Assembly: GCF_007559335.1 (NCBI RefSeq)
Contig: NZ_VMBG01000001.1
Location: 2,381,946-2,445,945 of the forward strand
Length of the DNA stretch: 64,000 nt
Direction: 5' to 3'
DNA from: Rariglobus hedericola
GTDB lineage: Bacteria; Verrucomicrobiota; Verrucomicrobiia; Opitutales; Opitutaceae
Shown one piece after another: positions 1 to 64,000 of this stretch (position 1 is the stretch's first letter; the number at the start of each line of letters is the position of its first letter). Below the pieces are notes generated by a model. That model made no database searches, was not told the DNA's origin, and worked only from the letters and a program-made list of their open reading frames with translations. The position numbers and the translations under genes were made by a program.

Positions 1-2
1 CC

Positions 3-2207
3 GACAACCTGACCGGCGTTCTAGAACGCATCATTTTCTTCAACGAGGAAAATCATTACACCATCGCGGAGTTTCGTCCAGACTCAGCCGAGGACAAAGC
101 CGCCAAGGTTACCATCACCGGGCCGCTTCCCGGCGTGCAATGCGGCGAGACGCTCCACTTGCGCGGCAGCTGGACCAAACACGCCCAGCACGGCGACCAA
201 TTTAAAATCGACTCCTTCCGCTCCGAGCTCCCGTCGAGCGTGTATGGCATCCGCAAATACCTCGGCTCCGGCCTCGTCGAGGGCATCGGCAAAGTTTACG
301 CCAACAAGATCGTCGACGCCTTCGGCACCTCGACTTTCCGCGTGTTGAGCGAGGAATCCGGCAAACTCCACGACGTTCCCGGCATCGGTAAAAAACGCGC
401 CTCCGCCATCAAGAAAGCCTGGGACGACCAGCGCGCCTTCCGCGAGCTCTACATCTTTCTCCAGACTTACGGCGTCACCACCGGCCAGTGCGTGAAGCTC
501 ATCAACAAATACGGTGGTGATGCCAAACGCATCCTGATGGAGGAGCCTTACCGCGTCGCCCGCGAAATCGACGGCATCGGCTTCAAGACCGCCGATCGCA
601 TCGCCATCAATCTCGGTTACGCCAACGACGCCCCGCCCCGCCTCGACGCCGGTCTGCTTTACGCGATGGAAACCCTCCAGGAGGAAGGCCACACTGCCAT
701 CCTCGAGGCCGGCCTCATCGACTACGCCGCCCCGCTCCTCGAAACCGAAGCACGCTACCTCGAAGCCCGCATCAACGCCCTCGTCGAAACCAAACAGCTC
801 GTCCGCCACGCCCCCGCCGGCGTCGCCGCCCCGCTCCCCGGTTCGTCCCTTATCCAGCTGCCCGTCAACGACCGCGCCGAACAAAAAATCGCCGCCACCA
901 TCACCCGCCTCGGCAAAACCGGCAGCGGACTCCCCCCGATCAAGACCGATGCCGCCGTCGAATGGGCCGAGCAAAAAGCCGGCTTCACCTTCGCCGACCA
1001 GCAGCGCGTCGGCCTCAAAAATGCCCTCGTCTCCAAAATCTCGATACTCACCGGCGGTCCGGGAACGGGTAAAACCACCATCCTCCGCGCCCTCGTCGAT
1101 ATTCTGAAAGCCAAGAAAATCCGCGTGCACCTCGCCGCACCCACCGGCCGCGCCGCGCAACGCCTTGCCGAGACGACCGGCGGCTTCGCGTCCACCATCC
1201 ACCGCCTCCTCAAATACGATCCGTCCAAAGGCGGTTTTGTTGCCAACGAGCACCAGCCCCTCGCCACCGATTTCCTCATCGTGGACGAGGCCTCGATGCT
1301 CGACACGCGCCTCGCCGCCGCCCTTCTGCAAGCCGTCCCGTCCCGCGCCCACCTGCTCCTCGTGGGTGACATCGACCAGCTCCCGTCCGTCGGCGCCGGT
1401 AACGTCCTAAAGGACTTGATCGCCACGGAGCACGTCCCCGTCACGCGCCTCAACGTCATCTACCGTCAGAAGGGCCAGAGCCAGATCGTCACCACCGCGC
1501 ACGCCATCAACGCCGGCGAACCCGGCCTCCCCCCGTCAGTCAACGAGGTCGCCGCCGCCCAGGCCTGGTCCGATCTCACGTTCATCGTCGCCGACTCCGC
1601 CGAGGACTGCATCCGCAAAACCATCCAGCTCTGCACCGAGTTCATCCCCGCGCATTATCATTGGTTCAATCCGATCAACGACGTGCAGATCCTCGCCCCG
1701 ATGCACAAGGGCACCGCCGGCGTGAGCAACTTGAACGTCCAGCTCCAGGCCGCGCTCAACCCGCACAGCAAGGGCCTGCGCGGCCCGCACGGTGAATATC
1801 GTCCGCGTGACAAGGTCATCCAGCTGCGCAACAACTACGACAAAAACCTCTTCAACGGCGACATCGGCGTGATCACCGCCATCGACACCGAGACCGGCAC
1901 CTTGACCGCGAAGTTCGACCACGACGAACACACCTTCGATCGCGGCGAATTCGGCGACCTCGCCCCCGCCTACGCCATCAGCATCCATAAATCCCAGGGC
2001 TCCGAATACCCCGTCGTCATCGTGCCGCTGCTCAAAGCGCACTTCATGATGCTCCAGCGCAACCTGCTCTACACCGCGATCACCCGCGGCAAGAAAAAGG
2101 TCTTCATCGTCGGCGAACCCGCCGCCTACGGCATGGCCGTCCGCGCCAACGACGCCCGGACCCGCACGACCCACCTGCGCGAAAAAATCACCGGTCCCGC
2201 CGCGTAA
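3..2207 (+). CDS. recD2: RecD2-type ATP-dependent DNA helicase (5' end outside window)
   Basis: Superfamily 1B DNA helicase of the RecD2/TraA type, expected to unwind DNA 5'-3' in repair or replication. The frame is open from base 3, and the first residues (DNLTGVLERIIFFNEENHYT) match the usual RecD2 N-terminus, so only a few codons are missing. An internal ATG at 135 is not the start. Helix-hairpin-helix segments follow (GIGKVYANKI, VPGIGKKRASAI), then Walker A GGPGTGKTT encoded at 1053-1079, the DEAD-like box VDEASMLD, and the C-terminal UvrD-like motif AYAISIHKSQGSEYP. The length of about 735 residues is usual for the family. The next gene starts 29 bp downstream on the same strand and may be co-transcribed. 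Confidence 0.93.
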   Translation, partial: DNLTGVLERIIFFNEENHYTIAEFRPDSAEDKAAKVTITGPLPGVQCGETLHLRGSWTKHAQHGDQFKIDSFRSELPSSVYGIRKYLGSGLVEGIGKVYANKIVDAFGTSTFRVLSEESGKLHDVPGIGKKRASAIKKAWDDQRAFRELYIFLQTYGVTTGQCVKLINKYGGDAKRILMEEPYRVAREIDGIGFKTADRIAINLGYANDAPPRLDAGLLYAMETLQEEGHTAILEAGLIDYAAPLLETEARYLEARINALVETKQLVRHAPAGVAAPLPGSSLIQLPVNDRAEQKIAATITRLGKTGSGLPPIKTDAAVEWAEQKAGFTFADQQRVGLKNALVSKISILTGGPGTGKTTILRALVDILKAKKIRVHLAAPTGRAAQRLAETTGGFASTIHRLLKYDPSKGGFVANEHQPLATDFLIVDEASMLDTRLAAALLQAVPSRAHLLLVGDIDQLPSVGAGNVLKDLIATEHVPVTRLNVIYRQKGQSQIVTTAHAINAGEPGLPPSVNEVAAAQAWSDLTFIVADSAEDCIRKTIQLCTEFIPAHYHWFNPINDVQILAPMHKGTAGVSNLNVQLQAALNPHSKGLRGPHGEYRPRDKVIQLRNNYDKNLFNGDIGVITAIDTETGTLTAKFDHDEHTFDRGEFGDLAPAYAISIHKSQGSEYPVVIVPLLKAHFMMLQRNLLYTAITRGKKKVFIVGEPAAYGMAVRANDARTRTTHLREKITGPAA

Positions 2208-2236
2208 CAAATCGCGTCGCGCCCCATTTCGAGACC

Positions 2237-3145
2237 ATGCCCGCCCGCCACTCCGCGTCATTTTTCCTCGTCCTCATCGACGCCCGTCCGCTCCAGCACG
2301 CAGCCTGGTCCGAATTCCACGCCGCCCGCAAACTCGCCGAAAAGGCCGCCCGGGATCTCCACCGTCACGAGGAAACGGATACACTTGCCTACGAGCGCTG
2401 GCTGCACGGCACGTTTCCCCAGCTCGTCACCACCCTCCGCGAACTCCACGCCGAGGTTACGCGCAAAGCGCGTGACATGCACCACGCCCAGTTCATGGCC
2501 AACGTCACCGGCCGCTCCGTCAAAAAAGTCTGGAAGGAAAACCGCGAAGACGAGGCCGACCCCGCAGCCGACGAACGCGACCACGAACCCGAATCCGAAC
2601 ACGAATCGTCCTCCCACTCCGACTACACGCGCGCTGACGACGATGGGGATGATGATGAGTTCGCCTCGCGACCATCCGCGCCCACGCCTGACAGTCCCGC
2701 TGCCCGCGACATCTACCGCCGTCTCGTCCAACACCTGCACCCCGACCGCGGCGGCGAGTGGACACCCGCGCGCGAAAATCTCTGGCACCAAGTCCAGCAA
2801 GCCTGGGCCGCGCGCGATGCCGATTGGCTCTCCCGCCTCGAAATCGAATGGGACACCGCCAACGACCAGATCGGCCCCGATTCCTCGTTGAGCCGCTTGC
2901 GTCGCGCCATTGCCGAGCTGCACGCCGCCCGCCGCGACACCGAACGCAAACTCCGCAACTACCGCCACTCCCCCGCCTGGCGTTTCACCTTGTCCGAGAA
3001 AAAACGCCCCCAACTCCAGCGCCGCCTGAACTCAGAGCTTCAGGAAGACCTCGTCGCCCTCCAGCGCCACCTCGCCTACCTCAACGACACCATCGCCGCC
3101 TGGGAATCACCGACTCCCTCCGAGCGCCGCCACCGCGCAAAGTAA
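2237..3145 (+). CDS. J-domain-like protein with acidic linker
   Basis: 302-residue soluble protein. Residues 158-195 resemble the second half of a DnaJ J-domain: the invariant HPD is at 168-170, inside LVQHLHPDRGGEW, followed by a helix with the spacing of J-domain helix III. No Gly/Phe region or zinc-finger domain follows. Residues 105-142 form an Asp/Glu/His-rich, probably disordered linker, and the N-terminal third and the C-terminus are predicted helical. A role as an Hsp70 co-chaperone, or a partner of the upstream helicase, is only inferred from the HPD motif and the neighbourhood. The ATG at 2237 lies 29 bp after the helicase stop. Confidence 0.75.
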   Translation: MPARHSASFFLVLIDARPLQHAAWSEFHAARKLAEKAARDLHRHEETDTLAYERWLHGTFPQLVTTLRELHAEVTRKARDMHHAQFMANVTGRSVKKVWKENREDEADPAADERDHEPESEHESSSHSDYTRADDDGDDDEFASRPSAPTPDSPAARDIYRRLVQHLHPDRGGEWTPARENLWHQVQQAWAARDADWLSRLEIEWDTANDQIGPDSSLSRLRRAIAELHAARRDTERKLRNYRHSPAWRFTLSEKKRPQLQRRLNSELQEDLVALQRHLAYLNDTIAAWESPTPSERRHRAK

Positions 3146-3238
3146 CCCGCCAGGTTACATTTCTGCGCACACCTCGTTCCGGGAACATCAGCGGTCTCTT
3201 GCCTTTCCCTTTAACCCCACCTTCCGTTTCCTCCCCCA

Positions 3239-3859
3239 ATGAACGTTCAAGCCCGCATCTCCAAGGAATGGCGCCGCCGCATGACCATGATGGCCCTCAT
3301 GCTCAATGGCTCGGCGCTCTGGTTCTGCTACGACGGTTTTATCGCCTGGCCTTCCGAGGAAGCCCGCTACCAGCAGCTTGTCACCCTCACCGCCGGCTCC
3401 CTCGCGGTGGACGAAACTCCCACCGATAAAAACCCCGAGGTCGTCCGCGCGTGGACCGCTTACGCCGCCGCCAACAAACTTCCTGAAAAACTCCCAAAGC
3501 ATCGCAGCGAGGGCGACCTGTCCGGACAACGCACCATCGGTGGCATCCTTCTGGCCATCGGCCTCGGCTTCGTCGGCTGGGTGCTCCTCCAACACCGCAA
3601 GAGCGTGCGCGCCGATGGCGACATCATCACCGGTGCCGGCGGTGAAACCGTCCACCTCGACACCATCGTGGACATGGATCGCCGCAAATGGGCCAACAAG
3701 GGCATCGCCTACGCCATCTATGAAGTGGACGGCAAACGCCGCCGCCTCTGCCTCGACGACCACAAGTTCATCGGCTGCGAGGCCATCATCCTCGAGGCCG
3801 AGCGCCGCATCGCCGCCCGTTCCACACCTCCGGCCACCGATCCCACGGTGGTTTCGTAA
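3239..3859 (+). CDS. Conserved hypothetical membrane protein, two TM segments
   Basis: 206 residues with a hydrophobic segment near residues 15-36 and a clear transmembrane helix near 99-117 (GGILLAIGLGFVGWVLL), followed by a basic stretch and a C-terminal soluble domain of about 85 residues. That domain contains ADGDIITGAGGETVHLDTI and could be a small beta-rich fold. I do not recognise the family. The gene stands alone: 93 bp after the J-domain-like gene and 144 bp before the M16 peptidase. The spacer 3860-4003 shows no clear regulatory motif. Confidence 0.7.
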   Translation: MNVQARISKEWRRRMTMMALMLNGSALWFCYDGFIAWPSEEARYQQLVTLTAGSLAVDETPTDKNPEVVRAWTAYAAANKLPEKLPKHRSEGDLSGQRTIGGILLAIGLGFVGWVLLQHRKSVRADGDIITGAGGETVHLDTIVDMDRRKWANKGIAYAIYEVDGKRRRLCLDDHKFIGCEAIILEAERRIAARSTPPATDPTVVS

Positions 3860-4003
3860 ACCGCCGGTCTGTCCGTCAGCGACGTCGCGGCGCGTATCAT
3901 AAACTGGCGGACCAGGGTGCAACTGCCCTTGCACCGTTTCGCGTGTCGTTTCACTTTTTCGCGGACCCTCCGCACTTCGGCCGGGTCACAGTTTCTCCAC
4001 TCC

Positions 4004-5386
4004 ATGATCACACCTCGCCTGTTTCTGTGCGCCTTGCTGCTGCCGGTTCTTGCCGCCCGCGCCGCCGACACCCCCGCCCCCGTCACTGCTGAAGGCTTCA
4101 AGTATGTGAAGACCCTCGGCGGCATCTCCGAATACACGCTCGATGCCAACGGCCTCCAGGTCCTCGTCCTCCCCGATCACTCCGCGCCCGTGGTCACCTT
4201 CATGGTCACCTACCGCGTCGGCTCGCGCAACGAGGTCACCGGCACTACTGGCGCGACCCACCTCCTCGAGCACCTAATGTTCAAGGGCACGCCCAACTTT
4301 AATCGCGAGAAGGGCAACAGCGTTGATCAACTCCTCGAGCGCGTCGGCGCCGTTTACAACGCCACGACATGGCTCGATCGCACCAACTACTACGCGAATC
4401 TCGGCAAGGACCACCTCGATGCCTACGTCGCCATCGAGTCCGACCGCATGCGCAACCTCTGGCTGCGCGACTCCGACCGCAAACCCGAGATGACCGTCGT
4501 GCGCAACGAATTCGAGATCGGTGAAAACAATCCCATCCAGGCCCTCGACAAGGAAATATCCGCCGCCGCCTACGTCGCACATCCGTATCACCACTCCACC
4601 ATCGGCTGGCGCAGCGACATCGAGAATGTGCCCATCGAAAAACTGAAACAGTTCTACGACACCTTCTACTGGCCCGACAACGCCACTGTCACCGTCATCG
4701 GTGATGTCGATCCCGCCGCCGCCCTCGCGATCGTCAAAAAACATTACGGCGCCATCCCGAAGTCCCCCTCGCCCATCCCGCAGGTTTACACCGAGGAGCC
4801 CGCGCAATCCGGCCCGCGCCGCGTCACCGTCAAACGCGCCGGCCAGCTCGGCGTCGTCGGCATCGCCTACAAAACCCCTGCCGCCCGCCATGCCGACACC
4901 CCCGCCCTTCAGGTCCTCGGCTCCATCCTCTCATCGGGTAAAAACAGCCGCCTCTACCGCGCCCTCACCGACAAAAATCTCACCACCGGCGTGAGCGTTG
5001 ACACGGGCTTTTTCCACGATCCGTCCCTCGCCACGATCTACGCCAGCCTCGCTCCCAGCGCCCAGCACGCCGAGGTCGAAAAAATCGCCCTCGCCGAAGT
5101 CGCTACGCTCAAAAAAGACGGCGTCACCCAAGCCGAGGTAGATTCCGCCATCAGCCAGTTGATCGCGTCCTCCGCCTACGCCCGCGACGGCGCGTTCGCC
5201 ATCGCCAGCAACCTCAACGAATTCATCTCCAGCGGCGACTGGACGCTCTACGTCACCATCGACGAGGCCATTAAGAAGGTCACTGCGGCCGACGTGAAAC
5301 GCGTAGCCAACGAATACTTCGACGAAGACCAAAGCACCACCGGCTGGTTCATCCCCGTGCTCCCGCCCGAAGCCGCCGCCCAGTAA
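4004..5386 (+). CDS. Secreted M16B zinc peptidase, catalytic subunit
   Basis: Insulinase-family (M16B) metallopeptidase of about 460 residues with a signal peptide (residues 1-21, ending AARA). The inverted zinc motif HxxEH is intact as HLLEH at residues 86-90, and the downstream zinc-ligand region VVRNEFEIGENN is present. Two M16 half-domains follow. An upstream in-frame start at 3917 would place 29 non-secretory residues before the signal peptide, so 4004 is preferred. The next gene, 21 bp downstream, encodes the complementary non-zinc subunit; such pairs form heterodimers. It probably degrades peptides in the periplasm or outside the cell. Confidence 0.9.
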   Translation: MITPRLFLCALLLPVLAARAADTPAPVTAEGFKYVKTLGGISEYTLDANGLQVLVLPDHSAPVVTFMVTYRVGSRNEVTGTTGATHLLEHLMFKGTPNFNREKGNSVDQLLERVGAVYNATTWLDRTNYYANLGKDHLDAYVAIESDRMRNLWLRDSDRKPEMTVVRNEFEIGENNPIQALDKEISAAAYVAHPYHHSTIGWRSDIENVPIEKLKQFYDTFYWPDNATVTVIGDVDPAAALAIVKKHYGAIPKSPSPIPQVYTEEPAQSGPRRVTVKRAGQLGVVGIAYKTPAARHADTPALQVLGSILSSGKNSRLYRALTDKNLTTGVSVDTGFFHDPSLATIYASLAPSAQHAEVEKIALAEVATLKKDGVTQAEVDSAISQLIASSAYARDGAFAIASNLNEFISSGDWTLYVTIDEAIKKVTAADVKRVANEYFDEDQSTTGWFIPVLPPEAAAQ

Positions 5387-5407
5387 TCACGACGCGCCCT
5401 CCCTACC

Positions 5408-6769
5408 ATGAAACGCACTTCTCCGTTCTCCGTCCTCCGTCTTCTGTCCTCAGTCACAGCCGTCCTCTGTCTGCTGGCCTCCGCTCCGCTCGCCCGCGCG
5501 GCCATCGCCGACCACGTCGTGCGCAGCACCATCGCCGGAGTCGATGTCGTCGCCTACAAAACCGGCGTGCAGGATGTCGTCACCTTCCGCGGCTCGCTCC
5601 CCGCCGGTGATTCGTTTTCACCGGCCGAAAACCTCGCCATCGCCACCCTCACCGGCGGCATGCTGGACAAGGGAACAACCACGCAGGACAAATTCGCCAT
5701 CGCGCAAAAACTCGACGCCGTCGGCGCCGAACTCACGTTTGCCGTGGACGACACCATGCTCGTATTCAGCGGCAAGTGCCTGAGCAAAGACGTCCCGCTC
5801 GTCATCAGCCTGCTCGCCGAACAACTCCGCTCGCCCGCGTTTTCCGAAGAGGAATTCACCAAGCTCAAGAAACAGATCGCCGGCCGTCTCCAGCGCGCGC
5901 TCGAACAAACCGGCTACCGCGCCGGCCAGGCCTTCGCCGCCTCGGTGTATCCGCCTGGCCACCCCAACTACGAGCCGTCCACCGACGCCTTTCTCGCCGC
6001 GCTCAATACCGCAACCGTGGCGGATCTCCGCGCCTTCCACGCCAAATACTACGGTCCGGCCGAACTCACGCTCGTCGCTGTCGGCGATGTCGACATCGAT
6101 GCCCTCAAGGCCGACGTCACCAAAGCCTTTGCCGGTTGGTCCGGCGGTGTGAAGCACCCCGACTATCCGCGCATCGCAACCGAAAAGGATTTCGAGCGCG
6201 ACCAGACCGTGTTCATGGCCGACAAGCCCAACGTGAGCGTGATCCTCGGCCAGGCCAGCGGGCTCCGCTACACGGATCCCGATGCCCTGCCCCTGCGCGT
6301 CGCCACGACGATTCTCGGCAGTGGTTTCACCGGTCGCCTCATGGCCACGGTGCGCGATCAGGAAGGCCTCACCTACGGCATCGGCGCACGCATCGGCAAC
6401 GACACCTTTACCGAAGGCGACTGGCGCATCATCGCCAACTTCGCGCCCGATCTCCTCGAAAAAGGTCTCGCCTCCACCCGCCGCGAATTGAAGTCGTGGT
6501 ATGAACAGGGCGTGACCTCCGCCGAAGTCGACCGCACCAAGACCAACCTCGCCGGCAGCTTCCAGGTCGGCCTCGCCACGACCGACGGCCTCGCCGGCGC
6601 GATCCTCACTACGATCCACCGCGGCTACCCGCTCGGCTGGCTCGACGACTACACCAACAACCTCAACGCCGTGACGCTCGACCAGGTCAACGCCGCCATA
6701 AAAAAACACCTGAACCCCGACAACTTCGTCCTCATCAAAGCCGGCTCCGTCCCGACGATCGCGAAGTAA
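5408..6769 (+). CDS. Secreted M16B peptidase-like partner subunit (no zinc site)
   Basis: 453-residue M16 homologue with a signal peptide (cleavage near ARAA, residue 31). At the place of HxxEH it reads IATLTGGMLDKGT, so the zinc ligands are lost. It keeps the C-terminal-domain R/Y signature VRDQEGLTYGIG that inactive M16B subunits contribute to the shared active site. Together with the gene 21 bp upstream this is the classic active/inactive M16B pair. Bases 5420-5465, coding for the signal peptide, are a run of TCCGTCCTCCGTCTTC-like repeats resembling the spacer repeat at 63364-63435. Confidence 0.9.
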   Translation: MKRTSPFSVLRLLSSVTAVLCLLASAPLARAAIADHVVRSTIAGVDVVAYKTGVQDVVTFRGSLPAGDSFSPAENLAIATLTGGMLDKGTTTQDKFAIAQKLDAVGAELTFAVDDTMLVFSGKCLSKDVPLVISLLAEQLRSPAFSEEEFTKLKKQIAGRLQRALEQTGYRAGQAFAASVYPPGHPNYEPSTDAFLAALNTATVADLRAFHAKYYGPAELTLVAVGDVDIDALKADVTKAFAGWSGGVKHPDYPRIATEKDFERDQTVFMADKPNVSVILGQASGLRYTDPDALPLRVATTILGSGFTGRLMATVRDQEGLTYGIGARIGNDTFTEGDWRIIANFAPDLLEKGLASTRRELKSWYEQGVTSAEVDRTKTNLAGSFQVGLATTDGLAGAILTTIHRGYPLGWLDDYTNNLNAVTLDQVNAAIKKHLNPDNFVLIKAGSVPTIAK

Positions 6770-6788
6770 TCCTCGTTTCGTCCTCACA

Positions 6789-6827
6789 AAAAAGGCCGCG
6801 CAAGTCATCGACTTGCGCGGCCTTTTT
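6789..6827. terminator. Bidirectional rho-independent terminator
   Basis: Perfect 18-bp inverted repeat (6789-6806 and 6810-6827) with a 3-base ATC loop. A-tract on the left and T-tract on the right, so it works in both directions. It separates the convergent M16 peptidase and FAD oxidoreductase genes. Confidence 0.93.
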
Positions 6828-6838
6828 GTGGCGGTTGC

Positions 6839-8161
6839 TCAGACAAACGCGCCCTGCTTACGGAGCGTTTCACGCAACAATTTCGCATCGAGGTCGCGCG
6901 TCGATTTCAGGCCCAGCTTCACGCACAGCGCCGCCGCCGCGCCCGCGCCTTCGCCGATCGCCATCACCTGCGGGGTGATGCGGATCGCGGCATGCGCCTC
7001 GTGCGAACTGTCCACGCAGCGCGAGGCAATCAGGAGGTTGTCCACACCTTGCGCACGAATCGTGCGGTAGGGCACGCCATACCATTTACCTTCGGGCGGA
7101 TACACGCGCTCCGTGCCTTCACCCGTGGGGCTGTGGATGTCGATGAACCAGTTGCCGCAGGCAATGCAGTCCTCGAACGGCGTCACCTCGACGATGTCCT
7201 TTGTGGAGACCGTATAATCTCCACGGATACGCCGCGATTCACGCACGCCGATGTGCGGCGCGGTCTCGGACACCACGGCATTTTCAAAGCCCGGGATATT
7301 CTTGCGCATAAACGCGGCGACCTCCGCCACCTGGCGGCGCGCCTCGACCATCGCATCGGTCACATCGCGCAGCTTCGTCGCATCCTTGCCCACGATGCGC
7401 GTCGTGTTGAAATTCCATTCGCCCGGCTTCGGGTTGCGACCGGCCAGCACGTCTTCGCGCGGCACGGTGATTTCGCCGCGCGCCTTCGCCGCCTGCCACG
7501 CTTTGGCAAAATCGGGATCGGCCTGCTTCGAAGCCACCGCTCGCTCGTCGTCGACGCCGGTCATTTTGAAGATCATCGTCATCGGCTGCACGCCGCCGTC
7601 GCTCTCACGGCCTTTGTCCGCCGGCACGCCGGCCATCACGCTGACATCACCGTCACCCGAAGAATCGATCACCATCTTCGCGAGGATGACCTGACGGCCC
7701 TCCTTCGATTCGATAATCACGCCGCGAACACGGTTGCCCTCGCGGATGACCGCCGCCGCCTGCGCAAAGAACAACGGCGTCACTCCCGAATCCACGACCA
7801 GCCGGTCGAGCGCAACCTTGGCCACTTCGCTGTCGTAGGTGCCGCCGCCACCCCAACCGTCGTGTGCGCCCCAGTGTCCTTCATTCCAACCGCCGCGCTC
7901 CTGCCAAGCGCGCACGACTTCCGCGAAAATGCCCTTCACATACGGATAAGGCATGATCGCGCTCAGGATCCCCGCAGTCCACGTGCCGCCAAAGCTGCCG
8001 AAGCGCTCGACGAGGATCGTGTTCGCGCCATTGCGCGCGGCCGAGACCGCCGCTCCGATGCCGCCGGGGCCGCCGCCAACGACCAGCACATCGCACTCGG
8101 CGATGACGGGCAACGTGCGCGCAGGCTCTTCGTAAAAACCAAGGACAGGGGTGGAACTCAT
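6839..8161 (-). CDS. FAD-dependent oxidoreductase (FAD_oxidored family)
   Basis: About 440 residues with an N-terminal dinucleotide-binding motif GGGPGG at residues 29-34, preceded by CDVLVV and followed by ILVERFGSFGGTWTAG. This pattern is typical of the PF12831 FAD-dependent oxidoreductases that are abundant in Verrucomicrobia and Planctomycetes. The C-terminal Gly-rich segment AIGEGAGAAAALC closes the flavin site. The substrate is unknown; relatives are often near sugar-catabolism genes. A TTG at 8188 would extend the frame by nine residues, but the ATG at 8161 fits the domain better. It is divergent from an AraC-type regulator 81 bp away, which probably controls it. Confidence 0.88.
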   Translation of the reverse strand: MSSTPVLGFYEEPARTLPVIAECDVLVVGGGPGGIGAAVSAARNGANTILVERFGSFGGTWTAGILSAIMPYPYVKGIFAEVVRAWQERGGWNEGHWGAHDGWGGGGTYDSEVAKVALDRLVVDSGVTPLFFAQAAAVIREGNRVRGVIIESKEGRQVILAKMVIDSSGDGDVSVMAGVPADKGRESDGGVQPMTMIFKMTGVDDERAVASKQADPDFAKAWQAAKARGEITVPREDVLAGRNPKPGEWNFNTTRIVGKDATKLRDVTDAMVEARRQVAEVAAFMRKNIPGFENAVVSETAPHIGVRESRRIRGDYTVSTKDIVEVTPFEDCIACGNWFIDIHSPTGEGTERVYPPEGKWYGVPYRTIRAQGVDNLLIASRCVDSSHEAHAAIRITPQVMAIGEGAGAAAALCVKLGLKSTRDLDAKLLRETLRKQGAFV

Positions 8162-8206
8162 GCCCACACGCTGCCACTGCGCTTCCAACTACGCCATCGG
8201 CGACGC

Positions 8207-8236
8207 TTGATAAAATTACATATAAAGTTGTAGTAT
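8207..8236 (+). promoter_or_regulatory. Candidate promoter in the divergent FAD-oxidoreductase/araC spacer
   Basis: An AT-rich island in a GC-rich spacer. TTGATA (8207-8212) and TAGTAT (8231-8236) are separated by 18 bp. If real, transcription would begin almost at the ATG at 8243, implying a leaderless or very short leader. This is weak: a visual match only. Confidence 0.35.
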
Positions 8237-8242
8237 TTAAGC

Positions 8243-9109
8243 ATGCCGCCCGCCGCGTCCGCGCCATCCACACTCACCTTTGAAGACTGGTCGTTCCTGC
8301 ACACCCGGCTGCTCTGGTGCTACGAAGGCGAAGTCGATGCGCCCAACCAACACCGGTTTTCCCAGCGCAACCAACTCTCCGCGTGGTGGATTCAAGCCGG
8401 CGCGGTCACCGTCAAACGCGGTCGTGACACTTGGACCGCGCGCGCCGGGGAATGGATGTTTTGCGGCCCGCATCCGCTGCACCAGAACTTTTCTCCCGGC
8501 GCCCGCATTCTCTCGATCAACTTCAAGCTCGAGTGGCCGTCCGGCGATTCTCTGGTCGAGCAGATCGTCGTGGCCTCCGCCGCCGGCCACCCCGCCCTCG
8601 GCAAAGCCGCCCGCTCGCTGTTGCGCTTCATCAGTCGCTGCTTCCCCGGCATCGTCACCGCGCTTCAGCCGCAGTCCGTTAAGCTCACGGACTTCTTTGA
8701 AACCCAACAGCTCTTCGCCGCCTGGACCCAGGCCTATCTGAAAACCGTGCTGGCCGCCGGCGTCGTGCCCGCGCGCATGGGCGGCCTTGATCCGCGCGTG
8801 CTCGAAGCCCTCCGCCACCTCGACCGCCACGACTGGCGCACGCCCTTCCGTGAAAAAAACCTCGCTGCCACCGCCGGCCTGAGCGCCGGCCATCTCGACC
8901 GGTTGTTCGTGCAACAACTCGGCCTCACCCCGCGCGCCTACCTGCAAAAACGCCGCCTCGAATCCGCCACCGCCACCCTCGCCGACTCCGCCGTCCCCGC
9001 CAAAAAAATTGCCTACGACCTCGGGTTTTCGTCGGCCTCGCACTTTTCGCACTGGCTGCGTCGCGCCACCGGAAAATCCCCCCGCCAGGTGCGCATCGGC
9101 ACGACTTGA
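8243..9109 (+). CDS. AraC-family transcriptional regulator
   Basis: 288 residues. An N-terminal cupin-like sensor domain (about 20-110) is followed by a C-terminal double helix-turn-helix (about 190-285). The latter contains LAATAGLSAGHLDRLFVQQL and the family-defining second helix region KKIAYDLGFSSASHFSHWLR. The start region is crowded by the divergent FAD oxidoreductase gene, its likely target. Presumably a sugar- or metabolite-responsive activator; the ligand is unknown. Confidence 0.92.
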   Translation: MPPAASAPSTLTFEDWSFLHTRLLWCYEGEVDAPNQHRFSQRNQLSAWWIQAGAVTVKRGRDTWTARAGEWMFCGPHPLHQNFSPGARILSINFKLEWPSGDSLVEQIVVASAAGHPALGKAARSLLRFISRCFPGIVTALQPQSVKLTDFFETQQLFAAWTQAYLKTVLAAGVVPARMGGLDPRVLEALRHLDRHDWRTPFREKNLAATAGLSAGHLDRLFVQQLGLTPRAYLQKRRLESATATLADSAVPAKKIAYDLGFSSASHFSHWLRRATGKSPRQVRIGTT

Positions 9110-9127
9110 AGCCAGAGTTGGCTTTTT
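9109..9127 (+). terminator. Short terminator after araC-type gene
   Basis: A 6-bp stem AAGCCA/TGGCTT with a 4-base loop and a run of five T. It overlaps the last base of the stop codon and lies just before panB. Confidence 0.5.
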
Positions 9128-9157
9128 CCCGCCAACCTGCGACGGTTGCCGCCCTGT

Positions 9158-9946
9158 ATGAAGTCCGTCCTCGAATTCAAGGCCCGCAAGGGCAAGGGCC
9201 GTATCAGCATGTCCACCGCCTACGCGCACTGGGAAGCCCGGCTCCTCGCCGACTCGCCTGTCGATTGCGTGCTGGTCGGCGACAGCGTCGCCACCGTCGT
9301 GGACGGTGAAGCCACCACGTTTGCCGCCACGCCCGAGATCATGGCGCGCCACACCGCCGCCGTGGCCCGCGGGCTAGCCGGTTCCAAGTTTCTCATCACG
9401 GACTTCCCTTTCCTCGCCGCGCGCAAAGGCATCGCCGCCGCCGTCGAGTGCGCCTCGCTGCTCATGCGCGCCGGTGCCCACGCCGTGAAGATCGAGGGCA
9501 TCGACGGACACGAGGACGTCATCCGCCACCTCGTGCAATCCGGCGTGCCGGTCATCGGTCATCTCGGCCTCACCCCGCAATCCGTCCACGCCCTCGGCGG
9601 CTACAAAGTTCAGGGCAAGACCGACGCCACCGCCGCCGATCTGCTGCGTCAGGCGCAGGCGGTCGAAGCCGCCGGTGCGTCCGGCCTCGTCCTCGAATGC
9701 GTGCCGACGGATGTCGCCCGCGAAATCACCGAAGCCCTCACGATTCCCGTGATCGGCATCGGCGCCGGCCCGCACACCGACGGACAAGTGCTCGTGTTCC
9801 ACGACATGCTCGGCCTGAACACCGGCTTCAACGCGAAGTTCGTCCGCCATTTCGCCGACGGGAATAAAGTCATGGGCCACGGGCTCGCATCCTACGCCAA
9901 GGCCGTCGCCGACGGCTCCTTCCCGAGCAAAAAAGAATCTTACTGA
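9158..9946 (+). CDS. panB: 3-methyl-2-oxobutanoate hydroxymethyltransferase
   Basis: PanB makes ketopantoate from 2-oxoisovalerate and methylene-THF, the first committed step to pantothenate. The 262-residue length is normal. Conserved segments are VDCVLVGDS (metal-binding Asp), ITDFPF, HAVKIEG, GHLGLTPQSV, GGYKVQG, the catalytic Glu in LVLECVP, and IPVIGIGAG. One departure: the TAYD motif near the N-terminus is TAYA here. A TTG at 9146 is in frame, but ATG 9158 gives the usual N-terminus. It is followed by coaC and coaB, so the cluster serves CoA synthesis. Confidence 0.93.
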   Translation: MKSVLEFKARKGKGRISMSTAYAHWEARLLADSPVDCVLVGDSVATVVDGEATTFAATPEIMARHTAAVARGLAGSKFLITDFPFLAARKGIAAAVECASLLMRAGAHAVKIEGIDGHEDVIRHLVQSGVPVIGHLGLTPQSVHALGGYKVQGKTDATAADLLRQAQAVEAAGASGLVLECVPTDVAREITEALTIPVIGIGAGPHTDGQVLVFHDMLGLNTGFNAKFVRHFADGNKVMGHGLASYAKAVADGSFPSKKESY

Positions 9947-9950
9947 ATAG

Positions 9951-10027
9951 TTTAAACACAGAGTTCACAGAGGACTCAGCGTCCGTTCCTTCCGACCTCC
10001 GCGATCTCTGCGTTCTCTGCGTTAAAA
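9951..10027. repeat. Dispersed imperfect inverted repeat (CACAGAG type)
   Basis: Left arm 9951-9974 contains two spaced copies of ACAGAG; right arm 10004-10027 contains CTCTGCGTTCTCTGCGTT, its near reverse complement, with a roughly 30-base unpaired centre. Each arm has an internal period of about 9 bp. It fills nearly the whole panB-coaC spacer. Confidence 0.7.
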
Positions 10028-10038
10028 ATCCGCCTCCC

Positions 10039-10602
10039 ATGACCACCGCCCGCAAGCCCCGCCTGCTCTTCCTGCTCACCGGCTCGATCTCGTGCTACAA
10101 GGCGTGCTTCGCGATTTCGCGGCTCGTGCAGGCCGGCATCGAGGTGCGCACGGTCGCCACACCTTCGGCGCTAAAATTTGTCGGTGGCGCCACGCTCGAA
10201 GGCCTCACTGGTCATCCCGTCGCCAGCGATCTCTGGGAGTCCGGCAAGGCGATGGACCACATCAACCTCGCCCGTTGGGCCGACCTCGCGCTCGTCGCAC
10301 CTGCGACCGCGAACACCATCAACCGCCTCTCTTCCGGCCTGTCCGACGACCTCGTCGGCAGCCTTTTCCTCGCGTGGGAAATCCAGAAGAAGCCCTGGTG
10401 GATCGCCCCCGCAATGAACGTCGCGATGTTCAACCATCCGCTCACGCAGGCCTCGCTCAAAAAACTCACCGACACCGGTGTGCGCGTGCTGCCCACCGGC
10501 TCCGGCGCCCTCGCCTGCGGTGAAGAAGGCGAAGGCCGACTGATCGAGCCCGAGCAACTTCTCGCCCAAGTCCTAGCGGAACTCGGTTCGAAAATTGCCT
10601 GA
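10039..10602 (+). CDS. coaC: Phosphopantothenoylcysteine decarboxylase
   Basis: Flavoprotein of 187 residues that decarboxylates phosphopantothenoylcysteine to phosphopantetheine. Seen: the FMN-binding start LLFLLTGSISCYKA, the catalytic-His segment MDHINLARWADL, the APATANTI flavin loop, the PAMN motif (IAPAMNVAMFNHP), and the substrate clamp Cys in GALACGEEGEGRL. In most bacteria this domain is fused to CoaB; here it is a separate gene, with coaB starting 58 bp downstream. Confidence 0.92.
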   Translation: MTTARKPRLLFLLTGSISCYKACFAISRLVQAGIEVRTVATPSALKFVGGATLEGLTGHPVASDLWESGKAMDHINLARWADLALVAPATANTINRLSSGLSDDLVGSLFLAWEIQKKPWWIAPAMNVAMFNHPLTQASLKKLTDTGVRVLPTGSGALACGEEGEGRLIEPEQLLAQVLAELGSKIA

Positions 10603-10624
10603 GCCGTCCGGCTGGTTGCCTCCG

Positions 10625-10656
10625 AATCTCAACTCTCAGCCCTAAACTCTCAACTC
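10625..10656. repeat. CTCAACT-type low-complexity repeat in coaC-coaB spacer
   Basis: Copies of the heptamer-like unit AACTCTC (AATCTCAACTCTC, then AAACTCTCAACTC) lie immediately before the GTG start of coaB. The same unit recurs in frame inside oleC at 55311-55344. Confidence 0.65.
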
Positions 10657-10660
10657 GATC

Positions 10661-11293
10661 GTGCGCATTCTCATCACGTCCGGCGCGACTCGCGAGCCGA
10701 TCGACGCGGTTCGTTTCCTTTCCAACGTAAGCACCGGCCGCACCGGCGCACTGCTCGCCGACGCTCTCACAGCACACGGCCATGTCGTGACGTTGCTCCA
10801 CGGCGAAGCCGCCGTCCGCGCGCAACACGTCGCGGCCTCCGAGTCGTTCTCATCGACCACCGATCTCCAGTCGCAACTCCGCCGTCTTCTCGGCACGGGC
10901 AACTTCGACGCCGTGATCCACGCCGCCGCGGTGTCTGATTATCGTCCGTCCGAGACGCGCGACGGCAAGATGTCGTCCTACGCCACCGAGATCACCTTGC
11001 GCCTCGTGCCGACGCCCAAACTCCTCCCCGAGCTTAAGCAGTGCGCGCCGCATCCCATCAAGGTCATCGGCTTCAAACTCACCGCCGGCGCCGACACCGA
11101 GGCGCGCTCAATCGCCGTTTCGAAGCTCTTCGCCGCCGGCACGGTCGACGCCGTCATCCACAACGACATGGACGACCTTGCCACCGGCGACTCGCGCCCG
11201 TTCTCCGGCTGGCGCGCCGGCACGCATACGCCCGAACCGCTAGCCGGCATCGATGCGCTGACCGCGTGGCTGCACGCATTTGTCAGCGTCTGA
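10661..11293 (+). CDS. coaB: Phosphopantothenate-cysteine ligase
   Basis: 210 residues with a GTG start. It condenses phosphopantothenate with cysteine, the step before CoaC. The N-terminal nucleotide-binding loop RILITSGATREPIDAVRFLS and SNVSTGRTG, the central VIHAAAVSDYRP, and KLLPELK with VIGFKLTAG are all hallmarks of the CoaB domain of CoaBC. The stand-alone form complements the separate upstream coaC. The gene ends only 9 bp from the convergent CE7 esterase stop. Confidence 0.92.
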   Translation: MRILITSGATREPIDAVRFLSNVSTGRTGALLADALTAHGHVVTLLHGEAAVRAQHVAASESFSSTTDLQSQLRRLLGTGNFDAVIHAAAVSDYRPSETRDGKMSSYATEITLRLVPTPKLLPELKQCAPHPIKVIGFKLTAGADTEARSIAVSKLFAAGTVDAVIHNDMDDLATGDSRPFSGWRAGTHTPEPLAGIDALTAWLHAFVSV

Positions 11294-11302
11294 GCCCCGA
11301 GT

Positions 11303-12634
11303 TTATTGCGCGGCGGGCGGCAGGGTCTTGCCCGTGAGCACCGCTTTTTTCCACTGGGCCGCCCGGCTGAAATAGGCGTTCTGCGCGCCGCCAGTTCCAT
11401 GGTGATTGGAGAGCGGCAGGATCAACGCTTCCTTCGTGCCTTTCAGCACATTGATCGCCGCCGCGACGCCGGTGGGCCGCGAGGTTTCATCAGCCAGACC
11501 ATACGCGACGAGCGAAGGGACCTTCACACGTGCCGCAAAATTAATGCCGTCAAAATAACCAGCGGTGGTTTCGACTTTCTTCATGTCGCGATCCCGCGGT
11601 CCCCAGGTGGATAACCAATACGGCCAGCCAAACGCACGGCCGGCCCGAGGAGCATAATTGTCACAGCCTGCGGGCACTACAGCCATGAGTCCGGTGACCT
11701 TGGGCGAAAGCGCGGCTGTCGCGAAAGCTTGAAGGCCGCCTTGCGAAGCACCGGTGACAATCAGTGTTTTTCCATCCCAGTCGGGACGTGAAGCCAGGTA
11801 TTCAGCCGCGCGCGCGCAACCGAGAAACATGCGCAGGAAGTAGGACGTCTCGCGATCCTCGCTGCCAATGTAGATGTAGTTCTTCAGCGCACCGTCCTTC
11901 AGGTTTTTGTAGAACTCGGGCGATTCGTCGATCGGCAGATCGTGCGCGCTGATGTTCAGCGTCAACCAGCCCGACTTCGCGTCGGAAACGACAGTGTTCT
12001 GATCCAGAGCGTAAACGCCGGCGAACTGGACGACGAGCAGCGCGGGATATTTACCCTCGGCCGAGGGGCGCGCGAGCTGTCCGCGCACCTTGGTGCCGCG
12101 AATGTTGTCGAGCGTGACCTTGTAATAATCGACGCCCGCGGTGTTTTTCGCGTCGGGTATTTTCTCGAGCACGGGCTTGACCGGAACCTTGGCCAGCTCG
12201 GCCAGCTTTGACTTCCAGAATGCATCGAAGTCCGCCGGCTCGGGCGCGGCGGGCTTGATTTTATCCGGTGCGTAAATCGCCCCGCCCACCGCAAGTGGAA
12301 GCGCGTATTTTTCGGGCGGCATCACCTGAATGATGAGCACGCCGGCATCGGCACGACTGGAGGACAACACCACCGGCCCGGCGCTCAGGTCGAGCTTGCC
12401 TTCGGAAACGACCACCTCGCCGTCCTTCTTGATTTTGTAGACTAAATCCGGCGCCGGCACACCGGCTTCACTCTTTAAATTGACCGTCCAGGAAACGGTT
12501 TCACCAGGTGTGTAAACGCCTGCAGCCTTGTCGGGCACGATGGTCGGAACGGGCGCGGCCGAGAGCCACAGCTGGCTGACGAGAAAGAGCGGAGCGAGGC
12601 AACGCAGAGCAAACCGACGGGGTAACGTGATCAT
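11303..12634 (-). CDS. CE7-type acetyl esterase, paralogue 1
   Basis: 443 residues with a signal peptide (about 1-27). An N-terminal beta-sandwich-like domain (about 30-120, GVYTPGETVSWTVNLK) precedes the AXE1/CE7 alpha/beta hydrolase domain, introduced by PEPADFDAFWKSKLAEL. The nucleophile is Ser297 in GASQGG; the likely Asp is in YGLADETS and the His in LSNHHGTGG. CE7 enzymes deacetylate xylo-oligosaccharides and other acetylated sugars. It is the last gene of a four-gene operon: its ATG overlaps the upstream stop (TAATG), implying translational coupling. More divergent than the other two CE7 copies in the window. Confidence 0.88.
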   Translation of the reverse strand: MITLPRRFALRCLAPLFLVSQLWLSAAPVPTIVPDKAAGVYTPGETVSWTVNLKSEAGVPAPDLVYKIKKDGEVVVSEGKLDLSAGPVVLSSSRADAGVLIIQVMPPEKYALPLAVGGAIYAPDKIKPAAPEPADFDAFWKSKLAELAKVPVKPVLEKIPDAKNTAGVDYYKVTLDNIRGTKVRGQLARPSAEGKYPALLVVQFAGVYALDQNTVVSDAKSGWLTLNISAHDLPIDESPEFYKNLKDGALKNYIYIGSEDRETSYFLRMFLGCARAAEYLASRPDWDGKTLIVTGASQGGLQAFATAALSPKVTGLMAVVPAGCDNYAPRAGRAFGWPYWLSTWGPRDRDMKKVETTAGYFDGINFAARVKVPSLVAYGLADETSRPTGVAAAINVLKGTKEALILPLSNHHGTGGAQNAYFSRAAQWKKAVLTGKTLPPAAQ

Positions 12635-13872
12635 TAAAGTGAAGGTAATTTAAGGGCGGCCACCATCGCGAGATAACCGGACGCGCACCAACTCTGGCGC
12701 TGCAACACGGGGTAAATCTCCATGCCGGCGCGCTCATGATGTTCCTGCAGTCCGCCATAAGGCTGGCCCGTGTCGGGATGAAATACCTCGATAAAACCAC
12801 CGTCGCGGCAGGCCTTCGCGGCGAGAGAAACGAGTTCGCGGCGCGCAAGGTCTTCGCGCCCGCGGGCGACACAGGCCAGCGCCCACGCAGCGTTGACCTG
12901 CGGCCAGATCGGACCGGAGTGACGTCCGTATTCACCGCGTTCAGCGTAACGTGAATAGGTCGGCCACACGCAGGGAATCCCATGTGCACTGAGATGGATG
13001 GTCTCAAAAACCCGACGCGCTTGCGCCTCATCGGCGACACCGAAGAGCAGCGCAAACGCATGCCCCAATCCTTCCTGGCGGTCATCGTTGCCCGGTGCAT
13101 CGACGAGGTAACGGTAACGCCCGAGTTCGTCGCTCCAGAAGCGCGTGTTAATGGCGGTGCGCAACGCCTGCGCCTTGCCTTCCCACGAGGCATTCGGAGC
13201 TACGCCGAGCGCGTCGGCCATCAGCAACGCGACGCGATACGCGCGGTAATAAAGACAGTTCGTCGAAAGCGCCTTGCACGGCATGCCTCCGCCGGTGGGA
13301 AACCGTTTGATCTTCGCCACCTCGACCCACACATGGATTCCGCTGAACGGCGGATCTCCCGCCTGCGGTGCGTAGTAGTCGGGATAACCGGCCACGCCGT
13401 CTTGAAAACAAGCGCCGCCGCGAAACAGGCCGTCGGCGGAATCAAACTCCTCGGCCTCGAAACGCGTGAGCGAATTGCTCACCGCTTCGAAGGCGAGCGC
13501 AAGAAATGTCCGGTCATTGGTAACGCCATAATGCTCCCACGCGCCCTGCGCCCAGATGATTGCATCCCAATATTGTCCGCCGATGCGCACCGTGCCATCG
13601 TCGGTGCGCTCGAGCACAGCGAGCAACGTGTCGCGGGCCACACCGGGCGCGAGGCGCGACAAGGCAAACCAGGTGTTGAAGGCCGCGTCACGCGTCCACG
13701 GGGTCACGTATTCAAGCCCCGCGATCAGGCAGGGGGCGGGCGCATCGAGCAGCCCGTCCTTGAACGGCTGCACGTTGCCCAGCAGATCGCCCACCGCGAT
13801 GCGGAAGGCTTGGTCGAGTTGCGCATCGCCTGAGCGCAGACTGAGCGCGTTCGTTGCAAACGATAGAGCCAT
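12634..13872 (-). CDS. Six-hairpin glycoside hydrolase-like protein (GH63/MGH1-like)
   Basis: 412 residues, no signal peptide. The (alpha/alpha)6-barrel signature runs throughout: TPWTRDAAFNTWFALSRL, GGQYWDAIIWAQGAWEHY, SGPIWPQVNAAWALACVARG and GGLQEHHERAGMEIYP, with acidic residues in the expected catalytic positions. It resembles MGH1/GH63-like hydrolases acting on oligosaccharides. A longer frame to 13980 exists, but the ATG at 13872 is chosen because it follows the upstream stop by 13 bp and removes an Arg/Ser-rich tail. The cytoplasmic location suggests it acts on imported oligosaccharides. Distinct from the homologue at 42289. Confidence 0.75.
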   Translation of the reverse strand: MALSFATNALSLRSGDAQLDQAFRIAVGDLLGNVQPFKDGLLDAPAPCLIAGLEYVTPWTRDAAFNTWFALSRLAPGVARDTLLAVLERTDDGTVRIGGQYWDAIIWAQGAWEHYGVTNDRTFLALAFEAVSNSLTRFEAEEFDSADGLFRGGACFQDGVAGYPDYYAPQAGDPPFSGIHVWVEVAKIKRFPTGGGMPCKALSTNCLYYRAYRVALLMADALGVAPNASWEGKAQALRTAINTRFWSDELGRYRYLVDAPGNDDRQEGLGHAFALLFGVADEAQARRVFETIHLSAHGIPCVWPTYSRYAERGEYGRHSGPIWPQVNAAWALACVARGREDLARRELVSLAAKACRDGGFIEVFHPDTGQPYGGLQEHHERAGMEIYPVLQRQSWCASGYLAMVAALKLPSL

Positions 13873-13885
13873 GGCGATGTCGTGA

Positions 13886-16291
13886 TTACGGAGCGGTGAT
13901 CTTGATCGTGATCGTCGCCTCGGAGACCGGGCTGGAGAGGTTGATGCCGAGACGGCGGACCTTGCCCTCGCGGGATTCATCCTTGAGGACCTCGTTCGTC
14001 ACGGTGAAAGGTGCATTGCCAGTGGTGGCGATTTCAGCGCGCAGCGACTGGCCTTTGTAGGTGATGAGCCAGACGCCGGGCTTTTCCTCGCGAGCTTCGC
14101 CGTAAGTGGTGAGCGCCGTGCCGAAGACCTGCGGAGAGGTGAACACAACGCGATCCGTGATCATGAAACCACCCTTGCCCTGGCGGGAATAATCAAAGCG
14201 ACGCGTCAGCTCTTTGAGCGAAGGCAATCCATAACCGGCCGTCAGGTCCAACGTGACCGAGTCGAAGGAGTCGGTGAATTTTCTCTCCTTCACCGTCGCG
14301 GCGTATTGCGAACCGCGTTTTTGCGGCTGGCCGGCGACGAACGGCACCGAGTGGCCGTAGGATGATTTCACCTGATAATCGAAGGCGTTGGGCCCCATGG
14401 TGCGGGCGTTGTAAATGGGCACGCCGGGATCGGTGATCACGGGTTCACCGCCGGTCGCGACGACAAACGTGCCGAGGTCGTTGTGACCGTGACTCACACC
14501 GTTGTTGCTACCCTTAAAGGAAACGCTGATGCCCGCGGGGCCGGCCGACTGGCGGCCCACGTATATCTGGCTTTGTTCAAACCAGTCGCGCAGGGCGTGG
14601 TCCGGCAAGGAGACGCTGCTCTTGCCCGTAACAGGCGCGGCCTTCGCGTCGAAAGACAGGATGGCGCCATAGGAATACAGAAACGCACTATAGGTCGGAT
14701 CGGGATAAAACGCGCGCACGGAACCGTCGTTGAGACCGTAGCGGCGGTCAATGATGTGAAAGAGCCAGGAGCTCGGGACCTCGGCGAGTTGCGCGTCACC
14801 ATAGGCTGGATACAAACCGGCCTGCATCTCGAAGCGACGAGGGAACTGGGCCACGAGGCGGATGTTGTCGCGGTCGTAGAAGTTGACCTTGCCCTTGGTC
14901 GCGACGAGCACGGCTTCGGACATCAGGACATAATGGCCGAAGCCATATTTCCAATAGCCCATGCCCTCGGGCGAATAACCGTCGGCAGGAAAGCCTTTGA
15001 TGTAGAACTGCGTTCCCAACTCGGCGGCGGCGATGATCTCGGCACGCTCCTCGACCGAATCGTTCAAGGCCAGCGCGGCGCCGACGATGCCGCCGTGAAC
15101 GACGGAGTTCCAGTTGTTGGGATCGATGGCCCACCACTCGGGTTTGGTCTCGCCGCGAATCTCGGCGAGGTAGTGAACGAAGAGACGCTCACGCACGCGA
15201 TCGCGGATGGTTTTGCGCAAGCCGGCAGAAAGTTTGTCGCCGAGCATCGTATCCACGGCGGCAAGATTCCAGGCGGTCATGGCGGTGCCGAGATCATTAC
15301 GACCAAAGGTGAATTGAACGTGGCCCGAGAGAATCCAGGTGGGCTCGTCGCAAATGGCGGCGACCTCTTTCTCGATGGCAGGAATGAAGCGGCCCTGGTT
15401 TTCCATGCCCTCGGCAATGACGAGCGTGGTCAGGCGAAAACGGCGCTGGCTGGTGACGTTGTCGATCTTGCGATCACCGCTTTGCACCGAGGCTTGGTAA
15501 GCTTCTGCGGTGATGGCTGGTATAGGCTCGTTCATGAACCGCACTGCGCGGGCGATGTTTTTCTCGCTGGTCGCGGGGTCGGATTTGAGAGCGTCCCAGA
15601 TGGCGCGATCGGCCAAGGTTGGGCCGAGGCCCTTGGGTTTGGCCGGCAGACAGGAAGCAATTTCCTTCACGCGGGCCGGATCGGGCGTGAGAGCATTGGC
15701 CGATTTGGCGCCGGATGAAGGAGTGCTCGCGGCGGAAGTCGTCGACACGGAGGCCTCGACGGGTGTCAGGGAGAAGTCGTCGAAATCGGCGAGCACGGGC
15801 CGTTTGCTATATCCATGGACGGCGAGTGAAAAATACTCGGTGCCGGCGGGCGCGGTGAAGTTGAGCTGCTGACGCGTCCAGTCGGACGCATCGGGCAGGA
15901 GTTGCAAAGTGAGATCACCGTTGGCCGGTTTGATGGGCTTGCGGTCGTAGTCGTAGAATTGAACCCACACGCCGATGCCGCTGGTGGAGACAACGCGGGA
16001 CCAGAACTCGAGGCGGTAGGCTTGTCCGCCGACAACAGCGATGCGCGCGCTTTGCAGCCACGAGCCGGGCGAACCGTCTTGTTGGGTAACACGCAGACCG
16101 GCTTTTCCGGTGTGCGCAGCCTCGGGTTTGACCTGACTCAGGCCGGCGGCCTGATCGTTTTTATCGAGGACCCAGCTCTCCAGGCCGGACTCGAAACCGG
16201 GGTTGGGAAACGGCAGGGGCTCCGCGGCGGAGAGGAGACCGGCGGTGAAGACGAAACTGGTGAGCAGGGAAAGGCGGGCGGGGGTAAACAT
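13886..16291 (-). CDS. Heparinase II/III-like polysaccharide lyase with N-terminal binding module
   Basis: 801 residues with a signal peptide (1-22). Residues about 27-180 form a carbohydrate-binding jelly-roll (FPNPGFESGLESWVL ... VLADFDDFSLTP). After a Ser/Ala linker comes an alpha-toroid (about 205-520) and a C-terminal beta-sandwich with the family segment NNGVSHGHNDLGTFVVATGG and DPGVPIYNARTMG. This order is that of Hepar_II_III (PF07940) lyases, which cleave uronic-acid polysaccharides. The exact substrate (alginate, glucuronan, glycosaminoglycan) cannot be told from sequence. It is the second gene of the operon, 22 bp after CE7 paralogue 2. Confidence 0.87.
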   Translation of the reverse strand: MFTPARLSLLTSFVFTAGLLSAAEPLPFPNPGFESGLESWVLDKNDQAAGLSQVKPEAAHTGKAGLRVTQQDGSPGSWLQSARIAVVGGQAYRLEFWSRVVSTSGIGVWVQFYDYDRKPIKPANGDLTLQLLPDASDWTRQQLNFTAPAGTEYFSLAVHGYSKRPVLADFDDFSLTPVEASVSTTSAASTPSSGAKSANALTPDPARVKEIASCLPAKPKGLGPTLADRAIWDALKSDPATSEKNIARAVRFMNEPIPAITAEAYQASVQSGDRKIDNVTSQRRFRLTTLVIAEGMENQGRFIPAIEKEVAAICDEPTWILSGHVQFTFGRNDLGTAMTAWNLAAVDTMLGDKLSAGLRKTIRDRVRERLFVHYLAEIRGETKPEWWAIDPNNWNSVVHGGIVGAALALNDSVEERAEIIAAAELGTQFYIKGFPADGYSPEGMGYWKYGFGHYVLMSEAVLVATKGKVNFYDRDNIRLVAQFPRRFEMQAGLYPAYGDAQLAEVPSSWLFHIIDRRYGLNDGSVRAFYPDPTYSAFLYSYGAILSFDAKAAPVTGKSSVSLPDHALRDWFEQSQIYVGRQSAGPAGISVSFKGSNNGVSHGHNDLGTFVVATGGEPVITDPGVPIYNARTMGPNAFDYQVKSSYGHSVPFVAGQPQKRGSQYAATVKERKFTDSFDSVTLDLTAGYGLPSLKELTRRFDYSRQGKGGFMITDRVVFTSPQVFGTALTTYGEAREEKPGVWLITYKGQSLRAEIATTGNAPFTVTNEVLKDESREGKVRRLGINLSSPVSEATITIKITAP

Positions 16292-16313
16292 GAGAAAAGG
16301 TCGTGAGCGAAGG

Positions 16314-17660
16314 TTACTTGGCGGACGAGAATTTAGCCTTCATCTCGTCGAGATGTTTTTGTTCGGCGGCGGCCACGGCAGGCCAGAGTTTCATGCCGTC
16401 GATGCTGTGCGTGCTGTCCACCTGCGGGATCATTTCCTTTTTGGTGGGGACCTGATTGTAGGCGGCATAGACGCCCGTGGGGGGGCAGGTCGTGTCGATG
16501 AAACCTTCCCACATGTAAACCTGGGCTTTGACGCGCGAGGCGAAATTGACCGTGTCGAAGTAGCGCGAGGTTTCGAGCACGAGTGGATCGGGGTTTCCAT
16601 CGACCACGGGAACGACTTTGGGCCAGCCGGCGATACGGCCGACGACCATGCCGGTGTGGTCACACATGGCGGCGTTCATCGCGGTGATGAACGTCACGCG
16701 ATGATCCAACGCGGCACCAGCCATGGACTGCGCACCGCCCTGACTGCCTCCCTCGATGATGAGCGTGTGCCCATCCCATTCCGGTTGGGAGGCGAGGAAG
16801 TCCAGGGCGCGCACCACACGCAGATACATGCCGAGGAAATAATAGGTGTCGCGGGACGAGCTGCCGTCCTTGCGGTAGTTTTTGAGGCTGCCGTTGGCGA
16901 GGTCGGCATAATAGGATCCGGGCTGGCCGTTGAGGATGCCATGCGCGTTGATCGACAGAGACAGCACGCCGCGACCAGCCCAACGCGCGGAGGCCAGCAA
17001 GTCGCCGCTACGCACGCCAGCGCCGTCAACGTAGAGGCGGGCGGGATGGCCTTTGGGCGTGGTTTTGAGCGGACGCGAATAGTAGCCGGAAACAGGAGCG
17101 CCGATGCTGTCGACCTTGAGGTCAAACACCTCGATGCCGGGGCGATCAGCGGGAGCGGGCACCGGTGTCAGCACCGGGTTCATGGGCACGGCGGCGAGGC
17201 GTTTTTTTTGAGCATCCCAGAACGCATCGAAATCGGCGGGAGCGGGCATGCTTGGTTTGATTTCAAACGGATCAATGCCGGCGGCGGCGGCAGCGACATA
17301 CGCAGTCTTGCCATCTTTGAAGGTGACCTGGCATTGCAAGAACCCGGGCTCGCCCAGTGAACCGGTCACGGTGGCGACACCGTCTTTGAGAGTGATGGTG
17401 CCCTTCTGGTAAGGCGCCACCGTATCCTTGGAGATCAGGTAATCGACCGCTTGATCGGCGGCGGGTTTCTGCTGATGGAGCAACGTGATTTTGTAGGTGA
17501 CGGTCTCGCCCTGCTTGTAGATGGCATCGGGGCGTTCGGTTTCCACAGAGAGCACGTAATCGACGGCTTTTTTTCCATCCCACGACGAGGCGGCATCAAC
17601 GGATGCGACAAAGGAAAGAGGCAGCGCGAAAAAACAAAATGCGCGGTTAAATGCGTTCAT
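16314..17660 (-). CDS. CE7-type acetyl esterase, paralogue 2
   Basis: 448 residues with a signal peptide (about 1-24). An N-terminal beta-sandwich (SSWDGKKAVDYVLSVET ...) is followed by the CE7 hydrolase domain, introduced by PSMPAPADFDAFWDAQ. The nucleophile Ser lies in EGGSQGGAQS and the Asp/His region near the C-terminus. Strikingly similar along its length to paralogue 3 at 22264-23601, less so to paralogue 1. First gene of the four-gene operon; a 14-bp palindrome at 17766-17779, 106 bp upstream, is the likely operator. Probably removes acetyl groups so the lyase and glycosidase can act. Confidence 0.88.
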   Translation of the reverse strand: MNAFNRAFCFFALPLSFVASVDAASSWDGKKAVDYVLSVETERPDAIYKQGETVTYKITLLHQQKPAADQAVDYLISKDTVAPYQKGTITLKDGVATVTGSLGEPGFLQCQVTFKDGKTAYVAAAAAGIDPFEIKPSMPAPADFDAFWDAQKKRLAAVPMNPVLTPVPAPADRPGIEVFDLKVDSIGAPVSGYYSRPLKTTPKGHPARLYVDGAGVRSGDLLASARWAGRGVLSLSINAHGILNGQPGSYYADLANGSLKNYRKDGSSSRDTYYFLGMYLRVVRALDFLASQPEWDGHTLIIEGGSQGGAQSMAGAALDHRVTFITAMNAAMCDHTGMVVGRIAGWPKVVPVVDGNPDPLVLETSRYFDTVNFASRVKAQVYMWEGFIDTTCPPTGVYAAYNQVPTKKEMIPQVDSTHSIDGMKLWPAVAAAEQKHLDEMKAKFSSAK

Positions 17661-17765
17661 AAAACGAAATGGAGGGTTCTCGGAATAACGGACGATTTAA
17701 AGCAATGCGTCCGAGGGGGGACGTCATGCAGCCACCTCCGGCAAAGGTGAACAAGGACACGGAGG

Positions 17766-17779
17766 TTCTATCAATAGAA
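17766..17779. promoter_or_regulatory. Candidate LacI-type operator, site A
   Basis: TTCTATCAATAGAA: perfect 6-bp arms around a 2-base centre, in the spacer between the LacI regulator and the CE7 operon. Closely matching sites lie at 22146, 23705 and 34028, each in front of a related gene. Confidence 0.65.
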
Positions 17780-17824
17780 TCACCACGCGGTTTACGCATG
17801 TGATGCGCGTTGCCACGGGAGATC

Positions 17825-18856
17825 CTAGACCACGGCCGGCCGGATGGATTTGCCCTCGACCCACTCGCTCTCGACGAAAAACTGAAAGCGCTTGGGCGGG
17901 ATGCCGCGTTCATTGCGGTGAAGCATGTCGATGAGGAAATCGACGGCCTTATGCCCGATGAGCAGATCGTTTTGATAAACGCCGGCGAGAGATCCATCGA
18001 GCGCAGTGACGCTCAGCGAGGCGGAGCCGCATTGTTTCGGCGTGATCTTCAGCAGGCGAAGAAACTCGGCCACCGTGGGATAAATATAGAGGATGACATC
18101 GGGCTTGTGGCGGCGATACCACGCGGCGAACTCCTTGCACTCGGTGGCGATCGTCGTGTCCTCGAGCACCAGCGGCGGAATCCGGTTTTCGGGAAGGAAA
18201 TCGTGTTGCTCGGAAAGGAATCCGGCGCGGAAATTCTGGTCAGTGCGTTCGTCGGTTTCGCGTGTGGTCACGAAGCCGAGCCGGTGATAACCGCGGGTTC
18301 GGAGCATGCGCACGGCCAGGCGCGACGAACTGTATTGCGCGTTGGTGATCAGGTGGAGCCGGGGCCAGCTCAAGGTGAACCCGAAGCAGACCGACGAAAA
18401 TTCATTCCAATCGAAATCGAGATGGGCGCGGCTGTGCGCCTGAGGCGGAATGAGCAGACCTTTGATATTGCGGGCGCGCAGCACGCTGGAGAGGCGGCTG
18501 CCGCCCAGTTCGGAAAAATAAAAGACCTCCAGTTTATAGCCGAGCTCGGTGGCGCGCTCCTCCGCTCCTTTTAAATAATGGGCAAAACCTTGAGGCCCGT
18601 GGCTCTTGATAGTGGGCGGACACAACCAGGCCAGCGTCCCCTGATGATGGATACGCTTGGAACGATTCCGGTAAACCGTGAGTGCCGACAGCATCGGGTC
18701 GGGCGTGTAGCCCATTTCCATCGCCAAATCCTGGATGCGTCGCCGCGTGGTTTCGGCCAGCCGGGGGTCATCGCGCAACGCCAGTGAAACGGTGGTTATG
18801 TGAACACCCGCCTTGAGCGCGATGTCCTGCTGTCTGACGTAGCCGGGGGTAGCCAT
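17825..18856 (-). CDS. LacI-family transcriptional regulator 1
   Basis: 343 residues. An N-terminal LacI helix-turn-helix (about 8-28, QQDIALKAGVHITTVSLAL) is followed by the hinge-region sequence MGYTPDPMLSALTVYR, typical of a large verrucomicrobial LacI subgroup, then a periplasmic-binding-protein-like sensor domain. Strongly similar along its length to regulator 2 (23742-24794). It lies directly upstream of the CE7/lyase operon on the same strand with palindrome site A in between, so local control by a sugar effector is likely. The usual LacI end-of-domain residues are replaced by ESEWVEGKSIRP. Confidence 0.92.
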   Translation of the reverse strand: MATPGYVRQQDIALKAGVHITTVSLALRDDPRLAETTRRRIQDLAMEMGYTPDPMLSALTVYRNRSKRIHHQGTLAWLCPPTIKSHGPQGFAHYLKGAEERATELGYKLEVFYFSELGGSRLSSVLRARNIKGLLIPPQAHSRAHLDFDWNEFSSVCFGFTLSWPRLHLITNAQYSSSRLAVRMLRTRGYHRLGFVTTRETDERTDQNFRAGFLSEQHDFLPENRIPPLVLEDTTIATECKEFAAWYRRHKPDVILYIYPTVAEFLRLLKITPKQCGSASLSVTALDGSLAGVYQNDLLIGHKAVDFLIDMLHRNERGIPPKRFQFFVESEWVEGKSIRPAVV

Positions 18857-18975
18857 CGCACTCTGCTAAGCCAGCCGCCGCGGCCAAATCCAAGACAATT
18901 TTTCGACACAGCCCGGCCGGAACAAGGTTTCACGTCGGGCGCAGCCGGCCTGCGATAGACATTAAAACCATCCAG

Positions 18976-18997
18976 AAATTTCTAATGTTAGAAATTT
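18976..18997. promoter_or_regulatory. Perfect 22-bp palindrome, possible operator
   Basis: AAATTTCTAA, a TG centre, then its exact reverse complement. Its core TTCTAATGTTAGAA resembles the CE7-operon operator but differs in the inner bases. It lies between the divergent LacI regulator 1 and the PEP-CTERM gene starting at 19082, so it could control either. Confidence 0.55.
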
Positions 18998-19081
18998 GAG
19001 CGGCTTGGAGGGGGCTGATCGCCGCCTTAAGCGTCGGACAACCCCGTCTGTCGCTCCTTTGATATCCCCAACGGAGAATCG

Positions 19082-21064
19082 ATGCACGCAGGTCTATTCT
19101 TACCCCATCAGCATATGAAAAAGTTACCCTTCACGCTTACCTCCGCATTATTCCTTCTGGCCGGCGGAGTGCGTGCCCAAAACGTTTGGAACGGCGCTGG
19201 CGTCACGGGCGGCACAGCCGGCACAGATTGGACTGCTGCAGCCAACTACACGGCGACGCCCGCGTTCAACGCGACGACCGACTTGAAGTTCTCTACCATC
19301 ACGAACGCATCGGGCGGCGTGACCTTATCGGCGGGAACGGGCGGCGCGTATGCGGTGAAGGATCTTTATTTCGGCGACACGACGACACTGGGAAGCGGCC
19401 AGACCAGCACTCAGGCTATCACGCTGAATGGCAATGGAATTGCTGGGCAGACAATCATCGATCTCGCAGGCAATATTTTCCTGCCCTCGACCAATGCTTC
19501 TAAAATCACACTGGGGGCCGATTTGACGCTCAATCTGAGCACCGCCGCCCACCAAATTAATTTCAAGGCCAACAGTAACGTGACCACGGTCAATACCACG
19601 GCGCCGGTTCTGGTGGTCAATGCCTTGGTGACGGGTGGTGGAGCAAGTGCGACATTTACCCCGCGGTTTTCCACTTATGGAACCAGCGGCGGCACGGCGG
19701 CCATCGTGCTCACCAATAACAACAGCTCGTTTGTCGCGACCCAGAACCGCTTCGACAACTACGTCGGTTTCACGTCGATCGGCAACGTAGGCGGAGGCAA
19801 CAGCAGCATGGGTAACGCCACGACAACAAGCACGGGCACGATCAGTTTAGGCAATGGCGGCAACTTGAATTATATCGGCACGGGCGACCAATCCACGGAT
19901 CGCAACCTGGCACTGACGAGCACCAACGCCCTCGGCAATTCGTCCGTGGGCACGACACTCACCTACAATGGCCAAATGACCGCCGGCAACACCGTGATTC
20001 TGCGCACCAATGTAATTGGCGGAAGCACACTGGTCATTAACAGCACCTTGGCAGACGGTCCGTCGGCGGCGGCGTTTACGATCAACAAGCAATTTACGAC
20101 CACTTATTACGACACCACCGGCGCGACAGCCTCCAATGACGGCACCGGCACACTGGTTCTAGGCGGCGACAATACGTTTACAGGAGCAGTCAACATCTCG
20201 GCCGGCACCGTGCGGATCACACATGCCAACGGCTTGGGCGGCACCACCGGCGCAACGCTCGTATCAAGCAATGCTACGCTGGATCTTAACGGTCAGACGG
20301 TAGGCGCGGAAGCAGTAAGCCTCACCGGCACCGGCGTGGGCAGCGTAGGTGCGTTGAGGAACAGCAGTGCATCGGCTGCCAGCCTGGGCGGCAATGTCAC
20401 GTTGACAGGCAATACATCAATCGGCGCCACCGGAACCCTGAAGCTTACCGGTGTCATCGGTGAATCCGGGGGCGTTCGCACGCTTACCAAGATTGGCACC
20501 GGCGAACTCACGCTCAACGGTATCAATACTTACACCGGCACGACCACGGTGAGCGCCGGCACGCTCGGTGGCATCGGCTCGATCTCCACGGGTGCGGCGA
20601 CCTTTGCCACCGGCACCACGCTCAATCCCGGCGATGGCGCGACCACCGGCCAGTTCAGTTTCGGCGGTAATCTCGCGCTGAGCAACGACGCGATCTTCAG
20701 CGTCTCGCTCAACCAGTCAGCTGGAAATGGCTACGACCGCGTCGCCGTCGCCGGCACGACCAACATCACCGGCTCCATCCTCAGCGTCGGCTTCGGCACC
20801 AGCTTCGATTCCACCGCACAGGTCGGCCAGACGTTTAGCATCCTCACGAGCATTGGCACGCTTACCGGTCAGTTTGATCAAGGCACTTCCATCACCGCCA
20901 CATCGGGCACGGCCACCTATGATTTTGGCATCAGTTATACCGGCAACATCGTGACACTTACCTTGAACAACATCTCGGCGATTCCCGAGCCGTCGACGTG
21001 GGCACTCATCGCGGGCGCGGCGTCGATGCTCGCCGTTGTCGCTCGTCGTCGCCGCCACAACTAA
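19082..21064 (+). CDS. PEP-CTERM autotransporter-repeat protein
   Basis: 660 residues. The start is set by a Shine-Dalgarno-like GGAG (19073-19076) five bases before ATG 19082; ATG 19115 would begin directly at a classic signal peptide (MKKLPFTLTSALFLLAGG) and is the alternative. The body is a Thr/Gly/Asn-rich beta-helix with autotransporter-associated repeats, e.g. GTGELTLNGINTYTGTTTVS near residue 480. The C-terminus IPEPSTWALIAGAASMLAVV followed by ARRRRHN is a PEP-CTERM sorting signal, processed by an exosortase and tied to envelope or extracellular-matrix export. No exosortase is in the window. Confidence 0.88.
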   Translation: MHAGLFLPHQHMKKLPFTLTSALFLLAGGVRAQNVWNGAGVTGGTAGTDWTAAANYTATPAFNATTDLKFSTITNASGGVTLSAGTGGAYAVKDLYFGDTTTLGSGQTSTQAITLNGNGIAGQTIIDLAGNIFLPSTNASKITLGADLTLNLSTAAHQINFKANSNVTTVNTTAPVLVVNALVTGGGASATFTPRFSTYGTSGGTAAIVLTNNNSSFVATQNRFDNYVGFTSIGNVGGGNSSMGNATTTSTGTISLGNGGNLNYIGTGDQSTDRNLALTSTNALGNSSVGTTLTYNGQMTAGNTVILRTNVIGGSTLVINSTLADGPSAAAFTINKQFTTTYYDTTGATASNDGTGTLVLGGDNTFTGAVNISAGTVRITHANGLGGTTGATLVSSNATLDLNGQTVGAEAVSLTGTGVGSVGALRNSSASAASLGGNVTLTGNTSIGATGTLKLTGVIGESGGVRTLTKIGTGELTLNGINTYTGTTTVSAGTLGGIGSISTGAATFATGTTLNPGDGATTGQFSFGGNLALSNDAIFSVSLNQSAGNGYDRVAVAGTTNITGSILSVGFGTSFDSTAQVGQTFSILTSIGTLTGQFDQGTSITATSGTATYDFGISYTGNIVTLTLNNISAIPEPSTWALIAGAASMLAVVARRRRHN

Positions 21065-21067
21065 TCA

Positions 21068-21087
21068 AAGCGGACTTCGATCCGCTT
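21068..21087. terminator. Terminator-like hairpin between convergent genes
   Basis: A 7-bp stem AAGCGGA/TCCGCTT with a 6-base loop lies four bases after the PEP-CTERM stop. The following T-run is weak (TATTTC). A second 5-bp GCCGG stem with TTTT follows at about 21106-21130. Confidence 0.45.
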
Positions 21088-21126
21088 ATTTCACTCACCG
21101 CCGCCGGAATTCAAGCCGGCAGCGTT

Positions 21127-22098
21127 TTACTTGATCACGATGTCGCCACCGTCGGGGAGTGCGTCGAACTGCACTTCGCCGTTTTTAACGGTCTTGGTCT
21201 GGCGGACACTTCCCTGAGTGATGGTGACGCGCTTCCACTCCGCCGGCACTGCGACGGCCAGGGTCAGCGGTTGATCGTAGAGAGCCGGGTCACTTTCCGA
21301 GGTGAGCGAAAGCCGCAGGATCGTATCCCCCGACTCGATCACGCGCACTTGGGCCGTGCGGCGTTCGGTTTCGTATTTATGATAGGAAAGCGGATCGGTC
21401 AGCCACAATTCGCCCGAGCAGGCATCCAGTTTGTCGAGCAGCGCGAGGAAGTAATTGATCGGCGCACTGTGCCAGTCACCCCCGACGCCATGAAACGCCA
21501 GATGGCGCATCTCACCCTTCGCAATGGCTCCATCCACCCAATCAATCATTTCGGCGGTTGTCTTGATTGAAAACGGCGGACCGAAAAATGGCGGACGCTC
21601 GATCATGTGGTGCTTCGCCAGCACGGCCTGGATTTCGGCTTCGCTGATTTTCCATTGCTCACGCGGAACGCCGGGCCGCGCCCAGTCGCGCAAGCGCACG
21701 GCGGGCCGGTGCGGATAAAGCCGGTCGATGACTTCGTTCGCATCGGCAATTTCACTATCAAACTCGGCGACACTTGGCGCGCCGAGATGTTTGAACGTGT
21801 GATTGGCGAGTTCGATGAGCGGACTCGCAGCCTCCTTTTCCCACGCGACTTGATGGCTCTTGTAGGGACCATTGCCGGGGTTGATGTAGAACGTCCCGGG
21901 AATGCCGCGGTTCTTTAGCGCGGGAATGGCAAACTCCAGGTGGGACGGCGCGCTGTCGTCGAACTCGACCATGAACACGGCGCGCTTCCCGTCTTTCCAT
22001 TTCAGCACGCTGGCTTTGCCGGCGCCACCGGCGGCGACATTCGCTTTTGAGGCGGCGGTTTTTCGACGGTTTCCGGGGTGCATGGACGGGGCAGACAT
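21127..22098 (-). CDS. Polysaccharide deacetylase-like protein 1 (CE4/NodB fold), no signal peptide
   Basis: 324 residues. Metal-binding motifs of the NodB fold are present: VEFDDSAPSH (Asp pair), ELANHTFKHLG (HxxxH) and the catalytic-arm region RPGVPREQW, then IERPPFFGPPF and AFHGVGGDWH. A small beta domain closes the protein. The core is closely similar to deacetylase 2 (32256-33866), but this copy lacks that protein's signal peptide and N-terminal beta domain. A frame up to 22200 would run through palindrome site B, so ATG 22098 is chosen. It may deacetylate imported sugars, or be a shortened duplicate. Confidence 0.82.
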   Translation of the reverse strand: MSAPSMHPGNRRKTAASKANVAAGGAGKASVLKWKDGKRAVFMVEFDDSAPSHLEFAIPALKNRGIPGTFYINPGNGPYKSHQVAWEKEAASPLIELANHTFKHLGAPSVAEFDSEIADANEVIDRLYPHRPAVRLRDWARPGVPREQWKISEAEIQAVLAKHHMIERPPFFGPPFSIKTTAEMIDWVDGAIAKGEMRHLAFHGVGGDWHSAPINYFLALLDKLDACSGELWLTDPLSYHKYETERRTAQVRVIESGDTILRLSLTSESDPALYDQPLTLAVAVPAEWKRVTITQGSVRQTKTVKNGEVQFDALPDGGDIVIK

Positions 22099-22145
22099 GA
22101 GCCTTGGCCTGAGGTGCCCGGTGCCACGGGTCAATCGATGTGGTT

Positions 22146-22159
22146 TTCGATCAATAGAA
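22146..22159. promoter_or_regulatory. Candidate LacI-type operator, site B
   Basis: TTCGATCAATAGAA, one base from a perfect palindrome and from site A. It lies 48 bp upstream of the deacetylase 1 start. Confidence 0.55.
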
Positions 22160-22198
22160 CGCCTGTGCCGACGGAGCCGGTGCCAGGCGTCCGTCCAC

Positions 22199-22228
22199 AA
22201 AAAGGGGCGCGCTAGTTATGCGCGCCCC
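22199..22228 (-). terminator. Rho-independent terminator after CE7 paralogue 3
   Basis: A 9-bp perfect GC stem (GGGGCGCGC at 22204-22212, GCGCGCCCC at 22220-22228) with a 7-base loop. Read on the minus strand it is followed by five T (22199-22203). Confidence 0.85.
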
Positions 22229-22263
22229 GCGTGGCTGACGACGTTGCTTGATTTTGCAGCGTC

Positions 22264-23601
22264 TTACTTCGCGTGCATTTCGGCGGTGTGCGCCAGCACG
22301 AGCTTGCGCATATCGTTCCAGATTTGCGGACCGATGTCGTGGCCGCGATCGGGCCAGGTGATCATTTCCTTTTTTCCACCGAGGTTATTGTAAGCGGCGT
22401 AGCTCGCCGTGGGCGGACAGATGATGTCGATGAAGCCTACTTCCATGTGAACGGGAATCTTGATGCGCGCGGCGAAGTTAACGCCGTCATAGTAACGCAT
22501 CGCTTCGAGAACCTTTGCGTCGGGTTTGCCATCGGCACCGACCGGGATCGCCTTCGGCCAGCCGGCGATGCGACCGGCAACCATTCCCGTGTGATCGGTG
22601 AGACCGGGAACATTGGAAACGATGAACGTCACGCGCTGGTCGAGCGCGGCACCGGCCAGCGAAAGGCCGCCGCCCTGGCTGCCGCCGAGGATGATCAGCG
22701 TCTTGCCGTCCCACTCCGGTTGCTCGGTCAAAAACTGTAGCGCGCGCAAAACGCGGAAATAAACGCCTTGGAAATAAAAGGTGTCGCGGGATTCGCGTCC
22801 GCGTTTGCGGTAGTCGCTCAACTCACCGACGTCCAATGCGCCGTAGTATTCGCGGGTTTCTCCGTTGGCGATGCCGTGCGCATTGATCTCGGCCACGATC
22901 ATGCCGGCCTTTGCCCAGCCGGCCATCGAATCGAGATTGGCGCTGCGCACGCCGGCGCCCGGCACGAAGAGCACGGCGGGCAGGCTCTTGGGCTTGGCGC
23001 CGATCGGGCGTCCGTAAAAACCAGTCGAGGGCGCACCGATGCTGTCCACAACAAAGCTGAAGGTCTCGGCGCCGTCCCGATTGGCCGGAGGCGGAACGGA
23101 GGTGAGCTTCGTGTTCATCGGAACCGCCGCGAGGCGCTTTTTCTGAGCAGCCCAAAATGCATCAAAGTCGGCGGGCGCAGGCATGCTGGGTTTGATCGCG
23201 GCGAGATCGATGCCGCCGGCGGCCAACGCGCTGATCGCGGGCTTCGCTCCCTTGAAATTCACTTTGCACTGGAGAAAGCCCGGCTCCTTGAGGCTGCCAG
23301 TGACGACTCCTCGGCCCGCCTTGAGCGTGAGTTTACCCGTTTGAATGGGAGCCACGCCGTCCTTGGAAATCGTCCATTCGATTTCCTCGGCGTCCGCAGG
23401 TTTCTGATTCTGCTGAAGCTCGACGTTGAACGTCACGGTTTCGCCCTGGCGATAAATCGCATCCTTACGGTCGGTCTCGACCGAGAGCACGTAGTCGACG
23501 GGCGTCTTACCGTCCCACGACGACGCGGCACGCGCGGATTGGCTGAGCAACAACACTGCGCCCAACAAGGGGACACAAAGAAGGAAGAGATGACTACGCA
23601 T
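22264..23601 (-). CDS. CE7-type acetyl esterase, paralogue 3
   Basis: 445 residues from ATG 23601, which begins a good signal peptide (MRSHLFLLCVPLLGAVLLLS, cleavage near ARAA); the frame is open to 23670. The N-terminal beta-sandwich SSWDGKTPVDYVLSVETDR and hydrolase entry PSMPAPADFDAFWAAQKKRL are near-identical in pattern to paralogue 2. The nucleophile is in LGGSQGGGLS and the His lies in WPDRGHDIG. It is monocistronic: palindrome site C lies 104 bp upstream and a strong terminator follows. Together with LacI regulator 2 it forms a copy of the LacI-CE7 unit at 16314-18856. Confidence 0.9.
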   Translation of the reverse strand: MRSHLFLLCVPLLGAVLLLSQSARAASSWDGKTPVDYVLSVETDRKDAIYRQGETVTFNVELQQNQKPADAEEIEWTISKDGVAPIQTGKLTLKAGRGVVTGSLKEPGFLQCKVNFKGAKPAISALAAGGIDLAAIKPSMPAPADFDAFWAAQKKRLAAVPMNTKLTSVPPPANRDGAETFSFVVDSIGAPSTGFYGRPIGAKPKSLPAVLFVPGAGVRSANLDSMAGWAKAGMIVAEINAHGIANGETREYYGALDVGELSDYRKRGRESRDTFYFQGVYFRVLRALQFLTEQPEWDGKTLIILGGSQGGGLSLAGAALDQRVTFIVSNVPGLTDHTGMVAGRIAGWPKAIPVGADGKPDAKVLEAMRYYDGVNFAARIKIPVHMEVGFIDIICPPTASYAAYNNLGGKKEMITWPDRGHDIGPQIWNDMRKLVLAHTAEMHAK

Positions 23602-23704
23602 GCGCGATAAGGCTTGGGCCCTTGGGCCAGGGTTGTGGGGACGAACGAGGTAAACCGACAGAGCCATCATTCAGGAAAAACCCGTGGAAACAAAATCACC
23701 ATGG

Positions 23705-23718
23705 TTCTACCAATAGAA
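23705..23718. promoter_or_regulatory. Candidate LacI-type operator, site C
   Basis: TTCTACCAATAGAA, flanked by G and C that extend the dyad. It lies between LacI regulator 2 and CE7 paralogue 3, in the same position as site A in the sister unit. Confidence 0.62.
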
Positions 23719-23741
23719 CACAGCCAAGGCGCTTGTGGTGG

Positions 23742-24794
23742 TTAAACGGATACCTTTTTCGCCCGCTTCTGGACGTGGAGGGTTTTCCCATCGACCCATT
23801 CGCCCTGGATCATGAACTGGAATCGATCCGTCGGGATGCCGCGCTCGTTGCGATGGATCATGTCGATGAGGAAATCCACCGCCTTCCGGCCGATGATCGT
23901 GTCGTTTTGATAGATGCCGGCGAGCTGGTCGTTCTTGTTCTTCAGGCTCAGGGACGCCTGTCCGCACGTCTTTGTATCCAGTTTCAGGCGACGCATTAAT
24001 TCCGGCACGGTCTCGTGCAAAAACATGACGCAATCCGGCCGGTGCTCGTCATACCAACGAGAGAACTCGTCCACTTCACTCTCCATGGAAAGGCACGTCA
24101 GCGTGAGGAGTGGCAGCCGGTTCTCCGGTTCGAATTTTCGCTGCTCGGAAAGGAAACCGGCGCTGAAATTCTGGTCAGTGCGCTCGTCACTCTCACGGGC
24201 GGTCACAAACCCGATGCGACGATAGCCGTAGTTTTCCCGCAACGCGCGGACCGCGGTGCGAGCCGAGCTGTATTGCGCGTTGCTGATGACGTGGAGCCGC
24301 GGCTCGGTGAGCGTGAACCCGAAACAGATCGAGGAGAAATGCTCCCAGTCAAAGTCGAGGTGGACGTGGCTGTTGGTTTGAGGCGGCAGCAGCAAGCCGG
24401 TGATGTTGCGGGCTTGAAGCACCTTGGAGAGACGCGGCCCGCCCAGATCGGAAAAATAAAACTCTTCCAACTGATAACCCAGTTCCTTGCAGCGCTCCAC
24501 CGCGCCTTGGCGATAGGGCATGAAGGAGGAGTGCCGCTCGCCTTTTTGGGTGTGAGGATTGACCCAAGCGAGCGTGCCTTGGTGGTGAACGCGCTTCACG
24601 TGATTACGATAAACGGTAAGTGCCGAAAGCATAGGATCGGGCGAGTAACCCATTTCCTTCGCGAGGGCCTGAATACGCTTTCGAGTGGTCTCGGGCAGAC
24701 GTGGATCGTCGCGCAGGGCGAGTGATACCGTCGTGATGTGCACACCGGCGCGCTCGGCGATATCGCGCTGTCTGACGTGGTTGGGGTTAACCAT
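23742..24794 (-). CDS. LacI-family transcriptional regulator 2
   Basis: 350 residues. The helix-turn-helix RQRDIAERAGVHITTVSLAL is almost the same as in regulator 1, and so is the adjoining DDPRLPETTRKRIQALAKEM, which implies that both read the same or very similar operators. A ligand-binding domain follows (e.g. NAQYSSARTAVRALRENYGY). Located upstream of CE7 paralogue 3. A weaker palindrome directly abutting its start codon (24797-24810) suggests autoregulation. Confidence 0.92.
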   Translation of the reverse strand: MVNPNHVRQRDIAERAGVHITTVSLALRDDPRLPETTRKRIQALAKEMGYSPDPMLSALTVYRNHVKRVHHQGTLAWVNPHTQKGERHSSFMPYRQGAVERCKELGYQLEEFYFSDLGGPRLSKVLQARNITGLLLPPQTNSHVHLDFDWEHFSSICFGFTLTEPRLHVISNAQYSSARTAVRALRENYGYRRIGFVTARESDERTDQNFSAGFLSEQRKFEPENRLPLLTLTCLSMESEVDEFSRWYDEHRPDCVMFLHETVPELMRRLKLDTKTCGQASLSLKNKNDQLAGIYQNDTIIGRKAVDFLIDMIHRNERGIPTDRFQFMIQGEWVDGKTLHVQKRAKKVSV

Positions 24795-24796
24795 TG

Positions 24797-24810
24797 TGCT
24801 ATAAGTAGAA
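24797..24810. promoter_or_regulatory. Weak operator-like palindrome at LacI regulator 2 start
   Basis: TGCTATAAGTAGAA, two mismatches from TTCTATnnATAGAA, two bases upstream of the start codon. A plausible autorepression site, but it could be chance. Confidence 0.3.
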
Positions 24811-24875
24811 TGGCCGGTCGGAAAAACCAGTTAATTCCAAGGTGAGAGCCCCTCCCCGCGTGAAATCGCTGTCGA

Positions 24876-25808
24876 TCAACCGGCCTGTCCGAGCAAGCGG
24901 GCAGTCAGGTGATCGTGAAACGCCGGAAGGTTTTTCCAGCTCATGGCGACGCGCGCGGTGTAGGGCCCTTCGGAATCCCTCACCGTGAAACCATCATCGG
25001 TGATGTTGAAGCGGATGATCTCGGTGTTCACGAAGTCTTCGGCGTAGGCGAGATACACCGCGACGCAGTCGAAGAGGACAGTGGAGCGTATCGCGAAATA
25101 ATCGCAGTGCATCCAGTCAACGCGCGGCGCGAAGACGCAGTAGTTCTCGATCAATGCGCGCAGCGCGGGGTCGCCGGTGGCGCTCCAGATGCGGTGATAG
25201 TTTTCTCCGTCGAGCACGGCAAAGTTACAGGTGTCGAGCGGCGTGAGCAGCACATCCAGCCACGGCGCGGCCATGACGGCGCGGAAGGAATCGGGCGCGA
25301 GGCGGACGTTGGTCTCGTTACTCGCGGGCAAGCCGCCGGTGTAGCCCACATCGAAGCTGCCGAACATGCCGACGAGGCGGCAACGCGCGGCGATGTGCGG
25401 AGCGCGAGCCAGCGCGATCGCGAGATTGGGTGAAGGCGCGATGGCGATGATCGTGACCGGCACCGGCGAATCCTCGATGATCTGGATCATGCGACCGATG
25501 CCGTCCTGGGCGATTTCACCGGGATACTTGGCGAGATCGTAGCCCTTGATCCACGGCTCTTGGTTGCGCACATTAGGCGGGGTGGGAATCGAGCTTTCGC
25601 CGATACCGAGAGGAATATCGGTCCGGCCGGCAACCTCCATGAAACGAGCGGTGACGGTGCTGCGAAACGTCATGTCGCCGGCCGCCATAAGAATGAGCTT
25701 GGGATCCAGTTCGGGGCAACGGAAGAGCTGCGCGAGCGCCCAAGTATCGTCGATGTCGGTGCCGAGATCGGTATCAAGAATGACGGGAATGCGGGACAAG
25801 GTTTTCAC
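24876..25808 (-). CDS. Inosine-uridine preferring nucleoside hydrolase family protein
   Basis: 310 residues. The N-terminal calcium/ribose-binding signature DTDLGTDIDD is at residues 12-21, and VTIIAIAPSPNLAIALARAP matches the conserved middle segment of IUNH-fold enzymes. These hydrolyse N-glycosidic bonds of nucleosides. No signal peptide, so cytoplasmic. It lies 81 bp upstream of LacI regulator 2 on the same strand within the carbohydrate region. Whether the true substrate is a nucleoside or another N- or O-riboside cannot be told here. Confidence 0.87.
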   Translation of the reverse strand: MKTLSRIPVILDTDLGTDIDDTWALAQLFRCPELDPKLILMAAGDMTFRSTVTARFMEVAGRTDIPLGIGESSIPTPPNVRNQEPWIKGYDLAKYPGEIAQDGIGRMIQIIEDSPVPVTIIAIAPSPNLAIALARAPHIAARCRLVGMFGSFDVGYTGGLPASNETNVRLAPDSFRAVMAAPWLDVLLTPLDTCNFAVLDGENYHRIWSATGDPALRALIENYCVFAPRVDWMHCDYFAIRSTVLFDCVAVYLAYAEDFVNTEIIRFNITDDGFTVRDSEGPYTARVAMSWKNLPAFHDHLTARLLGQAG

Positions 25809-25842
25809 AAAGATAAGGGAGTCGGGGTCTGCCGTAAGCGCA

Positions 25843-25876
25843 CAAAAAATGCCGGTGGATAAAATCCACCGGCATT
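25843..25876 (-). terminator. Rho-independent terminator after large PEP-CTERM gene
   Basis: A 13-bp perfect stem (25848-25860 and 25864-25876) with an AAA loop. On the minus strand it is followed by a T-run (A-run at 25843-25848). Confidence 0.88.
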
Positions 25877-25909
25877 GGGACTAACCAGATTTTTGTCGGT
25901 TACACGCTC

Positions 25910-28900
25910 TTAGTTGGACCGACGGCGACGAGTCGCGGCGGCCCCGAGGGCGAGAACGCCAAAGATGGCCGCGTAGGTGGACGGCTCGGGAACGGCGGAG
26001 ACGGAGAGAATGCCGGCATTGATACCCGAAGTCGCGAAAGTGAAGTCGAGACCGTTGGCGGAGCCGGTCCAGATGCCCGAACCGTTATCGGTCAAAGAAG
26101 CGAGATAAGAACCCGTGAGGCTCACGCTGCTAAAATTGCCGGCCAGGGCGCCACCATTGGCGGAGAATAGCGTAAAGCTTTCGCCACCGGTGAGGGATGC
26201 GGTGATGTTCAGGCCCAAGGTGCCGGCAAACGTGAGCGTGCCCGTGGTGCTGATCATCGTGCCATAATTAACGCCAGCAAGGCCGGCCCCCGCGATACTG
26301 ATCCGATTCGAACCATTCATCGTGAAGTTGGCTCCGCTTGCGAGAGTGCCGGAATCCACCGCAGTGCCGCCTGTATAGGTGTTGAGTCCGGAGAGGGTTT
26401 GCACGCCGTCACCAATCTTGGTAATGCCTACTTTGGCGGTGACGCCATCCTTGATAATGCCTGCAAAGAGGGCCGTGGCGTTGCCATCACCGAGGGTGAG
26501 GGTCGCGGTGCCGCTGCCGGCCGCATTGTTGGTCACAAAGACTTGGGGAGTCGATCCGCTGCCGTTCAGCGAAGTGCCTGTCCCGCTGACAAGTCCATTG
26601 ATGGTTTCGTTATAGCCGTTGAGATCCAAAGTTCCTGTGCCCGTGGTTGAGCCTGAGAAAATGGTCACATTGCCTTTGCCGGCCCCATTGGTAATGACTT
26701 CGGATGCACCCAATTTTACGACAATCGCACCCGTATTGAACGTGGTGGTTGACGACGTGATTCCGGTGTGAATGGCCAAACCTCCGGTAAAGTCGTTGCC
26801 CGTGTTGGACAGCGTAACACTACCACCGGCGGCCGAATTGGTGGTCTGGGTGATTTCGAGACCGAAATTACCCGTGATCTTGCCGCTAATGGTGCCTGCG
26901 GCGTTGGTGGCTATACGAGTGTCCCCGAGCAGGGTGAGCGTGCCGTGCAAGTCGGCGGCGGCACTAAAACCGATCACGCCGGTAAAGTTGCTCAAGCCAG
27001 GTCCTATGCCGCCGACATTGAAGTTATTATTAAAAGTCCCGGAGGCACCCAGAATAGCCCCGCCGGAATAAAGCACATTCACATCCCCCGTGCCGAAAGC
27101 GTTTACATTCGCGGCATTCACCTTGCCGGAATTGATGTAGGTGCCGCCGGAATACGTATTGCTGCCGCTCAAGCTCATCACCTGGCCGCCCCCACTGCCG
27201 ACGCCGTTTGCAACCAGACTAACCTTTCCGGTTCCATTATCTTGGATGGAGGATGAAATGCTGGGTGTGTTGGCTGCATGAATCACAATTTGTCCGTCTA
27301 CATTGTCAGCGCCGCCTGCAGTCAAAATTCCCCCGCTGATGGTCTGGGCGGTGGTGCCGGTGAAAAGAATGCCGCCTTGGGCTCCCAGGCGCAGCGTATT
27401 GCCACTGCCAATACTTACCGTGTAGGCATTGCTGCCGTTCAACTGCAGGCTATTGATATCGGTGACACCGGATGCGGCCATGGTCGATGAGCCGGAAGCC
27501 GCCGTGGTGATGGCGACATTGGCGGCTGCATTGCTCGCTATGACTGTTCCGCTTGAAAGTGTGGTGTAGCCTGTAAAAGCAACGACGTTGCCGGTTCCCG
27601 TGCCGGCGCTGTTGGTCGCCCATGCCGTGCCGCCCACAGTGGCCCACCCGCCCAAGATACCATTGGTGTTACCCGTGGAGGTCGTGATTGCGCCCGAAGC
27701 CGGTAGAGTGAAATTAACCGCACCGCCGGCGTTGGCCGTGATCGCTCCCAGTGCGAGGGTCGCCGATCCGCCTGTTCCGCTCGTCACGGAGATGGCGTTG
27801 TTGCCCTGATTCAGTGTCAGGCCGTTAAACGTCTGTGTGTTGGTTGTGCTGGCCGCTCCAGTCACGCTCAGCGTGGCGGTGGGCAATGTCGCGTTAACAT
27901 TTCCGCTGTTATGAATGGCGGTGGATGGACCGCCCAGAACCAGCTTGCTTGAGGAACTGATGATATTGCTGGTCGGGGCAACGCCGGACCCGAAGTTGAG
28001 CACCAGCGAGCCTTGATTAATATTGGTGTCCCCCGTATAGGTGTTGGCGCCTCCCAAGGTGAGACTGGACGCTCCTGTCTTAGTCAGGCTGTTGGTGCCG
28101 CCATTGTTGGCGATGATGCCGTTATAGGTCGTGGTGTTGGTGGTCGAGATCGTGCCGCCCGAACCAGCGTTTGCATCGCCCAAGGAGATGCCACGGTTCG
28201 CGCTGATCGCAATGTTACCCCTGCTTTGCAGCGTGCCTCCATTAAGAACGATGAGGCCGGGTGTCGCAACTCCAGGAGCCGGAAAGCCCAACTGGCTATC
28301 CCCGCTGATGGAAAGCGTGCCGCCATTTACAGTCAGCCCCGTATAACTACTCGTCGCATTGAGCGTCAAAAGTCCCGTGCCGGTTTTGGTCAGTCGGGCG
28401 CCGCCGGTGATGCCGCTAGAGAGTGTTAGTGAAGATAACGCAGGCCCGTTGATTTCCCCCACTTGAATGGTCTGATCTCCACTCAAAACCAAAGGTGCGC
28501 TGATGGTTTGCAGGAAAAGCGAAGTATTCTTGATGCCGATTCCCGTTCCACTGCTGGCAAGCGTCAGAATCTCAGAAGCCGATCGACCAATGGTGTAGCT
28601 CCCACCCGCTCTCAGACCAAAAACCAAGCCATTCGTATTGGAGCCGCCGACGGTGAGGCTGGTGATGTTATCCGAAAGCGATGATCCCGAGCTTCCAAAT
28701 GAACCAAAAATCAACGTATCACCGTTTGCCGGCACTGCTGACGTGGACCAGTTGGAACCTACATTCCAAAGATTGGACGTGTTACCAAGCCACGTTACAT
28801 CGGTGGCCGAGGCCTGTTGGGATAAAGCGGCGAGACTCAGTGCTGCGAGCGTGGCGAGGTATTTCGCGTGACGGACTTGGGGATTATGCGGGGCGTTCAT
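25910..28900 (-). CDS. Large PEP-CTERM autotransporter-repeat protein
   Basis: 996 residues from ATG 28900 (the frame is open to 28945; the shorter start gives a signal peptide ending SQQASA). It is a long Gly/Thr/Ser/Asn beta-helix with at least four autotransporter-associated repeats, e.g. SSLTLGGANTYTGDTNINQG, MSLSGSNTYSGGTYINSG and LSGLNTYTGGTAVDSGTL. The end VPEPSTYAAIFGVLALGAAA plus TRRRRSN is a canonical PEP-CTERM signal. Likely exported and possibly released as a matrix or adhesion protein. It ends in a strong terminator. An operator-like palindrome (29053-29066) lies 153 bp upstream. Confidence 0.9.
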   Translation of the reverse strand: MNAPHNPQVRHAKYLATLAALSLAALSQQASATDVTWLGNTSNLWNVGSNWSTSAVPANGDTLIFGSFGSSGSSLSDNITSLTVGGSNTNGLVFGLRAGGSYTIGRSASEILTLASSGTGIGIKNTSLFLQTISAPLVLSGDQTIQVGEINGPALSSLTLSSGITGGARLTKTGTGLLTLNATSSYTGLTVNGGTLSISGDSQLGFPAPGVATPGLIVLNGGTLQSRGNIAISANRGISLGDANAGSGGTISTTNTTTYNGIIANNGGTNSLTKTGASSLTLGGANTYTGDTNINQGSLVLNFGSGVAPTSNIISSSSKLVLGGPSTAIHNSGNVNATLPTATLSVTGAASTTNTQTFNGLTLNQGNNAISVTSGTGGSATLALGAITANAGGAVNFTLPASGAITTSTGNTNGILGGWATVGGTAWATNSAGTGTGNVVAFTGYTTLSSGTVIASNAAANVAITTAASGSSTMAASGVTDINSLQLNGSNAYTVSIGSGNTLRLGAQGGILFTGTTAQTISGGILTAGGADNVDGQIVIHAANTPSISSSIQDNGTGKVSLVANGVGSGGGQVMSLSGSNTYSGGTYINSGKVNAANVNAFGTGDVNVLYSGGAILGASGTFNNNFNVGGIGPGLSNFTGVIGFSAAADLHGTLTLLGDTRIATNAAGTISGKITGNFGLEITQTTNSAAGGSVTLSNTGNDFTGGLAIHTGITSSTTTFNTGAIVVKLGASEVITNGAGKGNVTIFSGSTTGTGTLDLNGYNETINGLVSGTGTSLNGSGSTPQVFVTNNAAGSGTATLTLGDGNATALFAGIIKDGVTAKVGITKIGDGVQTLSGLNTYTGGTAVDSGTLASGANFTMNGSNRISIAGAGLAGVNYGTMISTTGTLTFAGTLGLNITASLTGGESFTLFSANGGALAGNFSSVSLTGSYLASLTDNGSGIWTGSANGLDFTFATSGINAGILSVSAVPEPSTYAAIFGVLALGAAATRRRRSN

Positions 28901-29052
28901 TGAGATGAATAAATGTCTGAGAATGAGGGCTGGATATCGCCGCATGCTTAACAGGGAATGGGGTTGCGAACGGGGTGGAGGTAAAAAAGCGGAGCTATCG
29001 CTTTGTCGTCATTACTCTGTGGTGAATACCCTAGAATTAAAGCGCGGGGATA

Positions 29053-29066
29053 TTCTTACATTAGAA
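29053..29066. promoter_or_regulatory. Operator-like palindrome upstream of large PEP-CTERM gene
   Basis: TTCTTACATTAGAA, one base off the dyad TTCTAATGTTAGAA found at 18980-18993 in front of the other large PEP-CTERM gene. It directly abuts the stop codon of the GH38 gene. Confidence 0.4.
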
Positions 29067-32000
29067 CTAACGTGCTTTATCGGCACGGAGGGTCTTTATC
29101 TCAAATGGATTGAAATGAATTACCTGATTTAGGCTTCGAGACGCTGCTGAATCCGTGGAAACAGGGGAAAGCGCGCGCTCCGTGAGATCGCATTCGGTCC
29201 ACGTGACAGCGGCTACGGTGGCGGAGACGGTGACCGTGGACGCACGGTCCTCGACATTGATCAGGCGAAGAGCCCAACCATTGCCGTCGTCGGCGGGTTT
29301 GATGGCGGCGAGTTCGATCGCGGGTGAATCAATAGTGAAACCCGCCATGTTTATCGTATCCAAATTTGGTGACACGACACCCGATGACGCGGAATCGACA
29401 ATCGCCAGCGGTGTGTTGAGGGCACGCGCCGCGGCGGTGAGTTTGGCGAGATCGGCCGGGCCGGCGTGCGGTTGCAGCGCGTAGGTGAACGTGTGCGCAC
29501 CGAGGTCGCCGTAGATGGCTGCGGCGGACGTGTCGGCTTTGTCGTCTTTCCCGATGAGCGCGGCCCCCGGATGCGGGACGCTGCGGATCAGGTTCATGTC
29601 GATCGTGTGGCCTTTGATGCGGAAGCCGTATTTGCAGTCGTTCAAGAGCGCCACGCCATAGTCGGCTTGCGAGAGATCGACCCACTGCAATGCCGCGACT
29701 TCGATCTGCGCATGACGGTGCACGGTATCGTCGAGCGTGGAGCGGCGGATGGAGCCGAAGGGGATTTCGAAGCGGGCTTCGTCGGACTTGATCGCGACGG
29801 GGAAACGCACGCGCAACATGTGCGCCGGTTCCTGCCAATCCACCGTAGTCGCGAATACAATCGAATCTGCGCCGGCCAGCAAACGGAGCGTCTGCCGGAT
29901 CTCGGAATTGCCGATTCGCCACACTTGCTCGAGCTGCGCGCAAGGGCCGTCCACGAGCGCGTGCGCTTCATGCAGCTGCGGACGGCTGACGGGCTGGCGC
30001 AGGTAGCCCCACACGTCTTTGTTCGCGTGGTCGGTCTGAAAATCCCAAGCATCGCCGGTGTCGGGAATGATCACGAGGTCGTTGCCAAATTCACCGGCGG
30101 CGAGGACCTCACGGTAGGCGCGTTTATCGAAGAGCGAGGTCATGCGACCTTCGGAGGAAAACTCCGCGCGCAGGAATTCGTTTTCGAGGAGATCGGCGCT
30201 GGCGCGCATTTGAGAGCTGAACGATGAGAGTGGAGAATCGGCAAGCACGGCGGTGCCCAGCGCGGGCACGGTGAGTGGGTGCCAGCAGCCGTCGATTTTC
30301 ATCCATTCGTTGCGAGGCCACGAGAGCGAGTTGAACACGACGCGAGCACCCGTCGGCGCAACCCGCGAGGCAACCGCCTCGTAGTGCGTGCGAGTGAGCG
30401 AGGCGAGTTCGTCAAGGATGAGTGCGTAGCGGGCATTGCACTCGTCGTAAACGCGCTTGATCGACGAGCCCGGCAGGACGTCGTGAAATTGATAGAGGAG
30501 CACTTCCTTCCAGAGACGGTCCAGCGCTTCGGCCGGATAAGGCATACCGGCGTGCGTAGCGGCGAGATAAGCGGCCCATTCGGCTTCGCGCAGCGCGACT
30601 TCGGCCCGGCGGTTGTTGCGCTTGGTGAGCGATTGCGTGGTGAGCGTGCCTTGGTGACGCTCGAGGTAGAGCTCCCCTTTCCAGACTGGAAATTTGTCGG
30701 CGTCCTGGCTCCACGTTTTGAAAAATTTATCTCCGGATTCGATCTTCACCGCGGGCAAGCCGGGCAGACCGGGCGCGCGACGCAGGCGTTCCAGATGCTC
30801 GGCGTCGGGGCCGCCGCCGCCGTCGCCAATGCCGAAGACCATCAGCGCGTGATCCGAGACATCGCGTTCGAAGTAATTGGTCGCGATCTTGCGTAGCGAA
30901 CGCGCGGCGGCGGGGCTATTGTAGGTTTCCTCGGGCAGCATGTGCGTGAGGATGCGGGTGCCGTCGATGCCCTCCCAGTGAAACGACTGGTGGCCGAAGC
31001 GGTTCACCACGTTCCACGACAACTTTTGTGTCATGAAATAATCGTGGCCGCTCTTTTTTAGGATCTGCGGAAGCTGTCCGTTGTAGCCGAAGACATCGGG
31101 CTCCCAGCAGTAGTTGGGAACGATGCCGAATTCATCGCGGAAGAATTTTGCTCCGATCAAAACCTGACGGACGAACGCCTCGCCCGAGGGCATGTTGCAA
31201 TCGGGTTCCACCCAAAACGTGCCCTGCAAATCGATGCGCCCGGCGAGCACGGCGGCTTTGATTTTCACGTAGAGCTCAGGGTAGTGCTCTTTCATCCAGG
31301 CGAAGAGCTGCGGCTGGCTGCAGCCGAAAATGTATTCGGGGTAACGCTCGATGTTGTAGAGTGCGCTGGCGAAGGTCCGCGCGCCTTTTCGGATGGTTTC
31401 ACGAACGGGCCAAAGCCACGCGAGGTCGAGGTGCGCGTGTCCGATGGCGTGGACTTGCAGGCGGTCTTTCTCGCTGGAATGAAACCAGGCACGCAGCGCG
31501 TCGCGGGCGGCTTGCACACTCGCGGCATCAGCACAATCGAGTGTGGCGGCAACCGCATCGAGGTCCGCTTGCAGGCGGGCGTGGAGTTCATCGCCGGCAG
31601 GTAGGTCGAGTTGGAAATCACGCAGGGTTTCCAAGTCGTAGTAGAGCTGGCGGACGTCTTCACGGCAGGTGGCGATCTCGGCGAGGACGATGCGACCTTC
31701 ATCTTTGAGGAAGCCGAAGAGATCGTTGAAGGCGCAATCGGCCCAGAACTCCACGTGGTCGCCGTCGATCACGTCGGGTGGAAGTTGCCAGATGGTTTTC
31801 GCAGGACCCCCGAGACGTTCGTCGAAGGTGGATTTGACGTTCGTCAGGCCGCGCACGGGAACGCCGCTGGCATCGACGACACAGAGCTCGCCGTTGATAT
31901 CGATGCGGGCGACCAGCGGTTGTTGCTCGAGGCCGGCGGGCAACGTCGCCGTAAACTTCATCCAGGCGCAATCGAAGAGCCGGCGGCCCCACGGTTCCCC

Positions 32001-32171
32001 CAAGGAGGGCGCGGATTTCTGCCCGCTCTCGCGCGCGGCGAAAGGGACCGGTTCCGCCGTCAACCAGGACGTGATGCCCAGCGCGGCAACCGGTGTGTAG
32101 ATGGCGGCCTGCACCTTGAGGACGAGCTCCTCCAAAGGCGTGAGCGTGGGAACCGGCAACGTGACGGACAT
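29067..32171 (-). CDS. Alpha-mannosidase, GH38
   Basis: 1034 residues, usual for bacterial GH38. The metal-site segment HAIGHAHLDLAWLWP lies near residue 242 and the nucleophile-Asp segment WEPDVFGYNGQLPQIL near 357. FMTQKLSWN and FHWEGIDGTRI follow, then the GH38 C-terminal beta domains. No signal peptide, so probably a cytoplasmic retaining alpha-mannosidase that trims mannose from imported oligosaccharides. It is 84 bp downstream of deacetylase 2 and may be co-transcribed with it from a promoter near palindrome site D. Confidence 0.93.
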   Translation of the reverse strand: MSVTLPVPTLTPLEELVLKVQAAIYTPVAALGITSWLTAEPVPFAARESGQKSAPSLGEPWGRRLFDCAWMKFTATLPAGLEQQPLVARIDINGELCVVDASGVPVRGLTNVKSTFDERLGGPAKTIWQLPPDVIDGDHVEFWADCAFNDLFGFLKDEGRIVLAEIATCREDVRQLYYDLETLRDFQLDLPAGDELHARLQADLDAVAATLDCADAASVQAARDALRAWFHSSEKDRLQVHAIGHAHLDLAWLWPVRETIRKGARTFASALYNIERYPEYIFGCSQPQLFAWMKEHYPELYVKIKAAVLAGRIDLQGTFWVEPDCNMPSGEAFVRQVLIGAKFFRDEFGIVPNYCWEPDVFGYNGQLPQILKKSGHDYFMTQKLSWNVVNRFGHQSFHWEGIDGTRILTHMLPEETYNSPAAARSLRKIATNYFERDVSDHALMVFGIGDGGGGPDAEHLERLRRAPGLPGLPAVKIESGDKFFKTWSQDADKFPVWKGELYLERHQGTLTTQSLTKRNNRRAEVALREAEWAAYLAATHAGMPYPAEALDRLWKEVLLYQFHDVLPGSSIKRVYDECNARYALILDELASLTRTHYEAVASRVAPTGARVVFNSLSWPRNEWMKIDGCWHPLTVPALGTAVLADSPLSSFSSQMRASADLLENEFLRAEFSSEGRMTSLFDKRAYREVLAAGEFGNDLVIIPDTGDAWDFQTDHANKDVWGYLRQPVSRPQLHEAHALVDGPCAQLEQVWRIGNSEIRQTLRLLAGADSIVFATTVDWQEPAHMLRVRFPVAIKSDEARFEIPFGSIRRSTLDDTVHRHAQIEVAALQWVDLSQADYGVALLNDCKYGFRIKGHTIDMNLIRSVPHPGAALIGKDDKADTSAAAIYGDLGAHTFTYALQPHAGPADLAKLTAAARALNTPLAIVDSASSGVVSPNLDTINMAGFTIDSPAIELAAIKPADDGNGWALRLINVEDRASTVTVSATVAAVTWTECDLTERALSPVSTDSAASRSLNQVIHFNPFEIKTLRADKAR

Positions 32172-32255
32172 GGCGAGCGAGGGAGTGGTTGAATGGATCG
32201 GTCTTGCCGGCGCGGACGAGCTACGCCCTGCAAGCGGACGTAACGGCGTGCCCGA

Positions 32256-33866
32256 TCAGGAAGTGGGAGTGAGGACGATTTCGGCAGAGCCCGGGAATGC
32301 GTTGTAGCGGGCGACTCCGGCGACGACCGGCACGGTCACGCGGGATGAGCCCTGCTGCACGGCAGCCTTCGCCCAGTCAGCCGGAACGCGGGTCGCGAGG
32401 GACAGCGGAAGGTCGTAAAGCGCGGGATCGGCTTGGGTCGTCAGGGAAATCTGGATACGCTTCGGCGTGGAGGAGACTTCCTTGGCGACGGCGGTGGTGC
32501 GCGCGGTGAGATACTTGTGGTAGGCGAGCGGATCGGTGAGCCAGAGCTGGTCGCGGTTGGCGTCGAGCTTGTCGAGAACTGCGTTGAAGTAGTCCATCGG
32601 GGTGACCAGCCAGTCGCCGCCGACGCCGTGAAACACGAGGCTCTTCATCTCGCCGGACTTGATGGCAAGGTCCACCAACTGGTTCATCTCGGGGATGGTT
32701 TTATACTGGAACGGAGGGCCGGTGAACGGAGGGCGCTCGATCATGTGATTCTTGGCGAGCACGGCTTTGATCTGCTCCTCGGTGATACCCCATTTTTCCT
32801 TGGCTACGCCGGGGCGTCCGAAGGAAATGAGGCGGGGAGTTTTACGGTCGGGATAGAGCTGGTTGAGGACCTCGTTGGTCTTGACGATTTCCTCGTCGAA
32901 GATCTCGGGCGTGAGGGCGCCGTTGTGAGTAAAGGTGTGATTGGCGAGTTCGATGCCGGGAAGGTTGGCGACCTTTTCCCACTGGGCCTGGAAGGCCTTG
33001 TAGGGACCGTTGCCGGGGTTGATGTAGAACGTTCCGGGGATGCTGCGTTTAGTGAGTTCGGGGATGACGTTACGCAGCTGGCTCGAAGCGCTGTCGTCGA
33101 ACTGGATCATGAAGACGGCGCGCTTGCCGTCTTTCCATTTCAGGACGCGCGTGCCGGTGATCGTCTCCTCGGGAGGAGCCGGGGTTTTGAGCGAGGGCTG
33201 GGCAACCGTCACTGCGGCGGGCGTTGAAGCTGCGGGGACACCGGTGACGGTCGCGGCGGTGATTTCGATTTGCAGCGTGAGCGTGGAGGCATCGGGCGTG
33301 ACCGGCAGGAAGACGTGCCACTGGAAGATATTGTTATTCCACTCACGGTTGTCGTTCACTTGCTGATAGCAAAACACCGGCACATGCACGGTGGTCCGGG
33401 CACCCGTGGGACCAAAAAGCGAGAACTCGGTGGCTCCACCCTTGTGAAGAAACGGCGAGGCCGGTTTGTCCTGCGGGAAAAGCGTGACCGCACCCGTGCC
33501 CACCTGCCACTTGCCGACGCCCGTGTATTCGGCGCCGATGTTCATGACGGCGTGAAGGTGCTTCGTGCCGGCGGGCATCGCTGCGAGATCAAAGGTGACC
33601 GAGCCGTCCGCGAGCTTTACGCCCACTTGGCCGCCACCCTCGTAGTTCACCACGGCTGTCGCGCCGGTCACAGTGGCCGCGGAGACCTTGGCCTCCTTGC
33701 GGGCCTCGTTCATGACGAGCGGATATTTCAGAGTGATAGGCGCATCGACACCGTTATCGATCACCACGCCCTCGGGACTGAGTGACAACGGCGACTTGCC
33801 GGTGGCGGCAAAAACCTGCGCACCGAGAAAGAGCGCGGCGAAAAATACAGGGAGTTTGAGAGACAT
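32256..33866 (-). CDS. Secreted polysaccharide deacetylase 2 with N-terminal beta domain
   Basis: 536 residues with a signal peptide (1-20). Residues about 25-215 are a beta-rich module of unknown family. After a Pro-rich linker the NodB-type domain starts at VLKWKDGKRAVFM, with FDDSASSQ, ELANHTFTHNG (HxxxH), FGRPGVAKEKW and FHGVGGDW, mirroring deacetylase 1. CE4-type enzymes remove N- or O-acetyl groups from polysaccharides. The gene is divergent from the Verru_Chthon A-like gene; the shared spacer holds palindrome site D. Confidence 0.86.
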   Translation of the reverse strand: MSLKLPVFFAALFLGAQVFAATGKSPLSLSPEGVVIDNGVDAPITLKYPLVMNEARKEAKVSAATVTGATAVVNYEGGGQVGVKLADGSVTFDLAAMPAGTKHLHAVMNIGAEYTGVGKWQVGTGAVTLFPQDKPASPFLHKGGATEFSLFGPTGARTTVHVPVFCYQQVNDNREWNNNIFQWHVFLPVTPDASTLTLQIEITAATVTGVPAASTPAAVTVAQPSLKTPAPPEETITGTRVLKWKDGKRAVFMIQFDDSASSQLRNVIPELTKRSIPGTFYINPGNGPYKAFQAQWEKVANLPGIELANHTFTHNGALTPEIFDEEIVKTNEVLNQLYPDRKTPRLISFGRPGVAKEKWGITEEQIKAVLAKNHMIERPPFTGPPFQYKTIPEMNQLVDLAIKSGEMKSLVFHGVGGDWLVTPMDYFNAVLDKLDANRDQLWLTDPLAYHKYLTARTTAVAKEVSSTPKRIQISLTTQADPALYDLPLSLATRVPADWAKAAVQQGSSRVTVPVVAGVARYNAFPGSAEIVLTPTS

Positions 33867-34175
33867 GACTATGCTCGTTAGGGGTTAAGCGGGGGCCAAA
33901 GAAACACCGCTTTCGTGCAGCCTGCGCAGCACGAGGTCAACGAACAGCCAAGTCTATCAGTTGAATGACGTGCCGAGAACATCTTGCAGGTCTGACGCGG
34001 GCCATTCACCGGCGAAACACCGGTCTATTCGATTGATAGAATTGTCCACCCGTTGACCCATGGAAAACGAAGCACAAAGACTGGTATCCGTAACACCCCT
34101 ACCGCGCTCCGCCGTTTTCAGATATCGAGCCGTATCATTCGTCCGCCCCCTTTCCCCTACCCCTGCTTTCCGTCC
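33867..34175. other. 309-bp divergent intergenic region with operator site D
   Basis: Spacer between deacetylase 2 (minus) and the Verru_Chthon A-like gene (plus). It contains palindrome site D (34028-34041). A reading frame opens at 34053 and runs into the plus-strand gene, but its first 41 residues look non-natural. No RNA gene or further repeat was seen. Confidence 0.6.
34028..34041. promoter_or_regulatory. Candidate LacI-type operator, site D
   Basis: TTCGATTGATAGAA; on the minus strand TTCTATCAATCGAA, one base from site A. It lies 162 bp upstream of deacetylase 2 and 135 bp upstream of the plus-strand gene. Confidence 0.52.
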
Positions 34176-37100
34176 ATGTCCATCCACTCACCACGAGCGG
34201 CGAAAAATGATCGAGGCTTTGCCCTGCTGATCACGATCACCCTGCTGGCCTTTTTGGTCCTGCTACTCGTATCCCTGGCTTCACTCACCCGCGTAGAAAC
34301 CCAGGTTGCGGCCAACAGCCAGCAGCTTTCCCTGGCTCGCCAGAACGCCCTCCTCGCGATGAACGTCGCGCTGGGCCGCTTGCAGCAACTCGCCGGCCCA
34401 GACCAACGCGTAAGCGCCACCGCGGATCTGGTCGCCGGTCGCCAGGACGCCAAGAAAAACTGGACGGGCATCTGGGATACCCGCACCGCGACCAATGGAG
34501 TCCAGATGGGTTGGCTGGTCTCGGGAACCGCAACGACGGGCCCCACTGGCGTCACGAATGCGCTTTCCGCGGCCACGGGAAACAGTCTCGTTGATCTCGC
34601 CGCCGCCAATAGCACGGGTGACACCACGGTAAGCGCAAACTGGGTCCGGGTGGAAACCGAGCCGGTTAAAATCAAAGGCGCACCCGGTTTTGATCCCACG
34701 ACCGAAGTCCAAATCGGCAACTATGCCTATTGGGTGGGCGATGAAGGCGTTAAAGCGAAGGTTTCGCTTACCGATCCGTGGGAGAACCCGAGTGACGAGA
34801 TTAAGAACGCCACGGGCGCCAGCAATGCCAACGCCGCCGCCTACCGGTTTCTTGGCGCACAGCGCACCGGCGTTGAGGGTGTGGGTAAAAACGCCGCAGA
34901 CGACCACGTAGGCAGCGCGTATCCCTTCGACCCCACGGTCAACCCCACGGTTTATCAAGCGTTCAAGGCCACCCTGCCCAACGTGCTTTCAACCCGCCAG
35001 CTTCCCCTGGCCAACACCGCAGGCGCGACAGATCTGAGCAGCGCGATCAGGTTTCGCTTTCATGATCTGACGGCAGCGTCGCTGTCGGTGATGACCAACG
35101 TGACCGACGGAGGTCTTAAGAAGGATCTCACCTCGTGGCTCTCCAAACCCGACGGCCCTTCCAATCCCCCGCGCGATACGGACTACATTGCCAACGCCGC
35201 CACCTATATGCCGCGCTGGAGCCAGATCCGCTCGTATGCGGGCATCGTTGCCGACGGCACACCTAAGGACCCCATTCGCCAGGACGCAGAAGCCCTGCCG
35301 ACCACGTCCGTCACCCTGCCTCTCGCCGCACCGAAGCAGGGAATTTATCCCGTCATCACGTATGCGCGTATAGGATACAATGTCTCGTGCGAAGGCCTGG
35401 ACAAACCCATCGCGTTTCATCTCTTCCCCGTCGTCACGTTGTGGAACCCGCACAACGTCCCGATCGCCGCCCACGACTTCGAAATGCGCTGGGACGACCA
35501 GGATGCTTATAACGCCATCGTCGTCGGCAAACTAACCGCGACTGAAACCACTCAACGCACCGCTTCCTATGACAAGTGGCACCTGACCTACTCGGACGCT
35601 TTTGCCACCGCCTATCTGGCCTACTCAACCGTGACCGCGGCCGGAGTTCCGGTGCCTCCAACCAAGGCGCCTCTGAGATTCAAACTGAGAGCCCCGCAAA
35701 TCGAGGCGGGACAGAGCCTCGTGTTCACCTTGAAGGATCCCTCGGCCGGTGCGGCCGACGAATACCAGGTGGTATCCAACAAAGCCCTCAACATCCTGGA
35801 ACCCTACGGCCCCAACCAGTCCGACAACTCCGTGGTGATGTATGGTCCCACCATGACGGCCGCCGATCTCACCGATCGCTACTTCATGAGCAATACCGGC
35901 GGACAGCAGCAGCTATCACTTCGCGACTATGCCGATCCCACCATCGTTTATCATTGGATTCAAAACCCCAATTCCCTGGTTCGCTTTCCCCACAGCCCGA
36001 TCAACGCATCGTTCCTCATCGCCAACCCGAATACGGTCACGGGCCCGCTGATCTATGTCCGCGCGTCCATGAGCCAGTCGCAGGGTCAGAGCGGCGACCT
36101 GACAAATCCCTCCAGCTGGTTTGCAGTCAACTCTCGCTGGCTCGCGCTCTTTAATCCCATCGCACCCCACGCCCTGCGCCTGGCGGGAGGAAAGACCAAT
36201 TCATTTTCCTTCGGCATGGACACCCAGGGCGTCACTAGTCCGGGCCCCTCCTTTGGCAACGGCAACCGCGCCTCCATCGGACCGAATGCCGATGTATCCG
36301 CTCCGGCCAGTGACCTTATTATCCACGAATTCCTCAAGCCCGGCACGCCGCTCTTTTCCCTCGCGCAACTTCAACACGTCAACATCTCGCAGATGAACCT
36401 GTATCCCGCTTACGCCATCGGGAACTCGCTGGCTTCGGTTTACGTTCCTCGCGACAAAACGGTTTACGCAGTGGGATCCGGGCCCGCCGGCACCGTCTCG
36501 CCCCAGCAGCTACCCTTCAGAAATCTTACCCAGATTTACGATCTCTCCTACGTGTTGAACCGCACGCTGTGGGACAAATATTTTTTCTCCACCGTGCCGA
36601 CGTCGCTGACGGCGACCACGCAGGTCACGACCGATTATAAACTGCCCAATGCGCGGTATGTTTTTAACTGGAAGAACAATTCGCCGACGCCGACCACGAC
36701 CGAGCTCGCCGAACTCAAGACCACGGATGCCGCCGCCGCCCACCTGCTCATCAACGGCGGGTTCAACGTGAACTCGACCTCCGTGCAGGCCTGGCGCGCC
36801 CTGCTCTACAGCCGCAACAGCATCGTGACCGATCCGGCCGACGCCACTTACAAACATCCGCTTTCTCGTTACGCGGACCCGGCCGCAGGCATTAGCAATT
36901 CCACTCCGTGGCAGGGATATCGCGTCCTTTCCGACGCGCAGATCGACAACCTCGCCGTCAAAATCGTCGAGCAGGTCAAACTCCGCGGCCCCTTCCTCTC
37001 GCTGGCGGATTTCGTTAACCGGAAAATTCCTGCTCTCGGCGATATCACCAATCCCACCGGTCTCAAAGGCGCGCTTCAGGCCGCCATTGATGCAGTCGAT

Positions 37101-37598
37101 GCCGACTCGGTGATCCTCGCCAGCAACCGCATCAATGCCCGCTCGCCCTTTACAGATAGAAACACCACCAGCGGCATCGACACGGGAATCTCCATCCTCC
37201 CCGCGGCCGGTAACGCCATACCCAAAGCGGCCGACACCGATGTGATCCGCGCGCACTGGATCGGCGACGATACGGATGCCAACGCCAACAAAGCCCACAC
37301 ATCGCGCGCCGCCTTCGCCCCCGGGTATCTCTCGCAGGCCGACCTGCTCATGTCGCTCGGCCCGGTGCTTACGCCACGCTCTGACACCTTCACCATCCGC
37401 GCTTACGGCGACGTGCAAAACCCCGCCACCAACGCCATCGAAGGACGCGCCTGGTGCGAAGCCGTGGTGCAACGCCTGCCCGACTACATGGAAACCCAGG
37501 ATGCCTGGACCCTCCCCACGACGGGAACCAACAACGATAAATTCGGCCGCCGGTTCCGCATCGTCTCGTTCCGCTGGCTTACGTCCAACGACATTTAA
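34176..37598 (+). CDS. Verru_Chthon cassette protein A-like / PilX-type protein
   Basis: 1140 residues. After a basic lead (SPRAAKNDRG) comes a prepilin/PilX-like hydrophobic helix FALLITITLLAFLVLLLVSL, then TRVETQVAANSQQLSLARQN and ALGRLQQLAGPDQRVSA. This N-terminal pattern is that of Verru_Chthon cassette protein A, a family known from Verrucomicrobia. The large remainder is probably surface-exposed. ATG 34176 is chosen because it places the helix as in pilin-like proteins. The companion pilin-like genes B, C and D of the usual cassette are absent; twin secreted proteins follow instead, 11 bp downstream. A role in a type IV pilus or type II secretion-like assembly is inferred. Confidence 0.75.
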   Translation: MSIHSPRAAKNDRGFALLITITLLAFLVLLLVSLASLTRVETQVAANSQQLSLARQNALLAMNVALGRLQQLAGPDQRVSATADLVAGRQDAKKNWTGIWDTRTATNGVQMGWLVSGTATTGPTGVTNALSAATGNSLVDLAAANSTGDTTVSANWVRVETEPVKIKGAPGFDPTTEVQIGNYAYWVGDEGVKAKVSLTDPWENPSDEIKNATGASNANAAAYRFLGAQRTGVEGVGKNAADDHVGSAYPFDPTVNPTVYQAFKATLPNVLSTRQLPLANTAGATDLSSAIRFRFHDLTAASLSVMTNVTDGGLKKDLTSWLSKPDGPSNPPRDTDYIANAATYMPRWSQIRSYAGIVADGTPKDPIRQDAEALPTTSVTLPLAAPKQGIYPVITYARIGYNVSCEGLDKPIAFHLFPVVTLWNPHNVPIAAHDFEMRWDDQDAYNAIVVGKLTATETTQRTASYDKWHLTYSDAFATAYLAYSTVTAAGVPVPPTKAPLRFKLRAPQIEAGQSLVFTLKDPSAGAADEYQVVSNKALNILEPYGPNQSDNSVVMYGPTMTAADLTDRYFMSNTGGQQQLSLRDYADPTIVYHWIQNPNSLVRFPHSPINASFLIANPNTVTGPLIYVRASMSQSQGQSGDLTNPSSWFAVNSRWLALFNPIAPHALRLAGGKTNSFSFGMDTQGVTSPGPSFGNGNRASIGPNADVSAPASDLIIHEFLKPGTPLFSLAQLQHVNISQMNLYPAYAIGNSLASVYVPRDKTVYAVGSGPAGTVSPQQLPFRNLTQIYDLSYVLNRTLWDKYFFSTVPTSLTATTQVTTDYKLPNARYVFNWKNNSPTPTTTELAELKTTDAAAAHLLINGGFNVNSTSVQAWRALLYSRNSIVTDPADATYKHPLSRYADPAAGISNSTPWQGYRVLSDAQIDNLAVKIVEQVKLRGPFLSLADFVNRKIPALGDITNPTGLKGALQAAIDAVDADSVILASNRINARSPFTDRNTTSGIDTGISILPAAGNAIPKAADTDVIRAHWIGDDTDANANKAHTSRAAFAPGYLSQADLLMSLGPVLTPRSDTFTIRAYGDVQNPATNAIEGRAWCEAVVQRLPDYMETQDAWTLPTTGTNNDKFGRRFRIVSFRWLTSNDI

Positions 37599-37609
37599 TT
37601 TCTCTGCCG

Positions 37610-38311
37610 ATGAAACTCTCTTCTGTTATTTTTTACCTCGGTTTGGTTTCAGCCCTGCTGACACCAGCCCGCGCCCTCGATCTCCGCTTCATCAACTGGG
37701 ACGGCGAAGATGGCGGGCTCAAATACACCAACAAGGGCAAGACTGTGACCATCCACGCGGCGGAAAGCTCTTTTTCGCCGGTCTATAAATTCGAAGGAGC
37801 GGGCCCGCTGGTTCTCTTCAAAGAAGTCATGATCGAGGGGAAGATCGTGCGGCAGACCGCAGCCACGCTCGCGGTGCCCGCAGGCTTGACGCACGCGATC
37901 GTCGTGGTGGCCGCGACCGATGCGGAGCTGACCACCTACGCCGGCATGTGGATCGACGACTCACCCGTCACCCGTCCCGCCGGCACGATCCGTCTGGTTA
38001 ATTTTTCGAGCCACTCAGTCGCCTTTAAAATCGATACCTCCGAATTCACGATCGCACCGACCAGCACCGAACAAGTGCCCGTCAAAACCAATGTGCGCCG
38101 TATCCTGATGCAGGCCGCAACCCAGGTTGAAGGCAAATGGAAGGTCGTCGCCAACAACCCGCTGCCCGTGCGCTCCGGACTTCGGCTTCTGCTGCTCATG
38201 CGCGACGGCCGCCCGATGGAAGGCAGCGAGCCGAACGTGGTCGATCTGCTCTCGTTTTATGATCAGCCGCCCGCGATCCCCGAAAACGGCGTGGCCGGCG
38301 TAACCAGGTAA
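37610..38311 (+). CDS. Secreted protein of unknown function, twin 1
   Basis: 233 residues with a signal peptide (about 1-22, PARAL). A beta-rich protein of two similar halves: LRFINWDGEDGGLKYTNKGK begins the first, and WIDDSPVTRPAGTIRLVNFS the second. Closely similar along its length to the next gene, so the pair is a tandem duplication. I do not recognise the family. The 11-bp gap after the Verru_Chthon A-like gene indicates one operon and suggests the twins are partners or cargo of that envelope protein. Confidence 0.8.
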   Translation: MKLSSVIFYLGLVSALLTPARALDLRFINWDGEDGGLKYTNKGKTVTIHAAESSFSPVYKFEGAGPLVLFKEVMIEGKIVRQTAATLAVPAGLTHAIVVVAATDAELTTYAGMWIDDSPVTRPAGTIRLVNFSSHSVAFKIDTSEFTIAPTSTEQVPVKTNVRRILMQAATQVEGKWKVVANNPLPVRSGLRLLLLMRDGRPMEGSEPNVVDLLSFYDQPPAIPENGVAGVTR

Positions 38312-38321
38312 TGATCACGCG

Positions 38322-39050
38322 ATGAATTTTCCTCTACTCATGAACAACGCCCACCGGCTCCCGCGACTGATCGCCTTCACGTTGATGACGCTGTCTCCGC
38401 TGCTCTCGCTGCACGCGATGGAACTGCGTTTTCTCAATGTGGAAGGTCAGGAGCACTCGCTCAAGTTCACGAATAAAGGAGAGACCGTCGCCATCACCGC
38501 CGACGAGAACACACTCTCACCCGCGTATCAATTCGACGACACGGCCCCGTTGGTGCTCTTCAAAGAAGTAGTGAAGGAGGGGAAGACCGTGCGCGTAACC
38601 GCCGCCACGCTCGCAGTGCCCGCCGAACTCACCCATGCGCTCATCATCCTGAGCGCGAGCGACAAGGCGTTGACCACGTATTCCGGAGTCTGGATCGACG
38701 ACTCACCGGTAACGCGTCCCGCCGGCACGATCCTGCTGCTTAACCGCTCGCGCTATTCCCTCTCGTTCAAATTGGACGCCGAGGAATTCACGCTCGAATC
38801 CAAGGGCGTCCATCAAATGCCTTTTTCGCAGGACATAAACCGCATCGTGGTGCAGGCGGACGCGAAAATCGCCGACAAGTGGGAACGTATTTTCGGCAAC
38901 CCCCTGCCCGTGCGCGCGGGTGTGCGCGTGCTGCTGTTGCTGCGCGACGGACGCCCGCAGATCGGCAGTAAAACCAATCTGGTGGACATGCTCTCGTTTT
39001 ACGACCGCCCGCCCGTTCAACCCGAGGCCCCGCACTCCTCGACTCAATAA
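38322..39050 (+). CDS. Secreted protein of unknown function, twin 2
   Basis: 242 residues with a signal peptide (about 1-32, ending LSLHA). It shares with twin 1 the blocks LRFLNVEGQEHSLKFTNKGE, PLVLFKEVVKEGK, WIDDSPVTRPAGTI, NPLPVRAGVRVLLLLRDGRP and VDMLSFYDRPP. Function unknown. The start is 10 bp after twin 1. An alternative ATG at 38340 (MNNAHRLPRL) would shorten the signal peptide without changing the mature protein. Confidence 0.8.
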   Translation: MNFPLLMNNAHRLPRLIAFTLMTLSPLLSLHAMELRFLNVEGQEHSLKFTNKGETVAITADENTLSPAYQFDDTAPLVLFKEVVKEGKTVRVTAATLAVPAELTHALIILSASDKALTTYSGVWIDDSPVTRPAGTILLLNRSRYSLSFKLDAEEFTLESKGVHQMPFSQDINRIVVQADAKIADKWERIFGNPLPVRAGVRVLLLLRDGRPQIGSKTNLVDMLSFYDRPPVQPEAPHSSTQ

Positions 39051-39086
39051 TTTTCCTTTCGGCACCTAGTAATCCGCCGCGTTCGC

Positions 39087-40076
39087 ATGAAATCCATCTT
39101 CCTCCTCAACGATCCGAGCTATCCGCTGATTTATCCGAATCCACTTCCCGACGAAATCGGGCGGCGCACGGATTTGATCGGGCCGGTGCTGAGTGCCGCC
39201 AACTGGCGCACCGCCAGCGCCGAGGCACGCCAGGCCGAAGCGATTTTTTCCGGTTGGGGCATGGCGAAAATGGACGAGGAGTTCCTCGATTTTTTCCCGA
39301 ATCTGAAAATCGTTTTTTATGGCGCCGGCACGATCCGCAGTTTCGCCACCGAAGCCATGTGGGCGCGCGGTATCCGCGTCACCACTTCGGCTCGGGCCAA
39401 TGCCGAGAGCGTTTCCGAGTTTTCGCTCGCGCAGATTCTCCTGAGCTTAAAACGCGCGTGGTCACAAGCGCTGGCTTTCCGCGAAAAACGCACTGATCCG
39501 TTTACGCAGCCCGCGCCGGGAAATGTGGGTTCGACCGTGGGCTTGATTTCACTCGGCGTCATCGGACGCTTGGTTGCGGAACGCCTTCGCTCCTACCAGC
39601 ACGAGGTCATTGCCTACGATCCGTTCATCGATCCCGAGCTCGCCGCCGAACTGAACGTCAAGCTGGTCTCGCTCGAAGAAGTCTTTGAACGATCCGATGT
39701 GGTGAGCTGCCACACACCCCTGCTCGATGCGACGCGCGGCATGTTGCAGCGCCAGCATTTCGTCGCCATGAAACGAGGCGCTTCGTTCATCAACACCGCG
39801 CGTGGCGGCGTCGTGGATGAAGACGCCATGTGTGAAGTGCTCGCGCATCGCACCGATCTGTTTGCATTGCTCGATGTGACAGTGCTCGACGAGCCGCGGC
39901 CTGATTCATTGCTGCGCACCTTGCCCAACGTCCTGATCACGCCGCACATTGCCGGCTGCTTGGGACCGGAATGCCGTCGCATGGGCCAGCTGATGGTGGA
40001 CGAACTCGACCTGTATCTGGCCGGCCGTCCCTTGCGCTACGAATTGGATCAGGCACGCGCCGCAATCACCGCCTGA
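39087..40076 (+). CDS. D-2-hydroxyacid dehydrogenase family protein
   Basis: 329 residues. NAD-binding segment STVGLISLGVIGRLVAERL and AYDPF; the catalytic trio is visible as Arg in NTARGGVVDEDA, Glu in VLDEPRPDS and His in ITPHIAGCLG. The family reduces 2-oxoacids or oxidises D-2-hydroxyacids (phosphoglycerate, glyoxylate and others); the substrate here is not evident. The position between the secreted twins and the GH16 gene suggests a link to sugar-acid metabolism, but a hairpin and two palindromes separate it from GH16. Confidence 0.9.
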   Translation: MKSIFLLNDPSYPLIYPNPLPDEIGRRTDLIGPVLSAANWRTASAEARQAEAIFSGWGMAKMDEEFLDFFPNLKIVFYGAGTIRSFATEAMWARGIRVTTSARANAESVSEFSLAQILLSLKRAWSQALAFREKRTDPFTQPAPGNVGSTVGLISLGVIGRLVAERLRSYQHEVIAYDPFIDPELAAELNVKLVSLEEVFERSDVVSCHTPLLDATRGMLQRQHFVAMKRGASFINTARGGVVDEDAMCEVLAHRTDLFALLDVTVLDEPRPDSLLRTLPNVLITPHIAGCLGPECRRMGQLMVDELDLYLAGRPLRYELDQARAAITA

Positions 40077-40090
40077 GGCCGGTGCAAAAG

Positions 40091-40120
40091 ACCGGAACGA
40101 ACCCGAGGATTCGTTCCGGT
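40091..40120 (+). terminator. Terminator-like hairpin after hydroxyacid dehydrogenase
   Basis: A perfect 11-bp inverted repeat (ACCGGAACGAA and its complement) with an 8-base loop, 15 bp after the stop. No clear T-run follows, so it is weaker than the others. Confidence 0.55.
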
Positions 40121-40152
40121 TCGGACGTAAAATCAACGTCAATGGAACGGAG

Positions 40153-40195
40153 TTCTATTATGAGAATTTTGCGCGGGTTGTTGTTTTAAAACAAC
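40153..40195. promoter_or_regulatory. Two palindromes upstream of the GH16 gene
   Basis: TTCTATTATGAGAA (40153-40166) is close to the LacI-type sites upstream of the esterases. GTTGTTTTAAAACAAC (40180-40195) is a perfect 16-bp palindrome. Both lie in the AT-rich part of the spacer 58-100 bp before the GH16 start and look like regulatory sites. Confidence 0.42.
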
Positions 40196-40253
40196 GGCGC
40201 AGAAGTGCGCATGAGAGACGGGATTCTTCCGTCTTTAACCCCTCAGAAACCCC

Positions 40254-42209
40254 ATGAAAGTAGCACGAACACCCCATCGTGCCGTCCTCGGGATGGCACT
40301 GTCTGCACTCGGTAGTCTGTTGGTCTCGGCCCCTCGCGCCCACGCGGCTCCTCCGCCCGGTTATACGCTGGTCTGGTCGGACGAATTCGACGGCTCGACG
40401 CTTGATCCGCAGTATTGGAACCACACGTATCCCGGTAATTACCGCGATGCATTCAACACGTCGGACGCGACCACGGTGGCCGGCGGCAACCTGACGATCA
40501 CCACCTACACGGAGGGCGGCGTTCACTACACCGACCACCTCGACACGAAAAACAAATATCAGCCGAAATACGGTTACATGGAGGCGCGTATCCTGTTTTC
40601 GAATGCACCGGGCAACTGGTCGGCATTCTGGATGTTTGCCTCCACGGTCGGTGCGGCCGGCGATCCGCGTCTGGCGGGCGTCGAGCTCGATATCGTCGAG
40701 CACCGCGACTCCGACTGGGTTGGCACCGATATCTCGGGCAAGGTAAACTCCACGCTTCACTGGGATGGTTACGGCGCGAATCACAAATCCGTCACCGGTG
40801 GCCTGCAAGGCACGGGGCTCGGCGGCAGTTTTCATCTCTACGCGATGGAGTGGACGCCCACCTATCAGAAGTTCTTCGTCGATGGCGTGAACACGTTCAC
40901 GGTCTACAACTCGGCCGCGACCAATCCCACGCCGCCCGAGGCGCCGATCTCGCAACGCAGTCAGTTCTTCATGTTGAGCAGCGAAGTGCTGAACAATAAC
41001 TGGGCCGGCGTCATTCCCGCCGGCGGCTTCGGGTCCAAGGCCACCAGCGATTCGCAGATGATCGTGGACTACGTGCGGGTCTACCAAACCGCACCGGTCA
41101 CACCAGCGGTTCCCTCGGGACTCGCGGTGGCCAACGTCAACCACCGAGCGATCACGCTCTCGTGGAACATGGTCGACAACGCCCCGTATTATAACGTGAA
41201 GCGCTCGCTCACCAGCGGCGGCCCCTACACCACGATCGCGACGACCGGTAAGGGTTACACGGATACAGATGTTATTCCGGACACTACTTACTACTACGTG
41301 GTGTCGGCGGTGAACGGTCCCTCACAAAGCGCCAACACCGCCCAGGTCAGTGCCGCGCCGCTGCCCGGCGATACGCACAACGGACTCTGGTCGGCGCAGA
41401 TGGCGGTGAGCGGCACAGCCAGTTATTATGCAATCCGTCAAACGGTCTCCGTGACGGGCAACACCGCCTATTCGGCCGGCATTTGGGCGAAGGGCACCGG
41501 CCGCATCCGCTTTGGCGTGCGCCAGCTCGACGGCACGTTTCTCGCGAGCCAGTTCATCACCGCGGGAACGGCATGGACGTATTACCCAGCGACCTTCAAC
41601 TCGGGAGCGAATACGCAGGTCACGTATTACATCGACGACTCGTCGACCACGGCCGGCACCGTTCTCATTGACGACGGATTTCTTGGGTTATCCGGCGGCA
41701 CCAACCTCCTCGCCAATCCCGGCTTCGAATCCGGCAACACCGGCTGGACCATTTATCAGCCGACAGGATGGAAAATCCTTCACGCGGCAAACGTGCACAG
41801 CGGCACCGGTTCGTCGCGCGGCATCTTTAGCGGCACGGCGAGCTACGGCAACGTGCGCCAACTCGTGAACGTGACGGCGAGCACCGCGTATCAGGCGGGC
41901 TTCTGGATCAAGGGCGCCGGTCGCGTGCGCTTCATGATCCGTCAAGGCGCCAGCGGCTCCGCGCTCGCCAGCCAGTTCATCACCGCGACGCCGGCCTGGA
42001 CCTACTACACGGTGCCGTTCAACTCCGGCGCCAACACCCAGGTGACGTTCTATGTGGACGACTCTTCGGGCACGGCGGGCACGGCTTACATTGATGACGG
42101 ATTCCTTGGCGTGTCGGGCGGCGCCAACTTGCTCGCCAACCCCGGCTTCGAAACCGGCGCGAACGGATGGTCCGTTTCGTCCTCCGTGTGGAAGCCCGAT
42201 CAATACTGA
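40254..42209 (+). CDS. GH16 family endo-glucanase (laminarinase-like) with Fn3 and CBM repeats
   Basis: 651 residues with a signal peptide (1-31, AHAA). The GH16 domain (about 35-280) has the active-site motif ELDIVE: nucleophile Glu144, Asp146 and acid/base Glu149, with LVWSDEFDGSTLDPQYW at the front. A fibronectin type III domain follows (about 282-370, VPSGLAVANVNHRAITLSW), then carbohydrate-binding repeats: a partial copy (373-481), a full copy (482-622, starting NLLANPGFESG) and a 29-residue beginning of a third (623-651). Likely hydrolyses beta-1,3 or mixed-linkage glucans outside the cell. Confidence 0.92.
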   Translation: MKVARTPHRAVLGMALSALGSLLVSAPRAHAAPPPGYTLVWSDEFDGSTLDPQYWNHTYPGNYRDAFNTSDATTVAGGNLTITTYTEGGVHYTDHLDTKNKYQPKYGYMEARILFSNAPGNWSAFWMFASTVGAAGDPRLAGVELDIVEHRDSDWVGTDISGKVNSTLHWDGYGANHKSVTGGLQGTGLGGSFHLYAMEWTPTYQKFFVDGVNTFTVYNSAATNPTPPEAPISQRSQFFMLSSEVLNNNWAGVIPAGGFGSKATSDSQMIVDYVRVYQTAPVTPAVPSGLAVANVNHRAITLSWNMVDNAPYYNVKRSLTSGGPYTTIATTGKGYTDTDVIPDTTYYYVVSAVNGPSQSANTAQVSAAPLPGDTHNGLWSAQMAVSGTASYYAIRQTVSVTGNTAYSAGIWAKGTGRIRFGVRQLDGTFLASQFITAGTAWTYYPATFNSGANTQVTYYIDDSSTTAGTVLIDDGFLGLSGGTNLLANPGFESGNTGWTIYQPTGWKILHAANVHSGTGSSRGIFSGTASYGNVRQLVNVTASTAYQAGFWIKGAGRVRFMIRQGASGSALASQFITATPAWTYYTVPFNSGANTQVTFYVDDSSGTAGTAYIDDGFLGVSGGANLLANPGFETGANGWSVSSSVWKPDQY

Positions 42210-42237
42210 GAACCGCCTTCACGTCTTACGTCGGCTC

Positions 42238-42268
42238 GCGCGCGCACCGTGAACCCGGTGCGCGCGTT
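42238..42268 (+). terminator. Terminator after GH16 gene
   Basis: A 10-bp perfect GC-rich stem (42238-42247 and 42256-42265), 8-base loop, followed by TTT. It lies between the GH16 and six-hairpin genes. Confidence 0.6.
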
Positions 42269-42288
42269 TCCCTGAAAAAATTTAAACC

Positions 42289-43920
42289 ATGTCCTCCTCA
42301 AACTCCGGTCCGTCCAGCGCACCCGCAATTCCATCGACGATCCCCTGCGAATCACGCGGACGTTATTTCTCAAAAAAAATCCCCGATGCCCGCCCGTTGC
42401 CGGCGTTTTCCGATCTGCGCGCACAGCTGCCGTCGCCGATCCTGGACGCGCACCCGCAATGGATCGCGATGTATTGGAAGGCGTGGGAGCTGGCCTTCCG
42501 CAATTTCAACCAGCCCGCGCCGGGCAGCGGCTTCGTTTCCCAGTTCATCGACGCGGCTTTCAACGAGAACATTTTCCTCTGGGATACCTGCTTCATGACG
42601 ATGTTCTGCAACGTCGCGCATCCGCTCGTTCCCGGCATTCAATCCTTGGATAACTTTTATGCGCGCCAGCACGACGACGGCGAAATCAGCCGCGAGATCG
42701 TGCGAGCCACCGGCGCGGATTACGGCGCGTGGGTTAACCGCGAGAATGAGCCGTTCTACAGCGCGCACGGATGGGAGGTCCCCTCGCTTCGTCGCTCTCC
42801 GGTCGTTTACATCGGGCGGGATGCGCCGCAACCCGTGCCGCGCCTCACCCTCGACGCCTTGAACAATCCGTTGTGCGCGTGGGCCGAGCTGGAAAGCCAC
42901 CGTTTCACCGGCGACACGTCGCGCCTCGCGTTGGTTTACCCTGCGCTCGAACGATATTACCGCGCGTTGCAGCACTATCTGCGTCAGGGCAACAGCCTCT
43001 ATCTCACCGATTGGGCGAGCATGGACAACTCTCCTCGCAACCGCTTTCTGTCCGGCGGTGGTTGCGCCGTGGATACATCGGCCCAGATGGTTCTCTTCGC
43101 CCGCAACCTGGCGGAGATCGCCGGGCTGACCGGCAACGTCGCCGCGCAGAATTCCTTCAACATGGAAGCGGACCAGCTCGGCGCCTTGATCAACACGTTG
43201 CTGTGGGATGGGGAGCGCCAATTCTATTTCGACCTGCAGGCAGATGGCTCACGGTCCCCGGTGAAAACTGTCGCCGCGTTCTGGACACTGATCGCCGGCG
43301 TCGCCGACAGCGGTCAAGTGGATGCCCTTTGCGCCGAGTTGGAAAATCCAGCGACGTTTGGCCGTCATCACCGCGTCCCCACGCTCGCCGCCGATCAAGC
43401 GGGCTTCAATCCCGCCGGCGGTTATTGGTGCGGCGCCGTGTGGGCACCGACTACGACGATGGTGATCCGCGGACTCGAACAGTGCGGACGGCATGAACTG
43501 GCGCGTGCCATCGCACTGGAGGACATTGAGGTCACCGGTCGCGTGTTCGCCGCCACCGGCACGCTGTGGGAAAACTACTCGCCTGACAGTGATGCTCCCG
43601 GAAAACCCGCGCAGCCTGACTTCGTGGGATGGACCGGGATCGGTCCGATCAAGCACCTGCTCGAACACGCCATCGGCCTGAAACCCGACGCTGCTACCAA
43701 TAGCCTGACGTGGGACCTGCAGGCTGCCTCACGACAAGGCTGCGAACGCTACCGCTTCAACGGCGGAGTGCTCTCGTTGATCGCCGAGCCGGCCTCGCGC
43801 CCTTCCGAAAGTGGCACGGTCACCGTCACCACGGATCGCGGGTTCACGCTGCATTTACGGCGCAACGGAGAATCCACTGTCCACGTCCTCGCGACCGGCA
43901 CGCACTCGTTCTGTTTCTAA
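42289..43920 (+). CDS. Six-hairpin glycoside hydrolase (MGH1/GH63-like)
   Basis: 543 residues without a signal peptide. (alpha/alpha)6-barrel segments: FIDAAFNENIFLWDTCFMTM (substrate-entry Trp-Asp), WASMDNSPRNRFL, GGYWCGAVWAPTTTMVIRGL and WENYSPDSDAPGKPAQPDF with candidate catalytic Asp/Glu. The end is a small beta domain (RFNGGVLSLIAEP). The pattern suits MGH1-like/GH63-type glycosidases, which act on oligosaccharides. It lies 79 bp after GH16 beyond a terminator, and may process oligosaccharides released by that enzyme. Confidence 0.8.
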   Translation: MSSSNSGPSSAPAIPSTIPCESRGRYFSKKIPDARPLPAFSDLRAQLPSPILDAHPQWIAMYWKAWELAFRNFNQPAPGSGFVSQFIDAAFNENIFLWDTCFMTMFCNVAHPLVPGIQSLDNFYARQHDDGEISREIVRATGADYGAWVNRENEPFYSAHGWEVPSLRRSPVVYIGRDAPQPVPRLTLDALNNPLCAWAELESHRFTGDTSRLALVYPALERYYRALQHYLRQGNSLYLTDWASMDNSPRNRFLSGGGCAVDTSAQMVLFARNLAEIAGLTGNVAAQNSFNMEADQLGALINTLLWDGERQFYFDLQADGSRSPVKTVAAFWTLIAGVADSGQVDALCAELENPATFGRHHRVPTLAADQAGFNPAGGYWCGAVWAPTTTMVIRGLEQCGRHELARAIALEDIEVTGRVFAATGTLWENYSPDSDAPGKPAQPDFVGWTGIGPIKHLLEHAIGLKPDAATNSLTWDLQAASRQGCERYRFNGGVLSLIAEPASRPSESGTVTVTTDRGFTLHLRRNGESTVHVLATGTHSFCF

Positions 43921-44024
43921 TCCGCGGCTGCCTCAGCTCGGGATACGCGTTTAACGGTTCTCGCAGGGGATCAGATAGTTTCTTGCGATAACCAACTGCA
44001 CCCCCGCGTAAATCCACCTGCGCG

Positions 44025-44054
44025 TTGACAGTGAAACTGAGTCTCAATCATATC
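44025..44054 (+). promoter_or_regulatory. feo promoter with Fur-box-like palindrome
   Basis: A perfect -35 TTGACA (44025-44030) is followed by TGAAACTGAGTCTCA (44032-44046), a 7-1-7 palindrome with one mismatch that fits Fur-box geometry, and a weak -10 around 44048-44054. Placement over the spacer would allow iron-dependent repression of the feo genes. Confidence 0.58.
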
Positions 44055-44064
44055 ACTGCTCTTT

Positions 44065-44319
44065 ATGGAGATTGATCCGCGACTTCAGCGTCCGCGCATG
44101 GCCCTCACCGAACTTCCCGCCGGTGCGGCCGGCCGGGTCTGCTCGCTAAACGGCGAGGCCGAGGTCTGCCAGCGCTTGCGCGAGATGGGCTTCTGTGAAT
44201 CCGCGATCATCGAAAAAATCTCCGGACGCAGCACCCTCCTTTGCCAGATCTGCGGCATGCGCGTCGCGCTCGGTGAAGGTGTCGCGAAGTTCATCATGGT
44301 TGAACTGATCCGCGGCTGA
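44065..44319 (+). CDS. feoA: FeoA domain protein 1
   Basis: 84 residues with the FeoA SH3-like fold: TELPAGAAGRVCSL, EVCQRLREMGFCESAIIEKI and the closing MRVALGEGVAKFIMVEL. FeoA assists the FeoB iron(II) transporter at the inner membrane. ATG 44065 is taken; ATG 44098 (MALTELP) is an alternative that would lose only non-conserved residues. First gene of the feo operon, 28 bp before a second feoA. Confidence 0.88.
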   Translation: MEIDPRLQRPRMALTELPAGAAGRVCSLNGEAEVCQRLREMGFCESAIIEKISGRSTLLCQICGMRVALGEGVAKFIMVELIRG

Positions 44320-44347
44320 TCCCGCCCGCACCCCGACTTTATTTTTC

Positions 44348-44584
44348 ATGGCCGAATTGATCACGCTTTCCTCACTCGCCGTCGGCGCCAGCGCCGTGTT
44401 GCGCGAGTTTCCCAAGCAGGGCGTCGCCTTCCTCCGCTTGCGCGAGATGGGCATGCTGCCCGGCACCACCGTCACACTCGTGCGCACCGCACCGCTCGGT
44501 GATCCGATCGAGATCAAGGTCCGCGGCTACAACCTCACCTTGCGCAAATCCGAGGCCGACCACGTCAAGGTGGAGCTGACATGA
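44348..44584 (+). CDS. feoA: FeoA domain protein 2
   Basis: 78 residues: LSSLAVGASAVLREF, FLRLREMGMLPGTTVTLVRT and GDPIEIKVRGYNLTLRKSEADHVKVEL, a complete FeoA domain. Its stop overlaps the feoB start (ATGA), so the two are translationally coupled. Two FeoA proteins in front of FeoB occur in several phyla. Confidence 0.9.
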   Translation: MAELITLSSLAVGASAVLREFPKQGVAFLRLREMGMLPGTTVTLVRTAPLGDPIEIKVRGYNLTLRKSEADHVKVELT

Positions 44585-46683
44585 GCACCGCCGCCAAATC
44601 CCCCGTCTACGCGCTCGTTGGTAATCCCAACTGCGGTAAATCCACGCTCTTCAACGCCCTCACCGGCCTGAAGCAGAAGGTCGGCAACTACCCCGGCGTC
44701 ACCGTCGAACGCAAAATCGGCACAGCCTTCACGCAGCACGGCCAGCCACTCACGCTGATCGATCTGCCCGGCACTTATTCGCTCGCCGCGCGTTCGCCCG
44801 ACGAGGCCGTGACCCGCGACGTGCTCCTGGGCCGCCGCACCGACACCGCGATGCCCGACCGCATCATCTGCGTCGTCGATGCCACCAACCTCGAGCGCAA
44901 CCTTTACCTCGTTCACCAGATCCTCGATCTCGGCCGGCCGGTAATTCTTGTGCTCAACATGATGGACGTCGCCGAAGAGGCGGGCCTCAAGATCCACACT
45001 TCGCGGCTCGAGCACACGCTCGGCATTCCGGTGATCGCCTGCGCCGCCTCCAGCGGCCGCGGTTTGATCGAGTTGAAGCTGGCCATGAGCCGCCCCGATC
45101 TCCCGCTCTCGCGCCATGCGTGGGATGTTCCCGCCGCCATCGCGCCGGCCGTATCCGAGCTGCAAGCCTCTCTTCAGGACAGCGACAAGAAACAACCGCT
45201 CATCGCCCGCGCCGAGGCGTTATTGCTGCTCACCGACCAGGACAGCGTGCGCGTCGCCGGCTCGACCCCGCTCTCCCCGCGCACTCAGGAAATCCTCGGC
45301 TCGTGGGAAAAACGCTGGGCCGCCGACGGCACCGATTGGGCCGCCGCACTCGTCAACGCCCGCTACGATAACATCGGCCGGCTCACCGCCGACATCGTCG
45401 GCGCCTCCTCCGCTCCCGCCGGTCCGAGCACGAGCGATCGCATTGATGCGTGGGTCACGCATCCCGTGTGGGGTTGGTGCATCTTCGGCGTGCTCATGGG
45501 TGTGATGTTCCTGAGCATATTTATCTTGGCGAGTTATCCGATGGACATGATCGACGGCTGGATGAGCAGCTTGTCCGGATGGGTCACCGATCATATGGCC
45601 GAGGGTGATTTGCGCGACCTGATCACTGAAGGCGCCATAGCGGGAGTTACCGGCGTGATCATTTTCCTGCCGCAGATTCTGATTCTGTTTCTCTTCATCG
45701 GCCTGCTCGAAAGCACCGGCTACATGGCGCGCGCCGCCTTCATCATGGACCGCTTGATGAGCAAGGTCGGCCTCAACGGCCGCAGCTTCATCCCGCTCCT
45801 CGGTTCTTATGCCTGCGCGATTCCCGGCATCATGGCCGCCCGCACCATCGAACAACCCAAGGACCGTCTCGTGACGATCCTCGTCGCTCCGTTTATGAGC
45901 TGCTCGGCTCGTCTGCCGGTTTATTTGCTGCTCATCGCCGCGCTCGTGCCTAACGAACAAGTCCCCGTCGGCCTAAAGGTAGGCATCATGCTGCTCATGT
46001 ATGCTCTCGGCACCTTCGGGGCATTTGGCTTCGCGTGGTTGTTCAAGAAAACCCTGCTCCGCGGCGCACCTCCGCTGATGATCATGGAGCTGCCTCCATA
46101 TCGTCTGCCCAAGGGACGCGATGTTGCGCTTCAGATGGTCGAACGCGGCGGTGTGTTTGTGAAACGCGCAGGCACCATCATCCTCGGTCTTTCCATAGTG
46201 CTTTGGTTTCTTGTGACTTATCCGAAATCGCCCGAAGGCACATCCAAGCAAGAATCGCTCGCGCATAGTTACGCCGGCACCGCCGGCCATGCGCTCGAAC
46301 CGGCGATTGCACCGCTCGGTTTCGAGTGGCGTATCGGCATTGGATTAATCCAGTCCTTTGCCGCCCGCGAAGTGTTCAACAGCTCGATGAGCGTGATCTT
46401 CGCGGTCGAGCAGACCGATGATGAGGATGCGGATCGCGGGCATCTCCGCGATGCCTTGCGCGCGGCCGAACGCCCCGACGGCACCAAGCTGTTCACGCCG
46501 TTGATCTGTTTGAACCTGATGGTGTTTTACGTATTCGCCATGCAGTGCATCAGCACGATCGCCGTGGTGAAGCGCGAAACCAACTCGTGGAAATGGCCGC
46601 TCTTCCAGCTCGGCTATATGACCGGCTTCGCGTGGTTTATCTGTCTGGTGATCTACCAAGTGGGCCACGCGTTGGGCTATTGA
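44581..46683 (+). CDS. feoB: Ferrous iron transport protein B
   Basis: 700 residues. An N-terminal G-protein domain with G1 GNPNCGKST (residues 14-22), KVGNYPGVTVERK (switch I), DLPGTYSL (G3) and LNMMD (G4), then two Gate segments (e.g. GFEWRIGIGLIQSFAAREVF, and SFIPLLGSYACAIPGIMAAR with the conserved Cys) and about eight to nine transmembrane helices ending in FICLVIYQVGHALGY. Takes up Fe(II) across the inner membrane. Part of the feoA-feoA-feoB-Cys-rich operon. Confidence 0.96.
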   Translation: MSTAAKSPVYALVGNPNCGKSTLFNALTGLKQKVGNYPGVTVERKIGTAFTQHGQPLTLIDLPGTYSLAARSPDEAVTRDVLLGRRTDTAMPDRIICVVDATNLERNLYLVHQILDLGRPVILVLNMMDVAEEAGLKIHTSRLEHTLGIPVIACAASSGRGLIELKLAMSRPDLPLSRHAWDVPAAIAPAVSELQASLQDSDKKQPLIARAEALLLLTDQDSVRVAGSTPLSPRTQEILGSWEKRWAADGTDWAAALVNARYDNIGRLTADIVGASSAPAGPSTSDRIDAWVTHPVWGWCIFGVLMGVMFLSIFILASYPMDMIDGWMSSLSGWVTDHMAEGDLRDLITEGAIAGVTGVIIFLPQILILFLFIGLLESTGYMARAAFIMDRLMSKVGLNGRSFIPLLGSYACAIPGIMAARTIEQPKDRLVTILVAPFMSCSARLPVYLLLIAALVPNEQVPVGLKVGIMLLMYALGTFGAFGFAWLFKKTLLRGAPPLMIMELPPYRLPKGRDVALQMVERGGVFVKRAGTIILGLSIVLWFLVTYPKSPEGTSKQESLAHSYAGTAGHALEPAIAPLGFEWRIGIGLIQSFAAREVFNSSMSVIFAVEQTDDEDADRGHLRDALRAAERPDGTKLFTPLICLNLMVFYVFAMQCISTIAVVKRETNSWKWPLFQLGYMTGFAWFICLVIYQVGHALGY

Positions 46684-46707
46684 GCGATTCGGGTGTAGAG
46701 TAGTCGC

Positions 46708-46866
46708 ATGAACAACTGGCAAACCCCGCTCTCACTGCTCGTCGTCGCCCTCACTGTGGCGTTGCTGCTGCGCAGCGCGTGGAAAAAACGCCGCAAGCCC
46801 GGCTCAGGTTGCGGCAGCGATTGCGGTTGCCCCACCAGCGAGCTCAAGGCCCAGCTGAAGAAATAA
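46708..46866 (+). CDS. FeoB-associated Cys-rich membrane protein
   Basis: 52 residues: one transmembrane helix (PLSLLVVALTVALLLRSA), a basic stretch WKKRRK, and a Cys motif GSGCGSDCGCP. This matches the short FeoB-associated Cys-rich proteins that commonly follow feoB. It starts 24 bp after the feoB stop and completes the operon. Too short for standard ORF cut-offs. Confidence 0.8.
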   Translation: MNNWQTPLSLLVVALTVALLLRSAWKKRRKPGSGCGSDCGCPTSELKAQLKK

Positions 46867-46878
46867 TCGGGTAGCTAT

Positions 46879-46899
46879 CGCGCACCCGCGTGGTGCGCG
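46879..46899. terminator. Hairpin at end of feo operon
   Basis: A perfect 8-bp GC stem (46879-46886, 46892-46899) with a 5-base loop between convergent genes. No T-run, so termination is uncertain. Confidence 0.4.
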
Positions 46900-46900
46900 C

Positions 46901-47320
46901 TCACCGGCGGCCATCGAGGCGTCCGGTGGATTCAGGGTGCGAGCGCATGTAATCGTTGATCTCACGGCGCACGGCTTGCACTTCCCACGGATCGAAACCG
47001 GGCGTGCCGCGTTTTTCCTCCAACGCCGCGCGCCGGCTCAGCAACGCATCCAAGCCTTCTTCTTCGCCGGCGGTGCCATTGAACATGTCCTGAAGCGCAC
47101 GATCACATTCATCCAGTTTACCGCGTCGTTTCAGCCACACGTGGCCCGCGATCATCGCGGCGAAAAAGACCACGGCCTTCACGGCATCATAGACCGAACC
47201 GTGATGCACGGCGGAGGCCGCCATAAAAAGAGCGGCGAAGAAAAAGAAGTAACGAGATGCAAATACGAACCGCACCCACATCTCGGCGGGAGTATTGAGT
47301 CGGGTATCACGGGGGCGCAT
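46901..47320 (-). CDS. Hypothetical membrane protein
   Basis: 139 residues with two hydrophobic segments (about 20-38 and 44-62, e.g. YFFFFAALFMAASAV) and a charged C-terminal half rich in Arg/Glu (LLSRRAALEEKRGTPGFDPW). Family not recognised. It converges on the feo operon. The 191-bp spacer behind its start (47321-47511) holds no gene I can support. Confidence 0.65.
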   Translation of the reverse strand: MRPRDTRLNTPAEMWVRFVFASRYFFFFAALFMAASAVHHGSVYDAVKAVVFFAAMIAGHVWLKRRGKLDECDRALQDMFNGTAGEEEGLDALLSRRAALEEKRGTPGFDPWEVQAVRREINDYMRSHPESTGRLDGRR

Positions 47321-47511
47321 GACGGGAAGGGTTACGCGAGTGGCGGAACTGTCGCTCGCATGATCACAGTCTAGAACACGTCTTCATCGGCGCAAATCCC
47401 CACGGGACTTAACACCATGAAAAGAATGCATCCACGCGGGCACTACACGCGGCTTTTCGGCGTGCGTCCTATGGTCCGATCCGCAGGCCGCACGACGACT
47501 TCACGTCCCGC

Positions 47512-50500
47512 TCAGAGCGGGTGAACGCCGAGGGTGCCTTCGAGCGACTGGCGATAGGCCGGCGACTGCACCCGCTCCAATTCCGTCTTGGCGTGAATCA
47601 GGCGCAGCTTGAGCGAGAGGCGCGTAACCACCTCGGCGTAACCTTCCTGATCGAGAATGCCCTCCAGGCTCTTCACGTGATGAGACCAGAGCGTGGTCTC
47701 GTTTTTCTGCTTCGCATCGAGACGGGCCTGATACCAGTCGCTCGCCAGCATCTGCTCGCGGCCGAAGAGTCCGCGGACTTCCGGCGCGTCGAGCCCATGG
47801 CCGGCCGAAGTCTGGCCCTTGGCCATGATTTCGAGCAACGCCCGCAGTGGCGGGATCGCCTGCTCGATGCTGCCATCGGCAAAATAACTCTCGGCCACCC
47901 GCTGGTGCGTAGTGACAATCGTATCCACACCATCCGCAAAGATATCGATGTCCTGCAATTCAGGGCGCAGCATCTCGTCGGTGAACACCACATGCGGATG
48001 CGTGAACACGCGACCGAAATAGATGCGCACAAACCGCGTGGTGATGCGGTAGCCGAGGCGGCTCGCTCGCACGGTTTTCCCGCGATGTTCGAAATCGAGA
48101 AGCTTTTCAAAACAGCCCTCCGCGATGAGCTGCGGCGCGGCGCGTTCGGCGGCGCTCATGCGCGAGAAGACCTCGGGCACGAGCAGCGAGACGTCGTGAT
48201 CGACGCGCACCTTCGGGCCGACGCAACCGGCCGAGGAGAGGAACACATCGTGGCCGGTGAGAATCGCCGAGACCAGCGCGGCGTTGAGATCGATGACCGG
48301 AGGAAGCGCGTTGAACGGGCTCTTGGTCAGCGCGCCTTCACTGCCGGCGCCGGTGGTCGAGGGCGACTTGCCGGTCATCGAGCTGATGAACTCCATGAAG
48401 AGCTCGGGCAGTTCGAGGAAGTGGAGCGGATTAAAACAGCACAACGCACGCACGCCGGGCTCGGGCGGATTGTTGCGGCGGCCGGGCACGACCACGTTGA
48501 CCGGCGTGAGCACGGGTTTGTCCGCAGCAAGCCGGCGGCTCAGGCGCAGACCGAGATAGGCGAGCGCCGTGGCCTTGGGATTGGCCACGTCGGGCCGCAC
48601 CTGGAGATAGCGCGGGTTTTTGGAGGGCTTGCCACCGACAATGCGCGGATGCGCGGACGAAACGAAATAGGCCGGCGACGCGTTGGTGGTATTCGCCGCA
48701 GCCTTACGGATGACGGCCTGCATCGGCGCAGTATAGGCGCTGAAGCCGACGGCGTCTTCGATGAACGCGAGGGCATCTCCGGTGGTGAGCGGCGCGTAAT
48801 TCGACAGGAACGTGCCGGGCGTGGAGATGTCGGCCTCGGCTTGTTTGTCGTAACCGCGATGGATCGCATCGTCGGGACGCTGGAAAAGCAGGGCTTCGCA
48901 GTTCTGCACGAACTTCAGCGAAACCGGTGCGCCGATACCGGGAACCTGGGGCGCAATCGGCGCGACCACGCTCGCCGTGATGTCGTCTTCCATCTGCACC
49001 TTGGCCGCAGGATGGAAATCGTGGCGCAGGCCGAACACGCGCCATGAGCCGTCTTCTTCGTAACCGACGCGCAGCGTGTTCACGATGAGCTTGCGGCCGT
49101 CGAGTTTGAGTTCGTTGCCCGGACGACCGTTGATCGTGTCGACCGAGAAATGCGCGCGCCAGTTGCCCGCCCAGTCGGGCCGGTGGTGACGCTTGATCAC
49201 GAAAACGAGTTCTTTGATGTGCTGCGGAATCGAGGCGAGCCAACTGTTGTAGACCGGCGTGTAATCGCGGCGTGACGGCGTGAGGAGTTTGATCACGCTG
49301 CCGAGCGTGCGCTCGATGCTAAGCACGGGACGCAGGTCCTTGCCCGCACGGGCGGGATCGAGAAAGCGATCGGAATAATCGCGCTCAAGCAGTTGGGTGA
49401 CAGCCTCCATATCCTTGTCATGATCGGCGACGAAGACGTGGCCGGGCAGGATTGCATCGGAGATCGCCTTGGAGATTTCCGATTTGCCGCCGCCCGAAAC
49501 GGTGGACGGTTTGTGGCACAGCGTGGTCTCGGGCACGGTGCCGACGAGCCGCCATTGTCCGCGTTCGCCGCGCACGGGTTCCATGTGCACGCTGTAACCA
49601 CCTGGACGGATGTAGGTTTTTCCAGCGAGCAACTTAATCTCTCGGCCGGTGCCATCGACGCCCCGCCAGGAGATGCTCTGCTTGCGCAGGTTGAAATGAG
49701 TTTCTTCGGGCACGAGCACGGTGTCGACATCCTGAGTCGAAATCGCGTGGCCCTCGGCCTGCACGGCCCACAACTCCGGATCGCGCGCGATCACGGTGGC
49801 CACGGTGTAGCTCGCGTCGCCCGCTCGCGTATAGCCGGAAAAATCTTCGCCCAGATCGTAACTGGGAAACACCAGCGCGCCGCCGGCATGTTCCTCCTCG
49901 GCGAGACCGAAGAGATTCGCGGCGTAACTGATCTGGGTCTTCACCTCTTTCTTGCAGTAACCGTAATAGTTGTCGGCGATCAGCGTGACCATGACACCGC
50001 GCGCATCGCGGGCGCAGACTTTGAAAGCGCTGCCGCCATTGTAGAGTTCGTCCTCGGTCTTCCAGCACATGCCGTCACGACGCTGGCGGGGCGTGGCAAG
50101 ATCCCAGTGCGGCAGACCGACGAGGTGCTTGCGCACGCCCACCAGATGCGGCGCGAGAATCACGCAGCCCGTGTGGCCGGTCCAGCCATCGACATCGAGC
50201 GCCGCATCGTTCTCCGCGAGAAACGGATCGCCAGCGTTGCCAAAAATACCTTCGACGAAATCGAGATTTGAAACCAGCGAGCCCGGCGCGAAGAAACGGA
50301 TTTCCATGCGTTTCTCACCGATGAAACCCGGCACTGCCGGCACGACGAGCGGACGCAGCAGCAATGACACAATGCACTCCGCCGGCGAGGGCCGGCCGGC
50401 GGTGTAGGGTAGACGCAACAAGTCGGCGGGGTGGCGCACGGCGAGATCGAGCAGACGCGAAAACGTGAGCTTCGGCACCGCGAGTTTGTCGTCGGGCACG

Positions 50501-50943
50501 GGCAGTCCGCCCTCGGCGATGTGGAACACGCCCTGCGTGGTGCGGCGGTCGTTGGCGGGATTGTGCAGGACACCGTTTTGCAGGCGGTAGCTTTTCAGCA
50601 GCGGCGAATCTACGGTGTCGCCATCGACCGGCAGCGAGAGTTCGCGGGCGATGCCGGGCCGGTCTAGAATGAAGGTGCGCGAGGGCAGTCGCGGCGCGGG
50701 GCCGGTCTCGGCCAGATAGGTGTTAAGGAAATGTTGGATACGCTCGTCGACGGGCGGCAGCTGTTGCGCGAGGCGGCGGGAAAGTTCGCGTTGCTGCGCA
50801 AAAAGCGGGGCGGCGATGCCGGCCATATCCACCTCATCGTCACCGCCGGCCGACGCGCATCCGAGCATCCCGAGGCGAAGGTTGATGGCGAGGCGCAGCT
50901 TTTCAGGAGAAAGAGGGGCGGGGGATGAATTCGTGGTAGGCAT
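47512..50943 (-). CDS. Probable PPi-dependent phosphoenolpyruvate carboxykinase (large-protein type)
   Basis: 1143 residues, probably soluble. A P-loop-like segment CHKPSTVSGGGKSEISKAI (Gly/Lys near residues 484-489) and segments such as VFPSYDLGEDFSG and FVIKRHHRPDWAGN fit my recollection of the roughly 1100-1150-residue PPi-type PEPCK described in Entamoeba and Propionibacterium, which interconverts oxaloacetate plus PPi and PEP plus phosphate. ATP- or GTP-type PEPCKs are about 540-620 residues with a different P-loop. ATG 50943 is preferred over an in-frame codon at 50973. It stands alone. The family assignment is from memory of size and motif, so moderate. Confidence 0.55.
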   Translation of the reverse strand: MPTTNSSPAPLSPEKLRLAINLRLGMLGCASAGGDDEVDMAGIAAPLFAQQRELSRRLAQQLPPVDERIQHFLNTYLAETGPAPRLPSRTFILDRPGIARELSLPVDGDTVDSPLLKSYRLQNGVLHNPANDRRTTQGVFHIAEGGLPVPDDKLAVPKLTFSRLLDLAVRHPADLLRLPYTAGRPSPAECIVSLLLRPLVVPAVPGFIGEKRMEIRFFAPGSLVSNLDFVEGIFGNAGDPFLAENDAALDVDGWTGHTGCVILAPHLVGVRKHLVGLPHWDLATPRQRRDGMCWKTEDELYNGGSAFKVCARDARGVMVTLIADNYYGYCKKEVKTQISYAANLFGLAEEEHAGGALVFPSYDLGEDFSGYTRAGDASYTVATVIARDPELWAVQAEGHAISTQDVDTVLVPEETHFNLRKQSISWRGVDGTGREIKLLAGKTYIRPGGYSVHMEPVRGERGQWRLVGTVPETTLCHKPSTVSGGGKSEISKAISDAILPGHVFVADHDKDMEAVTQLLERDYSDRFLDPARAGKDLRPVLSIERTLGSVIKLLTPSRRDYTPVYNSWLASIPQHIKELVFVIKRHHRPDWAGNWRAHFSVDTINGRPGNELKLDGRKLIVNTLRVGYEEDGSWRVFGLRHDFHPAAKVQMEDDITASVVAPIAPQVPGIGAPVSLKFVQNCEALLFQRPDDAIHRGYDKQAEADISTPGTFLSNYAPLTTGDALAFIEDAVGFSAYTAPMQAVIRKAAANTTNASPAYFVSSAHPRIVGGKPSKNPRYLQVRPDVANPKATALAYLGLRLSRRLAADKPVLTPVNVVVPGRRNNPPEPGVRALCCFNPLHFLELPELFMEFISSMTGKSPSTTGAGSEGALTKSPFNALPPVIDLNAALVSAILTGHDVFLSSAGCVGPKVRVDHDVSLLVPEVFSRMSAAERAAPQLIAEGCFEKLLDFEHRGKTVRASRLGYRITTRFVRIYFGRVFTHPHVVFTDEMLRPELQDIDIFADGVDTIVTTHQRVAESYFADGSIEQAIPPLRALLEIMAKGQTSAGHGLDAPEVRGLFGREQMLASDWYQARLDAKQKNETTLWSHHVKSLEGILDQEGYAEVVTRLSLKLRLIHAKTELERVQSPAYRQSLEGTLGVHPL

Positions 50944-51070
50944 GGCGCGAAAAATTATCTGAGGAAGATACAACGGATTCTAAAGCAAACGCCGAGCCGT
51001 AACCACGCATGAATTGCAAAGATTCACGCATCCAAAGCGACGCCCGCGTGACAGCCGCGCGCGCCCTGCC

Positions 51071-51790
51071 TCAACCCGCGAAGAGTGCCCACAACCATTG
51101 GAGCACGCGTTGTCCGTAAACGGCGAAGAGCGCGAAGAAAACGGCGTTGAACGCAAACGCCAGATAGCCCGCGAGAATGAAGCGTCCGTCCCGCTCGAGC
51201 AGTCCTCCCGCCATGATCACGATGCACAACGCCGGAGGAAAATTCGTCCCCGGCGGCAGCGGTAGCAGCAACACGCACGCGGCGACAAAAATAATAAACG
51301 CGTGCAGTTGAATGAGCAGCGGCGACGTCGTAAGCCAGAGCTGGCGGGGCTTCAGCATCACTTCCAGAAAACGCAGCACGCGACGCGCACCGGACAACAA
51401 CGTGGGGAAAAAACGCGGAGGTAATTCGCGGTCCAGCAGACGCGCGGGGAGCCAGGGTTTTTGGCCGAGCGTCATGCGCAGCGCGATGAACGCGATCACC
51501 AGACCGAGCAGCGTGGACAGGCCCGGCAGCGGCAGTGGCAACAGAAACGGAATCGCCAGCAACAGCATGAGCAGGTTGTAGGCACGCCCCTGCAACACGA
51601 CGATGACCTCGCGCAAGGTCACCGGACGCATGGCAAAGCCCGCGATGAGTTGCTCGAGGATCTCCGAGAGCTTGCGCGGCTGCGGACCGGGAAAAAGAAC
51701 AATGACGTTGTCCGCGGCCACGGCCGATGACGGCACGGAGTCTGCGGATGGATGCGGGGGCCGGGAATCAGGTGCCGCGTTTGTTGCCAT
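51071..51790 (-). CDS. exoD: ExoD family exopolysaccharide synthesis protein
   Basis: 239 residues with about four to five transmembrane helices. LSEILEQLIAGFAMRPVTLREVIVVLQGRAYNLLMLLLAIPFLLP fits the ExoD family, as do the mid segment ALRMTLGQKPWLPARLLDRELPP and the hydrophobic end. ExoD proteins affect exopolysaccharide synthesis; the biochemical role is unclear. The start at 51790 lies 23 bp inside queE, so it is the distal gene of the queC-queE-exoD operon. Confidence 0.85.
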   Translation of the reverse strand: MATNAAPDSRPPHPSADSVPSSAVAADNVIVLFPGPQPRKLSEILEQLIAGFAMRPVTLREVIVVLQGRAYNLLMLLLAIPFLLPLPLPGLSTLLGLVIAFIALRMTLGQKPWLPARLLDRELPPRFFPTLLSGARRVLRFLEVMLKPRQLWLTTSPLLIQLHAFIIFVAACVLLLPLPPGTNFPPALCIVIMAGGLLERDGRFILAGYLAFAFNAVFFALFAVYGQRVLQWLWALFAG

Positions 51791-52460
51791 ACAATTCGAT
51801 ATGCAGGCGATGAGCATACCGATAACCGCGCTCTTTGCAAAGTTCCCCCAACCAGGCCGAGCGTTCGCGCAGACGATCCAGCGTGATCGCCTCGGGCATC
51901 AGCAGGATTTTGTGTCGCGGGATGTCGCGACCGAGCGAGGCAATGAGCGTCTCCATCTCCTCGACGTCGGCGGGCGTCGAAACGACAAACTTGAATTGAT
52001 ACGTGTAACCATCGACCCACGCGCGCAGGACCTCGGGATTCCAGCGCGTCGCTTCATGGCGCGCGCGCCACGCATCCGACAGACGCGCATCGGGCGCGGA
52101 ATTACCGAGCTTCGGCGACATCGAGGCGAGGTCGCAAGCGATGCCATCGGGCGCGATGGTGGCGGCCGTCTCGATCGTGATGTGGCGGCCGTCGGCCCGC
52201 AGCGCGGCGGCGAGATCACGGATGTTTTTTGCAATCATCGGCTCGCCGCCGGTGAGCACGACATGGCGGCCCGGATGCGATTGCACCTCGGCCACGAGAT
52301 CGGCGACGGAGCGTTCAGTGCCCTCGGGATTCCAGGAAGCGTAAGGCGTGTCGCACCAGTTGCAGCGCAGGTTGCAACCCGACGTGCGGAGAAAAACCGA
52401 CGGCACGCCGGTCAGCTCACCCTCGCCTTGCAGCGAATAAAATGTCTCGGAAATCAGCAT
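51768..52460 (-). CDS. queE: 7-carboxy-7-deazaguanine synthase
   Basis: 230 residues, radical-SAM enzyme that converts 6-carboxytetrahydropterin to CDG in queuosine synthesis. The cluster motif CxxxCxxC is CNLRCNWC, with Cys29, Cys33 and Cys36. TGGEP (VVLTGGEPM) and the N-terminal ETFYSLQGEGELTGVPSVF are typical. It starts 5 bp after queC and overlaps exoD. Confidence 0.95.
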   Translation of the reverse strand: MLISETFYSLQGEGELTGVPSVFLRTSGCNLRCNWCDTPYASWNPEGTERSVADLVAEVQSHPGRHVVLTGGEPMIAKNIRDLAAALRADGRHITIETAATIAPDGIACDLASMSPKLGNSAPDARLSDAWRARHEATRWNPEVLRAWVDGYTYQFKFVVSTPADVEEMETLIASLGRDIPRHKILLMPEAITLDRLRERSAWLGELCKERGYRYAHRLHIELYGNKRGT

Positions 52461-52465
52461 GCGTT

Positions 52466-53170
52466 TTAACCGATCGCTTTGAACGGCTGGTCAGGACGCG
52501 GAGGCAGCGGGCCGTTGTCCGCATACACCGTGGGATCGACGAGGCCCGCATCAATGAACGCCTCGCGACGTTCGACGCAGGTGCCGCATGTGCCGCAATG
52601 AACCGCGCCGCCTTTGTAGCAGGACCACGTCTTCGAAAAATCCACCCCGAGCTCCACGCCCGCGGCGGCGATCCCGGCCTTGTTGATCGCGATGAACGGG
52701 CGCAGCAACTGGATGCCGGCGTAAGTGCCGAGGCGCATCGCATCGCCCATCGCGCGCATAAAATCTTCGCGGCAGTCCGGATAAATCGCGTGGTCGCCGC
52801 CATGCGCTGCGATGATCAGACCTTCGGCCCCCGCGCTTTCAGCAAAGCCGGTGGCGATGGACAACATCACCGCGTTGCGAAACGGCACCACGGTCTGCTT
52901 CATGTTCTCCGCCTCGTAGTGGCCGTCCGGAATGTCCCCGCCCGTGGTCAGCAGATCCGAGGCAAACAGACGGCTTACGAAATCCAGCTTCACGATCTCG
53001 TGGCGCACACCGAGGCTCGCGGCGGCCGCGGCGGCGAAGGGCAATTCGCGGGGGTTATGCTTAGCGCCATAGTCAAAACTGATGACCGCGGTCACGACAT
53101 GGTTGGCCTGCGCCCAATGGAGCGCGGCCACCGAATCCATCCCGCCGGAACATAACACGACTACCTTCAT
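52466..53170 (-). CDS. queC: 7-cyano-7-deazaguanine (preQ0) synthase
   Basis: 234 residues. ATP-pyrophosphatase P-loop SGGMDS at residues 8-13 and the zinc Cys cluster WSCYKGGAVHCGTCGTCVER near the C-terminus. Makes preQ0 from the QueE product. ATG 53170 is chosen over an extension to 53200 because the motif then lies at the usual distance. Divergent from the RNase D-like gene. A queuosine-precursor transporter gene is 4.5 kb away. Confidence 0.95.
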   Translation of the reverse strand: MKVVVLCSGGMDSVAALHWAQANHVVTAVISFDYGAKHNPRELPFAAAAAASLGVRHEIVKLDFVSRLFASDLLTTGGDIPDGHYEAENMKQTVVPFRNAVMLSIATGFAESAGAEGLIIAAHGGDHAIYPDCREDFMRAMGDAMRLGTYAGIQLLRPFIAINKAGIAAAGVELGVDFSKTWSCYKGGAVHCGTCGTCVERREAFIDAGLVDPTVYADNGPLPPRPDQPFKAIG

Positions 53171-53175
53171 GTCCC

Positions 53176-54420
53176 GTGATGGCGTCAAACTGCGCCCCAA
53201 AGCGCAAAGGCAATCTTCCTCCGTCGCGCAACCTTCCCCGCTCCTCCGCGTATTTCGCGCTTCCGTCCGCCGCCGCTTCGCGTTTCCTCGTCGTCACGTT
53301 GAACGAGCAACCCATTCCCGCCTACACCCTCATCGACCAGCCCGCCCAACTGGCCCCCTTGCTTGCCGCGTTGGATCGTGTTGACGAGGTCGCCCTCGAT
53401 ACGGAGGCGGATAACATGTTCCACTACCGCACGCGCGTGTGCCTGCTCCAGTTCCTCGTCGCCGGAGAGATTTTCCTCGTCGATGTGCTCGCCCCACTGC
53501 CGCTCGCCCCGCTCTGGGAGAAACTCGCGACCAAGCACTTGCTGATGCACGGCAGCGACTTTGACCTGCGCCTGTTATCCGATCTCTGCCAGTTCCGCCC
53601 GAAGAGCATCTTCGACACCATGCTGGCCGCCCAGCTGCTCAACCGCCAGCGCATCGGCCTCGCCGCATTGCTGGAACAACACTTCGGCCTGATCCTCGAC
53701 AAGGAGGGCCAGAAGGCCAACTGGTCCAACCGCCCCATCACCAAGAAACTCCTCGACTACGCTGCGCTCGACGTCTGGCACCTGCCCGCCCTTCGCGACA
53801 TCCTCACCCGCGAACTCGCCCAACTCGACCGCCTCGACTGGCTCGACCAGCAATGCGGCCGCCAGATCGAGTCCGGCATGATCGGCTTCCCCCGCGACGA
53901 CGAAAACGACTGGCGCATCGGCCGCTCCGAACGCCTCCGCGGCCGCGGCCTCGGCGTGCTCCACTCCGTCTGGCACTGGCGCGAAGAGTGCGCCCGCACC
54001 CTCGATGTTCCTCCCTTTAAGGTGTGCAGCGCCGATCTGCTCCTCGACATCGCGTATGCGGCCGAGGATGGCGACTCGATTGAGGGCATTCTCGGCAAGG
54101 TCAACCTGGGCAAGCGCCACGCGCGTCTCGTGCAGTCCCTCGCCACCGCCCTGCGTGAGGGTTTCGGTCGCGACCCCAACACGCTCCCCCGCCGCCGCCG
54201 CTCGGAGACGGCCCCGCTTTCCCCGCAAGAAATCGCCTTGCAGGACCGCATCAAAGCCGACCGCGACCGCATCGCCGCGACGCTCGGACTCGAAGGCACG
54301 CTCATCGCGAACCGCTCCCAGCTCGCCCTCATCGCCCGCGACCCGGCCAAGGTCGATGACATCCTGTTGCCCTGGCAAGCCGACCTGTTGCGCAGCCAGC
54401 CCTCGATGCAACCCGCTTGA
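53176..54420 (+). CDS. rnd: RNase D-like 3'-5' exonuclease
   Basis: Up to 414 residues. DEDD exonuclease motifs: ExoI VALDTEADNM, ExoII LMHGSDFDLRLL, ExoIII YAALDVWHLPAL. An HRDC-like helical region follows (about 250-340). Processes tRNA and other RNA ends. The start is uncertain: GTG 53176 leaves only 5 bp to divergent queC, and the first 40 residues are low-complexity, so TTG 53299 (LNEQPIPAYTLID) may be the real start. Confidence 0.88.
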   Translation: MMASNCAPKRKGNLPPSRNLPRSSAYFALPSAAASRFLVVTLNEQPIPAYTLIDQPAQLAPLLAALDRVDEVALDTEADNMFHYRTRVCLLQFLVAGEIFLVDVLAPLPLAPLWEKLATKHLLMHGSDFDLRLLSDLCQFRPKSIFDTMLAAQLLNRQRIGLAALLEQHFGLILDKEGQKANWSNRPITKKLLDYAALDVWHLPALRDILTRELAQLDRLDWLDQQCGRQIESGMIGFPRDDENDWRIGRSERLRGRGLGVLHSVWHWREECARTLDVPPFKVCSADLLLDIAYAAEDGDSIEGILGKVNLGKRHARLVQSLATALREGFGRDPNTLPRRRRSETAPLSPQEIALQDRIKADRDRIAATLGLEGTLIANRSQLALIARDPAKVDDILLPWQADLLRSQPSMQPA

Positions 54421-54494
54421 ATTTTTTCGCCGGATTTCCCCATTTCCTGCGCTTGCCAAAGCCCAGACCACCTTACACCGTCCCCTACTCCCCT

Positions 54495-54752
54495 ATGAAA
54501 TCGAAGACCTTTCTTACCCTTGCGATTTGCGCCGTAGCCGCATCCCTTTTTGCCGGTTGCTCCACGCAGAAAACCCGTTCGGGTCGCAATAACAGCGTTC
54601 TTGGCGGCCTGTTCGTTTACAACAGCGGCAGCTACCAGCCCGTCGGACCGAACACCATCGACATCGATGGCACCAAGTATCTCGGCCGCGTGAATCCCTC
54701 GGGCACCCAAGTGTCCGCCGTCTGGGGTCTCGTCACCTTCACCGATTACTGA
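54495..54752 (+). CDS. Small lipoprotein of unknown function
   Basis: 85 residues. The signal peptide MKSKTFLTLAICAVAASLFA ends in a lipobox Gly-Cys (FAGCS), so the mature protein should be lipid-anchored at Cys22. The mature part is Gly/Asn/Ser/Tyr-rich and likely beta. A strong terminator follows 26 bp later. Frame-shared upstream sequence to 54417 would destroy the signal peptide. Confidence 0.75.
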   Translation: MKSKTFLTLAICAVAASLFAGCSTQKTRSGRNNSVLGGLFVYNSGSYQPVGPNTIDIDGTKYLGRVNPSGTQVSAVWGLVTFTDY

Positions 54753-54777
54753 GATTTCAGTATCCCGATCCTTTTGA

Positions 54778-54811
54778 CCCCGCGTCCGGCCCTGCGCCGC
54801 GCGGGGTTTTT
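54778..54811 (+). terminator. Rho-independent terminator after lipoprotein gene
   Basis: Stem CCCCGCG (54778-54784) / CGCGGGG (54800-54806) followed by five T. Confidence 0.8.
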
Positions 54812-54852
54812 CTTTGCCTCCGCCCGCCGATGCGTGAGGTTTTCCGCCAACC

Positions 54853-56541
54853 GTGCCACCGGACAACGCCAACATCGCCCGACACCTCGCACACATGGCC
54901 GCCAGCCAGCCGCTCACCGCTGCGCTCAAGGTCCCGCGCGGCCGCACGCGTGACGGCGGCATCGATTACCTCACGCTTTCTTTCGCCGAGCTCGCCGCCG
55001 AAGTCGGCGCCTGGCGGACCGAACTGACGTCCCGCGGCGTCCGCCCCGGCGACCGCGTCCTCGTCATGGTGCGTCCCGGCCTGCCGCTCATCGCCGCCGC
55101 CTTTGCCCTCTTTGCCCACGGAGCGGTGCCCGTCGTGATCGACCCCGGCATGGGTCTGAAAAGTTTTCTCTCCTGCGTCGAACGCTCCGGTCCCCGCGTG
55201 CTCCTCGGCATTCCCATGGCGCGCCTCGTCAGCCGCGTTTACCGCCGCGCTTTCCGCACCGTCGAGCTCCGCATCCCCGCCAGCAGCTCGCCCACCGACC
55301 GCCGGGCTTCGAACTCTCAACCCTCAACTCTCAACTCTCAACTCGCGGCAAATTCGCCGGACGAACTCGCCGCCATCCTTTTCACCAGCGGCTCCACCGG
55401 TGCACCCAAGGGCGTTTGCTACACCCACGGTATGTTCGACGCGCAGGTCGAACTCATCCGCACCACCTACGATATACGCCCCGGCGAAATCGACCTGCCA
55501 CTGCTCCCGCTGTTCGCCCTTTTTAATCCCGCGCTCGGCATGACCACCATCGTGCCCGAGATCGACCCCAGCCGCCCCGCCACCGTCGATCCCGAAAAAA
55601 TCATCCGCGCGATCCTCCAGGAAAACATCACCAGCTCCTTCGGTTCGCCCACCCTCTGGCGAAAAATCGCCGTCCATTGCCACGAGAACCACATCGCGTT
55701 GCCCACGATGAGGCGCGTGCTCTGCGCCGGCGCCCCCGTGCCGCCCGACTTGTGGGATTTGATGACGCCTGTGCTCCCGCACGGACAACTCCACAGCCCC
55801 TACGGCGCCACCGAAGCACTCCCCGTCAGCACTATCAGCGCCGCCGAGGTTATGGCCCACCACGGCGGCACCGCCGTCGCCACCCAACACGGCGCCGGCA
55901 CCTGCGTTGGCCGCCCGCTCCCCGCCAACGACGTCCGTATCATCGCGCTCACCGACGCGCATCTCGCCTCGCTCGCCGACACCCGCGAACTCCCTCGCGG
56001 CCAGATCGGCGAAATCATCGTCGCCGGCCCCACCGTCACCCACACCTACGACGCGCTTTCCGAATCCACCGCCGCCGGCAAAATCCACGACCCCGCCACC
56101 GGCGCGATCTTCCACCGCATGGGCGACGCCGGTTACCTCGACGCCGACGGCCGCCTCTGGTTTTGCGGACGCAAAGCCGAACGCGTGGACAACGGCGACG
56201 GCCCGCTCTTCACCGAACAAGTCGAACCAATCTTCAACACCCACGCTGACGTCCGCCGCTCCGCCTTGGTCGGCCTCGGCAAACTCGGTCACCAACGCCT
56301 CGCCGTCGTGATCGAGCCCACCTCGCCCCAGTTTGCGACCAGCAGTGCCGATTGCCGCCGCTTCGCCCGCGAACTCCGCGAGATCGCCAAACGCTTCCCC
56401 CATACCGCCGGCATCAAACTCTTCTACTTCCGCGATAAATTCCCTGTCGACGTGCGCCACAACGCCAAGATCCACCGCCTCACCCTCGCCCGCTGGGCCG
56501 CCGACGGCGCCACCGGCTACGAGTCCGACCCCAAGCGATGA
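54853..56541 (+). CDS. oleC: OleC-type AMP-dependent synthetase (beta-lactone synthetase)
   Basis: 562 residues with a GTG start. AMP-binding superfamily: ILFTSGSTGAPKGVCYTHG (A3 loop), PYGATEALPVS, GDAGYLDADGRLWFCGRK. The N-terminus NIARHLAHMAASQPLTAALK and VPVVIDPGMGLKSFLSCVER match OleC of the Ole long-chain olefin pathway, which closes a beta-hydroxy acid to a beta-lactone. An in-frame low-complexity insert lies at 55311-55344. Four bases overlap oleD. No oleA or oleB is nearby. Confidence 0.88.
   Translation: MPPDNANIARHLAHMAASQPLTAALKVPRGRTRDGGIDYLTLSFAELAAEVGAWRTELTSRGVRPGDRVLVMVRPGLPLIAAAFALFAHGAVPVVIDPGMGLKSFLSCVERSGPRVLLGIPMARLVSRVYRRAFRTVELRIPASSSPTDRRASNSQPSTLNSQLAANSPDELAAILFTSGSTGAPKGVCYTHGMFDAQVELIRTTYDIRPGEIDLPLLPLFALFNPALGMTTIVPEIDPSRPATVDPEKIIRAILQENITSSFGSPTLWRKIAVHCHENHIALPTMRRVLCAGAPVPPDLWDLMTPVLPHGQLHSPYGATEALPVSTISAAEVMAHHGGTAVATQHGAGTCVGRPLPANDVRIIALTDAHLASLADTRELPRGQIGEIIVAGPTVTHTYDALSESTAAGKIHDPATGAIFHRMGDAGYLDADGRLWFCGRKAERVDNGDGPLFTEQVEPIFNTHADVRRSALVGLGKLGHQRLAVVIEPTSPQFATSSADCRRFARELREIAKRFPHTAGIKLFYFRDKFPVDVRHNAKIHRLTLARWAADGATGYESDPKR
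55311..55344. repeat. CTCAACT repeat in frame inside oleC
   Basis: Four tandem copies of a 7-9-base unit around CTCAACT, coding for roughly NSQPSTLNSQL in a linker just before the AMP-binding loop. The same unit forms the spacer repeat at 10625-10656. Confidence 0.75.
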
Positions 56542-57728
56542 CCCCCGCGCCCCCCACTTCTCCGTCCGTCACCAACCCAGTTTGTAACTTAATAAGTTAC
56601 AAACCATCTGGACCCGTCCTCGTTACCGGCGGCACCGGGTTCCTCGGCCGCCACCTTGTCGAACACCTCCTCGCCGCCGGTCGCCCCGTCGCCGTGCTCG
56701 CCCGCACACCCGCCCCCGACTTGGAAAAACGCGGCGTCCGCTTCATCCGCGCCTCGCTCGATGACGAAACCGCCGTGCGCGCCGCCTGCCGCGGCATCGA
56801 CACCGTTTTTCACGTCGCCGCCAAAGTCGGAGTCTGGGGCCGCTACGACGACTTCTTCCGCGCCAACGTCCTCGGCACCCGCGCCCTGCTCGCCGGTTGC
56901 CGCGAACACGGCGTCTCCCGCTTCGTTTACACCAGCACGCCCAGTGTAGTTTATAACGGATACGATCTGGCCAACGCCGACGAATCCCTTCCGCTCACCA
57001 CATCCTGCCCGAGCCCTTATCCGCTCACCAAGGCCATCGCCGAGCGCGAAGTTCTCGCCGCCAATTCTGCGACCCTGCGCACGGTCGCCCTGCGCCCGCA
57101 CCTCATCTGGGGCGTAGGCGATCCGCACCTCGTCCCGCGCATCCTGAAACGCGCCCGCGCCGGTCGCCTCCGCATCATCGGCGCAGGCCGCAACCGCGTT
57201 GACATGGTCCACGTCGAGAACGCCACCGACGCCCACCTCCTCGCCGAATCCGCCCTCCTCCCCCGCCCCCCAGCCCCCACATCGCAAGCGAACCCGCAGT
57301 CGAACCCGACCCAGCCAACTTGTAACTTATTAAGTTACAAGTTGGCTTATTCAGTTCCTGGAGAATGTGATCCAATCATTAATCCTACTCATTCGAGTGC
57401 CGCTGGCCGCGCGTATTTTATTACCAACGGTGAGCCCGTCGTCCTCTGGGATTGGATCAATGGCCTCCTCAACACCCTCGGCGAACCGCCCGTTACGCGG
57501 CACATTTCGCTGCGCACCGCATCCGCCGTGGGGGCCGTCTGTGAAGCCGCCTGGCGCGTCCTGCCGCTCGACGGCGAGCCGCCCATGACGCGTTTCATCG
57601 CCGCAGAACTCGCCAAAGACCACTGGTTCTCGATCGACGCCGCCCGCCGCGATCTCGGCTACAGCCCGCGCATCAGCATGGCCGAGGGCACCGCTTCGCT
57701 CGTGAACTCCTTGCGCCGCCCGTCATGA
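56538..57728 (+). CDS. oleD: OleD-type NAD(P)-dependent reductase/epimerase
   Basis: 396 residues; its ATG overlaps the oleC stop. Short-chain dehydrogenase: GPVLVTGGTGFLGRHLVEHL (Rossmann), VFHVAAKVGVWGRYDDFFRA, VYTSTPSVVYNGYD and the catalytic YPLTK. OleD reduces the 2-alkyl-3-ketoalkanoate made by OleA. It carries two in-frame palindromic inserts: one in a 30-residue N-terminal lead before the Rossmann fold (peptide VCNLISYKP), the other in an extra loop of about 40 residues (TCNLLSYKLA) before the conserved GRAYFITNGEPVVLWDWING. Confidence 0.87.
   Translation: MTPAPPTSPSVTNPVCNLISYKPSGPVLVTGGTGFLGRHLVEHLLAAGRPVAVLARTPAPDLEKRGVRFIRASLDDETAVRAACRGIDTVFHVAAKVGVWGRYDDFFRANVLGTRALLAGCREHGVSRFVYTSTPSVVYNGYDLANADESLPLTTSCPSPYPLTKAIAEREVLAANSATLRTVALRPHLIWGVGDPHLVPRILKRARAGRLRIIGAGRNRVDMVHVENATDAHLLAESALLPRPPAPTSQANPQSNPTQPTCNLLSYKLAYSVPGECDPIINPTHSSAAGRAYFITNGEPVVLWDWINGLLNTLGEPPVTRHISLRTASAVGAVCEAAWRVLPLDGEPPMTRFIAAELAKDHWFSIDAARRDLGYSPRISMAEGTASLVNSLRRPS
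56580..56604. repeat. In-frame palindromic element, copy 1 (oleD)
   Basis: Twelve-base arms (GTTTGTAACTTA and its reverse complement) around a single A. Read through in the oleD frame as VCNLISYK. It shares its 21-base core, apart from the central base, with copy 2. Confidence 0.85.
57314..57348. repeat. In-frame palindromic element, copy 2 (oleD)
   Basis: Seventeen-base arms (AGCCAACTTGTAACTTA and its reverse complement) around a single T: a perfect 35-bp palindrome. Read through in frame as TCNLLSYKLA. Confidence 0.88.
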
Positions 57729-58291
57729 TTCCGGCTGAAACCGACTCCATTTCCTTCCGTCGCCTGCTGCTTCCCGTGCTGGCGATGGCTGCGATCGTCC
57801 TGCTCTCCAACGTCCTCGTCCAATACCCCATCACCGACTGGCTCACGTGGGGTGCGTTCTCTTATCCGATCACTTACTTCGTGACCGATGTGTGCAACCG
57901 CTGGGCCGGTCCGCGGCTCGCACGTCGCGTCGCCTGGGCGGGCTTCGTCACCGGCGCAATCGCCTCGGTCAGCGTGGCGCTTGGCCAGGATGATCCTGCG
58001 TTCGGCCTGCGCATCGCCGGCGCTTCGGGAACCGCGTTCATCGTTTCCCAACTCCTCGACGTCGCCATCTTCAACCGCCTGCGCCGCCAGAGCTGGTGGA
58101 AAGCCCCGCTCTGGGGCTCCGCCATCGCCTCGACCGTGGACACCGCGATTTTCTTCTCACTCGCCTTCGCCGGCACCGGCTTCGACTGGAAGCTCCTCGC
58201 CGCCGGCGACCTCGGCGTGAAACTCCTCATGGCCGCCGCGCTCCTGGTGCCATTCCGCGCACTGGTGCGCCGACTGGCACCGACAGGTTGA
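57725..58291 (+). CDS. yhhQ: VUT family queuosine precursor transporter
   Basis: 188 residues with about five to six transmembrane helices. TWGAFSYPITYFVTDVCNRWAG and SQLLDVAIFNRLR, the membrane-embedded DVxNR and SQxxDxxxF-type motifs, mark the VUT/YhhQ family, importers of preQ0/preQ1. It overlaps the oleD stop by four bases. It fits with queC and queE in the same window, so the organism can both make and import the precursor. The link to the ole genes looks positional only. Confidence 0.88.
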   Translation: MIPAETDSISFRRLLLPVLAMAAIVLLSNVLVQYPITDWLTWGAFSYPITYFVTDVCNRWAGPRLARRVAWAGFVTGAIASVSVALGQDDPAFGLRIAGASGTAFIVSQLLDVAIFNRLRRQSWWKAPLWGSAIASTVDTAIFFSLAFAGTGFDWKLLAAGDLGVKLLMAAALLVPFRALVRRLAPTG

Positions 58292-58292
58292 A

Positions 58293-58988
58293 TCAATAGC
58301 GACGACGACGGATCACCAGAACAGCGGCCAAACCGACGGTGCCGGCTAGCATCGCAAAGGCTGACGACTCCGGGATTACCGATACAGACGAAGCAAAAAG
58401 CTCAATTCTGTCCTCAGTGTAGATGCCGAACTGTAGGTAAATGTCTTTGAAATTATACGCCGTTAAATCCGAGAAATTCGGGATACTGGTGTCGGAAGAA
58501 ATCGTGCCTTCATAATCCGTAAAATTCAGGGACCAGTGGCTGAAATTCTGGAAGCCCGGCCCAAGCGTAGGTCCGCTAAACGTAACGCCGCTTAAACCTG
58601 CGGAAAATTTATCGTTCCCAAAAACGTTATTCTGAACACCAAAGCTATGGCTGAGACTATTGGCCGCCGGAGTAGCATAGGTCCAAGTCAGGGCACCGTC
58701 ATCGGCGAAAATCGTGATGTTCGTTTCCAGCAGATAGTAGTCAGCCGCATTATTGGTATCGGTGACTCCTTGTGTGGTAATGCGGGGTGCTTGAGCGGAA
58801 TTATAGGTCAAGGTAATCGTGTAGAAGTCACGATCAGCAAAATTAGGAGACGTTCCATCAATACTCGTGCCCAAGTTGCTGCCAACCGAGGTCACAAAAC
58901 CCGATACGATCACACTATCGGCCAAAGCCGACGTGGTAAATCCAACTGCTCCAATAAAGCCGAGAAACAAGGCACGAATACAGTTCAT
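58293..58988 (-). CDS. Small PEP-CTERM exported protein
   Basis: 231 residues with a signal peptide (about 1-24, ending SALAD) and a beta-rich body. The C-terminus VIPESSAFAMLAGTVGLAAV plus RRRRY is a PEP-CTERM variant with PES in place of PEP. It converges with yhhQ, the two stops being 1 bp apart. Function unknown. The local base composition is clearly more AT-rich than the neighbours, so it may have been acquired separately. Confidence 0.8.
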   Translation of the reverse strand: MNCIRALFLGFIGAVGFTTSALADSVIVSGFVTSVGSNLGTSIDGTSPNFADRDFYTITLTYNSAQAPRITTQGVTDTNNAADYYLLETNITIFADDGALTWTYATPAANSLSHSFGVQNNVFGNDKFSAGLSGVTFSGPTLGPGFQNFSHWSLNFTDYEGTISSDTSIPNFSDLTAYNFKDIYLQFGIYTEDRIELFASSVSVIPESSAFAMLAGTVGLAAVLVIRRRRY

Positions 58989-59037
58989 GCCACCCTTCTG
59001 CATAAGGCAAAAACCCTAGGCAAGAATTTTTCTGCAA

Positions 59038-59859
59038 CTAAATTGATCCACGCTGACGCACCGCTTCGAACAGCGTGATGATCGTCGCCATCGCCACGTT
59101 CAGCGAATCCGCCTGGCCCGCCATCGGAATCACCACGCGTTGATCCGCCTCCTTCAGCCAGTAATCGCTCAAGCCATACTGCTCGCTACCCATCACGATC
59201 GCCAGCGGCCCCTTCAAATCCACATCCGTATAAAAATCCGTCGCCGAGGGCGTCGTCGCCACCGACTTCACGCCATGTTCGCGCAACCACTCGCGCACCT
59301 CCGCACTGCTCGCGATCACCACCGGCACAGAGAACAACACGCCCGTCGAGGCGCGCACCACGTTCGGGTTGAACAAATCCGTCACCGGATCGCACACGAT
59401 GAGCGCATCCACGCCCGCCGCGTCCGCACTCCGCAAAATCGTCCCGAGATTGCCCGGCTTCTCGATCGCCTCGACGACCAGTAAAAACGGCGCCTTCCCG
59501 TCCTTCGCCGCCGGAATGTCCGCCAGCGTCCGTTTCCACTGCGGCGCGACCGCCAGCAATCCATCCGGCCGCTCGCGATACGCGACCTTGGCAAACGCGT
59601 CCTTCGTCAGCTCGAACACCTGCGTCCCCGTCGCCTGCGCCTGCGCGATCAGCGACGGTTCGTTCTCCCCCAGATACCATTCGGGCGAGATATACAGTTC
59701 CGTCAGCGTGATGTTTTTCTCCAACGCGCGCCGGATCTGACGGTAGCCCTCGACCATAAACACGCCCGCCTCGTCGCGCGGACGCCGGTCGCGCAGCTTC
59801 ACAAGCTGCTTCACGCGCGGATTCTGGAGACTGGAGATTTTTTCGGGAGGTGTGGCCAC
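59038..59859 (-). CDS. TrmH/SpoU-family RNA 2'-O-methyltransferase
   Basis: About 273 residues. SPOUT motifs: KPGNLGTILRSADAAG (motif 1), IVMGSEQYGLS (motif 2) and IPMAGQADSLNVAMA (motif 3, trefoil knot). N-terminal RNA-binding segment KISSLQNPRVKQLVKLRDRR. Methylates a ribose in rRNA or tRNA; the target is not assignable. GTG 59859 is preferred; GTG 59868 is also in frame. Both start codons fall inside a long inverted repeat shared with the divergent gene. Confidence 0.9.
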   Translation of the reverse strand: MATPPEKISSLQNPRVKQLVKLRDRRPRDEAGVFMVEGYRQIRRALEKNITLTELYISPEWYLGENEPSLIAQAQATGTQVFELTKDAFAKVAYRERPDGLLAVAPQWKRTLADIPAAKDGKAPFLLVVEAIEKPGNLGTILRSADAAGVDALIVCDPVTDLFNPNVVRASTGVLFSVPVVIASSAEVREWLREHGVKSVATTPSATDFYTDVDLKGPLAIVMGSEQYGLSDYWLKEADQRVVIPMAGQADSLNVAMATIITLFEAVRQRGSI

Positions 59860-59951
59860 GGAACCCACGGAAACACACGGAAATCACCCAAAAGACAAAA
59901 TCCTTTTCCTCGCCGTCTGCCTTTCCGTGTATTCCGTGTGTTCTGTGGGCC
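59854..59951. repeat. Long inverted repeat spanning two divergent start regions (CACGGAA type)
   Basis: Left arm 59854-59883 (units around CACGGAAAC) pairs with right arm 59922-59951 (units around TTCCGTGT) over about 30 bases with few mismatches; the centre is about 38 bases. Confidence 0.75.
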
Positions 59952-61195
59952 AAAAATTTAAGAAAAAGTTCAACGACCGTCCCTTCGCCTATCACCAGGA
60001 GATCGAGCTGGAGATCGCCACGCTCACCAATCTCGGCGTGGGCCTCGGCCGCGTCCCGCACCCCGACGAGCCCGACTCCAAATGGGTCATCATGATCCCG
60101 TCCACGCTCCCCGGCGAACGCGTGCGCGCCCGCGTTTTTCGCAACCACAAGAATTTCTCCGAAGCCGATCTCGTCGAGATCCTCACCCCTTCGCCCAAAC
60201 GCATCGCCGCGCCCTGCCCGATCTTCGGTGCCTGCGGCGGCTGCCAATACCAGAACCTCGCCTACGACGAACAACTCGCCTGGAAACGCCGTCAGGTTGA
60301 GGAGCTCCTTAAGTTCATGGGCGGCGTCGAATTTCCCGTCTCGCCCGTGATCGGCTCGCCTGTCGAATACGGCTACCGCTCCAAGATCACGCCCCACTTC
60401 AACGCCCCGCGCGGCGACGGTCGCGAGCTTCCCATCGGCTTCCTCCGTCAGGGCACGCGCTTCGACATCCTTGATGTCCCTCACTGCGCCATCGCCACTG
60501 CGCCTATCAACGCCCGCCTCGCCGAATCCCGCGCGATCGTCCGCCAGAAAGCCGCCAACGGAGACTACGCGCGCGGCGGCACGCTCCTCCTCCGCGACGC
60601 CTCCGGCGTAGTGACCACCAACTACGACGACATCGTCACCGAGACCGTCGGCGACCTGAAATTAAAATTCCTCGCCCGCGACTTCTTTCAGAACAACCCG
60701 TTCATCCTGCCCGCCTTCACCGGCTACGCCCGCGACCAAGCCGCCGCCAGCGGCGCACGTTTTATGGTGGACGCCTACTGCGGCAGCGGACTCTTCGCGC
60801 TCACCTGCGCGCCCGCGTTTGAAAAAGTCTCCGGCATCGAGATCAGCGAAAGCAGCATCGTCTTCGCCAAACAAAACGCCGCCGCCAACAACCTGACCAA
60901 CGTCACGTTCCAAGCCGGCGACGCCGCCGCGATCTTCGCCGGCCTCACCTTCCCCGCCGCCGACACGGTCGTGCTGATCGATCCGCCTCGCAAAGGCTGC
61001 GACGAATCCTTCCTCAACCAGCTCTTCGCCTACGGCCCCCGCGCCGTCGTTTACGTGTCGTGCGACCCCGCCACTCAAATGCGCGACCTCAAATCCTTCC
61101 TCGCCGCCGGCTACGAGCTCACCGCCGTCCAGCCCTTCGACCTCTTCCCGCAAACCCGCCACCTCGAGTGCGTGATCACGTTGCGGAAGAAGTAA
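59945..61195 (+). CDS. TrmA/RumA-family RNA 5-methyluridine methyltransferase
   Basis: 416 residues from GTG 59945; a GTG at 59852 is in frame, but the extra 31 residues are translated repeat and look spurious. N-terminal TRAM-like domain, iron-sulfur Cys motif CPIFGACGGCQYQ, SAM-site MVDAYCGSGLFALT, LIDPPRKGC, and catalytic Cys in YVSCDPATQMRDL. Methylates uracil C5 in rRNA or tRNA. Divergent from the TrmH-type gene. Confidence 0.9.
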   Translation: MGQKFKKKFNDRPFAYHQEIELEIATLTNLGVGLGRVPHPDEPDSKWVIMIPSTLPGERVRARVFRNHKNFSEADLVEILTPSPKRIAAPCPIFGACGGCQYQNLAYDEQLAWKRRQVEELLKFMGGVEFPVSPVIGSPVEYGYRSKITPHFNAPRGDGRELPIGFLRQGTRFDILDVPHCAIATAPINARLAESRAIVRQKAANGDYARGGTLLLRDASGVVTTNYDDIVTETVGDLKLKFLARDFFQNNPFILPAFTGYARDQAAASGARFMVDAYCGSGLFALTCAPAFEKVSGIEISESSIVFAKQNAAANNLTNVTFQAGDAAAIFAGLTFPAADTVVLIDPPRKGCDESFLNQLFAYGPRAVVYVSCDPATQMRDLKSFLAAGYELTAVQPFDLFPQTRHLECVITLRKK

Positions 61196-61246
61196 ACGAG
61201 CGCGCACGGGGCGCGCCCAGCTTCGAACTCCGTTCCGCAGCCTCGC

Positions 61247-63112
61247 TCACACTGAATACGCCGGCCGCGCAAACTGGCCTTTGCGAACCTCCGCCGCGCT
61301 GAGATCCCGCCTGCACAGGCGCAGGAAAAAGCCCCACGACGCACCACAGGCGAGATCCATCGCCACCGTCAGCGTGTGCTCGCCCGCCGGCAGCGTGGTC
61401 GTCTTTGAAAACTCGTCGGCCAGACACGGGTTGATGCCGCCGATATCCGTGTAGAACGGTTTCCCGTCGATCCACATCCGAAACGGCCCGTCGTAGCCCA
61501 GCAGGAATTCCAGTTTCATCGCCTCCGCCAGCGTAAGCTTCGCCGCGAAATACCCGTGGCCTTCCGCCTTCTGCCAGCGCGCGTGTTCGTTGATGAAACC
61601 GTCCATCCCGTAACTGCGAACTTCGCTTCCCGCCCCATCGAGATGCGGACACGCCAGCTCCGCCAGCGACACCGCCGGCGCCGTCACCACCGGGCTCACC
61701 CGCCACGTCGTGAAAAACGGCGCCATCGCGTTCGGCTTCATGAACGGCTGCGGCGCAAACACCGGCAGCGCACATCCGCGCCCGTCCGTGATCGTGCACA
61801 CCGGCATGCGTCCGTGCCCGTAAGCCAGCCGCGTGTTCCAGGGCAGCACCAGTCCCTTGAGCATGTGCAACCGCGCCGTGTCGCCGTGCAGCGTCGTCTT
61901 AAAAATCGAGGGCAACACCTTCCCGTCGCCATCCACCAGCGTGAACCCGCGCGCCGCCCCCGCCGCGCGCAAACCGCCCGGCACATGCTCGAACACCACG
62001 TCGATCTGCCCCGGCGCCTTTTTCGGATCCGGTGAGATGATCGTTTTGAGCCGGGGCATCGGCACCTCGGCACAGTTGCCATACACGAGACGATCCGCCG
62101 CCCGCGCCATGCGATTGGCCAGCACCGGAAAACCCGCCGCGCCGATGTGGATGTTATCATCCAACGGCAGATCCACCGCCGCCACGGTTTCCAGTTGTTT
62201 TACTTTCAACGCCAGCAACCGCTGCTGCTCCTGGATGCTATTCCAGCCCGCACCATCCTCCAGCGATCCGAACACCGTCGCCAGTTGCACGATCACCCAC
62301 GGCAACGCCGGTTGCTTCAGATCACGTCGCACCGCCGCGACCAGCGCGCGCATCTTCTCCGTGTAAACCGCCACCGGCGGACCGCCCGCGTCGCTCTCGC
62401 CTTGATACCACAACACACCGGCCACCGGCTGGCCCGTCTCGCGGCACGACAACATCATCGACCCGTAAAGCGAATCCCCGCCCCGATCCTTCAACGCCGG
62501 GTTCCACTGCTCCATCGTCGTGCCGCCATGCGCCGTCGCGATGAGCCCCTGCGGCACGCCCGACCGCTCCAACATCTCCCGTGCAAAAAACACGCCCACG
62601 CCCACACCCCGCTTCGTCGTTGTGCGAATCGACTCGGCCTGCTCGCGAGTGAGCTGACGCGCCCCCGCGTGGCACGAGTCGGGCGACTCGCCGAGCACGT
62701 GCAACGGATCCTTCGCCAACCGCCACTCACGCCGCATCGTCAGCACCCGGATGAGCGGATGCGGTTTCACCGGCGCCGACATATCGCCCACGCCTTCCAT
62801 GTTGCTCTGTCCCGCCATCAGCCAGACATCGCCCGCATAAAACTCCTTCACGCGCACCTGCTCCGCACCGCAGCGCAACGTCAGCCGATACGGCCCGCCC
62901 GCCGGCACGCCCGCCAGCTCCGCGCTAAACCGCCCGCGCCCCGCCGTCCCCACGCGCCGCGCCTTCCAGCCCTTTAGCGCACCACGCGCGCCCTCGATCG
63001 TGGCCAACACCGGCGCCACTTCCGCACTCTCGCCCGACAAACGCACCGTGGCGCCCTTGCGACCGATCCGTTGCACCACCTGCCCCTCACTCAACCCCTG
63101 TAGGATTTTCAC
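61247..63112 (-). CDS. Sialate O-acetylesterase (SGNH hydrolase)
   Basis: 621 residues, no clear signal peptide. The SGNH nucleophile is Ser103 in MAGQSNMEGVGD; the block VLWYQGESDAGGP and the catalytic Asp/His in DLPLDDNIHIGAAG are complete. The flanking beta-sandwich domains of the family are present. Removes O-acetyl groups from sialic acid or similar acetylated glycans; in Verrucomicrobia the family is widespread in carbohydrate clusters. Confidence 0.88.
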   Translation of the reverse strand: MKILQGLSEGQVVQRIGRKGATVRLSGESAEVAPVLATIEGARGALKGWKARRVGTAGRGRFSAELAGVPAGGPYRLTLRCGAEQVRVKEFYAGDVWLMAGQSNMEGVGDMSAPVKPHPLIRVLTMRREWRLAKDPLHVLGESPDSCHAGARQLTREQAESIRTTTKRGVGVGVFFAREMLERSGVPQGLIATAHGGTTMEQWNPALKDRGGDSLYGSMMLSCRETGQPVAGVLWYQGESDAGGPPVAVYTEKMRALVAAVRRDLKQPALPWVIVQLATVFGSLEDGAGWNSIQEQQRLLALKVKQLETVAAVDLPLDDNIHIGAAGFPVLANRMARAADRLVYGNCAEVPMPRLKTIISPDPKKAPGQIDVVFEHVPGGLRAAGAARGFTLVDGDGKVLPSIFKTTLHGDTARLHMLKGLVLPWNTRLAYGHGRMPVCTITDGRGCALPVFAPQPFMKPNAMAPFFTTWRVSPVVTAPAVSLAELACPHLDGAGSEVRSYGMDGFINEHARWQKAEGHGYFAAKLTLAEAMKLEFLLGYDGPFRMWIDGKPFYTDIGGINPCLADEFSKTTTLPAGEHTLTVAMDLACGASWGFFLRLCRRDLSAAEVRKGQFARPAYSV

Positions 63113-63436
63113 GTTGGATAATGTTGTTGGAAATTAAAACCGCGCCCCGATGCCCGCCGCAAACCGCGCACGAGTGATCAAAGGGGTATTCCCCCGATCG
63201 ATTCATCTTCCCCGGCCCAACGCAAGACGCCGAAGAAATGCCTTTTGGCGCATCCCGCTCATTTTAACGAGCATCTGGGGCAGGGACGGACCGCTGGGCC
63301 GTCCGCTCCGCCCACCGTCGTTCAGCCGTAGGGGCGAGCCTCGTGCACGCCCACCCGGGCCCCGTCTGTCTTCCGTCTTTCGTCTTCCGTCTCCCCGGTC
63401 CTCCGCCCGCCGTCCCGAGTATTCCGTCTTCCCCCC
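63113..63436. repeat. 324-bp non-coding region packed with short repeats
   Basis: No gene seen. It contains a hairpin at 63284-63304 (9-bp arms, one mismatch, GGACGGACC type), a GTAGGGGCGAGCCTCGTGCA segment at about 63328, and 63364-63435, runs of CTTCCGTCTTTCGTC-like units. The last resembles bases 5420-5465. They look like dispersed elements stacked together. Confidence 0.6.
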
Positions 63437-63673
63437 TCAGCCCGTAAGCTGCGTGCCGCCAGTCGCAGCCCGTTTAACCATCCAACGTCGCAACCGGTCA
63501 AAAACCTCGGTCATAGTCCCCTCGGGTAATTGCGTGGCCGTTTTACCATTCACGCGAATTTTATAACGACGCTCCGACCAAAGCCCTGGAGCATCAATCA
63601 GCTCGACTTTGAGCGATTCACCAGACTCCTTATCGCAAATCGAAATCCGAAACCGTGATTTTGACCGTCCCAT
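63437..63673 (-). CDS. Small hypothetical protein
   Basis: 78 residues from ATG 63673 (MGRSKSRFRISICDKESGES), mixed charge, basic. RRYKIRVNGKTATQLPEGTM and EVFDRLRRWMVKR suggest a compact alpha-beta protein. The frame is open to 63811 but runs through the tandem repeat. I do not recognise the family. It sits at the edge of the AT-rich end of the window. Confidence 0.5.
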   Translation of the reverse strand: MGRSKSRFRISICDKESGESLKVELIDAPGLWSERRYKIRVNGKTATQLPEGTMTEVFDRLRRWMVKRAATGGTQLTG

Positions 63674-63680
63674 CTCTAAA

Positions 63681-63860
63681 TCTAGAAAAGTGCACCTAAC
63701 AATTGGCAATCCACTAATCGTCAATGATCTGCCTTTTTTTAATTTAAAACGGAGTAACGATTCGTTACCGGCACCTATTAATTCTAAAAAAATGCACCCT
63801 GAAATGAGCAATCACTTCTTTTCCAATGATCTGCCGTTTTCGAGAGTGAAATGCAGTGCC
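63681..63860. repeat. Two diverged 102-bp tandem units
   Basis: Units begin at 63681 and 63783. Aligned landmarks, each 102 bp apart: TGCACC (63691/63793), GCAATC, and AATGATCTGCC (63723/63825). The unit length is a multiple of three. The region is markedly more AT-rich than the rest of the window. Confidence 0.65.
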
Positions 63861-63885
63861 GCTCAATAACACTGTTAGGCAAAAA

Positions 63886-64000
63886 ATGAAATCACTCAGC
63901 ATACTATTTCTTGCGGCCTACTTAACCGTCTTGGCCCAAGCTTTTCCGCCACGCCCACCGATACCATCGGTATTGGTTGAACCCGCATTGGCAGCGGCCA
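63886..64000 (+). CDS. Start of a secreted protein (3' end outside window)
   Basis: 38 codons visible. MKSLSILFLAAYLTVLAQAF is a signal peptide, followed by a Pro-rich start (PPRPPIPSVLVEP). An A-run and GTTAGGC (63874-63880) lie directly before the ATG. The family cannot be told from this fragment. Confidence 0.55.
   Translation, partial: MKSLSILFLAAYLTVLAQAFPPRPPIPSVLVEPALAAA

What the first reader, a model, noticed from the sequence alone, without database searches (positions are those of the whole stretch)
56580..57348. Palindromic elements inserted in frame inside oleD
Two copies of the same palindrome (10-base half-core TTGTAACTTA, single-base centre, then its reverse complement; full arms 12 and 17 bases) lie 734 bp apart, both read by oleD in the same frame and giving CNL(I/L)SYK. 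One sits in a lead before the Rossmann fold, the other in an extra loop before GRAYFITNG that, by my recollection of OleD proteins, is absent from most homologues. This resembles the Rickettsia palindromic elements, which insert into genes and are translated. No such family is known to me from Verrucomicrobia. The arms would make strong hairpins in the mRNA.
Basis: partly seen in the sequence, partly recalled or inferred. Interest (0 to 1): 0.78.

Follow-up and report, generated by a model that had tools for sequence, protein, structure and literature searches.

The report
Dialect palindromes translated inside oleD
Two copies of a 21-base DNA palindrome that recurs dozens of times in this bacterium's genome are translated in frame inside its oleD gene; related bacteria carry matched variants, and where two lie close together their spacing steps by about one turn of the DNA helix, so they are likely binding sites for an unknown protein rather than leftover junk.

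Summary
In detail: two perfect palindromes (TTGTAACTTA-N-TAAGTTACAA; arms 12 and 17) lie in oleD in the only stop-free frame. The core occurs 34 times exactly and 62 times within 2 mismatches in this genome. The exact 17-base core is in none of 272 other genomes of the order tested, but a dialect-tolerant form (GTnACnTAnTAnGTnAC) is in 81 of 150 family genomes, up to 83 copies. Of 12 congeners, 7 carry the OleD loop palindrome in another dialect, 1 a decayed one, 1 a long loop without it, 3 a short loop. Arms vary together. At 25 loci shared with a close relative, mainly the +/-6 bases changed. Close pairs show stepped centre-to-centre spacings (45-46, 54-59, 66-69, 75-78, 90 bp), genome-wide and in OleD loops of relatives, while the spacers examined are mostly unrelated and not complementary. 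This points to a symmetric protein on duplex DNA more than to an RNA hairpin or a RAYT-moved REP. The two window copies are 738 bp apart and not such a pair. The Rickettsia-like reading is partly right, but intragenic palindromic repeats were already published for Opitutus terrae (PMC3733652). Neither binder nor mover is identified.

The parts
56538..57728 (+). oleD-like ORF, 396 aa, NAD-dependent epimerase/dehydratase family; host of both palindromes
   Evidence: 82% identical match in G010
56580..56604 (.). palindrome copy 1 (core 56582-56602, 12-base arms, centre A); read as CNLISYK in the N-terminal lead
56572..56612 (+). extent of the 41-base family consensus CCAANCCRG-TTTGTAACTTA-A-TAAGTTACAAAC-YGGNTTGG placed on copy 1 (left flank better conserved in the family)
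57313..57347 (.). palindrome copy 2 (core 57320-57340, 17-base arms, centre T on the + strand); read as CNLLSYK in the extra loop
57258..57404 (+). extra OleD loop (about residues 241-289) that carries copy 2; short in G003, G005, G006
   Evidence: residues 262-284 below pLDDT 50
56538..56612 (+). N-terminal lead (residues 1-25) before the Rossmann fold that carries copy 1
   Evidence: residues 11-19 below pLDDT 50

Best explanation
The two oleD palindromes belong to a dispersed family of short perfect palindromes found in many genomes of this bacterial family, and they are likely kept because a symmetric (probably dimeric) protein binds them on duplex DNA. Shown: copy number, arms that vary together, species dialects, retention at orthologous loci, the single stop-free frame, and pair spacings that step by about 10.5-11 bp. 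Inferred: they were seeded as short insertions of roughly 24-40 bp by an unidentified mover; inside genes mostly in-frame insertions in tolerant segments survived; a bound protein then selects for the site, so that when its preference drifts the resident copies change on both arms although this alters the encoded peptide (CHLISDK to CNLISYK). Two sites lying close together would then be bound on the same face of the helix. The protein and its job (chromosome organisation or division control is my guess) are untested.
For: Family: 34 exact and 62 near copies; GTnACnTAnTAnGTnAC in 81 of 150 family genomes (own included), 59 with 5 or more, 26 with 20 or more. Arms: +/-6 complementary in 244 of 269 sites of six genomes (shuffled maximum 173), +/-3 in 250 of 269 (maximum 137) (G004 in part, G010 74 sites). 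Orthology with G010, 25 sites: positions that the search left free (+/-3, 9, 10) 139 of 150 identical versus 377 of 650 at 13-25 bases out; +/-6 changed at 19 and 15 of 25. OleD peptides: H-D 190, N-Y 17, N-D 6, H-Y 0 over both protein sets, leads and loops (the motif admits only these letters). Pair spacing: 33 listed genome pairs under 120 bp, all at 45-46, 54-59, 66-69, 75-78 or 90; on 22 values (one per genome and spacing) 0 of 5000 random sets as periodic. OleD loop pairs: 27 of 28 distinct spans in phase in the first set, 30 of 33 in a second; 0 of 20000 simulations each. Spacers of 24 pairs: 77 of 397 symmetric complements versus 89.5 by shuffling.
Against: No binding protein was found. 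57 of 63 G000 sites are single. 12 of the 17 pattern positions were fixed by the search, so much apparent conservation of the core is ascertainment. In OleD, found without the pattern, one copy is decayed (G012) and one has a one-base departure (G011 lead). 15 of 63 G000 sites have only one arm in the new state at +/-6. OleD proteins are related, so shared spacing may partly be descent. 4 of 61 OleD spans are off the phase set (69 three times, 90 once), and that set was drawn up after seeing the genome pairs and the first protein set. Copy number from 0 to 83 within one genus looks like a mobile element.
Confidence: 0.5

Rival explanations
1. A purely selfish palindromic mobile element (REP-, REPIN- or RPE-like), moved by a transposase such as a RAYT, with no role for the cell; in-gene copies survive because they are in frame and in tolerant segments.
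For: Filled and unfilled OleD homologues; patchy copy number; close pairs; two main dialects in one genome (G207); two Y1_Tnp matches in the own genome; REPs inside O. terrae ORFs are published (PMC3733652).
Against: Palindrome count does not follow Y1_Tnp count (Spearman 0.11, p 0.19; 4 of 15 genomes without a Y1 match have 5 or more copies), though Y1 is present in 135 of 150 and so a weak test. No core in 32 Y1 loci, 92 kb. No GTAG or CGTC tag enrichment. Spacers of pairs do not pair as described for REPINs. Orthologous copies keep the core and shift dialect in place.
Confidence: 0.35
2. An RNA element: the hairpin acts in the mRNA (stability, processing or pausing).
For: Both copies fold better than all 200 shuffles (z -3.8, -8.5). 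The A-centred strand is the sense strand in 21 of 28 tandem intergenic and 12 of 18 in-ORF sites.
Against: Stepped spacing near the helix pitch has no obvious RNA reading; 7 intergenic sites lie between divergent genes by a crude gene model.
Confidence: 0.07
3. Copies are homogenised by ectopic gene conversion, so matched arms and dialects need no selection.
For: At the orthologous site L061 the whole arm type differs from G010 and G004 (AGTTTGTAACTTA versus AAAGTGTCACCTA), hard to reach by point changes.
Against: Half-changed cores are common in G000 (15 of 63), as expected from single steps; flanks beyond the palindrome differ between copies, leaving little homology for conversion; does not explain spacing.
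Confidence: 0.08

Closest known systems
GTAG/CGTC-tagged REPs, including intragenic REPs of Opitutus terrae (PMC3733652; passages and section 15 read)
   Same: Short palindromic repeats, many per genome, some translated inside ORFs, in what is probably the same bacterial family; dimers occur
   Different: No GTAG or CGTC enrichment beside our stem; stems there mostly 6-9 bp. Stepped dimer spacing is not described in the passages read. The GTAG-17, -19 and -20 consensus letters are in a figure not held and were not compared
Rickettsia palindromic elements (recalled, and as described in PMC3733652)
   Same: Palindromic sequence in frame and translated in genes
   Different: Shorter unit here (recalled comparison), species dialects with matched arms, sites kept at orthologous loci, phased pairs; sequence relation not tested
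REPINs with RAYT transposases (PMC3116915; abstract start and passages read)
   Same: Doublets with preferred spacing and less conserved spacers
   Different: REPIN spacers are described as pairing into a hairpin; ours do not. Singles dominate in G000. No relation to Y1_Tnp count
Nucleoid-associated site arrays such as Noc-binding sites (PMC4331003, start of abstract in a search listing only; otherwise recalled)
   Same: Dispersed specific sites around the chromosome; a 624-kb empty interval around a GC-skew switch in G000
   Different: No protein known here; dnaA is at neither skew switch and skew in G134, G239 and G207 was unclear

Membership tests
Rickettsia palindromic elements | palindrome inserted in frame in protein-coding genes | tested here: met
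   16 of 18 in-ORF sites in the open frame; OleD homologues with a short loop. Insertion as such was checked for oleD only
Rickettsia palindromic elements | sequence homology to RPE families | not tested
   no RPE sequence was fetched
GTAG/CGTC REPs | GTAG or CGTC tetranucleotide at one end of the stem | tested here: not met
   within 25 bases outside the core, sites versus control segments: G000 GTAG 3 v 3, CGTC 9 v 15 of 62; G010 2 v 3, 12 v 17 of 72; G004 0 v 1, 5 v 9 of 36
REPIN/RAYT system | associated Y1 (HUH) transposase | tested here: not met
   no count correlation over 150 genomes; no core in 32 Y1 loci; Y1 genes are nonetheless present in 135 of 150, own genome included
REPIN/RAYT system | inverted doublet with spacer able to pair into a hairpin | tested here: not met
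   24 pairs: 77 of 397 symmetric complements versus 89.5 expected; 17 of 24 inverted by centre base, 8 of 8 for the 54-bp pairs of G207
nucleoid-associated protein site array | dispersed symmetric sites with biased chromosomal distribution | tested here: inconclusive
   largest gap 624 kb, 47 of 5000 simulations as large; other genomes unclear
nucleoid-associated protein site array | sequence-specific protein bound to the site | not testable with these tools
   needs a binding assay

The most novel reading that the evidence does not exclude
A family-wide array of chromosomal sites for an unknown dimeric chromosome protein whose shifts in specificity rewrite the resident sites on both arms, strongly enough to change the amino acids of the genes that host them and to set the length of a protein loop (OleD) in steps of the DNA helix.
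Probability: 0.35. Interest if true: 0.9.

Novelty: new variant of a known kind. Interest (0 to 1): 0.74.

Why it matters
It would show a DNA-level constraint written into protein sequence: the H-D or N-Y residue pairs and the usual 15-, 18-, 19- or 22-residue spacing in the OleD loop would follow from DNA palindromy and helical pitch, not from protein function. It also offers a test bed for how a dispersed site array and its binder co-evolve across closely related species, and a concrete bait (the core) with which to find the protein.

Tried and rejected
RAYT as mover: Y1_Tnp is nearly ubiquitous (135 of 150), its count does not follow palindrome count, and no core lies in 32 Y1 loci. Recurrent neighbour gene: four paralogous groups recur three or more times near sites in one genome; by eye and recall they look like a histidine kinase, an ABC ATPase, a P-type ATPase part and one unknown; they were not annotated by a tool. 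Phage link: no exact core in viral contigs. Terminus avoidance: suggestive in G000 only, not clear in G134, G239 or G207; dnaA lies at 1.756 Mb of C1, at neither skew switch. Degenerate second sites beside singles: 8 hits at 20-160 bp around 214 sites, three of them strong (scores 14, 17 and 17 of 18) at 45, 46 and 130 bp. Literature: 16 papers hold the 10-base half core; by title none concerns this family. Searches gave no paper on it; only open-licence PMC was searched.

Full report
Observation. The two palindromes are exact and at the stated place. Copy 1 has centre A and 12-base arms; copy 2 has centre T and 17-base arms; centres are 738 bp apart. Both are translated by the 396-codon ORF 56538-57728 in the frame TGT-AAC-TTA-NTA-AGT-TAC, the one frame on each strand without a stop in the core (direct reading).

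Family in this genome. 62 places within 2 mismatches, reversed control 0; 34 exact. 63 sites of the degenerate form were collected. Their consensus is CCAANCCRG-TTTGTAACTTA-A-TAAGTTACAAAC-YGGNTTGG, the left flank better conserved. A composition-based gene model placed 62 of the 63 (the site at C2:65711 fell out): 18 in ORFs, 16 of those in the open frame, and 44 between genes (28 tandem, 9 convergent, 7 divergent). A looser ORF rule gave 22 in-ORF copies, 20 in the open frame. The 13 host genes of the open-frame sites (oleD among them) all match Pfam families of ordinary enzymes. Some sites fall between domain matches, for example in the allophanate hydrolase (site 425, domains 15-408 and 446-571), the YjeF/Carb_kinase protein (217, between 187 and 251) and the chorismate-binding protein (358, between 324 and 379); others fall inside a domain match, such as TatD (209) and Peptidase_M32 (85).

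Relatives. The family is Opitutaceae by the organism names of OleD relatives, not by a taxonomic call. The exact 17-base core is in 1 of 273 genomes of the order, the own one; the 21-base core is in one other record of the named collection, a Melioribacter contig (records near the own genome may be left out there), and in no viral contig. The tolerant form is in 81 of 150 genomes of the family, 59 with at least 5 and 26 with at least 20 copies, maximum 83; the reversed control had at most 1 per strand in a genome. In the genus the 21-base tolerant form was found in 7 of 13. The other six were not all tested with the shorter form (only G003 was, 0 copies), and two of them, G002 and G011, carry the C-type palindrome in oleD.

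OleD. The 13 genus members were found by protein homology, not by the palindrome. In the loop, 8 (own included) carry a palindrome (CNLLSYK, CHLISDK, CHLLGDT, CHLIGDT types), G012 a decayed one, G008 a long loop without one, and G003, G005, G006 a short loop (AL-x-GAA(A/S)GRAY). Five also carry one in the N-terminal lead (G000, G010, G007, G002, G011, the last with a one-base departure). Among the best 120 of 7740 homologues 62 carry such a peptide in lead or loop, and 73 of 93 new ones from a second search; elsewhere in the same proteins the motif occurs 7 and 4 times (a stricter motif gave 52 of 120). The ten entries with an organism name are Opitutaceae, Opitutus, Rariglobus or Verrucomicrobia; distant phyla were not reached.

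Matched arms and in-place dialect change. Over 269 sites of six genomes (G004 in part, G010 74 sites) +/-6 is complementary in 244 and +/-3 in 250, against shuffled maxima of 173 and 137 (relatedness not controlled). In OleD peptides H goes with D and N with Y. For G000 and G010, the congener with the closest OleD, 26 G000 sites matched on both flanks, 25 kept. At the positions not fixed by the search (+/-3, 9, 10) 139 of 150 are identical, against 377 of 650 at 13-25 bases (ungapped) and 80.5% in aligned flanks; +/-6 differ at 19 and 15 of 25. At 12 of 25 both arms went from C-G to A-T at +/-6, in 11 of these with no change at +/-3. In all of G000, 15 of 63 sites have only one arm in the new state.

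Phased pairs. By my arithmetic 63 random sites in 4.15 Mb would give about 0.1 pair within 100 bp; G000 has 3. The 33 spacings under 120 bp that I found in the listed places of seven genomes (some lists are cut) fall at 45-46, 54-59, 66-69, 75-78 and 90 only; on 22 values (one per genome and spacing) 0 of 5000 random sets were as periodic. One of these pairs is the OleD loop of G004. I then tested OleD loops with two or more peptides: first set 28 distinct spans (45 x5, 54 x3, 57 x8, 66 x11, 69 x1), and a second, new set of 33 (45 x7, 54 x11, 57 x6, 66 x5, 69 x2, 78, 90); 0 of 20000 simulations reached either. 48, 51, 60, 63, 72 and 75 do not occur there. The spacers of 24 pairs have no symmetric complementarity (77 of 397, expected 89.5) and mean fold z 0.10; the eight 54-bp spacers of G207 average 0.41 identity, maximum 0.76. 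What is kept is mainly the length. Shared descent of OleD spans is not controlled. The two window copies, 738 bp apart, are not such a pair.

Mechanism. Shown: matched arms, in-place change, phased pairs. Inferred: a symmetric protein on duplex DNA, and an unknown mover. Against RAYT. The 624-kb interval C1:430-1054 kb without sites holds the GC-skew switch (as large a gap in 47 of 5000 simulations) and would fit a division or chromosome-organising role, but other genomes were unclear, so this is only a lead. The A-centred strand is the G-poor strand at 44 of 63 sites (p 0.002); gene direction was not separated from replication.

Known context. PMC3733652 (passages and section 15 read) already reports REPs inside Opitutus terrae ORFs and mentions Rickettsia RPEs; our family lacks the tags. 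PMC3116915 (passages read) describes REPIN doublets with pairing spacers, which ours lack. Helical stepping was not met in the passages read or in the listings of nine searches, a limited library.

Structure. The OleD model (mean pLDDT 80.7, 52 sequences) is confident for most of the fold. Residues 11-19, 137-157 and 262-284 are below 50; the first overlaps and the last contains one of the two peptides, while 137-157 has no insert. This fits tolerated, unstructured inserts but does not prove it.

Noticed in passing
L083, L085 (G012, G008), OleD N-terminal lead: A second palindrome-like motif (TAACCCA-A-TGGGTTA type in G012, a weaker form in G008) lies in the same OleD lead in species that lack the first family there.
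   Followed up: no
L077, L086 (G004, G006), OleD N-terminal region: ATTGGTCATTGG-type short repeats, read as (S)DIGHWSLDIGHS or SLVIRHS, occupy the same lead in other congeners, so the OleD lead hosts several repeat kinds.
   Followed up: no
L033 / G000:C1:1757131-1757151: One palindrome lies about 0.8 kb past the dnaA C-terminal domain match; dnaA itself is at neither GC-skew switch.
   Followed up: partly
L265 (G000:C2:600001-620000): A 20-kb stretch with 35% G+C, where other samples of this genome have 54-64%; possibly a foreign island or masked sequence.
   Followed up: no
L268 (G000:C2:900001-920000): Local reversal of GC skew (-0.113) within an otherwise positive contig.
   Followed up: no
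G000:C2:466722-750452: Fifteen consecutive palindromes all have the A-centred strand on the minus strand.
   Followed up: partly
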